From Mugil cephalus (Eukaryota; Chordata; Actinopteri; Mugiliformes; Mugilidae), in assembly GCF_022458985.1 (NCBI RefSeq), contig NC_061770.1:4584501-4648500 (forward strand): a stretch of 64,000 nt of DNA. Reading direction: 5' to 3'. Below the pieces are notes generated by a model, which saw nothing but the letters and a program-made list of their open reading frames with translations, did no database searches and had not been told where the DNA came from. Below are positions 1 through 64,000 of the stretch, piece after piece (the first letter of the stretch is position 1; each line of letters opens with the position of its first letter). A program made the translations under genes and the position numbers.

Positions 1-50
1 TGCAGAGTCAGTCTGCAGATCTGGGAGTTTCTGAAACACCTAGATTCTAC

Positions 51-3000
51 CTTTGTGAGCTCGGTGCGGAGCTCCTCAGCCTCTTCCTCTGTCAGACCGG
101 GTGGAAGAGGGTTGGCAGAGTTCCCCACCGCCCCTTCAACGGGCACATCGGACAGGCTTTCTGAGCGATCCACTCCCAGACCCTTGTTAGGAGAGTTCAG
201 GTTGATATCTGGGATGAGAGGTGATGCAACAGAGGGACGGAGGAGGAAGAAGAGAAGACGTTAATGGGAGAGGGAAATGGAGAGGCAGCAGATGGGTAAA
301 TAACACACACTTAGAGCAGCCTAAGTGTTAAAAGCAAAGAGCGGTTTACTCGGATCACCATTTCGGTATCAGTTTCACACAATCCAAGGCCAGGGAGAGG
401 CGAGTGTTGCCAGCACAACTCCAACAAGAGAAAGTTGCAATTAGCAGAGTGACTTAGGAGGTCACGCTACTATTTCACTTAGTGAAAACAGGAAGTCTGC
501 TGTAAACTGAACCATAAACAACGAACACAAACAAGAGCACAAAGGAAGGATTTTAGGACAAAAGGAGAGGGAAGACACAGAAAACACATATATCCATTAT
601 GTAACCGTTGTAAACCTCAACTATTCCAGAGAAAAAAATTCCAGTTCAATCTGCAGCCGTCAGCATTTCTCTGACATGATTGAACTAAGGACAGCAAGGT
701 TGTTTTGGCAGACTTGGAACAGTCTGAGCTGGACACAACAAGAGAAAGGAAACAAGCTGGAACCACCGCTTGAAACAATGGGGACAGACTTCATGCAGCA
801 ACACTCATGCATAGAATGGGGGAAGCTATTATGAAAACTAAACTCACACCTCATGGTGCTTACAAACACAGCCACTTCCCTGCCAGTGAGCAGGCAGTTT
901 TAGCTTCTCATACTGAAATGTTAACATTTTAAGCATGAACGGAAAGGCCGGAGTGTGCACGTCTTCCGTGTCTGCACAACACTTGAGACAACGGCAGGAT
1001 GCACACACAATAATACAGATTAAGAGCAAACTTGTGAGTTGGAGTTTCTACAATAACATCTATACGCAAGCTGACAGGAGATATGGCACCACCCCATAGG
1101 TATATTGATTCAGTCAGGAAGGATTAAGACCGGCCCACAGGAAAAAAACAGGCAACCTGACAGGTAGGAGAATAGAAAATGGGATGGTGGAAAAAAACAT
1201 TTTCTTCCTGAAGTTTACACTTCCACTCAAAGTCCAAATATTTCCAATATTCTTTGACTGTCATATCCTGGATTTTCATTTCATGCTAGGCTGGTGATTT
1301 CATACACTTCTCCTAATGGCTCCTGGAAACAAATTCTAATGCTTTAAATGGACACATAAGTTTCACAATGGCGTCATATTTCCTTCATCTAGCTTGTTTT
1401 TCTGGCAGTCCAACTAGTCTGCAAACACCAAGGTGTGTCCTGTGTGAGATAACAGCCACACCTCTGTCTTCAAATTCAACCTGGCTGCTGCTTTGTACTA
1501 CAAGATATTCTGAGGCAGACGCAGACACAGAAACGGCTCCATTCTACAACGAGGGTCCTTGATTAAATGTCTACACAAACTGAGAGCTTTAAATTTATGA
1601 AAAAAGAAATAAAAGACATTCTGCTCTGTGCATTCTTCAATCCTGATGTCTCGTCTCTGAGAATGTCTGAACGACTATTCAAAACAAACTGAATTAAACT
1701 TCACCTAAAACATGAAGGCGACTGCAAATACTCATCAATGTTATTATTTTAGGATGGGGATTGAAAACTACACAATGTGAGAATGTATCAATCAAGAAAG
1801 AAGACCACGTGCCAAGTCAAAACACATCCTCACGCTTCAAATCATCTAAAAGATGATTCCAGAAAAAAGCATGAGGATACACCAAGACAAACATGTCCCA
1901 GTTCACTCCAGTTTGTCACTCTTCAAAACACACAAATGTGCGCATGAACCTTAATCACTTCCTAAAAGCGCTCATCCTGAGGCGCAGGAAGCCTGATACA
2001 ACATGACATATCTGTCACAGCCACGGCTGGATACAAACAGGAAATCTCATAAGAAAATTCCCCAAATTTGTGCAGCCACAACGTTCTGGAGGTACTGAAA
2101 AAAAAAAAACTATATGCTTACTCATCTTATTTCTATTGTATTATTCTCATACAGCTGCCTTTTATTACTTTTACTAACAGCAGCACATAAATATTATATT
2201 TGTTTTACCCCAGCACTAACCACAGATTACCTTAAATGCTGGACTCGCAGCATCAATAGTGCAATTACTTTTATTGTACTTTAGGTCATATCTTGATATA
2301 TTTGATCAAACATATCCTGCAGACTAAAGGGGCTACATTAGAACACATTAGGTCAAAGGTGAAGTGCTTACCACATGATGTGAAGAAACTTCAAAGTCAC
2401 AATGTCCTTTGACAATTCAGACAATTACTGGATGTTTTGTAATAAAACGTGTTGCCTTCGTAGCTCTTATAATGCGGTAGAAAGCTGCCAGTGTCTTTGG
2501 TGTTAGCTGGTCAAAACTGACCCATGACTTAATCCAGCCCAAAATTGCCAAACAACAAAGCTTATCATCCAGTTTTTTTTTTAACCTCTTATTTTTCACT
2601 CACATTTTTGGCCTAAGCAAACATTTTATCTTTGAATACATCGTTTTCACCTAAAAAAGGTGTAAATGGAACCAAATTTAATCCACAGAGCAACATAAAA
2701 GATTTTCTATGATCCACGGGTGCATGGAACTGCAACATTACTCTCGTTGTGTCAAAATAGCTGTTCTTGCCGATACCATGAAGCCTTTTCCCCGTAAAAA
2801 CAAGGAAAATGTTGTTGTTTTTTTTACACATTTTAACTTGCAAATGGGTTAAATTTGACCCTAACCCAACGTAAGGGTCAACCTAAAATATAAACCAGTC
2901 CAGTCAGGCACGGTAGTGTGACGGTGAAGCAGAAGCATCAGTGTCTGTTTGGTGAGGTTTCTTCATTTTTAACCACCTAGACATGAGAGAGCGGAGGCAG

Positions 3001-4024
3001 CTTCCTCAGATTATATATTATTAATATGGAGGTCAGCATCTGTCAACCACACACAGTGTTGACAGCGATGGAGCAGCATACATGATCAATGCTCAACTAA
3101 CTACAGCCAATCTGGCTGTAGTTAGCTGATAAAAGGAGATCAGTGTGGTTTAACTGACAAATGTGTTGTGTTCAGGTAAATAGGAAACTAAAGTGGGTTA
3201 GAGTTTCTGGGGAAACACCTAAAAAAACTGTTACTATATAGCATCAGCAATCTCTTTCAGGGTTTCTGCAGGTTTATGCAAGTGAAATTTAAGACTTTTT
3301 AGGACCTTTTTACGACCATTATGGATTAAATTTAAGACTTACACGAAATACAAAAAAATCCACACCGGACACGCCTGGGCTGGGCTCCACTAACGTGGAG
3401 CAGAATCATAAAATGATGTTGTAGTTTTGTTTCTGCGTACTGATAAAAGTTATACTTTGTAAAGAACAACACGTATCTATCTGTGAATGCCACCAACGCA
3501 CTGAACAAAAACCGACCGAAGCGGTGAATGGACGTAAGGATTTCACGCTTGACTACATACCATTTAAGACCTACAATGCAAAATATGATCGTATTTAAGA
3601 CTTTAAATTGAGATTATTAAATTTGTTCCGCAGAAACTCTTTTTTATTATTAAAGGCAATGACAGCCTCATATGAAATATGACACCGTCCTCTCTTTGAC
3701 TGATGCAAGTCATATCAAATTGAATTTTGTTGCTGGTGGCATTAGTAACACGATCCTCCTTCCTTTCGTCTTCACTTCACTGCTGTCCCTGTCATTTAGC
3801 AGCGGGCCCGTCCTGGCAGCACGGCTAACGACTACTATTATTATTATTTTTTATTTAATAACGCAAACATTTTAACACAAATACAAGCAAGGGGTAGAGT
3901 TGTAGATTTCTGACTTAGAGCCGCCTGCTGTCCGCTTTGAACACTGTTTACGTATTTCGGACACTAAGCTAAGCTGGCTAACTTGGCCGCTAAGCTAACA
4001 ATTACCTTGACCTGCGGGGTCCAT
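51..4024 (-). CDS. tpd52l2: Tumor protein D52-like 2 (TPD54), first two coding exons, 3' part beyond the window
   Basis: Two coding exons join in phase: exon 1 at 4024-4006 (ATG and five more codons plus one base, donor GTAATT) and exon 2 at 208-51 (acceptor CAG, donor GTAGAA). The product starts MDPAGQDINLNSPNKG, continues with an acidic SDVPVEG stretch and reaches LTEEEAEELRTELTK, the start of the D52 coiled coil. This matches the TPD52L2 N-terminus as known from human. Family role: small coiled-coil D52 proteins that dimerise and bind small transport vesicles. The remaining exons (rest of the coiled coil and C-terminus) lie left of base 1. The gene neighbours dnajc5, as in human 20q13.33, which supports tpd52l2 over tpd52 or tpd52l1. 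The intron is 3.8 kb and holds a dispersed repeat near 3258-3640. Teleosts can carry duplicate copies; which one this is cannot be told. Confidence 0.9.
3258..3640. repeat. Dispersed repeat with inverted CAGGGTTTCTGC ends, in tpd52l2 intron 1
   Basis: The left end reads CAGGGTTTCTGCAGG and the right end CCGCAGAAACTCT, an imperfect inverted pair about 370 bases apart. The inside repeats the phrase ATTTAAGACTT/ATTTAAGACCT several times, on both sides of a unique centre. This is the look of a non-autonomous DNA transposon common in fish genomes. A clear target-site duplication could not be assigned, so the family is left open (hAT-like ends are a guess). Confidence 0.55.
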
Positions 4025-6091
4025 GGCGTCGACCTGACGGAGTTGAACCTCCTCTCTTGTTGGAAAGTTGAACTGGGCCGATTGGGAAGTGTGGGCAGCA
4101 GACTAACGTGACGTGCTTTCCACTAGGTATGCGGAAATCTTCTGAGAAAGTCGTCGACGGGATCAGCCTGAACACCCAAACAGCCTGTACAGCCAGCTCA
4201 GCTTAAACCAGCCTCCGCTAAACTGGAGGCGGTGACACAGCCAGTTCCGGTACGCACTTTCAAAATAAAACTCATTCACACCGCTTCTTAGCCTTTATGA
4301 ACCAACGCCTTATTTATTATCGATTAATCCCACATAGAGATGATAGGCATGTCCTTGTTCACGGGTATAAACGAGTAACTGATTTTTTGATCACCATATG
4401 TGGTGAAATGTACTCACGTATTACAGTAAACGTGAAGCCCCCTTTTTTACGCAAAACTGCGTCAAATGGCATTGATCATCTACAGATGTGTGTTGTTGTT
4501 GTCGATTGTTTTCTTCTAATTAAAGCTAACAACAGCATTTGAAACTCATTAAATTCCAACAGTCTTCATAAATATGACGCACTTTGTTTTGTCTTACAGT
4601 TTTACAGGAAAGCACCTGGGTGCCTGAACCGAAACCATTTGCTTCCTGTATGTCAATAACTTGTGGCACAAGACACACATTTAATCATAACATATTTTTG
4701 TTGCAAATGAGTGTAGCAAACAAATATAGTTCACTTATGCACCTTTAATGCCATTATGATTGTGTATGTTTCACTCACTATTAATTTGATATTCAGTTTA
4801 GTAGCTTTTCAATGATTTATTTCCACTGAGTTTCCAGTATACTCAATAACGAATGAGTCTTCTTTGTGCTTTTATTTTAAAGGCGTGTCCTTCAACCAGG
4901 AAGTGGTGTCCCTCTGTCGCCTCCGTCGCCTCCGTCCTTTCAACCACAGATTTTTCGACTTTCTTTTCCGGCGTGGACAAATGACGTCACAGAGGAGCCG
5001 CTGAAATATTTTGGGTTGAGATATCATTTGTGTTACATTTTTAATTGAACAATGCGTTTATAAAATCGCGGGCAAATTCCGCTACAGCCACACAAATATA
5101 AGGGGCCACGAGGAGTAGCAAGATCGCATTTATCTCATTTAGAAATGTGTCAAACGAATCCAAATCAGTGCTCATCAATGCACAGACACCATGAACTACT
5201 CATTATTCAAAAATGCACACAAAACACTGCTGCGGTGAACGCTGGCTTAAAAACAATTATTGTCACAATGGAGGAATCCAAGGTGATGTTCAAAAAATTA
5301 CAATGAATCCACTCGAAACATGTCTCCAGTACAGAACTTCCTGCAAAGTTTGAATAATTTCTCATCTGTTATTCTGCAGTGACTTGACTGAGCTGTACTC
5401 ACTCCTCCAATTCTTCTTATGTCAGTTTCATCTAATGCTTCACTTGAGAAGCAGCTTTTCAGACCTCTGACTTAAATCCTTTGTTTGGATGGTGGATAAA
5501 GTTTAAAAGAAAGACACAACAGTGACTCTTTATGTGATGAATTCCACGCTTTGTTTTCAAAATAATCAGATTTTGCTCTAAAATGGTTCATCCACAACTG
5601 TTAATTGGAGAAAAAGAAAACAGTAAATACGTTCTCAGGACTAGCACTTCTTTTTCTTTTAATCTAGAACTTTTTTGCCCTTCTTCTGCAACTGATACAG
5701 TTGTTGCCAATAACTACTATTTCAAGTTCTACAATAATTCCACTTCTGCTGATTCTTCCACTATTCCAGCTATAGTTACACACTTCAAATTCATTCCTCA
5801 TAAAGACACCTGGTGTAAAGTGCTACACGCGTGCTCTGAAATTATACCCAAAGAGATTCAAAACAAGAGAGTAACAGGACTTGACTTGGATCGGGGCAGT
5901 TCAGTTTATGTTCTGTCTCCATAATTTGATGGATATTTTGTGTTTCACCATAAAACACAAGGAAAAAAAAAAAAAAAACTGAACACACACACATCCCAGA
6001 TCAATGTGATGCTGAAACTGACTCTGAAGTAAAGTGCATCTGTCTTTATCTTCAGGCCAAAACCCTGTCTCCAGTCGCATCGGCCTTTCTT
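4025..6091. other. Intergenic stretch between tpd52l2 (start) and the MuRF-like gene (3' end)
   Basis: No exon was found. The first ~150 bases next to the tpd52l2 ATG should be its 5' UTR and promoter. A perfect CRE palindrome lies at 4982-4989 in a locally GC-richer patch. A 113-codon plus-strand open frame at 5583-5924 has no recognisable domain and is treated as chance. An ATTAAA on the minus strand near 5657 could serve the longer MuRF-like transcript. Confidence 0.5.
4982..4989. promoter_or_regulatory. CRE palindrome TGACGTCA
   Basis: A perfect cAMP-response element lies about 960 bases upstream of the tpd52l2 ATG, in a CpG-bearing patch after a repeated CTCCGTCGC phrase. It could act on tpd52l2. 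An 8-base match may arise by chance in a window this size, so the call is weak. Confidence 0.25.
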
Positions 6092-6235
6092 CTACTTCTT
6101 CTTGTGGAGGGGGTTTAACCAGGAGAAGCAGAAACTGGGCCGACGTGAAGCCTCGCTGAGGGTGAATGAGGACGAGGAAGGGGCGGAGGAGAAGGGGCGA
6201 CTGGGGTCAGCAGGGCTCCTTGTCTCAGTCTCCAT
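6092..6235 (-). CDS. MuRF-like alternative last exon B: TRIM55-type FSWLN C-terminus
   Basis: The acceptor is TCTCTGCTACAG, phase 0, so it can join directly to the exon ending at 9183. Its 47 codons begin [15 protein letters not shown] and finish [17 protein letters not shown] before TAG. From memory, human TRIM55 ends with a closely similar FSFSWLNSL motif, which argues that this is the ancestral terminal exon. It cannot follow exon A, because exon A ends in a stop, so the two are mutually exclusive. Confidence 0.62.
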   Translation of the reverse strand: METETRSPADPSRPFSSAPSSSSFTLSEASRRPSFCFSWLNPLHKKK

Positions 6236-9200
6236 CTGTAGCAGAGACGAAAGATTTGTGAATGTTGACGCTGACTGAGTGTTGATCAAAAAACTGTTTG
6301 ACTGTAAGTGGATGTGCCTATTAAATACAGAAAATGTACTTTATCTAGTTGTCTGAAAACAAACAAAAAAATGGAAGACAACAGCTGATTTCCCTCCTTA
6401 CCTGAGTGATTATTTTCTTATTTATGTTTACAAAGTTAGAGTGTTCCATTGTTGCTAAATTGTCTCTCAGTCTGACTGTATAACACAGCAAGAGTCAATG
6501 TACCAAGACTAATCCTCAGTGAATAGCTTTCTGTTTTCAGTGAGCACAATGCAGACAAAAAGAGTGAACTGTGTCTACTATAATTTATTTATTGCAGAGG
6601 ATCTTCATGCAACAGTGTAAAAAGCTTTAGACAAAGGTGACACTTAAATGCATATTCATGAATGTTACATGGCCATGCAAACTATAAAGGTGCCATGACA
6701 AGCATCAAAATTATATTAAAAAATATATTTCTATCCTAAAATTAACTTTTATAAAGGTTGTCAGGTCAAGGTTTATATAGGCAATCAGTATATTTAGTTG
6801 GTTAGTTTTATTGTATTTAAAATGTAAAAAGTCTAATGACTTGCTCAGAAAGGAACTGTAATTAAAAGGTTCTGCCACGGGGTGTCAGCAGAGGCAAGAA
6901 TAAACTGAAGGATGAAAATGTTATTTTCAGTTTTTATTTGGATTGATAATGAAACATTTCCCTTCTTTTTGCTTTAACAAGTTTGCTTCCTTGTATCTGT
7001 GAGGATTAAAGTGAATCTGTAAGGAAGGAATGACATTTGTGATAGCGGTCAGTGAAAATTCTGGACACCTACATTTAGATATATACTCTTCCAAGCTTTC
7101 CAAGCTTGAAAATGCATTTGTTCTCTAAAATAGAAGCATTCCACAGCGCTTTCAGGTGGAGCCAGCAGGTGCATATACCTGAGCTGGGCAGCAGTGATGA
7201 TGGGTGTGTCTCTGGCTGGGGTTATGTGCAAATGAAGCAGCCGAAGTAAACCCAAACCCTCTGCAGGATGACCAGGAAGGCCAACAGGTAGAAGAGCAGA
7301 GTGACAGCCTGGAGAGAGATGGAGGGATGGACAGAGAAAGAGAGAGAGGGAGAGGTGGGTGAGGGAAATGGCAGGAGGAAGGTAGGAGGGAGACGGAAGA
7401 GGGAAAGGAGGGTGCAACGAGAAAAAGAATGAAAATGTTTGAGATGAAGGAGCAAGATGAAGAAATTATGCTGCACAGAAAAAAGGCCAACATGGAAGAC
7501 TTTGGGGAATTCTGGAAGGAAAGAGGAAGTTAAACTCATCTGGTTTGACGGTTACTTAAAGTTACACTTGGGTAGAAGTTTATACTTCTACTTCACTCCC
7601 TTTTAGACGCATTCATCTAAAGTTTATACGTTTCAGCTCCTCAGAAGATTATACAGTCCTGATAAGGTAATCAGTGAAGATAAATCTCTGTAGTTCCATT
7701 TAAATGTGGTGTCTGTGGAGACACTTCTCGCTGTAGAACTGGTTTACATCAACTAGCAATGACTGCAAAAACTGAAGAGGGGAGAAACAGGGATTGAGAC
7801 AGACTTGTACCTAGCAGCATGGTGAACAAAGAGGAGTTGTGAACATAACCAAGGTTATCCTTTTTCCTTTGGGAAGTATAACAAAGAATCTAGAAATGGT
7901 TTAAGAAGAGTTTCTGATGCTATAAATAAGAAACTTAGCATTGTGTGGCTCTTTCTCATTGCAAACTGACGAGGGATACAAAAGTTTCACAATGTAGCGT
8001 TAACCGTGATATAATATATTTTTAGTCCCTACTGGGCGGGGGAAACAGGCTATCATTTACATGTAGCAGCTGCCAATTTACACATCTAAGGTTAGGTAGC
8101 TAGATGTCTCCTTTGAGGTGTGACGTTGTGGTGGTATCAGCCATCTTCTATGGAGAGGTCTTCTCGACCAGCAGTACCTCAGTAGCAGACAAAAAGAGAC
8201 CGAATAAACTGGTGTAGAAGGCCGCCTCTGTTCTCGGCTGCCCTCTAGAGCCTGTGGAGGTGGTGGGTGATCAGTGGTTCATCATGCCTGATGGAAAACT
8301 GGTCCCATCCTCTCCAATGGTGCTATAACAGCACTGGGCAGCTCCTTTAGCTGACGACTGCTTCAATATCCCTGCTCAGTGTACACCACATACACATTTA
8401 TTTATTTTTTACGTTTATCTTTTTATCTTTTGAGTGCACAGCCCTTTAAACTGTACACTGCTGTAACCCACTGTACGCTAAATAATTTGTTATTATTATC
8501 TTATCGTATCTTATAGCCATGTTATCATTTGTGTCCATCTTGATGATGTAAGCATATAAATCGCTCTCTTTTAGCTCTGTTTTTGGTCTCCTCCTCCTTA
8601 GATAGTGTCTGGATTTTTAGCTGATAAAAATTCACAGCTAGTTAGTTACCTTCCACATGGAAATAGTTTTTTTAATGCTAGAACCTATTAAGAAATCTGC
8701 ACACACTGAAGTTTCTACATGAGAATGAACCAAAATTGTAGTAAATTGAAGAGTTAAATGATTCTTAGCCAATAAGCTAGCTTTTTTCAAATGATCACAC
8801 TATTGATTAGTGTTGCTTTATCTTCGTCCAGCCCTGTGTATGAAAGCCAACTAAAGTGGTGCTGGATGTAATTATATCAAGGTCAGATAAATCATATTTG
8901 CTAGCTTTAGATAATGGATAATAGTTTTCTCTGCTTCCTCCTTTCTATTTCCTCCACATTTTCCCAAAGTGAAAAAATAAATAAATAAATAAAAATGATG
9001 AAGCCGCCAAGCTGCAGAAGTGACTCGGTGAATCATGAGCAGCAATAACCAAGAAGAGAAGAGAAGAAGAAGATAGCGCGGAAGTGTAGCCACGTCAACA
9101 GCTGGGTGTAGAGTGCAAGAGACTGGTGATGGTGGTGAAGATGATGATGATGATGATGGCGGCAAAACCACATGACACTGACCTGGAGAGAGACAGGGGA

Positions 9201-12200
9201 GATTGTTTTCTCTTCAGTTTCATTGGGATTAAAGACATCAGGCTTTGTGCTGCTCTCTTCACCCTCATGTTTGTTTTCTGTGGACTCTGACATACCAGCC
9301 TTGAACACCGGATCTCTCAGCATCACGTCATTCCCACTCTTCACACCATCATCTCCATCCAAGCTGCAATGTGTCACTTCAGTGATTTCCTCCCTCACGT
9401 CCAGAGCATCCTGGTGTAATCCGCACAGATCTTTTTCCAGCTCTACACTTCCCTTTTCCATTGTCTCAGCTCCACATTCGGTCATTCTAAGCCATCTTTC
9501 TTTGACCTCTGATGTCCCTTTAAGAGCTGTAATATCTTTGTCTTGCTCTTCCTTGTCTGCTTCACTGAGTCCATGGTTATCCGTTTCTGGAAAACCTCTG
9601 TGAAGCTGATGAAGCTCTGGTGCAATGGACGAAGTGCATTTATTACTTTCAGAAAAACTGTCTTCTCCAACATCAAAACATTCCTCCACCAGGCTGAACC
9701 CTTTACCTGCAGCTCTGGGCAGACACACCCAGCCCTGCATCTCCTCCTCCTCTTCCACCTCCTCATTCTCTTCCTCAGTTATACCAGCACCTCCTGCTGT
9801 CTGCTGAGTTATTTGCACACGTGGTGCTACAGATGTGAAAGCGTTGCCTGGCACCTTCTGAGGCTGAGGTGATGATTCAACAAAAAGAGGCTGGGATAGG
9901 CTTTCTGAGAGCTGAGGTGGATGAGAGAGTGGTAAGTAAGGCTTAGCATTAAGCCGAGTACAAAGAGGGAGTTGATGCGGCTGCAAGTGGAGGAAGAGCT
10001 CAGGTCCCTGAGGAGGTTCAGACGGATCCCGACCAGACAGAAACTGAGAGAGTTGAATCTGTTGAGGCTGTAGCTGAATTTGTGGTTCAGATGTGGGCAG
10101 GACCGTATCCTGAGCCTCACCCTCTGGTTTCGTCTCAATTAGAGAATCCGCGGTCGGCTGTGGTGAGCACTTTATCTGCTCTGCATCATAAACGTTCATC
10201 GGGGTTTCTTCCAGAACAGGCAGGACAGAGCTGAACCTGCTCCAGTTACCAGGTTTGTACCAGCTGGGGTAAAAGACACCATCGATTCCCTCCTTCAGCT
10301 GCACTCCTTCCACGTCTTGTCTTTCGGCCTCTTCTCCTTCACACTAATATGTGAAGGAAGAGAGTTAAAAGGCCACACAGAAGCCCATTAACTACTAGAA
10401 AGCATACAGTCTGTCTTGCACAGTTAATTTGATTTACTTTTAATTTATAATTTGAGTTCAATCCAATCAAATAGCAAAAACTCGCCATGAGACAGGGAGA
10501 ACATTGTTATGTCGTGGACTGGTATCTTTTCAGAGTGACGCTTAAAAGTATGTCAGAGAAAATTTGAATATTTGCTGTGTTGTTGTAATATCTTGCAAAC
10601 ATACTTCTTATGTGTCTTACTGGTGCAGCCTATAATTGTGTTTTCTTAGGCTGGTTAACTGACTCAGCAGCAGACTGGATGTTCTGAAAACTGATGATGC
10701 GTTCAAGAACACAGAAATATCTGAACCTTCATTTAGCTTCATTGATGTTGTGTTTGTATCCGTTGTTATTTGCGGGTTCTCCTCTTTTGATTGTCTACAC
10801 AGTTGATTAATGTTGATTAACTTTCATTCTCAGATCAGACTTGTTGAAGCTGAGACCAAAGTGCTCAGAAGGCTGCAAATCAATAAATGTTACAAGGATA
10901 TAAAACAAACATTGTTGCACATTGTAGTTAATGGGCTCAGCAGTTCTCTAAAGAAACAGAGGAACGTTGGAGAGACTGATGATGAGGCTTAGCACTGAAA
11001 GAAAATCTGTTTTCGTCAAGTTCACCTTCACACATTTAACAACTTCCACCTAATTATCACTTACAAGTGAACAATGCTTTTCAAAATATCTTGGGTTCTC
11101 TAAATATTGAGTTCACTCTAATTTAGTTCTCATTCACATTAAAAGGTGTAGATGTGGTACTGTACCTGTTGTGTGCTCATGCCCTCCTGCTGTTCACATA
11201 CATTCCCCTCTTTAACTGGAGCCGGCGCTTCAAATTCCTCTGCTTCCTTCTTCTCCTCTTTAATCTGACCGGATCTCACATCATTTGAGTCTAAGTTTTC
11301 AGTCTCCTGCTGTGTAAATTCCTCTGCAGGTTCCTCAGCGTCCCTCATCAGGGCTGGAGCTGATGGAATCACCGCTGGTGCTGGTAATGGTTCCAGTGGT
11401 GGGGATATCAGCACGGGAATCAACACTTTCCCTGGTCTAACAGCTTCCATGTCCTGGACTGAGGTTTCCTGACACTGTTTTGCTTGCATGTTCTCGACCA
11501 AAGGTTCTTTGGGTTCCTCTATGGGTTCCTCTATGGGTTCCTCTGTGGGTTCCTCTGTGGGTTCCTCTGTGCGTTGCTTTGGAGGATCCACCTCTAGTTC
11601 TTCAGGAACATCCTCCACAACTGATAAAACAAGACAATACTGAATATGTGTTTGCAATGTGCTTTACATGACATTTAAACTTTTGAATGTTCTTCCCTCT
11701 CTGACACAAACATTGTGTTTTTCCAAGCGATGGGTTTTTCTTGAAAAAGAAACCTTTCAATTGTATTGTATTGTATGCACTGGATGCTTCATCTGCTGCA
11801 GCGATCTCCTAATTAATAACTGGACTCCAACCCATAAAAAACACCCCATGACAGTTCATGTTATTTAGTTTGTAATCCATCCAAACAAAATAACACGATG
11901 CTTTTCACAGAGAGGTATTTGATGCTGCTGCAGGTGTAAATAGCCTTTACAGAGTTGTTTTTGTAAATTTAAAATTAAATTTAATTCTCTCCCAGTGCAA
12001 GAAAATAGATTTTGTCTTCAGACCTTTGAGGAAGTCTATGCACTTCAGAGCTTTCTCCTGTCTGCCGAAGTTGAAGCTGTAGTGACTCAGACTCTCATAA
12101 CCTGGTTTTAGAGTCTCAGATGGACCAGAGGTGGACGCTGTGATCACTCTGAGAAAAGAGAGGACAGATAGATAGGAGAATGGGGGGAAAGATGATGTAA

Positions 12201-15200
12201 AGAAATGGGAACAGAACAGGAGGCAGAAGCCGCATGATCCAATTGAAACAGATTACTGAGAAAAAAGATGTTACATTTAATCAAAGAATGTTAACATTTG
12301 TTTACTTACTTTGCGACCAGATCTCTTGAATTCTGAAAGGATAGTTAAACAAGTTTGATTTATCTTAAGGTGCAAAAACATAGAACCATCAAACAAACCA
12401 TAAAAATAAAAAATAAAAGGATTCAAAGCATTCTTTGGACTGGACACTGAACACACTTGAACAAAAGCAGCCATGTCTGGCTCCTCCATGCTGCCCGTTG
12501 CACTCTCCATCAGCTTCCTGTTGGCTTCCACACTGTCTCCATAGCAAAGCACCAGCGACTGGGCGTGGCCTGTCTTCTCTTCCTCCTCAGAGTTGATTTG
12601 CTGCATCATCGTCTTTAAGAATAAGAATAAGAACAACTGTACGGTAAAAGTAACATACAAAAACAAAGGTCTGGAAAGGGTATGTGTTTGCATTAAATTA
12701 AAATTTAAGATTAAAGCACTCGTGTATCTTTTAATTAGTTTTAATTAGTTTGGTCAGCAAACACATACAGGAGTCTATCATTCTGTCTTTGACTGGACAC
12801 GTAAAATCTCTGTTTTGTGCTTGTTTAATTTTGTTAACGCATTACGCATTCCATCATTGGGCATTCAAAGAAACAAATGTACAACATGTGCAGTTGTTGT
12901 CTGCCGAGAGGGAATATGTATAAAGAAGATAAATGGGACCGAGAATATTTCCTTGAGGAACACCATATTCAGTCAAATGTCAGAGACACAAAAATCACCT
13001 AATATACACCAAAGAAATATAATGAAGCCATGTTGATGAAGCCAACTCATATTTTAGAGATAGTGTTACTGATATAAACATAATATGTGTTACATATAAC
13101 ATTCATTTCATCTATTACTATTCCGTTGTTCATATCCACTACTCGTGCAGCCTCTACTGTCAGTAGTGCTGCGTTAGTACAACCGTGGCTTCCATCTGTG
13201 TTTATTTTACTTGCATCAAAGCTGCTCAGTGAACAGTGACTGAGAGTGAAATCAAAGAGGTATAAACTCTGACCGTGCGTCTCTCCTCCAGGATGGAAAA
13301 CATGCGGCTGAACTTGTCACACACGCTCTGTTTCTGTGTCTTACAGTTCTCCTGTGGAGGGAGGAGAGAAGATTGGAGCACAAAACTCGATTCACTCATG
13401 TTGAATGTTTGAACACAATGTGAGAAATAAAGATGGTAGGTATGACACTGGAAATACGCTAACAAGTCAAACATATTCAGTGACAGTGTCACATAAGAAC
13501 AGAAGAATGAGTTCAGATTTACTGATTTTTAGTTACTTTGGTATTAATTTCTGATCTTATAATCAAGAGATTATAAGGTGTAATTAATTCATGTAAAATT
13601 TGCAAATGATTAACAAATCAACAATAAGTCATATAATAAGTAACTAGTTTTTAACTTGTACTAGTATTTAACTGCAAACCTGCAAGATATTATTAACTTT
13701 TAAATGGATTTTTGACATTTCTGTAAATAGTTTATCAACCAGAGCTTTTTAATGTTACCTCAGTAGAAGGAAGGACTTGGCTCTAAATATAATCAGTAAC
13801 TGTATATTTGTTCTAATGAAAAGAACAACACTGGAAAATGTAACTGAAGATGTTTTTGGACATATCAAATAAAAACCTGGACACATTATTGTGATCTTAA
13901 ACATAGTTATAGGATGACCGTAAAACACACAAACCTCCACGTTTCTGCAGCTCTCCTCCAGCTCATCAATCAGAGCCTGGACTTTGTCGTTGAACGCCAC
14001 CAGAGACGTGATTGCTTCGCTCAGCTCATCCTGAGAAAAGAAAGAAAATTTATTGATGAAGTTGAAGTTATTTCAGCGTTGGCGTTGAGGGCAGAAAACC
14101 AAAAACATCAGTTAAAAAATGACTCATTGGGCTTCTGCTTATCTCATTACGAATGAATATTATTTTTTTTGTTTTTCTGTATAACGCACCTTCTGCTGCT
14201 GATACACGTCTGTCAGAGGAGCCACCTGACAGGACTGATGAGCCCCGAACACTTTGCACAGCGAGCATGTGGGAGCCTGACAGGTGAGACAGTAGATGTT
14301 CACCTTTTCACCCTCATGGTCTGAGCATGTTACCTGAGCAGCTGGTGGAGGAAGCGGGGCTGGGCTGGAGAGGAACATATAAGTGAATATAAAAATATGT
14401 TACATATGACGTGCACCTCCTTGTTGTCTCTGTTTACCTCATGGCGCTCTGGTTGCTGACCTCCTGCTTGTAGACGTCGATGATGTTCTCCACCAGCAGG
14501 TTTCTCTGAAGGCCATAGACGCCGTGGCGATCCAGCACCACTTCATGCCTGCAGGTGGGACAGCGGAACCGGCCGCTGTTCACCATCATGGTGGTCCGGG
14601 CCTGGAACAGCGATGGCTGGACACAGGAAGTAACAATTAAAAAGGTTGAAAATGTGAACTTAACGCGTAATGACAGCCTCAGATTGTGGTTTAGTTGCTA
14701 CAGAGGCCTGTCGGGATTCATATTTAATGTTGGAAAGTCTCAGGGATCTGTTTAAAAAATATGAATAGATGTAAAACAACCAAAAAGAGACTAATGTAAC
14801 CACAAAAACACACAAAATGTCCTCAGTGACATTAAAAACAATTCCAAAGACATGAAGGGGGACCCTGGAGAAACACAATATTCATCGAGAAACATGAGAT
14901 GATGCACACTGACACATTTAAAGTCATATCTTTTGGTTCTTTTGGGTCTTTTAACCACTAGTAAAGTGGATACCCGAGCCTCTAACAACTGTCTCATCAT
15001 TCATCCATGCCTGCCAACACCTAACACTTGCCGCATTCGGGGATTTCAATAATTAGCAGCAGCATTATTAATCAGTCAGAGTGACTGCTGAAGAATGTGT
15101 TAAGTCTCCCAAACGTCTCCCAGGATGAAGTCAGACCTGCTTAAGGACAAGTTACTGGGCAAGAACAACATTGCAAGCAGGGAAAAATCCCCTGCTTGCT

Positions 15201-16268
15201 CCTGTCCAAGCACACTGAAGCTCACTGGGCAGCAAACACACACACATGCACACACACATGCATGCACTGACGGGGTAACCTTTATTTCCCCGCCCACTCT
15301 CTAAACGAAGTATAAATAACACAGAAGCCTCTGCTGACCTTATTCTCATGGCTGGTATGCCTTACATCAAAGTCAAGATTGCAAAGTAAATCAACCACTT
15401 AAAGCTGCAGTAATTTTCTGGCCACTACAGCTACTACTAGAACAGCTACTAATTTGACTGACTATTTATCCAGTAAATGTTCCTCAACAATAACCAACTA
15501 GTCTCTAACACTATCAACCTGCAGTTTTGTGCTGACAAGGTGGAGCACAACGTTTCATATTTAAAACATTTATAACACCAATTTAAAAGCTACACAGGGA
15601 TGGACAAGGTTTCGATTATTCTCTCAAGATTTGTCAATGTGAGCGACAATTTTATACACAGTCCACATCAGCAGGCGATTAATTCATTTAGTCAGTGGAA
15701 TAAATATTGTTCTGGCTCAACATACTTCAGCTCAGATCGAAGCGAGGGTGATCTAGTCTTGGACCTTATCAGACAATTAAAAGTATAATTTTTTAAAGTG
15801 TAACGCTTCCTACAGAATGGGGCAGAATGTACAGATAAAGCTCGCCATTCAAGTTTTAACATCAGCTGTAGGTCTTGCTAGGGAACTAAAAACTACTGAG
15901 GCTAATAATATAGGGATCTAACTATATCTATCTAACATGTCAAAGCAGGACATGTAAAGGCATAGTGAAATGACAAGGCCATTGGAAGAACAAAACTAAA
16001 GTACTCTAAATTAACATTCATTTCCACCAGTTCTGAAAATTTCAGCAAACATGTCACAACCACTGGTTGTACATAAAGGAGGTCATTTCTGTAATTTCAC
16101 CCAAAGGTTTCTTGAAAGCTAGTTTGTGTCAGTGTGGTGGCTCCGGTCGCCACCATCTTGAAGGTTCATGACTCTCTCTAACTCCATGAGAACATTATCA
16201 GCAGAGGCTTCTGTGTTATTTATACTTCATTTAGAGTGGAAGGGGAAATAAAGGTTACCTAGTCAGTG

Positions 16269-16304
<36 letters not shown>

Positions 16305-19300
16305 GTACAATAGTGATCAAGGCGATGGAACGTGTGTGAAGCTGAGGAAGTTTATGCCTTTCTTTAAAATGCCACCATCTGAATGAGGTCACATAACTAC
16401 AAACTAGCAGTAAGTATACATTAGGTAAGTACATTAGGCTACACATGAATGTAGAGATGAACAATTAACAGAAACCGAAAGCAAGATTTATGTCGTTGGG
16501 GTGTTACAGGGAAAATACACAGACACACAGACAGACGAATGAAGAAAAGGACTGATGAGCTGATGGAAGGTTATAGGAGTACAGCTTCCTGAAATAGTGA
16601 AATAAGCCTCAGCTGCCACTGGGCCTGACTGAGGGATCAGTGCCTCTGGCTGTTGGAGAGACAACAACTGAGGCAGGAGGACTGATATAGAGACAAAAAG
16701 ATGGCTTGAACCAGAGGAGGATAAATATCTTTACCCAATGATACACAAGAAATGGCCTCACATGCAGTTTAACCTGAGGATTAACAGCTGTTTGTCTTGT
16801 CTATGCTAAGCTAAACTATCCCGCTAGCCCCAGATTTATATCTACTGTACAGAAACAGAAGAGTGGGGTCACAGTGTTCATGGGCACTGTTACTCCACTA
16901 ATAATCTAGATAAAATGTCACATGTATCCACCTCAGTCAGAATGATATTCTGTTCCAATAGGAAAACCTGATCTCCTGATCAACATGTAACCATTACATT
17001 GTTTCTTTCTGCTTAGAATTAATACATTTTATTTTATTACAAGTCCATGTGGGGTAAAAAAAATAGGTGAGATAACAAGTTTCCACAAGGGACCGAGACA
17101 AGGATGAAGCTCCATGACTCCAGTTGATCAAACAAGTATATATAGAAAACCAAAATAACCAAAATAAACCAAAGGTGACTGGAATTGTTTCAGTTTCAGT
17201 TTGGCACCATCCAAAGTAATAATAACTTTAAATAATTTAAATTAAATTCTTGGTTTATCGATGCAGAGAGGACAGAGAAGAGAAAAGATAGTAGCAATCT
17301 GAAACTAAACGGCTTGATATTGAAAGCTGAGGATGGCTGTGGGCAGAGCTGCAGTTGTATTTGAACAAAGTGCACAAAGGAAAGGAAACAGCATGCAGCC
17401 AGGAGGAGGTTAAGAGGATGGATGGATGAATCTTTCCATTCCAACTTTAAGTGTGAGTGTAGTTTTCAGGCAGACCTCTTGGGGTCAAAGGTCGTGAACA
17501 TGATCGTGACAGTGGGCGCGACATATAGAAGGTTTCCATTCCACATATCATGTTCACGTGTAAATACACACACTCATACTGTATGTAAAGTGTGTGCTGT
17601 TGTGTGAGAGCAGCTTCAGATTTGTATGCTGTAAGGCTGTGAGTCTGGGCTCACAGTGTGGATCCAGAGGGAAACAACAGCCATGAAACTACAACACGTC
17701 AAAGTGCAGGTAACAGGAAATGAACCAATGTATGTTCTAAGAAACAGACTCCAAGTTGTTTTGGTTGTGTTGTATCATGTGCACATGTTATTACTTCATT
17801 AGTGGTGTTTTTGTACACTTTTGATATTTGATATGGTATTTCTTCACAGCCTGCACAGGTGATCAGATTTACTTACATGTCATGTCATGTCATATCATGT
17901 TTACTCTACACCTGCCACTACACTGTTATATGATTTACCTAGGCACATCAACAACTGATTCATGGTAATGAAGCTCATGCAATGAAAGCATTTCACAAAT
18001 GTACTGTGGGGAACACCAGCAGTAAATAAGAAGATGACGTTGATTTATGACCACTGGTGTACGAATGTGTTCATCTGATGGAACATGAACTGATTCCTCA
18101 GGTTAACCTTCCTAATATTGTGTAGGTCTTCCTTGTGCTTCCCAAACAGTTGTGACTCATCAGAGAATGGACATGGACCTTCTGAGGGTGTTCTGAGGGG
18201 TCTGGAAACACAATGTATGAGCCTTTGGGTTGAGGGGAGGGGTCTCTGTGGATCATCCCACAGATACTTGACCAGTTTGGGATCTAGAGAATTTGGAGGC
18301 CAGGTCAACACCTTGTGCTGTTCTTCATGTGTTCAACCATTTTTGTGTGTGTCAGGCTGCATCCTGCTGGGGATGTCTGCTGCCATCAAGGAGTGTCATT
18401 GCTATGGGGTGGGGGTGTCTGGTCTGGTCTAGGTGGGTGCTACATGTCTAAGTATCGTCCACATGAATACCGGGTCCAAAGTTTCCCAATATAAACCCGA
18501 CTGTATTTCATCCATATTTCTTTTAATAAATCTTAATTGGTCATTAAAATATTAAACAAAGAATTACTTTGTAAAATGAGTTAAAGTTTTATTAATATAT
18601 CCATGACGCTTGTGGTCCTCAATTAATAACTGCCTCTAATGAGTCCTTTTATTTAGCATTAATATATCAGTTAATAAATATGATCAAATCATTAGCTGAG
18701 TATTTTGACTTCTTTATAACTTTTTGGGCTGTTTGTTGTATAACGGTCCTCACATGTTATCAGATGTTTGAAACGTTTGCACGTAATAGCTATCAGATAA
18801 ATGTAGGTGAGCAAACACTATATTTACAGAACCTGTTTGCAGAAACTCGCCATATGCCCCAGTAACTACTTGCTTCAGTGCAGCTGTCAAGATAAATGGA
18901 GAAACTATGAAGTAAATTAAAATAGAGAGATAGACTTCAAATACTGAAGTATTTCAGCCACTTCTGATTTAGATTTTCAGTTTGGGGACTTCAGGTGCGC
19001 TTAGTCACCCTCAGTGGCACTGGGAGCACATTTAAGTCACCAAATGTGGGTCAAGATCGGGTGACTTTCATGCAGCCTTCATGAGCAAACCAGCTAAACA
19101 TCCACACATCCCAGTTTAGCCCCAGATAATCCACTGAACGCACACACACAAATCTGCATGCTTTGTTTTAAGCACACGTGAATGTGCACTATGTTCACTG
19201 CTGTCATGTGGTATTAAACGTACAGGGTGAAAGCGGGGGCTTGTGCACATACCACATACAGAACTGTGTGTGCAGGTGTGAATGTGTATACACACACTGA

Positions 19301-20752
19301 CCTGGTAGAGCTCGTTAGCACACTTCCTGCAGAGGTTGTGCTGGCACGGCAGGATGACCACCGGTTTGTTGAAGATCTCCAGGCAGATCGGACAGATCAG
19401 CTGTTTCTCCAGCGTTGCCAGCGCCGCCTCATGCTCTGCTCCACTGCTGCCCTGCAGGCAGCTCAGGTCGGCTGACAGGGACATGACCACTCCACCGAAC
19501 TTCACCTCCTCCTGTTGAAGCCAGAGACGCGGGATGTGGTCTAGAGTTACCAAGCACACGTTTTAATACTTCACCATATCACCAGTGGATTCCAGCTGTT
19601 ATAAATGAGCTTATGATAAAATTCACAGATGCTTTTAAACCTCTGTTAGGCATGTTTAACATGTGCCCGTATGTGCAGAGCTGAACGTAAATCTGTGATA
19701 AAAAGCCAAAACACAACCATCAAACGGAGCACCAGATGAAGAGACGAACAAGCTACAGACACCTGTAGCTCCATGTAGGTTTGGACAGACAGGTTTTTTT
19801 GTTATTTTTAGCTGTGTACTAAAAACTATTCAGGTCGCAGCCATAAATGTGGTCTCAAAGTACAGGCTCTAGGAAATACAACCATTTTTATAGATAGTTC
19901 CCTTTTATCACGAGCTCAAAAGTGGATGATATACTTTCCTTATTTTTAACAGTTAAACAGCTAAAAGGAGTTAAAACATCCACATTTGGTTAACATTATG
20001 ACTGCCCGCCTAATGTTGTGTAGATCTCTCTTGTGCCTCTTAGTCAGTTGTGACTCATCAGAAAATGGACTTGGGTCTTCTGAGGGTGTCCTGTGGTGTC
20101 TGGTAACAGGATATTGTTAGTGGGGGCGTTTGGGCCTCTGTGGATCATCCCACAGATACTTGATCAGTTTGGGATCTAGTGAACTTAGAGGTCAGGTCAA
20201 CACCTTGTGCTGTTCTTCATGTTTTTGAGTTGTTCCTAAAATGTTTTTGTGTCTATGTTTGTGTCAGGCTGCATCCTGCTTGGTCATTGCTATGTGGCGG
20301 GGATGCCTGGTCAACCTGGGTGATACATGTCTAAGTAACATCCACATGAATTCCAGGGCCAGAAGTTTCCCAGCAGAACACTTGAATTGTCAGAGGATGG
20401 TCAATGTTATTTACCTCACCTGTCATGCTGGTCTATTGGTCATAATGTTATGGCTGACTGGAATAGGTTTTAAAAACCTTTCCGTGCAAATGAAACAGAA
20501 TGTCCTATAAAGAAAATCCATTTGGGAAAAAATGTCAGACTAAATGTTATGACATTTATTTGTCAAACCACTTTTGAACCCAGTAATGTTAGTAATGAAA
20601 TGAAACATGTCCAAGTATATTAACTTAAATCCATTTTAAAAAATACACTTGCAATAATAATAATAAAAAACAATATGGTAATCTTCAGACTTATGAAAAA
20701 TAATAAATTCATTTAAGATTAGGGCAGTTTCTTGACTTACCTTTCTCTGCAT
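6092..20752 (-). CDS. MuRF-family RING/B-box/coiled-coil E3 ubiquitin ligase, TRIM55-like, with alternative last exons
   Basis: Exons in order, all phase-matched: 20752-20741, 19511-19302, 14616-14438, 14364-14190, 14030-13935, 13351-13274, 12612-12457, 12332-12310, 12148-12024, 11620-11166, 10343-9183, then either 7308-7222 (918 aa) or 6235-6092 (937 aa). Domains: RING at residues ~44-104 ([17 protein letters not shown]), MuRF linker [21 protein letters not shown]-box2 at ~147-188, coiled coil ~193-302, COS-like box ~303-352, acidic tail to 890. Family role: MuRFs ubiquitinate muscle proteins and bind titin and microtubules. The closest match is TRIM55 (FYPSWYK motif at ~527-533 and SWLN end). 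Symbol left blank: fish may list this locus as trim101 or a trim54/55-like gene. The tail (~540 aa) is longer than in human TRIM55. Confidence 0.88.
6933..6938 (-). terminator. Candidate polyadenylation signal AATAAA for the hydrophobic-tail transcript
   Basis: AATAAA on the minus strand lies downstream of the exon A stop and upstream of exon B, as a separate 3' end for the short form would need. A second AATAAATAAA cluster lies at 6593-6584. Confidence 0.4.
7222..7308 (-). CDS. MuRF-like alternative last exon A: hydrophobic C-terminal tail (putative membrane anchor)
   Basis: The acceptor is CTCTCTCCAG behind a long pyrimidine tract, phase 0 with the exon ending ISPVSLQ. Its 28 codons read [15 protein letters not shown], then Gln-Arg, then [11 protein letters not shown] and TAA. 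Nearly all residues are hydrophobic or aromatic, consistent with a tail anchor. An AATAAA on the minus strand at 6938-6933, about 285 bases past the stop, could end this transcript. Known MuRFs have no membrane segment; TRIM13 and TRIM59 have C-terminal ones. The central Gln-Arg pair lowers certainty of a full span. Confidence 0.65.
   Translation of the reverse strand, partial: AVTLLFYLLAFLVILQRVWVYFGCFICT
8975..8995. repeat. AAAT microsatellite
   Basis: Short run of AAAT units in the last long intron of the MuRF-like gene. Confidence 0.7.
9183..11620 (-). CDS. MuRF-like exons 10-11: long acidic, proline-rich tail
   Basis: Exons 11620-11166 (455 nt) and 10343-9183 (1161 nt). The first opens [20 protein letters not shown] and carries five Thr/Ile-Glu-Glu-Pro units coded by a 12-base tandem repeat. 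The second has [16 protein letters not shown], a motif shared with TRIM55, then Gln/Pro-rich and Glu-rich stretches ([13 protein letters not shown]), and ends ISPVSLQ at a GTCAGT donor. Most of the tail appears disordered. Continuing past the donor would add a false His run from a GAT/ATG microsatellite. Confidence 0.82.
11512..11576. repeat. 12-base coding tandem repeat (five Glu-Glu-Pro-Thr/Ile units)
   Basis: On the plus strand the unit is GGTTCCTCTRTG, repeated five times with A/G variation. Read on the minus strand it codes Glu-Glu-Pro plus Thr or Ile, within the acidic tail of the MuRF-like protein. A 12-base unit keeps the frame when copies are gained or lost. Confidence 0.85.
12024..12332 (-). 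CDS. MuRF-like exons 8-9: 23-nt microexon and COS-like box
   Basis: A 23-nt exon (12332-12310, NSRDLVAK) is the classical TRIM microexon. The 125-nt exon (12148-12024) encodes [38 protein letters not shown], matching the TRIM55 stretch with GYENMNHFTVNL and IDF. In class II TRIMs this COS region binds microtubules. The donor after Leu-Lys is weak (GTCTGA), but the phase is right for the next exon. Confidence 0.8.
12457..14030 (-). CDS. MuRF-like exons 5-7: coiled coil, with an extra intron
   Basis: Exons 14030-13935 (96 nt), 13351-13274 (78 nt) and 12612-12457 (156 nt). They encode [45 protein letters not shown] and [19 protein letters not shown], ending in [11 protein letters not shown], which aligns with the MuRF coiled coil. 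The 78 and 156 nt exons add up to 234 nt, the size of the single exon usual at this place in TRIM genes. An intron of 661 bases has apparently been added after Glu-Arg-Arg-Thr. Confidence 0.82.
14190..14364 (-). CDS. MuRF-like exon 4: B-box type 2 zinc finger
   Basis: It holds [35 protein letters not shown] and [13 protein letters not shown], with all expected Cys/His ligands of a B-box2. A Pro/Ala stretch ([10 protein letters not shown]) precedes it where other MuRFs have a charged linker. In TRIM proteins this domain supports coiled-coil assembly and ligase activity. Confidence 0.9.
14438..14616 (-). CDS. MuRF-like exon 3: second half of RING and MuRF-specific linker
   Basis: The exon begins [20 protein letters not shown] and continues [19 protein letters not shown] and [13 protein letters not shown]. 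The second zinc-binding CPTC pair of the RING and the MuRF family linker are intact. Acceptor TGTGTCCAG; donor GTAAAC leaves a split codon completed by the next exon. Confidence 0.9.
15264..16270. mobile_element. Inverted-repeat (foldback/MITE-like) element in the MuRF-like RING intron
   Basis: The left arm (15264-15351) contains GGTAACCTTTATTTCCCC, GAAGTATAAATAACACAGAA and GCCTCTGCTGA. The right arm (16183-16270) is its inverse complement with few changes. The arms are ~88 bases long and enclose ~830 bases with no coding sequence. Both are flanked outside by CA/TG runs, which may be part of the element or a preferred target. No transposase was seen, so it would be non-autonomous. Confidence 0.65.
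16271..16299. repeat. (TG)n microsatellite
   Basis: About 14 uninterrupted TG units next to the right arm of the inverted-repeat element. Confidence 0.85.
18103..18495 (+). repeat. Dispersed repeat copy A (Tc1/mariner-like derived)
   Basis: Shares long blocks with 19992-20470, such as CTAATRTTGTGTAG, GACTCATCAGARAATGGAC, CACAGATACTTGA and TTTGGGATCTAG, and ends near TCCACATGAAT. It lacks a clean right end. The family is a widespread fish repeat whose intact ends read CACCAATCAGGCATAAC. Confidence 0.6.
19302..19511 (-). CDS. MuRF-like exon 2: N-terminus and first half of the RING finger
   Basis: 210 bases, 70 codons, acceptor CTTCAACAG and donor GTCAGT. It carries [34 protein letters not shown], near identical to the MuRF RING. 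A methionine inside it (MSLSADLS) could also start translation. However, the frame stays open to the acceptor and joins a short upstream exon (20752-20741, Met-Gln-Arg-Lys, donor GTAAGT), giving a start at 20752. Which start is used is not settled by sequence alone. Confidence 0.85.
19992..20470 (+). repeat. Dispersed repeat copy B (Tc1/mariner-like derived)
   Basis: Same family as copy A. It starts AACATTATGACTGCC and ends GGTCATAATGTTATGGCTG, so both inverted ends are visible. It lies in the first intron of the MuRF-like gene. An open frame through it is not a gene. Confidence 0.65.
20741..20752 (-). CDS. MuRF-like exon 1: four-codon coding start exon
   Basis: The minus strand reads ACGG-ATG-CAG-AGA-AAG followed by a consensus GTAAGT donor. 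It is in frame with the RING exon. Bases upstream (to about 20.8 kb) would be 5' UTR and promoter. If it is only 5' UTR, translation would start at the internal methionine of exon 2. Confidence 0.5.
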
Positions 20753-22299
20753 CCGTTGCTGGCGGTCAGTGAGAGTTGTCAACAGTCAGTACCTTTAGTG
20801 TCAGCAACTGTTGTTGGGCTTTACAGTCAGTCAAACTGTAATTTTATGTTTCAATGACTCTGTAACTCATACAGCTAATTTGCAATCTGTTTCAGTTTTG
20901 TAAAAAAAAAAATCAGAGCAGTAGTTGAGAATCAGAGAAGGCAACATCAGCTGTAGCAACAAGAAGAAGAACTCCTGGAGGAAGCTAAAGCCAAGTTTGT
21001 CCAAGAGTTGAGCGAGTTTTCCATAAAGCTGGTGACTTTTAAAGACCACAGAGGGTGTCACTGTCTGTGTCAGTACTGGAAATACACGACACACTCAACT
21101 GTCAGCAACAAAAAAAAAAAAAGCTCAAGTGAGTGTTTTTTCTGTAGTGTTCACTGTCACATCCAATAATTCAAAAAGTTATATCGATTTCAGTTCAAGA
21201 GATGACTGTTTTGCGTCCAACAAGGTGACAGCCTGTGGGCTCTCCCCCCGTGACACTGACACCAAATCGTGTCCAAGCGTATCAAGGCAGTCTGTCTCGT
21301 TTTCCTGCGCTCTCCAGTCCCAGCTCTCACTGCATGGTCCTCTTCTTCCTCACATGCTCCCTTGCTCTTCCAACTCTCACTCCATTGCCCTTTGTCGCAC
21401 AAGCAGCGACCGCTGTGCTGGTTAGTTCACAGCTTCCTTGCCATCTGCAGAAATGTGTGTGTCTGTGTGGGCGAGAGAGAGAGGATGCACAGTGGGAGGA
21501 CCGATTTGAGTTGGGGGGTGAGGGGGCTGCATCAGGTTTCAGCTGATCTGAGACACACAAACACACACGCCATATCAGGAGGTAGCTGGTATGTGGACAG
21601 ATTAAGACCATGCCAGGCTGTGCTCTTTCTACGGTTACACCCAGACAGTTCTCTCTTAACAGCGTTACGTTTAAGTAACGTAATCATTTAAGTGTCTTTC
21701 GATTAACACTTGAACCCCCTCACCCAACACCTTTTTAACATTTCTATAGTATAGGTTGCAAAGGTTAGATTTATATAACGCTATAAATCTGAAACCAGGA
21801 AATTCTGGGGAACGTATGACAAGAATGTAGCATGGATTGATTTTTGTTGCTAAATAATGAAGTGGTACTTTTGTAGAAATGTAGTAATTGATTTGAATCC
21901 CATGTTTGTATGCTTATGATTAACATCATTATGAACATTTCTAATGAAAAAAATAAAAATGTTTATGACACGTGAATAATTTGCTGAAGAATTTAACCAG
22001 ACACTCTATACATTACAAACCACAGTACATCAAGTACATCTGTAGTGTTATGGTAGCATCAGAACAAATGCATAAGCAATGTGCAGGTCTGGTCAGTTTT
22101 CTAAATTACTGATATTATTAACGTGTGGTATTTCACATTCATTTAAATAATGTAACATGCCCAATTTCTTGTTAATTGCGCTGCTTAACGTAAATATTGT
22201 TACATTACAGATAAGCTGATGGTGTTCATCCACACATTTCATTTGAGTGCCATTAGTGGTAAATGAAATCACTGAATCAACATGAAATAAAAGCTAATT
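20753..22299. other. Upstream region of the MuRF-like gene
   Basis: No coding exon was recognised. This should hold the promoter of the MuRF-like gene; a CAGCTG E-box is present near 20948. Overlapping open frames at 21.1-21.7 kb on both strands lack splice structure or known motifs. Confidence 0.4.
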
Positions 22300-22369
22300 G
22301 GAGGATTGCATTCATTACTGTATGTGGCATAACCTAGTTATAATATATAGTAATACAATGTGTAGCAGT

Positions 22370-22620
22370 TGTATCAGGCCTTGTTGTGTAGTTCCACAGG
22401 ACTATTGCCTTGGACCCCTACTATATTTACTTTTTAAATGTACAGTCTTGGCTGACATAAATGACCATACAAACTATGTAACGACGATATTCAAGTATAT
22501 ATTCAAAGGCATAAAACAATACTGGAATTTCATCTTACTAGTGTGTTGTGGTGTTCCACAGGGCAGTTATCTTGGTCCTCTTCTTTTCTTGTTATTTATG
22601 CTTTCCTTGTGGATTTTAGT
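22370..22620 (+). repeat. Two decayed non-LTR retrotransposon reverse-transcriptase fragments
   Basis: The plus strand reads CCVVPQDYCLGPLLYLLF near 22378-22437 and again CCGVPQGSYLGPLLFLLFML near 22540-22605. Both match the conserved GVPQGSxLGPLLF motif of LINE reverse transcriptase. They lie in one open frame about 160 bases apart and are too short for a working element. The duplication may be a local tandem copy or two insertions. Confidence 0.55.
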
Positions 22621-22770
22621 TTGGAAGATGGGATTTTTTTTTCGTGTGCTTTCACAAATATTTTACAGTATTAATACAAAAGTAATATAAGTTGTCATAA
22701 ATGCAAGCCTTTCTCCAATTAAATCAAAGAAAATTCCAGTGAGACAAGAGGTTCTGAAGCATCAGAAACA

Positions 22771-22776
22771 TTTATT
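22771..22776 (-). terminator. Candidate polyadenylation signal AATAAA for dnajc5
   Basis: AATAAA on the minus strand followed downstream by a short TTGTCTC-type GU-rich patch. It is a plausible distal end for dnajc5; nearer sites were not excluded. Confidence 0.35.
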
Positions 22777-24425
22777 TTACAACAGTACATCAGATTTACC
22801 CATACGTCTGCCTGACAGATGCAAACATCAGTCCATGCTAAAAACAGAAAGCCTCTACATCTCTATGTACTGTGCCACTGCGTGTATATACAGCAGGTCA
22901 GCCATTTTGTCACTTCATTGTCAAAATGGTTCACATCTAAAATTCTATACATCCCCTTGTAGTTAATCAATTATTAAAAAGATAAGAAAAATAAAATAAA
23001 TAAAATAATGCTTCAATATTATCATAATCTGGTCGCTATATTCACACTTACATCAGTTCTTATTATTTGTTATTATTTAAGATTGAGTAATGAAAGTATC
23101 TTGACTCCAAGTTTATGTTATTTCAGGCTTCACGCTGCATTCACTCATACACTGTTGCATGTTTGGTCAATAGAGGAAAAAATGTAAGAAATTAGGGTTG
23201 TGGTGTGGCATGTCAATGGTCACATGTCTAAAAGTACAAAACTAATCAAGTACAGAGTGAAAATGGAGTATGCAGGTTTCAGAAAAACACATTAAAAGGC
23301 CCTTAAAGGTATTTTAATCCTACACTGGACCAAAAGTCCAAATTAAAACTTTAACAAAAAACAACCAGGAATGAAAACCAGACAACATCAAACTGTGAAT
23401 GGAATTCAAAGTCCTCAGTAAATCAGACAGGGCACATATTGTAACCACTTTGTTCTGTAGAGATGTATAAAAGAGTTGTGGTATTAAGTGGCAAAGATGA
23501 TCAATAACTGGATTTAACTCCATTTCATTTTTTTTTTCTTGGGGCCTAAAACTGTGAACCTGCAAATTCTCTGAAACCTTTTGATATGAAATCTAAGAGT
23601 TGAGGTTAGCAGTGAAAAAAGACTTCATTTGCATTTACTGCACTCTCTCATGATATGTATAAATACATACTGAGTGTGTACTTCATTAAGAAATCAAAAT
23701 ACAGTGAATAAATTAGCGTGTTTGGTTCAGTGTAGGTTTTTTTGTTTACGAAAATGAAACTACTGACACAAACAACGACGATGTTTCTGATGCACCTGTG
23801 TTTTCTTATTACTGGACTGCTAGTTGTCTCTGACAAATACAGAACTACTAGTATTGTTTTAGTAAAATTATATCATAACTAGTCTGATTGTTGTAAACTG
23901 CCGTCCATTTGCTACGATGATTGCATTTTCTACAATGAACGATCAGGACTTTGGATATCAATGTCCTCCCTTCATTAACGACATAAATAAGAAAAACAAA
24001 ACAAAAAAAGAGCAAATCTAGAGACAAGTGGAGGAAAAAGTGTTAAAATATCTGACCAACTCAAAGAAATACAGTGAAATCTAGACATACACTTTACACG
24101 ACATGTACAGCATTTTTAACTTTTCACAAAACAAATTGAACACTAGAAACAAAAAAGGGGGCTCAATCAGTGTGTAATGTATGTTTATATATACTGTATG
24201 TTTGTACTGTGTGTATGTTCTTCTGGGTGACAGCAAGTGGTCACTAAAATATGTTAACGTCTACCAATAACACTGTACTCTGCTTTAATGTGAACGAGGA
24301 AGCTGATTAATTCACATGTGATTGAGAAAGTGAATTGAGGTTGAACATGAAGGAAGAAAAAAGTAAAGGAAGAAGAGGAAGAGGAGAGAAGACGTCAGTA
24401 AACCCACAGCGGAGCAGCATTAATT

Positions 24426-24449
24426 AAAAAAAAAAAAAAAAAAAAAAAA
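24426..24449. repeat. Poly(A) run of 24
   Basis: Homopolymer within the presumed dnajc5 3' UTR; prone to sequencing error in length. Confidence 0.85.
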
Positions 24450-25996
24450 GATCTAATCACTGCCAAGAGTGATTATGTTTTCAATTAATAATGAGAGTAA
24501 CTGATGAAGAGAAGAGCGCCCTGTGAGAGCAGAGAAGCCCAGTTTATATAATAAAAGTTTAGGAGTATTATTTGTCTGACTGGCTGGTGCTGACTTCCAG
24601 CTTCCTGTTTGATCATGGCCATGCGTGCCAGAGCTGATTGAGATTCAGCCCCAGCAGCTGCAAGTTTTCCAGTGTTTCCACAAGGAAGGACAGATGAATC
24701 TCAAGGCATTTCTGTCCAGCCGAGAATGGTTTGTGATGAAAGGCTAACTGGGGAACATGACTACACTGATTTTGCACCATTTGATTGAAAAAAGAAAAGC
24801 AATGGAACCTGAAGCCAGAGCAGCAGCTGTTGAAGTGTGATCTGCCCCCTCCTATCCCAATGTTCATGAGGGTATTGAGGACAAATAAACACCTACACCC
24901 CAACCGGGCCTGTCAACTCCTCCCTGAACATGCAGACAGGATCTCTGACCTAGTTGTTTCCCAGCAAGCTAAAACTAGACAGTTTCCCATGCGCAGGTAG
25001 AAAAAATCCATGATTAATAAAATCCAGATGTTAGTTAACAAATTGTTGAATGACAGGTAAAAAGAGCTTTTCTCTCTCTCTGTATTTCCTCCTGATTAGC
25101 TTCAAGGACACTTAACGTCCAGATATGGTCCAAACAGCCATGTGTGCAGGAAGCTGTTTGTTTGTTGTCTGTTTAATGTGGTCACATACAGCAGCACGTA
25201 TGCTCACTGCATACATGTAGCAGAGCGTATCACATATTTGTGGCTGGGTGTGGACGGCCAGGGCAAACCACGGAAGATAAGAAAAGGCTGTTAAACGTAT
25301 GCGGGAAGCGTAAATTTTAGATTCATGCAAGACGAAAGCAAAAACAATCTCCTCTCCAACATTACGACAGATTCTTTAAATTGTGCTGGTTTTCTTGCTA
25401 AAAAGATTGAAAGTAATTGGCTGGGGATTGAATTTTCTATCTTACACCACAACGGCACATGACAAAAGCATTACTGTTAAGCTTTACGACTTATCTTAAG
25501 TGTGGTTGTTGCTCAGTGTGGTCACCTAGAATGTATACGCAATCTTGCTCAACAAACCCGTCACAACAATTTATAAACATAAAATTTTTTCAGTCATTTT
25601 TGACGTATTTTATCAGGCTGCATGTATGTAGATCCATATTGTCATGTATTTAATAAATGTGTCTCCAAGGTTGGACAGGGTCGTTTGTGTTTTGCTGGGA
25701 GAAGTTGATTTAGTCTCTTTCTCTCCCTTTCTCTCCTCATGTCTTCCTCACTCCTCCACCCCTCTTTAACCGCACCTCAACAACATTTGGCTGAGTGGTA
25801 GTAGTATTTGCTGGTGTGTGTGCGTGCGCGTGCATGTGTGTTTCTGCGTGTGGAGGAAGAAGGAAACCGACGATAAAGTGTTAAAAGTGTGTGCAGAATA
25901 TGCATCCGTCCTGTGATTATGGTGGAGCCAGTTGTGTGTGTTGGCGGCTGATAATGTAGCAGTGATGAAGTGTGACGTGTGTCATTGTGTGTGTGT

Positions 25997-27928
25997 TTAG
26001 TATGTGTCGGTCTTGTAGCTTTGGTGGGCATCAGAGGTGAGCTGGGTGGTTTCTGTGGCTGAAGACGGCTGCATCACGATGGGCTCACCGCCATCTGGGG
26101 ACAACACACACGCACCCACATATGAAATCAACAAGACAATGAAACTATAAAAGACAAAAAAGTCATGATCGTGGACATGAACCTTAATTGTTTGTGTGAT
26201 TCTGTGATAATATCACAGAAAGACAGTCTGTTTTTTTTTTTTTAACCTCTCCTCCTCACCTCTCTCGTCAGCGGTCATCTGGGCCTCGAGGTCCTCGGGG
26301 GAGACGTAGAACTCGGGCTCTTGGTCCATGGGCGGCCGAGGTTTACATTTTCCGCAGCAGCAGTTACAGCAGCAACATAGGCAACAGCAGAAATAACAGC
26401 CCGTGGCCAGGCAGCAGAACACGAACAGGCCCTGTGGGACGAAGACGAAGAGGAGAGAGATTTACAACTGACTGACAAAGCTGAGCAGCTGCAAATAAAC
26501 AAAACAAAACAAAAAAAAAAAAACAAGGAAGATTTTTTTTTTGTATATACATGATAAAGTGAACATTAAGTGAACAAATCAAAGACAGTGGATGTATTTT
26601 TTTTTGACACAGATCATATTTTCCTGTGCCATTTATTCCTATTTACTTTTTCAACAATTCAGTCTGATTGTAGATTGAATTGTGATTCATTGATATATGT
26701 AGGTGATGTTAATCACAGCTGTTTGAATTTTGAAAACTTTTGAATTTTCCCTTTGGTGGCTCAGTATAGATAGACATCATTTGACACAGAAATAATCACT
26801 GGAGCTACTAAAATAAAATAAACTGTTAAATATAGTCGTATCTTTCAGTTGAAATACACAAATATAATATATAAACAATGCACTACAAAGTTAGCACTGA
26901 CATCTAAAGAACACGACACCATTATTCATGCCCACATCATGTGAAACAACCATCCCTGATTACATTTCATTTGTAAAACTGCAAACACAGTTTCATTTTA
27001 AAACCTTTGTCCCAAACCTCTTCCTTGAATCAAAGACAAAGGCAGAAGCTGCTTTGTAGGACATGCATTAGCCTCACAAAGTGCTTCACTGTGTCCCAAC
27101 GTACCTTCGCCCACCAGCTGGACAGAACAAAGTAGGTGTTGACATTTTCCTCTCCGAACTGTTCCGCCACATAGAGGCCCAGCGAGCCATATTTGTCGTA
27201 GATGTTCTTTTTAGTGGCGTCGACCAGGATGGAGTGGGCGTTGTTGATTTCCTTGAACTTTTCGGCTGCATCTGGATTGTCTGGGTTTTTATCTGGGTGA
27301 AACTTCAGTGCCAATTTCCTGTAAAGAGAAACAGAGAATGGAGGACTCAGCTCAGTGGGGGCTACTGCTCTTTTTGTCACTCTTCCGAAGCAGAACAACA
27401 ATGACTTATAATTAATTTCTTAATAATTAACATGCATCTCACAAAGTACGGAGGCTGTAGGTAGTGACTGTGTGCAGACTTTGAGCTAAGACAATTTTGT
27501 CAAACTATTTCATGACCCAGGACAGATTTTCATTCTCGATGATTTCAGTATTGAACCACTGCACAGACAAGGCTGAATACTGAACATTTAGAAACATGGA
27601 GCTGTGGCTGTTACTGTTAAAAACAGTGAGGAAGTAAAAAATAAAATCAGTAAACGTGGTGATCAGGAAGACATCACTAAACAATCACTGCCACTCACCT
27701 GTTTATTTCAGGATACATTTTAACACTTAAAGGAACATGTTGCAGGACTCTGACGCCCTCTAGTGGGTCACAAATTAAAACATTCCTATGCTCTCCTGTT
27801 TGTGTGTGAATCAACACATACCTGTAACACTTCTTGATGTCCTCTGTTGTGGCATTCTTGTCGACTCCCAGGACAGCATACAGTGATTCCCCTGATGTGG
27901 AGAGAGCCCTCTGTCTCTGATGGTCCAT
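25997..27928 (-). CDS. dnajc5: Cysteine string protein alpha (DNAJ/HSP40 co-chaperone)
   Basis: Four coding exons join in phase: 27928-27822, 27318-27105, 26431-26260 and 26094-25997, giving 196 aa (human 198). The J domain begins [20 protein letters not shown]; the HPD triad falls at residues 43-45 ([19 protein letters not shown]). The linker is followed by the cysteine string at 113-136 with 14 Cys, then a conserved [12 protein letters not shown] segment and a [11 protein letters not shown] tail. Family role: palmitoylated synaptic-vesicle co-chaperone of Hsc70 that maintains SNAP-25 and other presynaptic clients. The acceptor at 27996 suggests the coding start exon carries ~67 bases of 5' UTR. 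It lies between a MuRF gene and adrm1. Full cysteine string and DNAJC5 neighbours argue against the DNAJC5B and DNAJC5G paralogues. Confidence 0.95.
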
Positions 27929-30900
27929 GGCCTCTGTCTCTCTCTTTCTCTTTGTTCCTTCTCTTACTAGCTCCCTCGCTCACTCAGCCTCTCACCTGTC
28001 AGATAAAAATAGATTAGTCGCAACAATTCTCACCTCAAAGCCCTTTTCACTTTCCTTCTTCCACATATTCTCTCTTATACCATTTTGCCGTGTCATTTAG
28101 AGTGGGAATTAAATAACCTGATGAAGACAATGTATTCTACATGTTTTGGATTTTTTCATTCTATTTTATTTAGTTTCCTTTGTGTTGGTAATTAGTCAAT
28201 GAATCAATTGTTTAATCCACAAGATGTCATATAAACTGTGGGAAACCAAACCCTGGCATGAAACAGAATAACAATAAAATACAAGGTTCACATCGGAGAA
28301 ACTGCAACCAGACAATGAGGCTTCTTTACTTGATAAATGTCACGTTCAGTATCTCAGCCCTAGTTTCAATTAATCTTAAACAAATTGCCCTCCAGTTCCC
28401 AAATGCCACCTCAGACCTGTCACCTTTCAGACTCAGTGTGCCCACTCAATCCATTAAGCCTTCCTGGTGCTGACAGAATTATACTAAGACAGTTTCTTCT
28501 CTGGCTTTTAGAGGCTTAGATCGGAACAAAACCGGAGCTGGGCTGGAATCTGAGGAAACTCTGAGAACACAAACAGCTTTGATCAGGGGGGTTTACACAG
28601 GATTTTCAAGTAAATAAAATCAGAGCACATTTGGAAGGAATGATTAAGACCAAATGGACGGCTCCCTCCACCTCGTTACGCTGACTGTAATGCTGCATTC
28701 ACGGCCAGATGGTGACTGGCTTCCTCGTTAACGTGGCGTTGCGGGGTTTAAGGATCAGCAGAGGAAGAGAAAGCAATAAATAAGTTGAATCGGGGTAAGC
28801 CAAGTTCAAGTCACTCAACCTGCCCAGCAAGTGCATAAGGGAGAGTTTTTTTAACCTGTGGACTGAATACAGCGCAAGTCAACTGTCTGCAGCTACGGTG
28901 TCTAAACATGGGAGTCAGAAGTAAAGGGAGAGGCTTTTAGTTGAGACATTCAACTAAAAAAAATGCTCTCAATCCAAACAAGTTCTTCCACAATAGACAT
29001 AAATGACAAATCACGAACCTCGAGGCACGTTTGAGGGTTCTATATAGGTCAGCTGACCTAAATGATTATTTGTGTGTAGCTTTTGAAGAGTACGGAGGGA
29101 CTATTTTGAGAAACAGTATTGTTCGTAGGGAGGGAGCTGTAGAAAGTAAGTTATAAAAATGTTTTCCTTCATCTGCAATTTCACCATGGCAACGAGGCCA
29201 CACTGCATTACAATTATGTTTGCATTACTTGTCTTGTTTAGGTGTGAAAGATCCTAGCAGACTTAGAGATGCTGCTGTAGATTAGTCCATCCAGTGGAGA
29301 TACAATGAAAAACAAGACAATGTCCACCTGCTGCCAGTTTATGTGCAGCAGGAATGTATTTTATCATTAAGCCACTGAGCTACTGTGACCAAACCATTTC
29401 CTTCGTGTATCAATACAGTTCGTCTAATTCTAAGGACTCATGGTAAGCTAAGTCAACAAGAGCACACAGTCAACCTGCAAACACAGCACACCCTTTTGAA
29501 ACAGTAACAACAGTTGCTCCAACGAACCAGCTCCAGGCAGGAAGTGAGTTGATAATAAGCCAGGTGAAGCAGTGGACCATATTCTCCCGAAGGACGTCCA
29601 CTCCCTGACCTTTGAAGTGCACTAACTGAGCCTCGACGTTGACTGATGTGACCCTGTCAGACAGCAGGTGTAGGGGGGTTAGCAGGCTTAGAGACCACAG
29701 TAAGCCAGTCCAGCTCCACAGACATGCTTTAATTAACAAGAAAATAAGCTGCATGCTGTCTTCACAGCAGATCTGCACTTCTCTCTCCTCCAGTGATGAA
29801 TTATCACACTGCGCTTCACAGACACAGACAGTCCTAATTCCTACTATACACACCTCCAAAGAGGAAATACATCAAAGCAATGCGCACTGACTTTACTCAT
29901 AGGTGTTGGAAATTAATATTTTATATTAAGAAGTAAAATGTAAAATAAATGATCCAATATTTTTAATTTCAGGTGAGATATCTGGCCGAGTTCTTAAATC
30001 CATGTTTTACAAAAAGGGTTGAATGTTATATTAGCACTCTGACCAATCTTATCCATCATCTACCCATCGTATTCTGATTTACAAAGTCCTGGTTTGATTC
30101 AGTATCAATTCAGTTTTAGTTTTTTAAAATTTGGCTTAGTCATTAAAGAGATTTTAACAAAGCTGATGTTTCGGCATTTGTGGTATTTCCTCAATATTTT
30201 CCCTCCATCTTGTATATGTCTTCCCTTTTGTGGCGATACCCAGCCCTAGTGACCAGCACACATCACACAGTGTTTTTTGTGGCGTTGTGAATGGGTGCAC
30301 ACAAATAAAGGGACTTGTAGCAAAGTGGCAACAGTGGACTGAGACGGGGGAAAAAAACATGCAAAGTGAATAGGTACCAAGTTTGACTAATCTTGACTTT
30401 GAGGAGACGTGACTAAGGCGAGAACCAATCGTAGCGACAGATACAACTGACATATGACACCGAGTTCCCCATATGTTTACTGTGGTCAGTCCACACTTCA
30501 CAACTTTGGTTCCTTCTACCAAATTGATCCTGCTGAAAGCAGAGCTGAAGTAGTGGTGACGGCAAGACGAGCTAGAACCGTTAATATTTTTATGTTCTAC
30601 GTGTTTCACTTGGAAACATGTGGTGGGGAATTTACCAGCAGCTGTCAGCTACAGAAACATGTGGGACAAGTAAACGGCTTTTCTATGTGAAGGGGGCTGA
30701 AGACATTGGCGTTTTTGTGAAGGGCATAGAGCATTTCCTAATCACTTCCTACGTGTATTTGGCATTCCAGTTGTGTAATTTCATTACCTTTTACCTGATG
30801 TTGGGGTGAAATGAAATGAAAAGTTTAACTGAGGCAGTGAACAGGAGGAGGTTAACTTTAGCAGACTGTCGCTGGATAATCTTAAACAGAGGATGAGAGG

Positions 30901-31624
30901 AAGGCATTTTATGGATTATGACTGAGCATGAAGAGACATTAGTCATGCACGAAGGTGGCATATTGTGTAGGGAATATAACGATGACAAAAAATGGGGCCT
31001 CTATGGCACCAGATGGCTGTTATTGCCATGGCAACCCTCCGATGCCTCAACAACATGTCTGACAACACAACGATTTAACGCCTCACTAAATCCCGCCCAC
31101 TACTGTGCACTGGATTAGCCACTCGCAACACACATTCACACCACCTGACTGGGATTAGCCAATGAGGGCGATTCATCAGTACTCCAGGGATTATCAACAC
31201 ACTGTGAGGCTGTGCTATGTATGTATGTGTGTTTGTGTGTAGTGAATAATAACATCCAACCACCAACAGCACAAAGCTAAACTAAAGACTCTTTCCTGAG
31301 CTAAGTGGCCAATGAGATTTTGTCTTGGTGAGTGATCTAAAAGAACAAACGGACCGGAAGGAACTAATGAGTGTGACAGCATATGGGCCTTAACGTGTCA
31401 CACGTTATGTCTCACACTCATTTACTTTACTGAATTGTATCCATAAGGGGATTTTCATCAAGAACCATCAGAAAGTTATCATTCTGCAACATGAGATATT
31501 GCTGCATTTGGACACTAGCACTCCACTAATAATCTGAATAAAAGACAGAGTAAGACAGAGTAAACATGCCTGCTGTGTGGTCCTTCACTCTCCTTCCAGC
31601 CCCGGGTCAACTCACTTTCACAGT

Positions 31625-31715
31625 AAACACAGTGAGACCGACAAAAATGTGGATCATCAAATCAAATCGAAGGACAACTAGACTTGACAATGATCCATAC
31701 GAGCTAATAAAGAAC
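31625..31715 (+). repeat. Dispersed fragment sharing a LDNDPYEL open frame with 44731-44836
   Basis: Both copies contain AAAATGTGGAT, GACAATGATCCATACGA and a common frame ending LDNDPYEL. They look like pieces of one protein-coding mobile element, but the family was not identified. Confidence 0.45.
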
Positions 31716-33476
31716 AAATGGTCCATCAAGAAAAAACTGCTACATCTGTTGTATTTCGGCCATATCCACACGTAGCAGAATGATCTTTTTACCTCTGGTT
31801 TTCCTTGGCATCGTTTCAAGAACTTGGTAAATATCGATCCATTGTAAAACTGCATCTAGTGGCAGAAAGGCTGTAGTACATATCCCAGGCCTATGTGTGG
31901 CGCTGTTTATGATACAGAAAGAAGAAGCAGAGCATGCACATCCACCCTGCACGCCGTACTCAAACATGCAGTGTATAGATACGTACAGTAACAGTATATA
32001 TTGCCCTAGCCACCCAACAAGGGTCAATATCTGATGTAGTCTACTAATTACGCAATCTATAAAACATAAGCATTTAGTTTCAAAGTTGTGCTGCACCCAC
32101 TGATACAACAGTGAACGATAACGCATGTTGTGTACCTAAAAATAACCAAAGAAAAGGAAAAGACATAGTGCCACTGATGGTCCAGTCCTTTCTCTTGAAG
32201 ACTGTTTGCTTTGTACCGATTAGGCGACAGTTTGAATTTCATGTCTACAAAGTTGTGTTGAGTCACTTCCTGTTGTGGTCTCATGATTATTCTGAAAATC
32301 AGGAGTCAAAAAACGTCTTATGTCTCTGTGACATTCACGACTTCTGTATATAAACCAAATGTCAAAGCAATCAAGTCTGAACAGGATTTGGTTTAATACT
32401 TTTTGAGGAATGATAGTGATATTATTCAATTATTCAAGTTATCATGGCCGATTACTGACATGATCTCACGAGGGAAGCAGATGTACCCAAAGCAGACTCT
32501 GACGCAACCACTTAGTTCATTATACTTTGTGGTGAAAAGCTGTTTTAATGTCTGTCAGCTACCCTTTACTGTTCCTTGGTAACCCCATTATCTTCTCTCG
32601 TTGGTTGGTTACCATGAAAGCACTGACATGTCATCCAGATTTTAAGTCTGAAATAGCCAATATGTCTTATAGTAATTTGCTGAGTCTACGAGTGTTGCAG
32701 GTGGTTTAGGAGCGGATGCGTAAAGCCCTCACAGCATCAGATGATCCGACTCAACCTCGGTTCGTGTAAACAGTTTAACAGTTCAGCATCAACTTGAATT
32801 CCTCGTAACTCCAGTTACTAGAAACATGATTTAGTCACCCAAATGCTTGACCAATCAAACTACAGTACTTCAGTTAAACAAGCAAAACCTGACAGGATAA
32901 GTGTCTGACTTTTTGTCTTTCTTTAACCTCTATTTATTCAGGGAAGGTTCACTGAACACCCAGGTTATTTCCCAGCAACGCCCATACACATTGTCCAGTA
33001 CAACAAAGTATTTTCCACCATAGATGGACTACATATTGTTTAATTGTTTACTATGATTTGGTTGTTGACATTAAAGCTAAGCCATGATTATATCATTTGA
33101 ATGTGAATCTGTGTAGTTACCTCTGTAGAACAGTGGTGGGTGACCTGCTGTGAAAAACTAGGAAACAGAAAATTCCAAGCTTGTGTACACAAACTGCTGA
33201 GATGACACAAAAATGATTTTTAAAAACACATGACGCTCAGTTATTCTAGACCAGGGCTGGGCAATTCATTTCTACAGCCGAACCAACGACAACTTCAACT
33301 TAATTCTGCTCAATTTTCTCCCATTGTAAAAAGCAGTAAATTATATATTTTGATAAGCTGCTACTGGAAACCAGAAGTATAAGAATATTCTGTAAATTTT
33401 TATTTAAATTTATGAAATTGGTGTAGGTTGAAGAAGAAAATAAAAAACAATCGATCTGTAGTTTTGGATATGACGC

Positions 33477-34092
33477 TAGGGCTGAACGATATGGGCAAAA
33501 TTTTGTATCTCAATATTCATGCCAGATATCTCGACGATAGAATATGACCACGGGTTCGGTGAAAACCAAGCATTTTTCAGAAAAATAAAAACATCATAAA
33601 ACAAAGAAATGTGGAAAGTGCAATTTTATTTTTCAGAACTCACTGCCAGTCACCAACATTAACATAAATTTTGAATAAATAAATTACATACATGCATTAC
33701 GTGAGACGTGTTGTGTCAGGTGGTGAAACAGTTTGTTGTGCTACTTTGCTTTGTTGCAATTTTTGCTAAGCACGACCTGCACAACGCCTCACTCCGGTTA
33801 ACATCGTCCTTTTTGAATCCAAAATACCTCCAAATAATGGAGGATGATTTATGTTTTGACACCAAGTCAGATCCTGCACCGTCACCGGCCGCATTATGTT
33901 CCGCACTCGTTTTCTTTCTTTTTAATTTCCCCACTGTGCCACTGTGTAAAAATGGTGTTTGTTGTGACCGCCAGACCTGTACATGCAGGGCGAGCGCGGG
34001 GAGGGGAAATCTATATCGTCGCTTTTTGATATTAATATCTTGAATGTTCATATCTAGAAATAGATACGATAACGATATATCGTTCAGCCCTA
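33477..34092 (-). mobile_element. hAT-type deleted element with a BED zinc-finger remnant
   Basis: Ends are TAGGGCTGAACGATAT and ATATCGTTCAGCCCTA, perfect inverted repeats. The 8-base flanks TATGACGC and TATGATGC differ by one base and fit a hAT target-site duplication. On the minus strand an open frame encodes SSIIWRYFGFKKDD, ALCRSCLAKIATKQSSTTN, the BED zinc-finger pattern (W-x-YFGF, C-x2-C, ATK..STTN) of ZBED1-like hAT transposases. The frame then stops before the His ligands. No catalytic domain remains, so the element is non-autonomous. Confidence 0.8.
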
Positions 34093-34527
34093 TATGATGC
34101 ATTAGAGTATTGGAAACTTTGTCCTCTTTGGAAAGCTTAGGAGGACCAAGGAGGGACCATGTAGCTATATGAATTATTTTCTGTATCTCAATAGATCTAA
34201 ACAAAGGCTTAGGTAAAATAGATAAACTGTCTCAATCATCCTTTTTGAAGAATAACGAATGCAGATTCTAACAGCCATGACGTATTACGTACGTCATTGT
34301 TTTTCAAAATAAAAGCAACATAGTTGTATTGCATGCACAGGATAAATACTTGTTCATTTGTGTTTATGACTGATATACCATGGGCCAGATAGGGATGACC
34401 AATACACAATTCACCAGATACTGTCTGTGTGCTGCGCCAGAATGAAATACAGAAAGTGCAAATGAATGTAAATTATGCAGGAAGTGCATTCAACTTGATT
34501 CCACTGTGCTGATGCTTGCACACGCAT

Positions 34528-34528
<1 letters not shown>

Positions 34529-34562
<34 letters not shown>
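34529..34562. repeat. (CA)n microsatellite
   Basis: About 17 uninterrupted CA units. Confidence 0.9.
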
Positions 34563-34563
<1 letters not shown>

Positions 34564-34983
34564 CACTGTAGTGATTTAACATTTTAAATACAACATAACT
34601 ATACACAAAGTGCAGCGACATATGGACATTACTGCAAAATATGAACATAAGCAGATCCAAGTTCCAAAATCAAACCTGTGAATACGACAATTACACACAC
34701 CTTTCAGTGAAATGAACATCTGTCTGCAGCACAAAACACAACACGGCTCTCCAGACACGGCGCGCGCACACACACACAGTAAATCTCTTACTTTGCAGAT
34801 AACCAACAGGCCATTTTGTTCTCAAAATGTGCCTGGTTAACAAACAGACACTACAACTACCAGCAGTAGGCTGATGCAGGTTGAGCAATACCTGCAATAG
34901 GTTTTATTCAAATGGACATTTTTATGCAACCTTAATTCAAGTGTCTGATGAATTATGAATGTGCCTTCTTTCCATTAAGTTAT

Positions 34984-35170
34984 TACACCAATCAGGCATA
35001 ACAAATATGGCCAGTGACAGGAGACGTAAATAACACGGACCATCTTGTGACAATGCAGTGTTCTGCTGGAAAACTTTTGGACCTGTCATTCATGTAGATG
35101 TTACTTAGACATGCACCACCCACCTAGACCAGACCAGACCACACACCTCATAGCAATGACACTCCTTGAT
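34984..35170 (-). repeat. Dispersed repeat copy C, inverted, right half only
   Basis: Begins CACCAATCAGGCATAACA and then runs as the inverse complement of the right half of copies A and B (CATGTAGATGTTACTTAGACA, GCAATGACACTCCTTGAT). It ends abruptly, so it is 5'-truncated relative to copy B. Confidence 0.6.
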
Positions 35171-36462
35171 ACTGAATGTCCAATGTTGGTTTTGTAAGTA
35201 GGCACAGATGCAATAAAATGTAATTGCAAGGTAGATATTTTCAATATTCGACCTTGGCCTAGTCCCACCTGGAAGAAACTGAGGTGCAGCACATCCAGCC
35301 CATAAATAGACTCCTGCTGGACGTGCCGACACACAGAACAGTACAGACTAAATACCGATCCTCCATGAAAGATGGGCCGGGGAAACATTTGGGTTTGAAA
35401 GTGAACTCCCTAACATCCTCACTGTTCACTGTGAAACGCTGCTGTCTTTTCCAGTTCAGTTTGAGGAGCTCATCAGGGAAGTGCACTTCTCTCAGGTCCA
35501 ATTCTTGCTTTAACTCTCCAATAGAGAAACAGACAAGGATCAAGGCACAAACAAACACAGGAACATAAATGATCTGAAGGCAAAACACCGACATTCATCG
35601 GTTTATATGTTCATTTTGCTTCCCAGCTGATGAAGATGCACCAGTTGTTTCATTTCAAACATGTACTGAAGCTTTCTCTTTCACTGTATTCACATTCGTC
35701 TTTCACTTCTCCTCCGTCACTCCTATTATCCTCACACTCACCGTGTCTCCCTTCCTGTTCTCCATCTTTGTCATCGCTTCCTCATTAACCTGTGACACGT
35801 CTTCTCCTCTCCTTCCTCATTCTCACATTGTATTTTTCTGTCTTCTCCAATCCTGCTCTTGCCACATTCGTACCACTCTTCACTGCTTTCCATTGCCCCT
35901 CTTTTCGCTCGGCTCTGCCACCACCACATTATGGCCACTTTCATCTTTCAATCTCATACACCATCTTCTCTCCAAGCGCCATTTCAACATCTGCTTGCCT
36001 GTCTCCTTCTTTTCAGCCCTACTTGCCATCTGGGGGTGATTAAAAACCCCCTTAAAGCATAAAAGATTTGTTTTGCTTTTTTCTTAAAGTAAAAGGACAG
36101 AAATGTTTGATGTAATTTTATCAAAACCCTATATTGTTGTCACACATCCTCTTCAGCTCATCTTTCATTGTTCTCCTTCTTCTAGAAATGAAATGAAATG
36201 ACGTGTAGCTTTGAGACCAAGACCAAGAAATGTGTTCACTCTGACAAAAACCTAAAGATCAAGCCACAACTACCATGTGAGGACTAAAAACACTTAGAGG
36301 GAGGGTAACTACAAGTTAGGAGAATTAGACTATGAATGTATACAACATGTTTGACCATTTTATGCAAATGAAGCTTCAAAGTGAAAAAAAAAAACCCCTC
36401 TTGATTACAGAGTGTGTTTGACTCACTATTCATTCATTGAGGTCAGGTTACAAACATAGACA

Positions 36463-36481
36463 CACACACACACACACACAC
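36463..36481. repeat. (CA)n microsatellite
   Basis: Short CA run, about nine units. Confidence 0.8.
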
Positions 36482-37642
36482 TCAGCCATTCCTGCCTGAC
36501 AACCAATAGATGGTAGCTCAATGCTACGGCTCACACAGTAAACACAGCTGTCACACACATGCATGCAAGGGAGGAAACTATGTTCTGGTGCATTCTGTTT
36601 TTCATTTGATGCTGATGGAGACACAGAGAAGAAAGGGTTAGCGTTATGTTGTTTGGTTGTTTTGGCCAGGTAATAACAATGATATTATTATTGTGATATG
36701 ATGATGATGATATAATTCTATGATTAAAATGCAGTCGGCTTTGTGCTCATTTACAAGAGTTTCTTCGTTTGAAAAATATTAAAAAGCTTGTGAGAAAACT
36801 TCATTCATAGATATCATATTCAAATGCAATGATAATTAAATAAAATGTATTCGGAAAAGTTCTGTTATATTTTAGCAGTTAACCAAAAGATGACTTGACT
36901 AATCAAAAAGTGATGGTCAGATTATTTGACTGAATAAATGATCAGTTGTTGCATTGCTTGATTGAGCATGTAACCTGGTCCAACCTTTTGGATTAGTTTT
37001 GCGTCTGCCATCAATTTAAATTTGAATTTTAGTTTTTTCACTTAATACAGTTGCACAGAAGCCAGACTCAGTTCTGATCAAAATATAACTTTGTTAACAC
37101 ACAATTTAGATTAGATTTTATTATGCTGTTGATTTCATCTGAGAAAAAAAAAATACCTCTGCAAACAACTAATCCTACCAATCCGTGTCATTTAGCTGTA
37201 AACAAATTCAGCTCCATGGCCTGTATGACTGGGGCACACGCGATCGGGGAGATTACAGTATAACATAAAAAAGTAATTATGAATCATCAGGGGAATTTTG
37301 CACTATATCTGACATCACCGTCCTGTGCAAAGTAAAAAAAAAAAAATGGCAAAAAAGTCAAAATCTGTAGTCCTCGTGAACGACATGAGTGTTGGTGGAA
37401 GCTGATAATCAACTACTGAAGCTGCGTGAACCACAGCTTTGATTTGCTTCGAACCAGCAGCAAAATATCTTCAACAGGAAGTAATTTAAGTTCATAGTCC
37501 TAACAAGAACCATGCCAGCCCTTGTTCAGAAAGCTGAACATTAAAATGAATTAGATGGGAGAAGAACGCGGAAACAAAGTAGGTCTGAACACGTGTCTAT
37601 AAGACCATTGTTCTGAGCAAAGGTCGCCTATATACAAATTAG

Positions 37643-37670
37643 ACACACACACACACACACACACACACAC
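37643..37670. repeat. (CA)n microsatellite
   Basis: About 14 uninterrupted CA units. Confidence 0.9.
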
Positions 37671-40432
37671 TTTCCCATCCGTCCAAATCTTGGCAGAGGT
37701 ATTGCAGAAAGGCCAATCCAATTCATTAGCCAATGTCCAATCAGCTACCTGTCAGCAGGAGGAAACATTACAACAATAACCTGGACTTGGACACATTACA
37801 ATGAGTAAACAGTATGTGGACATACTACACTCCAGTGAAAGTGCTGCTACCAAAATTCAGCAGAATGCATTATAAAAATCACTTTCTAAAGGTGTAATCA
37901 ACAAATTTTTATAATTCAATAATCCTCATTCAATTCCAATACTCCCTGAAAATGTATAAACATGTGTCTGCTTATTCATTCCAGCAGTGCTGCACAAATA
38001 CACCGCCTAAACAAACTAATTTCATTTGGCAGAAAACAATAATATTAGTTAGATTATCAATGTTTATCTGTGCTTTAAATTAACCTGTTCAAACAGAGAC
38101 TTTTCAATCTTAGTACAACTTCGCTACCCCTGCTAAAATAACCTTCATTTAATACCAAATGTATTTTAAATGAATTGAGCTGAACCAGTCAGCTCAGGTG
38201 TAACTGTGATGCCAGCACACTTAAAATTACTGTTTTCTATTTAATCTTCACAGCTTCTCTTGTCACACAGGTCAGGTTGAGGTCATTTCACAGAGAAAGC
38301 TCCTGTAGAAACAATGCGGAGGGCGTCCACAGTCCACCACAACAACCTGCGTCAAACCACTGTCAAAGACGTGAGAGAAAAACAGGGTGGGGAGCGTGAT
38401 GGAGATGAGACGGAGGCAGACAGAGGGGAGACCGTCGGGTCAGGCAGACGGACATGGAATGGCAGGCAGAAAGAAGTGATTAGTTCAGGCTGACAAAGAA
38501 ATGGAGACAGAAAGTGCAAAGTGAAAGTGAATATATGACAGAGCCACGTGACTTGTGATCACAGGACTCTTACGCCATCATGTTTTAAGGACACGCTCCT
38601 GACAAGAATTGTCTCTCTGAAGGAAAACATTTTTTTAGTGCATGGCTGAGTTCTCTGATTAGCAGAGAGTACTTCATTGGGGTACTTTTACTGTTTTAAT
38701 TACTCACAGTCAGACCAACTGATGAGCATTTGTCGTGTACCTGCATACAATGGTGAGTTTAGCTGCAGTGAGCCCAAGTGGATGCGACTAACTTGCAACT
38801 GAAAATTAGAAACGACACTGTGTCAGATGGAAATACAGTCCCTGTTAAATACAACACATTCTAAAAATATCACACTTTTACCAATTTCAAAATTAACTAC
38901 ATATATTCTTGTATTCTGACAAGAGTGCAGCCAGAGTTCCTGTCCAGCTAAGACAGGGAGTTGTCTTACGCAATTATATTTGAAATTTAGTTTGCGAATT
39001 ATTTTCTTGATTGATTAATTAATTAATCATTTAGTCCGTGCTGCTACCTGCTGTCTCATTTTCAAGTAAAGGAAGCTGTGAATTCACATTTGAGAGGTTG
39101 AGATTTCTTCTTGACAGATTTATTGACCATAACTAGAATTCACATTTGGATACTGCTGATTTCACCACTGATTTTGACTCCCTCAGGCATTGAGTTACCT
39201 CGACCAGTAAAAACAAACACACTGAAAACTGAAAAACAAGTAAACGCTGTTAAAGTAATTGAATAGTTAAATTGAATTATTCTCTTTTGAGATGAATCCG
39301 AACATTTAAAAAGCACAAGATTTTAAAGATGTCAACTAACAACATATGCACATCGCTATAGAACATAATCTCTCTGTCATCTAATGAGTTGCACTATTTA
39401 TACCCTTCAGTCATAAATCACGTCTATAAAACTCAGTTTTTGCAATTGTCTACAACTATAGCTGCTGAATGTGAACCCTGTAATCCTTCCATGTGAGGAC
39501 ACAAATGTCAATACCAAATGCCAATGAGCCAAACTAGGTATCCCAGCTGGGGGATAATTTTAGGTTTTCAGGGGTCATGGCAGAGAGAGACAGACAGAAA
39601 ACTATTGAACCGAGCTACAGCAGCTACATGCAGATACAAAGTAGGTAAGGAAGAAGAAGTAATGTAAACGATACTATATCTACAACAGAAAGTAACAGAC
39701 GGAACAGAAACGGACTTTTAGCAAAGCTGAAGTGGTTCATTGTTTAATCTAAATGTCTAGACAGAAAATGTGTGGGCAATTATTTTAATTAAACTAAAAA
39801 CTGAACAGATTAACAATGACAGAAAGAATTATTAATAGAATTGTTCATAACTTTGGTACCAGTCTAACTGTTTAAATGATTTACTGAAATTAAAAAATCT
39901 GAGAAGCCATTTGAAGATACCTCTTTCTTGACCTTTTGCACATTATGTGATCAATAACCCATACCGAAAGTAAGCATTAACTGCAGCATTAGTTCTCTAT
40001 TGCATTGAAGGCCCAGTGTGACCGCATTGTAGAGGCAGTAATCTCCCTCTCTGACCTACTATTGGTCTATTATCTAGGCACAACCTGATTTGATGTGACT
40101 GGTTTTTATATATGACTCACTGATGACCACTGTAGCAGATGATACAGATGACATCATCCACTATCTTCTGTTCCCCTAAACTCTTACACAGACCTGCTGA
40201 GTCAGACAAGAAATATGAGCTGGCCAAATGTTTCCTGGACACAAAAAAAGAGAGCTGATGACATGTATGCAATGCAATGCATGCATTAGTAAGAGTACTA
40301 TGAATCCGTATATTGTATAAACTGGCACAACTATGAATCAATAGTATTCAAGGCTGCTACGAATACTACGAAAAATACAATATGAAAACTTTGTAAATGA
40401 ATGAATGCAAAGTCTGTGGAATGATCCACACA

Positions 40433-40454
40433 AATCAATCAATCAATCAATCGA
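40433..40454. repeat. (AATC)n microsatellite
   Basis: Five AATC units, the last changed to ATCG. Confidence 0.8.
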
Positions 40455-41416
40455 TCATACCTGGTATTTTCTGCAATTTCTAAATAATCTAAATAAGACT
40501 ATTCAGGTTAAGAAAGGTGCATTATATTGCAATTATTTCTGTCTTCAAAGAATCACTGAAAATAACCTGATGCATTGCTTGTTCGGGAAAACATATCACC
40601 AAGACTTTCAGTGGACCGAACTGCTGCCTGGGTTGCAATGACTAAAAACATCCCAACTGAACTGACACAATAGAGGTGGCCAAGGACCCCAAACTACTTA
40701 CGATTTTGTAATAAAACCCTTACAAACATGTAACCACACACAGAGACAGTTTGTAATGCCACCTGCCACTACACACATCACATGCGGGCAAAGAAAGACA
40801 GCAGCTCTACTCCATCTGCTTCACAAACGCTCGTATAAAATACAATAATAGGAGCTGTCCCGTTAAGAACGATACAAAATAACCTACGATTTAACAATCG
40901 ATTCTTTACGAACCTGGTTATTTCTTGGACATGCTTTTGATGAACGTGCAAGTTGCACCTGTCTCTCTAACATTGTAAAGACAGGCGTCAGCTTTGAGAG
41001 CGAAAAAGCTACAGACTGCAAATCCGGATTTATCCCGTGTTCCCCGTTTTACTCGACACTGGCTAAAATCGTGGCGTTTAAACTGACAATACTCGATCGG
41101 AGGTGAAACCTCTTGATCTGAACCCGGCGTATGTCTGAGATCACGTAACTTACTGTGGGGCTTTCGATTCGTGACTGGCAGCTAAACTAGAAATTACCGG
41201 TCGACTCGGGAGCCAACCCGTGGTTAAAGCGGATAATCTCCAGACACCGCATCAAAGGAACGCAACCAGCATCCATGTTGGTTAGCCAGCCTATAGCCTA
41301 GCTCACACTGAGAGATGTGGTTTGAATAAGCCAGCTAGCACTTAGCTCGCTAACTAATCCAAGGGCAGTAAAGCTGACTAATGTTAGCCTCTAGGCTAAC
41401 TCTGTGCATTTCTTAC

Positions 41417-41697
41417 CTTTTCTCCGCACTGGGCAGCGTGGCTTCCGTTTTTCTTAATAAGAAGCCTAGCTCGAGTGTTATAATACTCGCATCCCAGTTG
41501 CGCGTTGCTTTCCGCCGCTAAACCATTCAAATAGCCGGGTAGCGCAGCGACTGAGCTAACGGCTACTCCAGGAGAGAACGAGCTGTCAATCCGTGCAGGA
41601 CAGGACGGTCGCGCGGAAAACCTCCCACTCTGCTCTCTGCTCGCTCCCGCTAACAGCAGGCGCGCTCACGACACAACAGAACATCAACACTCTACGT
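41417..41697 (-). promoter_or_regulatory. dnajc5: Probable non-coding first exon and promoter of dnajc5
   Basis: The minus strand reads GCCCAGTGCGGAGAAAAG directly before GTAAGAAATG, a strong splice donor at 41416. The exon body is richer in CpG than its surroundings. No open frame starts here, so it would be 5' UTR. DNAJC5 in other vertebrates also has a distant non-coding first exon. The transcription start is not located. Confidence 0.5.
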
Positions 41698-42434
41698 TAG
41701 TGATGTTCGATATCACCGATTTCCTTCCCGACCCGACACTGAGTAAATCTCATCCTGGTATCGGCGACACCGATATGACACCGATACTTTGTGCAAAATG
41801 CACTTAGACGTCTGGCAAATCTAAAGAAGCAGTGAATTAAAATCATAGCTTCGTAAAGAATATAAGACATCAGAATCCTTTATTTGTTTTAAACTTGTAG
41901 ATATATTGAGGTAGCAGTGTAGTTTACAATATAGTCGAACTAATACAACAATAACAAAACAAAGAAAGGGAGACAAAACCATAAATAAGTTTTTGTTTTG
42001 TTTTCTACTTTCCAGTTTTTACCAACAGTGTGGTTTTACAGTTTCTATTAACTGCCTTGTGCAACTTTTATTACTTACGGCTCAAATGACAGAGTCGACA
42101 GCCGATAAATACATTAAGTGGTCAAAAAAAAAAAAAAAAAAAAAGCAGAGGACAGAGTCATACAAAACATTTGAAAATGGGCTGTTTGGGGTTGACTCCG
42201 TTATGCTCAGTCTACAGAATGAGACAGTAACTGCAGCTGCCGCTGCACTTATTACGCACTTGCCAGGCAGAAAAAAAGTATCTACAAAGTACCTTTGTAT
42301 CACTGTTCCTGCTAATGATAAACATTACCTCAAATGACCGAAGTATCAGACATTTTGATTTGAGAATCGGTTTCAGAGCATAAAGATCTAGTACTGGTGG
42401 TATCGATATTTCCATATCGATCCGCACATCACTA
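41698..42434. mobile_element. hAT-type non-autonomous element in the dnajc5-adrm1 promoter interval
   Basis: The element starts TAGTGATGTTCGATATCACCG and ends ATCGATCCGCACATCACTA, imperfect inverted repeats. The 8-base flanks CTCTACGT and CTCTACGA differ at one position, a hAT-type duplication. It holds a 21-base poly(A) run (42124-42144). Two open frames inside have no recognisable transposase domain. Confidence 0.75.
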
Positions 42435-42490
42435 CTCTACGACGCTAGGAAGAAGAAACTTGTTGGTGCTTTCAGCGATCACAACTTCAG
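42435..42490 (+). promoter_or_regulatory. adrm1: Candidate non-coding first exon of adrm1
   Basis: The plus strand reads GATCACAACTTCAG followed by GTATTTG, a fair splice donor about 1 kb before the adrm1 start exon. The exon would begin very near the right end of the hAT element. This is inference from one donor site and its position. Confidence 0.4.
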
Positions 42491-43484
42491 GTATTTGAAC
42501 AGAAGTTAGTTTGAAATTTCGGTTTCACACAAAACTGCTCAAAAGGACATCAGACTTAGACTTCATTGTCAATTCGATGTTTCGAATTACTTTAAATATA
42601 AAGAAAGCTTTTGGCCTCGGCGGTGTATCGGTTTAGCCATGTCATGGGCTAACGTTAGCATTGACAAGCAGCATGACACAGCCAGAAGTCATAGCTAACT
42701 AGCTGACTGGCTAACTGCTAGTTTTGTTAGATACGTTCTGAAAAGTCTGTGTGGCACAAACTACCTAGTCCTGTTTTATTTTTGAAGCAAACATAAAGGA
42801 CAAAGTTACGGACAGTTATCACGTTGCTGTATTAATGCTATGCGTTAAAGCAACGATTACTGGGGGAAAAAAAGAAAAAAACATGCCACGCAAAGCTAGT
42901 TCTGTGTCCAACCTTGAGTTTGACTGCTTTTGATGCAACGTTAGTTTCACTTTGGGGATTACTCTAAGTAGCATTTTAATCAAATCTATTCATTAGAGTT
43001 CATCAATATTCTTATGCCGAAAAGTAATTTGTTTAACTATCTGATGTCATTGTAAAGGGTGAAACACTGTATGAACTAAACACATCAAAGAGCTTAAATG
43101 GCAAATAGAAATTGAATCAAATTGTTTAGTAGCATTACTTGGTCAAAAATATTTCTCTGTCATCCTTTATACAGAGGAAAAAGATGATAGCTGTTTGTGC
43201 CCAGTTGTATTTAATGTTTGATATCATGAAGCCCAGAGATTGAAATGTGACATACATGAGACGTTCTGAATATTCTCTTTGTAAGAATTCATTTATTTAT
43301 TTTATTTTATTTATTTTAAGTACGATGTGTGTTTTCTACTTTCTAACTGGTACACAATAAACCTTTCATCAGTACTGAAATACCCCTACTAATGTCCTTT
43401 CTGATTTGTGGCTTAATTTATTTATGCCGGTGAAGCAATTCTTGACTGATCTTGTGAAGCTGAAACCTTTCTATTTTCCCTCAG
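42491..43484. other. Presumed adrm1 first intron
   Basis: No exon seen. An AT-rich TTTATTTTATTT run lies near 43290-43320. The stretch ends at the TTTTCCCTCAG acceptor of the start exon. Confidence 0.45.
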
Positions 43485-43502
43485 TGTTAAAGGGATCTGA
43501 AG

Positions 43503-46500
43503 ATGTCGTCAGGCGCTCTCTTTCCGAGCTTGGTCAGTGGGTCCAGGGGAAGCTCCAGCAAGTACTTGGTGGAGTTTCGTGCCGGCAAAATGAACTTGAA
43601 GGGGAACACTGTCACACCAGACAAACGCAAGGGGATGGTGTACATCCAGCAGTCTGATGATTCCCTGATTCACTTCTGCTGGAAGGACAGGACATCGGGG
43701 AGTGTTGATGATGTGAGTGTTGCTTAACTACCCTCTTTAATGTAATGGCTTAATCGGCAGCAAGGGTTTGCTAAATTAAAACTTAAGCATTAACTTGAAT
43801 AAACCTGTCAAACTTATTAAAGCTGACAATTTCCCCACTGTGGGATAAATGAAAAGACTAACTCTTAATTTTCTTGTTCGTGATTCTGTGTCTGAGGAAA
43901 ATTTACCAACATAGTAACTAATTTAACAATTGAGATAATTGAGCTATTCTTCACTTTTCAAACAAAGCATGGTCTCATTGCACTTCGATAAAAACTCAGT
44001 TGTTTCTATCTTTAGACGAGTAAACTCCACAAATACAAAGAAATTGAGGGCAGATGCTGCACTCCTGCAAGGGGGACAAAATGGACTTTGAACAACTGTT
44101 GTTGTTTTTGCTCACAAGAGCAGTTTTGTCATCACTAATGCTGACACTTTGAATCCTAATTTAGCTGGCCTTCCCTAAAGCTGGCAAAGTGGCCGTGCCA
44201 TTTCAGTGCTGCAGTGATGTAGTTGCCTCGGTTTTCCCTTTTGGTGATTGGGTGATGATGATTTGTTGTGTCACGGCAACCCCTGTCTTCTCTCTCTCCC
44301 TGTTGAATGTCTCGACTTGTATTTTTTCATGTCCAGGACCTGATAATCTTCCCTGATGACTGTGAATTCAAGAGGGTCAACCAGTGCACCACTGGACGTG
44401 TCTACGTGCTGAAATTCAAGGCCGGGTCCAAAAGGCTTTTCTTCTGGATGCAAGTGAGAAAAAAAATGTGGATTGTCGTCTTTTTAAACGACAAAGAAGT
44501 AGAGATGTGAAAGTGGGGACATCTGTGTCCATTTATGTGCCTGCAGATGGATGTTTAATAGAGGGAAACTGAATTATGACTCAATAGTTATGAATAGAGT
44601 TTATTACAGTCCATCGTTGATAAAAAGTTTCTGCCCACTTAATGGAATGGCATTTATCTTATTTACGAATAGAGGGTATGTATTGACGTCACTGCCGCCT
44701 GCGGCCACGTCCTTCTAAGGGGCAAAAACATGGTGAACTGTATCAGTAACTACAGCGACACTGAGAAAAATGTGGATTATCTGATCAGATTTAGGACATT
44801 TGGACTCGACAATGATCCATACGAACTAGTATGGATTTGGAAAGTTAGTTAAGGTCAATCTGGTTATGATGATTGTAGCTAAATAAAAGATGCTAACGCT
44901 AAGAGCTTATTGTAAATACTCTGTTTATTGTTTTGTAGTTTTTTATTGTTCTAGCTGAAATAGTTACTGTTGGCTGTAACTATGCCAAAACAACAACATG
45001 GACAAACTTATCTGACAGCCTAACTTAAGCTATGAGTTCATCAAAAAATACAACATAAATTGATATTACCTGAGACTAAATGTGAACCACAACACCAGGT
45101 TTCGGTCCCTGGATTCCAGTTTTGTCCATAATGCAACAATTCATTTACTTCTCTTTACTTTGGCAGATATCTGTAAAAATATATCTCTAACTGCTTAGTC
45201 GCACAACAGCTCTTTTTCATGAATTTTACAATATAGACGGTATTAAGGCCTATGATTCAAATTAATGTTGCTAATCTCCACGCTCAACTGTTACTTTTTG
45301 CCACTCAGTGGCCATAACCAGACGTCTGCTTGCTGGGATGTCATGTGCATATCATCTATTTAATTGTGTAATTCCTATATTTTCCTAGATTTTTAGACTA
45401 ATACCAGTGCGTTTATGCCCCTTTTCTCTTAGGAGCCAAAAACGGACAAGGATGAGGAGTACTGCCGTAAGGTGAATGAGTACCTGAACAACCCTCCCAT
45501 TGCTGGAGCACCGGGCAGCGGAGGCGGCAGTGGCCACGAGCTGTCTGCTCTCGGAGGAGAGGGAGGCCTGCAGAACCTTCTAGGGAATATGAGTCACAAC
45601 CAGCTTATGCAGCTCATTGGTCCAACTGGACTTGGCGGGCTAGGTGATTAGCTTCTGAGATTTCATTTCACATAAACAGCTTATAGTTCACATTTATTTG
45701 ATTTGACAAACTAGAGACTTGGACACTTGTTTAATCAGAGATTAGTTGGGCCTGTTTTGATTTGTTTGTGTTTGTCTAAGGCTTGGGAGCACTAGCTGGT
45801 CCAGGACTAGCAAACCTTCTGGGCAGTGGAGGACCAGCCACCAGCAGCTCCTCATCCAGGTGAGACTGACCACACAGCTCACTCCAATACAGCAAAAATA
45901 GTTAATCACTACTGAATTCAAGATGCCTCTCCTTCCTGTTAATTTACGTTTGTCTTCCGTTTTCTTTCCAGCTCTCGTAGTCAGTCAGCAGCAGCCACTC
46001 CTTCATCAGGTGCAGCCCCCAGACTGAGCTCCTCTCAGGCCCCCACCACCCCTGCAGCTCCTGCTGCCCCAGCTTCCTCCACCACTGGTGTTGCTCCCTC
46101 CACACCAGGTATGTAAAGTTCTCTGCTGTGTCATGATGACGTAGTCGCAAATGAACAGTCCACTGTTAATGTTTTCATGTGATCAAGCAAAACAAGCATA
46201 AAACAAGGCAAAACGAAGCCCTTTCATTCTAATGAAGTTAAATTATGCTTGAGTTTTCTAACGCAGTCTCTAATACTTGACGGTTTCTATTCCAGCCTCG
46301 GCTCAGACACCGGTGGTCCCAGCCTCTGTTGGAAGCCCTCCCCCCCACCAGCCTATCCAGCTCAGTGACCTTCAGAGCATCCTAGCCACCATGAACGTTC
46401 CAGCAACGGGTGCTCAGGGATCAGCGGGTGAGTGACAGATGAGGATAGCAGTGTTGTAGTGAAAAAAAAAACAAACCCACAACTATTCCAACAAATTTCA

Positions 46501-47355
46501 CTTCTTGCATCCTCGCTCCTCTCGTCGTACAGTGGACCTAGCAAGCGTCTGCACCCCGGAGATGATGGCTCCGATCCTGAGTAACGCCGAGGTCCAACAG
46601 AGGCTGCTGCCCTTCCTCCCCAGTGGAGAGAGTTTACCACAGAGCGCTGAGGAGATCCAGAGCACACTCAACTCTCCTCAGTTCCAGCAGGTAGGAGGAA
46701 TGAAGAAAGTTAGGACATCACTTCAGCTTCCTGTATACGTCATTGACTGTGACCTCTCCTCTCTTTAGTCTATGAGCATGTTCAGCAGTGCCTTGGCCTC
46801 CGGGCAGCTCGGCCCACTCATGAGTCAGTTTGGTCTGCCGGCTGAAGCTGTGGATGCTGCAAACAAAGGAGGTCAGACAAACGCATGACACTAAGAACCC
46901 TTCATTTCATTTTCCATGTTACCTTTGTTTGTGTTAAGGGTCTTAAATACAGGACAAAAACAAACATTAATACAATGATTCAGTTTAAAGATATTTCAAG
47001 AAGAGCTATTGCTACTGTCCATAAAGTAGCAATATACACATGTTCTGGTTGTTTCACTTGGAAACATTTTGTTTGGGAAATGTACAAGAGTGTTACCTTA
47101 TTCATGGCACATGAGAAAGTGGGTTCATGGGGAAGAAACTCAATGTTCCTACAACATTTCCTGGGCTCTTTGTCTGATGAATGAGGAATTACGACAAGGA
47201 TAGATTTACATTTACATTCACTTCCACGTCCTTTCTGTTTATCAGTGTGTGTTTTTTGCTCCTTGTCAGATGTGGAGGCGTTTGCCCGAGCCATGCAGAG
47301 CAGTAAGGACTCTAAAGAGAAGAAGGAGGACGATGAGGACATGAGTCTGGATTAA
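43503..47355 (+). CDS. adrm1: Proteasomal ubiquitin receptor ADRM1 (RPN13)
   Basis: Nine coding exons join in phase: 43503-43712, 44337-44453, 45433-45643, 45781-45859, 45972-46108, 46296-46427, 46533-46690, 46769-46871 and 47270-47355, giving 410 aa (human 407). The Pru ubiquitin-binding domain fills roughly residues 20-130 ([60 protein letters not shown]). A Gly-rich then Ser/Ala/Pro-rich linker follows. The C-terminal DEUBAD region ([17 protein letters not shown] to [19 protein letters not shown]) binds UCHL5/UCH37, and the protein ends EDDEDMSLD. Role: RPN13 docks on RPN2 of the 19S particle and captures ubiquitin chains. It lies head-to-head with dnajc5 and tail-to-tail with lama5; in human it also adjoins LAMA5. 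The start follows an 18-base 5' UTR piece in the same exon. No defect seen. Confidence 0.96.
44731..44836 (+). repeat. Dispersed fragment with LDNDPYEL frame, in an adrm1 intron
   Basis: Reads [19 protein letters not shown] then [10 protein letters not shown] before a stop. It shares this end with 31625-31715. It is a piece of an unidentified element, not an adrm1 exon: no splice sites fit and the frame is not conserved in ADRM1. Confidence 0.45.
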
Positions 47356-47544
47356 GGCTCAGTTTGCCATGCCTTTTGAGAAATCTGATTCTTTCTGTTT
47401 TTTATTTTCTTTACCTCCTTATCTTCAATGTTGTCTTACACTTTTCTATACCAAAGGCAACTTGCTCCCACTCAGGACAGACTATACAGAGTTAGCAGGT
47501 TTCTGTTTGGGAGAGACCTTTCTGATTCACTCTTGATATTGATA

Positions 47545-47550
47545 ATTAAA
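47545..47550 (+). terminator. adrm1: Candidate polyadenylation signal ATTAAA for adrm1
   Basis: ATTAAA lies 190 bases after the adrm1 stop, giving a short 3' UTR. It is less than 100 bases from the opposing lama5 signal. Confidence 0.5.
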
Positions 47551-47638
47551 AAAATATATTCCTTCACTCAAAGCTTCTTGTTTTTTTGCAGATAAGGTAA
47601 CAAACACAAAAGTCTACAGTTTATATGAAAAAAGAAAC

Positions 47639-47644
47639 TTTATT
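47639..47644 (-). terminator. lama5: Candidate polyadenylation signal AATAAA for lama5
   Basis: AATAAA on the minus strand about 930 bases past the lama5 stop. Downstream (lower coordinates) a T/G-containing patch follows. The region 47645-48573 would be the lama5 3' UTR and holds no open frame of note. Confidence 0.5.
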
Positions 47645-48573
47645 TAAACATTTACAACACAAGGGCGGGGAGTGAGGGGGGATACAGCTTATTCATTTTG
47701 AAATATTTGTAAAAGTGGTTATATTACATACAGGTTCACACTCATTTGGTACATGTTTACATTTATGACGGAATATAGACGGGAGACGCTGCCTGCAACT
47801 TGGACAGAACTAGATTTTGTGGTGCCTTCATGTCCTACGGGAGAGAAGGACTCTATACGGCTTAGGATGGAACTCAACGATCATTTAATTTGAATTAAAT
47901 TATCTTGAATGGCAGACTCGACTCTTTGCACTCTAGGTCAGATTAAAAGAAGTTTTCAGTTCAAAAATCACCAATTATGACGGCTCTAGTATCACCTGAA
48001 TGCAACATCATCACCAATGCTGATAGAAAATGTCTGCAAAATATTTTAAACCCCAAACTAATTGATTCCCCCAAAAGTCCAGTCCCGTCTCGGTGGCAGG
48101 TACGGCCACCCGTCTGTGCTGCCTGAGGACGTTTCTCTAGTATCACAGTGTTCACAGTGTACCGACTCAGTAGGCCTACTTAACATTCTCTGCTGGAGAT
48201 ACACAATACACAGCGGTATACATCTTTTAAAGTCAAAATATTCTGGGACTTTATCTGTATGAATCCAACCTAGAGAAATCAAGCCGTTCTGCCTTTATTT
48301 ACAATATACTACACATTTTCGAAGTGACTGATGTTTTTCATTACAGAGGTGAAATTTAACATCTCGTATCAGTGCATCTCAGCTGTAGCACCCTGTAGCA
48401 CAAAAAAAAAAAAACACCAGGAATATTGTGGTGAAAATATAAAATATACATTTTTTTTTCTGAACGTAGAAAATAAATATTAATATAGATATTTTAAATT
48501 AGCTACAGTAACATGACACCCACCACCAGGATTCTGTAGTTGGAGAATGTGAGGGTAAGACTGTGTGTTGGGT

Positions 48574-51378
48574 CTACATGTGTGGGCAGCCCTGGGTCCC
48601 CACTGCTCCGTGCACGGCGAGAGGCTTGGACAACCTGGCAGGTCTGTGGTTGATGGTAGCAAGGCGGACGCAGCCTTGGAAGGCCGGCAAGCTGGCAGGT
48701 AGACCTGGAACTGTGACGCCACCTGGTGGATAGAGGGAGGAGTAAATGGGGTCATTGATTACCTGCTCTGGAGCTGTGCATGACTTGGAGGAGGAGAAAC
48801 CCTGATAAGTTAATCGTAGTTTTTAGCTTGTAGTAACACTGAATTTTAGGGCAACAAAAACACCAAAAATATTATACAAGGCACCATGACGTTCTAAGAA
48901 AACTTTAACCTCAGGTCAACAAGCGTCACAGTCGATGTTTTGCACATATTTTTTTTTTCCTTTAACTTCAACTGTTCTACTACCTCAGTGTGTAACTATC
49001 AAAATGTATTTTCTTCCTGGATCTAAAGCAAACATGAATAATTCAAACTCATATAAATAAAATAAATCATCCATCCATCCAGAAGTCTCAACAATTTATA
49101 TTTTGCATGTTTTTTAAGAACTACAAAAAATTCTCCTTGATCACTGAAGCTTTAGAGACTGAATTAATAAAAATAAGCAACACATCACAGTTTTAATGGT
49201 AAAATTTAATAACTACATTGATGTACATAGGCTCCACGGGAAGAAATGCAGAGCGTTTGTACAAAATAAAAAGGTGTCTGCGTGTGTGTTGCCCGTTGTG
49301 TGTCAGTGTCGTGTGTACTCACCGGGTGTGCCTCCGAGGTAAACAGTCTCTCTGGCGCCTGCGGAGCGGCTCTGTTTGGGGCCGACGCTGTGCGAGCTGG
49401 CTCCGTCCACGTGGAGCTGCAGGACGTTGTTCTTCTTCACCACTGCAGGAAAAAACATTTGGGCGTTACAGCGGGACAATAAAACCGCGAGACGAGCGCG
49501 GGAGGCAGCTCGTTGACGCAAGCTCACCTGTGATCGTGTGCCAGCGGCCGTCGCACAGAGGTTCTTCGGGAGTGAAGGAGGTAGAGAATTCACCTTTGCC
49601 AGTGTTTACTGAGACAGTCACCTGCAAACATCACATTCTGGTTTAATCTTTGTTTTTTTGTTGGCGGCTTCACAATAGCAGTTAAAATAATGATTTTACG
49701 ACAAAACGTATATAGGTATAAAATGAAGGGACAACCGATTAAACAGAGTGAGCAGACGTGCTTTGAGTCTGGATTTGAAGGTTGTAATTTTCAGGTGAAC
49801 AGAATTATAATATCTGATGCATAATGAGATGTGATGGTATGAACAAGAATGGCGGTGGGGAGTGGATTAATGTTGCAGAGGTGGAAGTATGCTACACTGC
49901 TGATGTGGGCTATGAGAGATTTGTCAAGGATGACAAGCATGACATCCTCTTAACCTGAGGGGAAGGGGGTACGGTGGAGTTATCAATATTTAATGAGAAC
50001 CTATTAACTGAAGTGGACCTCTGTTTATCGCTGCTCATTAGTAAAAAGTTGCAGAAACAGGACTTGGTTTTAGTTAGACACTCATTCACATAGTACAGTA
50101 TAGAAATAACAATCAAAGCCGTCTCTAGATGCTTTACAGGAGCCAGAGCTCGGACCCCGAGAGGAGAGAATCACTGTGGTGGCCTCACCTCTCCCTGGTT
50201 AAGGATCAAGCTCAGGTGATGGTCAGGTGACGTCCCAGCATGCAACAGCAGCCCAGACTCTGAGACCGGTCGAACCTCCAGCTGGATCTCATTATCCCGA
50301 CCCAGAACCAAAGACTCATCTGTGCGAAAGGTGAGAGTCAACTCAGCAGGGTCCAAACAAGAAGAGAAGACACAAGTACGATAATAAGATGTTGAACTAC
50401 CTATTGCGATGTGTCCTCCTTGTCCAGAGAAGTAGGCTCCAGGCTGTAGATGGTTCTGGAAGCAGGGCATCGTCCCCTGGCTGAGAGAGGGGCTTCCTGC
50501 AGGGGCTTCATTCAGCGTCAGGTCCCTGACACAACCGATGAATCCACCAGAGCCCGGGGCCTGAAGGATACCACAGACATACACAGACATTTATTACACA
50601 GCTTACAAAAAAATGTAATGAAGGGTCACATCTGCTTTTTTTTTATATATAAATATTTCTGCTTCTTTTACATCTGGAAACAGAGTCTGGATGTTTGCCG
50701 TCAGTGAGGACGGGACTCCTCCGACATATAAAGGCCCGGTGAGACGAGTCCGTTCTCCTCCAGGCATTTTCTTGGACTGAGCATCGATGCCGTCCACAAT
50801 CAGCATGATCTTCTCCTTTTCACGCTTTATGAAGACCTGCAGTGACAGGAAGAGAGAGGCAGAGTCGGTCAGTTTTAGGATGAATCTGATGAATCTGCAT
50901 CTAAGATGCGTCGAGTTCTGTCTGAAGATCTGTCAGATACTTGATGCGGTTTATGTTATGTTGTGGCTGCTCCAGTGATAATACTGCACTCAGAGGCATT
51001 GACTTGAGAACTTAACATGAATGATGTTAATAAGTTTGTACTTTTCCTCAGTTTTACTCTGTTGTCATCTTTACACACACAAATTAAAGGGTTATCTTAA
51101 CTTAGCCTACGTAGTGACAATATCCAGTTCATCCCATGCTGTTATGAACATGTGACTACCTTAACTTCGGATCATGTGACCTCACCGTGTGCCAGCGGTC
51201 GTCATTGTACTTCTTGCGGCTGCGCAGGTTGGCCTTCCTCTTCCCTCCGTCTAACAAAAGCAGCAGGCGGCCGTCCGAGAGGCCGAGCATTATCACGGCC
51301 CCACTGCGCTGCCTGCCGGCTGCGTACAGCACCAAACCGTCAGAGGAGTTGATCTTCAGCGCCATGGAGATGTGAGTC
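48574..51378 (-). CDS. lama5: lama5 exons: LG4-LG5 and C-terminus
   Basis: Exons 51378-51186, 50836-50672, 50560-50401, 50319-50189, 49621-49528, 49442-49323 and 48722-48574. LG4 contains [20 protein letters not shown] and [16 protein letters not shown]5 starts [18 protein letters not shown] and ends [26 protein letters not shown]4-5 of alpha-5 is the heparin and dystroglycan binding tip. The 81-base intron at 50320-50400 keeps an open frame, so intron retention would insert residues rather than stop. Confidence 0.88.
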
Positions 51379-53966
51379 CTGTACGGGGAGATTCGATTAG
51401 CTGGACGAGTTCGCTCTTTGAGTCAAGAAACCTCAGTCCTCCGTCCAATGTTTGCCTGACTCTGAGCTCTAATTTGGTCTGTGTTCATTCCTGAGGAGAG
51501 TATTTCATTTCAGTCAGTGTTCCCACTCACATTGAGGTGGGCAGGATGTCGTATCTCTGGTAGCTGTGCGTGGAGCCGCTGAAGTACGTCGCTCCGCTCT
51601 CGTGGTCCGACAGCTCTCCCTGACACGACCCTCGGGTGTTCCGACTGCGAGATCCTGGCGTCTTCTTGTGCTTCCCCTGGAAGGGAGAGATGGAGTTGAC
51701 GTTAACCTCCTCACCAGGCGCATCCATGGCTCTGTTGTTGTGGTCTGGAAAAGGCAAACTTGACGTGTGCGCTTACCTTAGATTTACTGTGTTTAGGCAT
51801 TGAGGCGACGATCTGCTGAGGCTTTTTAGCAGCGGGACAGTCCAGAGGAACATTGGCGTTTTCTTTAGCTTTCACCAGGTTCAAAACCGCCTGAACATCA
51901 GTTTTCCTGGAGACGAGAAACGCATCTGAAAATAAACTCTTCGTGCGAGTACATATGTCTGTAATGCTCAAACAGCTGTGTATCTCTTAGCGTTTCAGCT
52001 CAGAGATGCTCTGTGGTGCTTAGACCGTCAGACTAAACTACCAACCAAACCAATCTTCACCTACACTGTATGTAAAGCATCAGAACCATAAACCCACGCC
52101 GACACTCTTGTCAGTGAAGAAGTGTGACCATGGTTTTTTCCATTGTGTCCCTGAGGCTGCTTATCAGCTGATTGAGCATGGTGAATTAATGGCAGGACGA
52201 GTCGGTCAGAGAGATCACTCTGATTGACTGATCAGTCAAGCAAACCAATGCACGAAAACAGAGAGAACGAATAAACTGTAGGTCATCTGACCAGCATGCC
52301 TACGGAACTTATAGCTTCCTATCCAGACCTAGTTGTTCTGGTTTCCCCTTTGGTATGTAGATTGCCACCACTTGCCGGTATGAAGAGTTATCTCCTTCCA
52401 GTCAGATGGACATTGGCTACAGTCCTTGTGGTGTGTTCAAGTGCAACTTTTTGGTCCAGGCATTACAGTGTGCCTTTTTGCCTGCAGTATTAACTTGGTT
52501 TGTCCAGTTACTAAGCTATGTCTCCCTATTGATCTGTTCTCTTATTAAAAATTGCTTGAGTAATTTATTCTTCTTAACTCTCCTCCTTGGTGCGACTCTC
52601 AGAGGCACAAAATGCAGCTGAAAAATACAAGGACTGAGAGCCATCAGTATTTCATTGCCAGTGAAGGATTCAGTGCTGTCAGCTGTGCTGATTTAAAAAA
52701 AACAAAACAAAACATGATCTTAGAGTTTTTCTTACCTCTTGATGAAAACATTGCTGATACATCCGGTGAGGTTGGCGAAGCTTTGGTCGGGCGTTCCTCC
52801 CAGGTAGGTGGTGGTTTTATCTGAGGTTGTCTCACTGCTAGGAATGGTGCCCTGCCGGGTGTTACCACCCTTCTCTTTCTCCAGCACGTCATCCATGTAC
52901 AAACGTATCCTGATAAAAGAGCAGCCAGTCGGTCAGCAAACTGTTTGAAAGCTACACACTGGCTCCTCTGTGTCCTATGCGTTTGGATAACTCATACCCT
53001 GCGTCATTGTTGTAAAATGTGACGTAGTGACTGTTTTCGTCGTTGTATGTTTTCTGAGTCCTGATCTCACTGTTGCCGGCTCTCACCACGACATGGCCAT
53101 CTTGCAAAAACACCTGACAGACACCGTCCTGCAGCCATGACAGATCACAAAGAGTGCTTGTAAGACATAACACAACAGAGAAATACATCTGAAATGTATC
53201 AAACAGGAAGAAAAAAAGGTGCTTGTAACAACTGAATGTGAAACTATTATTAACTTTATTCCCACCTGATCAAGGTGGTAGAACATGAGTCCTTCGGTCT
53301 TGTCGGTTCTGAAGCTGAAGCTGGTGTAGAAGTTGTCCCTGAGCCTGGGCACGTTTGTCAGATTAAAGCTCAGGTAACTCTGACCCGTGAAATGACCCTC
53401 ACGAGCCACCTGGACACACACAAAGAGCAGGTCAAGGTTTTATTTTCTCTCAACTCCATAAATATCCAAATCTCTCCATGTCCTGGGGACACTTTGTCGT
53501 TTCACCCTGTCTTCTGTAAATCATTTGCACTGTAGTATGAGGTGTGCATTCTGTGATGACAAACATTATTGTCAATTAACACCCAAATGACCATAAATAG
53601 AGGAGCTGAAAGTAGGTAGGTATGATGGAGGCCTTGCCTCAGACTTGGAATTCTGTGTTCATCCTTAGCCTCAACTCATTTTTCATTTATGTTCTCGACC
53701 TCCACCAGTCACAAGGAAGTGTTGGATTATTCACTGTACTTATTTATTTATGAAATTATTTTCCAACTCTCACATTTTTAAGGTACCGCTTACAGAGTGG
53801 TTGGCATGGCAACTTGTAATTTTTATGATGTCATGTCCTGTTTCTATAGTGTCAAATAACTAACTAAAACAAAACTTATCAGAAATATGGACACTTGAGT
53901 ATGCATGAACATTATATATATGTGTATATATATATGTATATATATATATATATATACACATATATA

Positions 53967-54007
<41 letters not shown>

Positions 54008-57000
54008 GTACATACATATATATATATATGTATATATATATTGCAAAGAAAATATTTGACATGTATTTTAGTATTTTAGTTTAGCCCAAGTCCATAGGTG
54101 CTTATCACCTATACTGCAGCCAGACACCAGGGGGAGCTCTACTTGCTTTGGACTCACTTTAAAGTAGCAGTTCCATCCATACACAGTCTACGGTTCCTCC
54201 TAATGTCCCATTTTAATAACATAAAAAATGGCTTACTCCTTTTTTTCACAGGCTGAACTGTAAATGACCTCCTCTTACCAACAAGTCACTGTCACAGCCG
54301 AAACTGACTCCAGAGCTGTTCATCCTCTTCAGGTCGATGTGAGTGCCCAGTGCCTTGACATTCCTGAAACAGCCCTTCACAGAACCCTGTTTAGAAAACA
54401 CAGCCTTCAACCTGAGGAGAGGAGAAAGGACAGCATGAACCCAACTGACGAGCAGAAAAACAACTCCGGTTAAAACAACAAAATGCAGTAAAACATTGTT
54501 GCTGAATTAAAATTTTTGGCTGATGAAGCACAAAAGAACATAACATACCTAATTTCACAGATAATTTACTAACAAACAGCTGTATACATTGGTATTAATA
54601 CAGACTTTGTCTTGTTATTATTTTGTGCCTACAAATAATCTAAAGGACCTTCTCCGTTTATGGTTGTTTATGGTGTCCACCAATTCCTAGCTTTACATTT
54701 TTGGATTTCAAGTTCGACACCAGCTAGTGGGTAACTCTGGTCTACTGGTTGGTGTCAGCAGTTTACTGAAGTTTTCCCAGAAGAGAAGATGTGTGGGAAT
54801 GTAGTTAGTGCGCGGAGTGAACAGATGAGACTGAAAGTATCATCAAACGAAAACACTGAACCAAAAGATCAAGTTTCACTTGACAAAAAGTCATTGTTGA
54901 CCATAGCTCATATCGTGCCCTAATCTGTGCTTGAAAAAAAAAAAATAATTCAAGTCTGAAACTAAATTCTTAAGGCTTGCATAATGTTGCATAAAGTCTG
55001 AAGGAATTTTTGAATCACTGTCAGCCAAACTACGCAATTCTTTTTTAGAGTTAAATTCAAATTTATCCCTGCTCTCCTGCATCAGCGCATCAGTAAACTG
55101 ATTTAGACCTGCACATATGTTTGTCAAGAAGTCCTGCAACCTGCAAACTTGCGTTTCAAAAGTGCAAAGCTAAGGGCACTGCGCATTATCAAAGAATAAT
55201 AATAAATCCTCCTGGATACACATGTGAGTGTGTTTTCCTGCCAACAAAAAATAAAACAGAATAAAAAATAAAATCAACTCACTTCTCAGGCATCGCATGC
55301 TTGGGTACTCCTCCCAGATAGTAGGACCTGCTGAACTGAGGTACGGTCTCCGAGAACGGCTTTGTGTAGATGGTCTTGCGATTGACCCTCACCACAAGTT
55401 TGCTTGCTTGAAGAATCAAAATGTCCAGCTGCAGAATCAGAACAAGATCATAAATCATTTGCATTTCTATATTAGAATGCAGTCGTTTCCATGAGTATAC
55501 CTAATGAAGTGGCTAATGAGTGTAGGGAATATATATTGTACAATGAGTTATTAAAAAGCATGTCACTCTTATTAAACTGTATACTGGACAGGAACTGCCC
55601 CTATAAAGACATTTCTAATATGTAGTGCTGCAGATAAGTGTTGGTTTATCGATTTATCTACTAATGCACAAAATAAAAATACCACTTATCCAAGAGAGGG
55701 ACTTGACACCCAGACAAGTTTAAGTGGGAAATGACAATTAAAGGTGATTTAAGTTAGAAAGACATAAGGGACTCACAATTCGGGGTTCACCATCACTGAT
55801 CTTTATTGACTCCGCTGTGCTTTCAGGCGTAAGCTTCTCAAGAGAACCAGAGAAATCGTAAAAAACTGCGATTTCGCCGCGAAGCACCGCCACACACAGG
55901 AACTGACCCTAATGGACAAGAGAAAAGGAGCAACAGTCACAACCAGACATTCAAAAGAATATCAGCAGGATATGAACACACGCTTTCACACTGACAATAT
56001 ATTTATTTCAGCTGGAGTTTCAGTAGAGCTACAGTGTAGATCCAACCTAGAAGCATAAAGCTTCTTTAAAGAACTGAACTAGACAGGATGTCAGGGATAT
56101 TGTAACACATCTGCGATCCAGTAACAAGTAATTTGTAGGACAAGTGAGGCTTTTACCGCGCTGCGGAGCAGGAGCAGGATTCCATTGTGTGAGAGCAGTT
56201 TGATTTCCTGTTCAAAGCGTAAGTATTGTGCGGCCTCGCCATTGAAGCTGATCTCAGCAAAGCCGGTGCCATCGAAATACGCTGCATCGTTAACCCAGTT
56301 CTGAGTCAGCGAGGGCTTTGACCTGTCAGACAGTTTTAAAACAGTCAAACAAAGAAAACAGATTCTACAACCAATAATTTGACATTTAATTTCCTGAGAT
56401 GTAAAGAAAGAAGAAAAAAAAGACACGTTATGATGACAGCGCGTGCACTCACCTGCCACACGGTCTTTCCTTTGTGGTGTTTAGGTTGAAGGTTTCTTCA
56501 AAGTTATACAAACTGAGCACCTCCTCGTTCAGAGTGCCGAGCTCGATACAACCCGTGAAGTAAGGCAGCACAAGCGGGTCAGGCATCTAAAAAAACAAGA
56601 ACATAAAAATGAAACACAGCTGCTTAACATAAACAGTGAGTGAAACAGTACTGTTCATTAGATGATGATTCTAAACTGTCTGTGTTAACCCTGGGACAGA
56701 TTGGTGATCTGTCCAGACATTTTTTAACACGGAATCTAAGAGCAAAGACACCATTACCAAAGAGTTCAGACTGATCAATTAGAACACATGTTCTTTACTG
56801 TATCCTACCATCAGTTATCAAGGTGCAAGGTGTTTAACAGACAGTAATAAAAAGCTCACATACTGTATGTTTCAATATCCTGTAATCCTGTACTTATGAT
56901 GAAATCTGATTCGATACTTACTATGAAATTTGGTGGGTATCCTCCCACGTAGAAGACAGTGTCGTTAGTCAAGAGGTTGAGCAGGCCCTGGTCTCCTTTA

Positions 57001-60000
57001 GCCTCCAAAGAGGCTTTGGTGGATCTTTGGTCTGAAGACAGGGACATCTCACCGAACTGGAGGATCCTGCATTCACCCAGACAGAACATTAGATATGAGA
57101 ACAACTGAAGCAGAGAGCTTAATAAGGCACTATGAGGTCTTTACCAGGAGATGGAGCATTATGGTCATTATGGGCCTTGTATGTAGGAAAGATTTCACTT
57201 TATTTTATTCTGGATTTTAATTTTTGACCATACTGCTGAGGTGAAAGCAGGTGCCCTTAGAGACTACTCATCAAGGCAGAGACATGCAGATATCAGCACA
57301 TATATCTTAGGATAGGTATTACAGTATAATAATGGTTTTGTTTGTTTGGTTTGTAACATAAATGTTGTCTGGAGAATGTTAAAGCAGGTTTTACATATAA
57401 AATCTAAAACACTACTCAATACAAAATGATGATTTAACTGAACTCTTGCAGAATATTCAGATGTTAATGTGCGTTACCTCTCCAGGATGACGGTGTTGAA
57501 GATTCCTTTCGTCTGGACGTCTTCAGCCACCATCACGTCCGCAGTTTCTCCTCCAATATTTAAGTACCAGCGCAGTCTTTTCCCCTCCAGCGCCATCCCC
57601 AGGAATTCCTTACTGGACTACAAATACCACAGACACAGGACTGGATTTAAAAAGCAGCGCAACATTTTACATCCAAAACCAAGTTCAGAGCAGCAGCCTT
57701 AAATAAATCATTAAAAAAAAAAGGTAACTCCATGACGACGCTTACATTCTTGTTGCCGAGGTAGAAAACAAACTGTTTGTTCATTGTGTCCTGTCGCCTC
57801 TTCCGTGCGGCCTCGGGCAGGGTGATGTAGAACTTCATGGAGGTGTAGGCGGCCAGGTCAGCCAGGTTGGGTGGTGTACGAACTTGAACCCCTGACTTCC
57901 CGTCAAACTTCACAGACACGCCCACCTTGATGTCGGAAAGAAAACGAGGAAAAGCACCAGTTGGTCAACATGTCCTCAGATTTTAGTGTGAATATTATGG
58001 CTTCGGTAAGGATGAATAATAGCAGAAGTGATTCAACACAATATGGTCTGAGGTGGTGGAAACGTGACTGTCGGTACCTTGCTGGCTGCGTTGCGCGCCT
58101 CCTTTATGAGCTGACGGATGCGGTTGATGTTCTCCGAGATGTTTGGCATTTGTGTGGAGTGATTCTGCAGGTCATCCAGCTTCTTCATGAGAGTAGGAAT
58201 AGTTTCCCCTAGCTTGTGAACTAGAGTAAAGATGGAGCATTGTATTAGCTACGTACAGTTTTACATGTTCATGAATTTTCCCCGTCAGTTAATCTTTTAT
58301 TTAATTCCTTCATTTAGAAAAATGCCTGATCTTCACTTTTGTCTCACCAACACTCAAAAACATAAAATAAATCACTTTCAATTAATCAAGCTAATCAAGG
58401 AGAACTCTCTTCAACAGGCTAATGAAATACGCCCGCAATCTGACTGGAAACCACAGTACACATAGAAACATTACTAAGCCTTCTACCGGTGTTGTTGGCG
58501 TCCATTAGGGCGTTGTTGAGGTCATCGTTTGTGGCATTAGCGTCTCCGTAGGCCTTCTGCCATTGGTCTAGCTCCTCTTGAATGGGTCGCAGGGCGTTTT
58601 TGACCTGGGTGGCCGTGGTGTTTGCCAGATCTGCCATATTCTTCACATCATCAATCTGCTGGCTCACATCTGTTTATCGCGGAGAAACACGAGTGTTCAG
58701 AATAACGCAGTTGTTAAGTTCTGAATCTGGATGGAGCTTCTGTGTGTGTTTGTGCGTACTCGAGGTGAAGTTGAGGTTGTTCTGGACCGCTGCCAGATCC
58801 TTCATCACAGCAACTTGTTTGGTCTTGGCGCGTTCCAGGCGCTCCTGAGCGTCGTCCAGCTGAGGCTTCAGGTCTGAGCGGCAGAGATTCAAACTTACAA
58901 TGAGTGCGCCGGACTCTACACAATTTCACTGTCTCACTTTTGATAAAAACTAAAAAACTAATGTCAACATGTTTGTAAATGTTTACCATTGTTCAGTTCA
59001 TCATTTAGTTGTTCAACCTCATCCTTCAGGTCCATGCTGTGGTTCTTCAGAGCATTAGCAAGTCTGCCGAGGTTCTGGTCCTTTACGTTCTGAAAACACA
59101 CACCAATGTTACAATATTACAAACAGATAAATGACTTGAAGTTAGTTTGAATTTTTGCAAGCATAGGTATTCAAACTGAGAAAGAAAAAACACATCTGAT
59201 ACCTCCAGCGTGTCATTAGCAGCCTTTTCAGCCATCATGGCAGCATCCTCTGCCTCCTTAATGCTGTTAATAATGTTGTTGTAAACTTTTGTGCCATTTA
59301 CGGTTCCATCCCTATTGGTTTCTGCCACCAAACTGCAAACATATGACAACTAGTTATACAGTATGTTCTTTTAATTTATAATGAAAATGAGACGTTTGTT
59401 ACTACAGTTCCAAGCAGTCAAACACCTTTAGAAGATGAAGACTATACTCTCACCTAGACAAGTTCATGGCTAAAGCGTTCAGCAGCTCAGCATGTTTCTC
59501 TGCTTCCTCCACCAGAGGGATTTTCGAAGCAAAACTCTGCACTTTTTGTGCCAGCGAAGCCCTGGCGCCGTCCAGCTGTGCCTCCAAACGCTCGTACTCC
59601 TGCAAAACACACATCACGGTTTCATGCTGAAGGCTCTCTGGTACCTTGCTGTGATTTGTATCTGTAGGTCTAATAATATTACCATTAAGAATAACATTGG
59701 AGAAATGATGGAGAATGGCCTCATGGTCCTAACTCCAAAGGACATCTATACTCGCATAATAGTACACCCATGAACATCACCTCTGATTTATCTACTTCTA
59801 AACAATCTCACTACCAAAAACAAAACTTAATGGAATTAAATACATAGGTGTATATTGAGCCAAACATGCTGAGCACATGCATGGCCAATGTCTTCAGTGT
59901 GTCATACTCTTGGGGACAAGTCAAAATATGCAACATTGCGATTGACAGCATCACAAATATGAAGCCTAAAACATTGCAATCGCCTTCTAGTGGCAGTACA

Positions 60001-63000
60001 GATAAAAAGCTAAAAAAACAAAACAAAATAAAGATGGAAGGAAAGTGAATATGAAAAATAATATTAACATTTAGGATGGCCCTCACAGTGACTGGGTGTT
60101 AATGACCCCACTGAAGCATTAGATATTTAGAATATGAACTATATCCTAACCTCTTTAGACTCTTGCACCATAGACTGCATATCGTTGACCTGAGCGAAAT
60201 TGTCTTCAGCCATGTTCAGCTGGTCGATCACCTCCTTCTTCTTCGCCAGTAAGTCTTCGATCCTCCTCTGAGAGAGACAGAGTAGTTCCAAATCAGATTC
60301 TTTCCTGTAAAACAGCTCGTATCGATCTCTCTTGTAAACTCACTTTAATTTCCTCCAGGCTTTCCTCATTAACGTTGTTGAGCTCTGCTGCTCTGGCAGT
60401 GTTGTTCACGGCCTCGTTCAGGGCGTCTCTGAGGTCCATCATCTCAGAGTTGAAGCGAGCCAGATGGTCTCTGATAGCTTTGGCCAAGTCATTGTTTTCC
60501 TCTTGACTCCCCAAAAGCTCCTTGTTAACAAGATTCAGCACTATCAGGACAGAGACACAGAGAGGGATTTAAGCAGGTGATCATACCTGCAGCTTCAATT
60601 GAAGAGCAAGAAAGCCAACATAAGTAATGCCATTCAGAGAAGAGAAGGTTGCATGAAGCCAAAGTAAGTAGAGCTCCCCCTGGTGACCGGCTGCAATATA
60701 TCAGCTAAGCTCCACCTCCTCCATGTTAGTGGATGGGACTTATATCGAAACACTAAAATACAAGTCAAATATGTTTTTTTTTCAAGGATGGCTCCTCTCT
60801 CTGACCATACTGCACAGACTCTGGCTCCAAAGTCGCAAGATTGCGCCGCCAATATTCCCGGAAAATGGTGTCAGTTTGGTCAATGCAATGAGATGGGGAC
60901 GCATTGTTCATATTTATACACAGTCTATGGTTCTGACTGAAAGTAAATTGTAAAAAGAAAAATGGAGGTGGCCCAAGATTTCAGGAAACCCCATGGTTTA
61001 CAGGAAATGTGATCTAGCAGATTTATCTTGAAGGTTATAAAATCTGTTTAATTTTGTCAGACCACCCATCCACAGAGGGGAGGCTGTTGTATTCATATTC
61101 ATGTTTTTACAAGTAGCTCTACTACAAGGAAGAAAACTCACATTTAGTGGCAGAGAGGCCAGAACAAATCAAGTGATATGTAACAAACATGGGTCATTTC
61201 ATAAACTTGGGCCAGACATCTCAAATATAACAGGACTGCTTTTTATGTCAGTGTAACTAATAATTCACTGGGGATATACTTTAGTCATTAATGAGAAGAG
61301 TGTTCAATCCCTCAGAGAGTGCAATCCCTCATTTTAAATACGACTGTTCCACATCTAGTGAAACTAACAAGACAAATCCTTTGTAGATGTATGTGAATAA
61401 ACTCACATTTCTCCGCCTCCATCTTCTCCTTCTCAGCCAGTTTCATCTGTCCCACACAGCTCCTGAACCTCATCTCTCTCAGCATGTCCTGCACCTCCTT
61501 TATGGTATTCTCCCTCAAACCGTCGTCCTGCTCCGTGTCAGTGTCATTCAGCAAAGACCGGTTCGCCATATGCAGGATGTCTGTGGAAAAACACACATTT
61601 AAAACATATTTAAAAAAAAAAACAAAAAAAAATTGTGTTGGTTTTGTGGAGCTTAATTATTTTTTTAAATAATTTGCATCCTGAATAACATGAAAATGTC
61701 TCTAGTATTTTAAAGCAGTAGTTGTCTTTAACCGTAGTGACCCCTAGTGGTCTATGGTGTAATTGCAAGGGGTTCATGAAAATAAAATCCTTTAAAATTT
61801 AAAAGATTTTAATTTCAAGGATTTAAAGTTAAGATAGATCATACAACATTTATAGAGGGTTGTTAGGGGTTAGGGCTATTTTACTCTCTAGAAGCCTTTA
61901 ATATTTTTTTTACTGTGAACCTAATTGTGTGTTTCATGTACCGTTTATATCCATGGTCAAATTGTTGAGCATGGACAGCAGATCTTCCGCCCTCTGGTGT
62001 GTGTTGATGGTGTTGTTGTGCAGATCTTCAACCTTGTTTGTCATTGCGTCGGCCTAAAAAATACCACAGGAAACACACTGAAAACACATATGATTCTGTT
62101 GTGGGGATAGGCTCCAGCAACCCCCACTGCCTTAGTGAGGATGAGCGGTAGTAGAGGATGAGATTCTGTTGCGGAACCTCCCTGCTTTTCTATGCACCTT
62201 TGCAGAAAGCTCAGATGTAAACACCTCCCGACACAGAAAGGGGCAGACATCGCTCACATGCTTAAGACAACCACAAAAGAGCTGAGGTGGAGGTGGCTTG
62301 CGCATGAAAGCCTTTAGAAATCCTTAAATTAGGATCCAAAAAAAGATTTGCCAATGGATGCATCAGTTGAGTTGTCAGCTGATGTGGGCTGGGTATAGGA
62401 GCTGAGCTTGACTAGCCGAAACTAACAATCTGCTCTATTTATGATAAAGAAAACAACGGTGGACTTGCTGCCTCAAATCCTGAAAACACTCGTATAAATA
62501 TATTTATTCAGAAATTGTAAAGTAAGTGTCCTCACTTTATTCTGCAGCTCATTGATGTCATCGTTGATATTCATGATCTCGGCATCCAGCAAGTCGGCTC
62601 GATTCCTGCTCTCATCCAGCGTACTGTTGTAGTTCTCTATGGCACGCTGGAATCACAGGAAGACGAGTTCAACAAATAAATACCTGCCCAGAACACGACG
62701 TCGTAAAAACGGTACACTTGTGCTTGTGCGGGTAAACTCACGGCGATTTCCTCCGCAGACTTGTTGAGACTGTGCAGCTGAGCCCAGGCCATGGAGCTGG
62801 CGTTGAGATTACCCAGCTGACTGGCCACTGACTGGAAGTCCTCGTTCATCTTGTCCAGATCCTCCAACAGGACGATGACACAGCTGTCGCACGCTGCAGG
62901 CGGACACAAGCACAGTGTTTAAGAACGTTCTATGCTGTCTTTATTTCCTCTGTTTCGAGCATGTGTTAGCTCTGAGCAGTATGTTTCACTCACATTCACA

Positions 63001-63751
63001 GTGCATGCCGGTCCGGTCCACTGTAGGGACGCTGTATTTTTGTAAGCAGGTGTCACACTGCCTTCCTGCCATCCCGTCAGGACAGCGGCACTCTCCACTC
63101 CGAGGGTCACAGTGACCTCCATTACAGTCGCACTCTGGAAAGGACGGTTCAGTTTTAAGCGGAATTCACATGCCAAAAAAAGCAATCTACTACAAAGGTG
63201 CATTCCCTGCCAAAGTACTGTATGTGCAATGTAGGGTTATAATTTTTTATTACTATAGCTGCTACTAATGCTGTTTGTGGATCTGTTTGAATAGAAGCTG
63301 CTTAAATCCTGGGTAGACTTGTGGTGCAGGATTAATACCAAAATATCAATAAGATATCTGCTTAATAGCAATAAGTCTGTAGATAAATGGACAACATACA
63401 CTATGTCATTGTTTCTTCACAAATACTTCAACTCCCTCAAAAACATATCAATAAAATAACCAAAAGCTATTTTATGAAGGTGGGAAGAGTCAGTTATTGT
63501 TACTAATGTCTGCAAAGGCGTGCATTTTGTGAATGTGCTGTGTTTTGCATGTCATTCATTTGCTCACTCCTGCAGCCGTCGGGTCCATAGTCCCAGTACC
63601 CCGGAGCACACTGTCTGCAGTTGGGCCCGTTGACTCCAGGCTGACAGGCACACTGACCGCTCTGAGGGTCACACGGCTGGACGAGAGCTGCCGAGGCGTC
63701 ACAGTCACACTGACTGCAGCCTGAGCACGACTCAAAGCCAAAGGCGCCCTC
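48574..63751 (-). CDS. lama5: Laminin subunit alpha-5, C-terminal half (34 exons), 5' part beyond the window
   Basis: From 63751 down to the stop at 48574, 34 exons with GT-AG sites all join in phase to give 1639 residues (human protein ~3695). Order: LE (EGF-like) repeats, coiled-coil domains II/I, LG1-LG3, a basic linker, LG4-LG5, ending [11 protein letters not shown]. Role: alpha chain of laminins 511 and 521. Its coiled coil joins beta and gamma chains, and its LG domains bind integrins and dystroglycan in basement membranes. Alpha-5 is chosen over other alphas because of sequence feel and its place next to adrm1, as in human 20q13.33. No stop or frameshift was seen. Introns are short; the one at 50320-50400 is only 81 bases. 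N-terminal LN, L4 and most LE domains lie to the right. Confidence 0.94.
51531..51906 (-). CDS. lama5: lama5 exons: basic LG3-LG4 linker and start of LG4
   Basis: Exons 51906-51777 and 51676-51531. The linker is rich in Lys/Arg ([26 protein letters not shown]) and includes Arg-Asn-Thr-Arg, a fit to the furin R-x-x-R pattern. LG4 begins at [20 protein letters not shown] longer upstream open frame reaching 51757 was set aside: the phase from the previous exon requires the acceptor TCTCCCTTCCAG at 51677. Confidence 0.82.
52736..57925 (-). CDS. lama5: lama5 exons: LG1-LG3 globular domains
   Basis: Eleven exons: 57925-57746, 57617-57478, 57066-56922, 56586-56453, 56322-56157, 55908-55777, 55428-55283, 54411-54279, 53409-53266, 53128-52998 and 52909-52736. 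LG1 starts [22 protein letters not shown]2 is marked by [15 protein letters not shown], and LG3 by [19 protein letters not shown]. Each ends with a Cys-bearing motif ([35 protein letters not shown]). In laminins LG1-3 with the coiled-coil end bind integrins. Confidence 0.9.
53913..54042. repeat. Long (TA)n/(TG)n compound microsatellite
   Basis: About 130 bases of alternating TA with TG and CA interruptions in a lama5 intron; self-complementary and able to form hairpins. Confidence 0.9.
54080..54206 (+). repeat. Dispersed repeat piece sharing an ACACAGTCTAYGGTTC end with 60652-60935
   Basis: Contains CAGCCAGACACCAGGGGGAGC and ends ATACACAGTCTACGGTTCC. A related end phrase occurs at 60920-60933, with GAGCTCCCCCTGGTG near its start in inverse sense. 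It lies in a lama5 intron; family not named. Confidence 0.45.
58078..62893 (-). CDS. lama5: lama5 exons: coiled-coil domains II/I
   Basis: Twelve exons: 62893-62742, 62646-62536, 62053-61942, 61580-61407, 60540-60344, 60267-60151, 59599-59454, 59332-59203, 59089-58987, 58873-58760, 58669-58487 and 58220-58078. The first starts [19 protein letters not shown] and includes [19 protein letters not shown], well conserved in alpha-5. The rest is heptad-like with many Asn-x-Ser/Thr sites and ends [17 protein letters not shown]. It forms the long arm with beta and gamma chains. Confidence 0.9.
60652..60935 (+). repeat. Dispersed SINE/MITE-like repeat in a lama5 intron
   Basis: Starts GCATGAAGCCAAAGTAAGTAG, carries GAGCTCCCCCTGGTGACC, and ends TATACACAGTCTATGGTTC. 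It includes a T-rich centre. The end phrase recurs at 54180-54206. Confidence 0.5.
62099..62162 (+). repeat. Fragment of a common fish repeat (GGATAGGCTCCAGCAACCCC)
   Basis: The phrase GGGATAGGCTCCAGC, then CTTAGTGAGGATGAGCGGTAG, is the hallmark tail of a repeat abundant in teleost genomes. It is a short truncated piece in a lama5 intron. Confidence 0.55.
62994..63751 (-). CDS. lama5: lama5 exons: last laminin EGF-like (LE) repeats
   Basis: Exons 63751-63568 and 63134-62994. They encode Cys-rich LE modules: [55 protein letters not shown], then [20 protein letters not shown] and [14 protein letters not shown]. The eight-Cys spacing of LE repeats is visible. This rod precedes the coiled coil. 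Confidence 0.9.
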
Positions 63752-63868
63752 CTGATCAAAAGAGATAAATACGCGGGCAGAAGTGAAGCTTTCACCTTTT
63801 CTTTTATTGTTTGAACTGTCTGTTTGCTAAGCTAACATGGTAGCACACAACACCGGCTACCGTTATTT

Positions 63869-64000
63869 ACACCAATGAGGCATAACATTATGACCATCTT
63901 CCTAATATTGTGACTCATCAGAGGATGGACATGGGTCTTCTGGGGGTGTCCTGTGGTGTCTGGTAACAGTATGATGTTAGTAGGGCCGTTTGGGCCTATG
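63869..64000 (+). repeat. Dispersed repeat copy D, cut by the window edge
   Basis: Begins CACCAATGAGGCATAACATTATGACC, shared with the other copies, then CTAATATTGTGACTCATCAG and GGTGTCCTGTGGTGTCTGGT as in copy B. It lies in a lama5 intron and continues beyond base 64000. Confidence 0.65.

Follow-up and report, generated by a model that had tools for sequence, protein, structure and literature searches.

A MuRF ubiquitin ligase gene of Mugil cephalus with putative alternative last exons, one of them encoding a hydrophobic tail

RESULTS

The window analyzed here, a 64,000-nucleotide stretch of Mugil cephalus DNA, carries on its minus strand an intact MuRF gene (20752-6092). This gene, likely trim101 (MuRF4), probably ends like MURF2 (TRIM55) in alternative last exons, giving one isoform with a hydrophobic end and another with an FxFSWLN end. 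The reading frame is open to the end in both versions, over 919 codons with the first of these exons (exon A) and 938 with the second (exon B), stop included. The original prediction had placed the two exons at 7308-7222 and 6235-6092, each joined in phase 0 after ISPVSLQ and closed by a stop, and all of these coordinates proved accurate.

The coding part of the gene begins with a short exon (20741..20752, minus strand, as for all features below) encoding MQRK, with a presumed start codon and the donor AAG/gtaagt. Open frames and Pfam matches place the first half of the RING in exon 2 (19302..19511) and its second half, with the MuRF linker, in exon 3 (14438..14616). The B-box follows in exon 4 (14190..14364) and the coiled coil in exons 5 to 7 (14030-13935, 13351-13274, and 12612-12457; span 12457..14030). 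Exons 8 and 9 (12332-12310 and 12148-12024; span 12024..12332) encode a COS-like region, a label that we give from presumed likeness; the Pfam search gave no match to a COS model. Exon 10 (11166..11620) is acidic and proline-rich and ends in phase 0 with ACACAACAG, so that it could be spliced directly and in frame to exon B, giving a protein of 550 aa resembling MURF2 p50A. The long, acidic exon 11 (9183..10343) ends with ISPVSLQ at CTCCAG, also in phase 0, and provides the donor shared by the two last exons.

Several domains exceeded the Pfam cut-offs (zf-RING_UBOX, 1.1e-10; zf-C3HC4, 1.8e-07; zf-B_box, 1.2e-06), and TRIM_CC (6.7e-06) fell just below its own (26.5 of 30 bits). RING, B-box, and TRIM coiled coil thus occur in the order that the MuRF subfamily (TRIM54/55/63/101) requires. 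Among solved structures, the only ones compared, the B-box best matched those of TRIM63 (2d8u, 8.9e-20) and TRIM54 (3q1d, 7.9e-18), and the coiled coil that of TRIM63 (4m3l, 1.9e-06). The domain order and these closest structures bear out the earlier assignment of the gene to the MuRF ligases.

Which MuRF gene it is can be judged from its neighbors. Pfam identified DnaJ and RPN13_C domains in the window, with Laminin_I below the cut-off, and PDB matches revealed ADRM1 and a laminin gene. We take the DnaJ gene to be DNAJC5, which ADRM1 and a laminin gene presumably also adjoin on human chromosome 20. The crh2 block includes both dnajc5 and trim101 in the published excerpt, and the mullet gene lies in this dnajc5 (crh2) block, as expected of TRIM101/MuRF4. 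From gene neighbors and literature, trim101 (MuRF4) is the most likely identity of the gene. Macqueen (2014) is cited for TRIM101/MuRF4 of teleosts. According to an excerpt of PMC7013991, TRIM101/MuRF4 is absent from birds and placental mammals. In a survey of the grass carp, TRIM101 has 465 aa, is located in the cytoplasm and nucleus, and is expressed mainly in the head kidney, muscle not being one of the six tissues sampled (PMC8698530); we counted these data against our preferred explanation. A second MuRF gene, on chromosome C7, likewise lies next to a DNAJC5-like gene.

The intron after exon 11 starts at 9182, directly behind the last exon base (9183), and its donor scores 4.5 in the simple consensus matrix that served for all splice sites. 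Exon A (7222..7308) encodes a hydrophobic tail of 28 residues and a stop. Exon B (6092..6235) encodes 47 residues and a stop, with an A-type MuRF end (FCFSWLN). Their acceptors score 7.9 and 6.6, respectively, within the range of the ten other acceptors of the gene (3.3-11.0). The polyadenylation signal proposed to lie between the last exons is there and suitably placed: AATAAA occurs at 6933..6938, with other copies beginning at 6812, 6593, and 6589, making four where 0.74 are expected (P of about 0.01, 500 Markov resamples). The hexamer TGCATG occurs twice between the last exons (6679 and 6611), with about 0.75 expected per 3.1 kb by a hand estimate assuming equal base frequencies; this excess is too weak, and we set it aside as evidence of a splice regulator. 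The density of YGCY near exon A is unremarkable.

Tail A has a mean Kyte-Doolittle hydropathy of 2.86 over residues 1-15 and at best 2.14 over 19 residues; sarcolipin served as a yardstick for hydropathy only, with no claim of homology. Its flat biological-scale sum is +0.77; these values come from hydrophobicity scales and not from a dedicated predictor. The lower 19-residue hydropathy and the flat sum are due to Q16-R17, two residues that weaken the case for a single classical tail anchor. With its eight flanking residues, the tail matched no solved structure (E up to 10) and no Pfam family.

How often would such a tail arise by chance? Counting both strands, the window holds 146 acceptor-like sites with a score of 5 or more. 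Behind 66 of them, a phase-0 frame stays open for 19 codons or longer and meets a stop within 80. The 19-residue Kyte-Doolittle mean is at least 1.6 in 7 of these 66 pairs of acceptor and frame, and 3 of them, exon A included, reach the 2.14 of exon A. Hydrophobicity alone is thus weak support for a coding exon. Synonymous codon choice raises exon A above chance and favors coding. It leans toward the coding usage of the window by +15.0 bits, a value matched by none of 5000 synonymous draws at intron base composition, none of 1745 stop-free 28-codon stretches from the other introns of the gene, and none of 667 stretches from the rest of the last intron. Exon A has a GC3 of 22/28, for which three local compositions give P values of 0.002, 0.003, and 0.018. 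Among comparable T-rich stretches of the window, 16 of 1779 attain the codon score. Fourteen of these represent exon A itself or in-frame shifts of it to upstream positions, and the signal is thus no guide to where the exon starts; the remaining two lie antisense to the long exon 11, and non-coding DNA is therefore able to reach the score.

The FCFSWLN of exon B has a match, FSFSWLN, in the last exon of the MuRF gene on C7, which ends with SEQGEAEDGPKHVFSFSWLNQK; a single BLASTP comparison gave E = 3e-4, and none of 3000 residue shuffles reached the 6/7 identities between the two motifs. The frame of the C18 MuRF gene beyond the acidic exon ends with ISSSPSAAKSASST and a stop, and no FxFSWLN end was found near this point. 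For exon A, we scanned 20 kb around each of the C18 and C7 genes (the C7 stretch has 2618 N at its far end) for hydrophobic phase-0 tails of 19-60 residues behind an acceptor; besides a one-exon gene on C12, these are the multi-exon MuRF genes that the scan covered. No counterpart of exon A was seen in the two genes. On visual inspection we discarded all candidates, four on C18 and two on C7, as dissimilar or in an unsuitable position, their alignment scores having no shuffled control. A genome search with tail A at E values of up to 10 found the tail itself and nothing else, in a first look that scored a single candidate and that weak relatives may thus have escaped. The 351-residue core gave no pattern match in viral contigs and 46 stretches fitting the pattern, none confirmed, in genome contigs; both collections are non-animal, and these searches are thus uninformative on conservation.

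DISCUSSION

The 3' end of the mullet gene looks like the MURF2A/MURF2B design in the fourth MuRF gene, a fresh example of a known design. MURF2 has two types of C-terminus, A and B, of which B is "very hydrophobic" and binds LC3; the B type prevails in C2C12 myoblasts, the A type increases in myotubes, and mammalian cells produce MURF2B as a protein (PMC3790703). The MURF2 junctions 8-11 and 9-11 (PMC3353113) leave an exon 10 in between, which, from the 9-11 junction, we infer to encode the hydrophobic B end. The printed junction targets have CAGATTGGAT in common, from which the junction likely follows CAG. The A end of MURF2 is presumably FSFSWLN. The mullet gene has both elements: an A-type last exon (exon B), joined in phase 0 after CAG and ending with FxFSWLN, and before it, on the far side of the long exon, a sequence for a hydrophobic end of about 30 residues (exon A), to be compared with aa 505-537 of MURF2B. 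The two systems share the ligase family, the alternative C-termini, putative in the mullet, after a common part, and a frame that a skip of the long exon would preserve. They differ in the gene, judging by its neighbors, and in the length of the common part (890 residues in the mullet gene, about 504 in MURF2).

The earlier idea of a switch between a soluble and a hydrophobic MuRF end is thus retained in part: it is plausible that the gene can end in either a hydrophobic or a TRIM55-like tail. The statement that such tails are not known in MuRFs does not hold, since the MURF2 B type was already known to be very hydrophobic (PMC3790703) and a C-terminal transmembrane domain of teleost TRIM101, a domain prediction, is in print in an excerpt of PMC10048487. 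This report and the MURF2 precedent support our reading of exon A. Teleost TRIM101/MuRF4 is likewise a MuRF ligase, with dnajc5 in the same block; unlike in the mullet gene, an alternative FxFSWLN last exon goes without mention in the excerpts of PMC10048487, PMC9353778, and PMC7013991.

We propose that both transcripts are presumably made. A transcript ending at the AATAAA sites (6938-6589) would have the long exon joined to exon A and thus the 28-residue hydrophobic, B-type end, and one that reads through these sites or omits exon A would have it joined to exon B and the A-type end. By analogy, exon A would correspond to the MURF2B exon. The hydrophobic form may be held through its end on membranes, either an ER/SR-like reticulum or LC3-positive autophagic membranes, and the FxFSWLN form would stay with the sarcomere and microtubules. 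The sarcoplasmic reticulum or outer mitochondrial membrane had been suggested as the destination; the nearest experimental precedent, MURF2B, points to LC3-positive vesicles and reticular structures. Tail A may be a candidate membrane anchor, a candidate LC3-binding motif, or both.

A possible, though rather unlikely, alternative is that the hydrophobic end is chiefly an LC3-interacting motif, as proposed for MURF2B, and that the ligase is peripheral and recruited to autophagosomes. GFP-LC3 co-precipitated with the GST-fused alternative end of MURF2B, which co-localized with LC3 vesicles (PMC3790703). Two [FWY]xx[LIV] cores occur in tail A, namely FYLL and FLVI, and its W19 lies near where the human motif is placed (aa 522-526, with the tail starting near 505), an approximate match. 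Any strongly hydrophobic sequence would be expected to contain cores of this kind, however, and neither is preceded by an acidic residue. A helix buried in the membrane would, moreover, be unable to bind LC3.

We consider it improbable that exon A is a pyrimidine-rich sequence, arisen by chance or in decay, whose open frame happens to be hydrophobic and which is rarely or never spliced. The 7 hydrophobic pairs among 66, the lack of a visible counterpart in the C18 and C7 paralogues, the continuation of the codon signal in frame into the pyrimidine tract, and the score attained antisense to the long exon would all fit this explanation. They stand against a coding-like codon choice unequalled by the intronic stretches tested, an acceptor on par with those of the other exons, and the transmembrane domain reported for teleost TRIM101 in the excerpt cited above. 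Slightly more doubtful still is a control of mRNA level instead of protein location, with exon A part of an internal exon whose premature stop would trigger nonsense-mediated decay and exon B serving as 3' UTR. The strong donor that this would use exists (ACTCAG/gtaagg at 6401, score 7.35, the only site scoring at least 3 listed from exon A to 6300), as does a weaker candidate spotted by eye near 7178 (CAG/GTATAT, score below 3). Yet four AATAAA precede the donor at 6401, as would suit normal 3' ends, and mammalian cells do make MURF2B protein.

Our preferred reading, alternative last exons yielding a hydrophobic and an FxFSWLN isoform, has parallels outside the MuRFs. To our knowledge, TRIM13 and TRIM59 have no alternative soluble end comparable to that of exon B, and they are not MuRFs. 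They resemble the mullet gene as TRIM ligases with a transmembrane domain, for which both are named in human in an excerpt of PMC10048487. Excerpts of PMC2778554 and PMC2712456 describe DMPK and SLMAP as muscle proteins with alternatively spliced tail anchors, where the choice of C-terminal exon decides between membrane and cytosol (DMPK) or between ER and mitochondria (SLMAP, with tails of 27 and 30 residues). In these excerpts the targeting of the two proteins, unrelated to MuRFs, is measured, whereas that of the mullet ligase would follow only by inference.

We tentatively suggest that the hydrophobic last exon could predate the 2R duplications that made the four MuRF genes. The MURF2B end and exon A might then derive from one membrane-inserting tail, and the "LIR" of MURF2B might be, or also be, a tail anchor. 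If so, the choice of last exon would be an ancestral switch of MuRF ligases, directing them either to the sarcomere or to autophagic or reticular membranes. If both mullet isoforms are made, the MURF2A/MURF2B design would be a property of the MuRF family and not of one mammalian gene, and fish with trim101 would offer a second, independent test of membrane anchor versus LC3-binding peptide, a question relevant to the choice that muscle makes between proteasome and autophagy.

Results

An exon model built from sequence alone yields an undamaged MuRF-type TRIM gene on the minus strand, with agreeing phases and no stops across 11 shared coding exons (20752-20741, 19511-19302, 14616-14438, 14364-14190, 14030-13935, 13351-13274, 12612-12457, 12332-12310, 12148-12024, 11620-11166 and a long exon at 10343-9183). 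This shared part encodes 890 residues and ends ISPVSLQ at CTCCAG in phase 0, the first intron base being 9182. It can be joined to either of two last exons, both open to a stop: exon A (7308-7222; 28 residues and a stop) or exon B (6235-6092; 47 residues and a stop). Both the exon coordinates and the two tails of the original prediction are confirmed, as is a poly(A) signal between the tails: four AATAAA occur from the exon A stop to exon B, against 0.74 expected. Because exon 11620-11166 ends in phase 0 as well, skipping the long exon straight to 6235 is in frame and gives 550 residues.

The region holds further potential signals. A strong donor between the two last exons (ACTCAG/gtaaggag, 6401, minus strand, score 7.35) would, with the acceptor at 6236, give a 166-base intron and possibly a third 3'-end structure. 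Two more acceptors lie 5' of exon A, at 7511 and 7470 (minus strand), the latter opening an 82-residue frame that runs on into the exon A tail. Read-through past the 9183 donor (9182-9033, minus strand) gives a His-rich, partly hydrophobic stretch and then a stop, a possible intron-retention end. The first intron contains an interspersed repeat (20000-20560), to which pieces at 18111-18488, 35015-35160 and 63908-63997 correspond with 81-90% identity, besides one exact match of 21 bases.

Pfam places the RING and B-box above cut-off and the TRIM coiled coil just under it. Among the solved structures searched, the B-box lies nearest to human TRIM63 and TRIM54, with TRIM63 matched by the coiled coil as well. 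The neighbours are a DnaJ gene (27147-27296 and 26249-26341, with a Pfam match to the first piece only), which we take to be of the DNAJC5 type, ADRM1 (matched at 46532-46690) and a laminin gene close to the right end of the window. The crh2 block of ray-finned fish includes dnajc5 and trim101 (PMC9353778), and TRIM101 has been equated with MuRF4 (PMC5795982) and described as a MuRF1 paralogue (PMC8805411). Together, the neighbours, the published block and this naming make trim101 (MuRF4) the most likely identity of the gene. The pairing of MuRF and DNAJC5 is not confined to this block, since the MuRF gene on contig C7 also adjoins a DNAJC5-like exon (C7:1130785). A second DNAJC5-like exon on the window's own contig (C1:8633091-8633240), 4 Mb from the window's copy and 88% identical to it, is possibly a teleost duplicate.

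At E 1e-4 or better, a 351-residue query from the shared part gave 118 genome matches. From identity and exon pattern we counted four MuRF genes, on contigs C12 (one long match), C18, C7 and C1 (the gene under study); the remaining matches were taken to be other TRIMs. Many weaker matches (~20-30% identity) lie in long open frames on C4 (15.1-17.9 and 28.9-30.3 Mb), C7, C8 and C11, in apparent TRIM-like gene arrays such as those of fish multigene TRIM families.

The FCFSWLN end of exon B, called TRIM55-like in the original prediction, has a counterpart, FSFSWLN, in the C7 MuRF gene, whose last exon likewise begins in phase 0 at the chosen acceptor. The two exons match at E = 3e-4 in a single comparison, and their 6/7 identities over this motif were reached by none of 3000 shuffles. 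Hence, exon B is most likely an ordinary A-type MuRF end. Near the C18 MuRF gene the FxFSWLN end is seemingly missing (C18:6245000-6244600), the frame stopping shortly past the acidic exon. On the 5' side of the C7 last exon lie ~800 bases of near-pure C/T tract (C7:1124521-1125330).

Is exon A more than chance? Hydrophobicity by itself is not convincing. Among 146 acceptor-like sites scoring at least 5 on both strands of the whole window, 66 are followed by a phase-0 frame that runs for at least 19 codons and stops within 80. A 19-residue Kyte-Doolittle mean of at least 1.6 occurs in 7 of these 66 frames, and one of at least 2.14, the exon A value, in three, exon A included. Codon choice is better evidence. 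Measured against the usage of the window's other coding exons, exon A scores +15.0 bits, a value matched by 0/5000 synonymous draws using intron composition. Nor is it matched by any stop-free 28-codon stretch, whether from the gene's other introns (0/1745) or from the last intron with exon A excluded (0/667). Of the window's 1779 stretches rich in second-position T, counted over both strands, 16 reach it. Fourteen are exon A plus in-frame shifts up to 39 bases upstream, so where the exon starts cannot be read from the codon signal; the other two (9723 and 9726, plus strand) are antisense to the long exon, so non-coding DNA occasionally gets there. GC3 is 22/28 (P = 0.0018, 0.003 and 0.018 under three local base compositions).

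Other parts of the genome weigh against exon A. Searching the genome with the 28-residue tail (E <= 10) returned only the tail itself, in a first look that passed one candidate and may miss weak relatives. No counterpart of the hydrophobic exon was found in 20 kb around each of two of the other three MuRF genes, those on C18 and C7.

Discussion

A two-ended MuRF mechanism is plausible. Most likely, exon A would be chosen early, or exon B late, through poly(A) choice or splicing, and the exon A product would carry a hydrophobic end; the transcripts, targeting and conservation are what we infer. The tail begins with 15 strongly hydrophobic residues, followed by Q-R; the last 11 are for the most part hydrophobic or aromatic and include two cysteines. 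Over residues 1-15 the Kyte-Doolittle mean is 2.86 and the flat biological-scale sum -3.7, but 19-residue windows of the tail reach at most 2.14 and +0.8. The tail might serve as a short anchor or form a longer helix with a snorkelling arginine; it might also be a peptide that lies on the membrane surface or binds LC3. In muscle, alternative C-terminal exons are established to set the membrane targeting of DMPK (PMC2778554) and SLMAP (PMC2712456).

The original prediction held that C-terminal membrane anchors were not known in MuRFs. This novelty fails, since MURF2 is known to have two ends of this kind and teleost TRIM101 has been reported with a transmembrane end, from domain prediction (PMC10048487). 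Mammalian MURF2 has an A-type (aa 505-545) and a B-type (505-537) C terminus, the latter described as very hydrophobic and as binding LC3; in C2C12 cells MURF2B predominates in myoblasts and MURF2A in myotubes, and both were also seen in reticular structures in myoblasts (PMC3790703). The exon junctions are 8-11 in MURF2 p50A and 9-11 in p60A, whose printed target sequences have CAGATTGGAT in common (PMC3353113). These junctions imply an exon 10 between, in the same place as exon A here; it would encode the B end, and the junction would fall after CAG. MBNL1 promotes inclusion of Trim55 exon 9 (PMC4783916), so this part of the MuRF family is splice-regulated. For TRIM101, a 2021 grass carp survey gives 465 residues, a location in cytoplasm and nucleus, and expression mainly in head kidney among six sampled tissues, muscle not included (PMC8698530). 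The 2011 zebrafish and pufferfish survey numbered TRIM101, with no detail on its tail in the part available (PMC3137616), and in the portions of the literature searched an alternative soluble end was nowhere mentioned for it. The new part would be that the fourth MuRF gene has both ends together. Were the tails related, the switch would be ancestral, and the MURF2B motif would be re-read as a membrane anchor.
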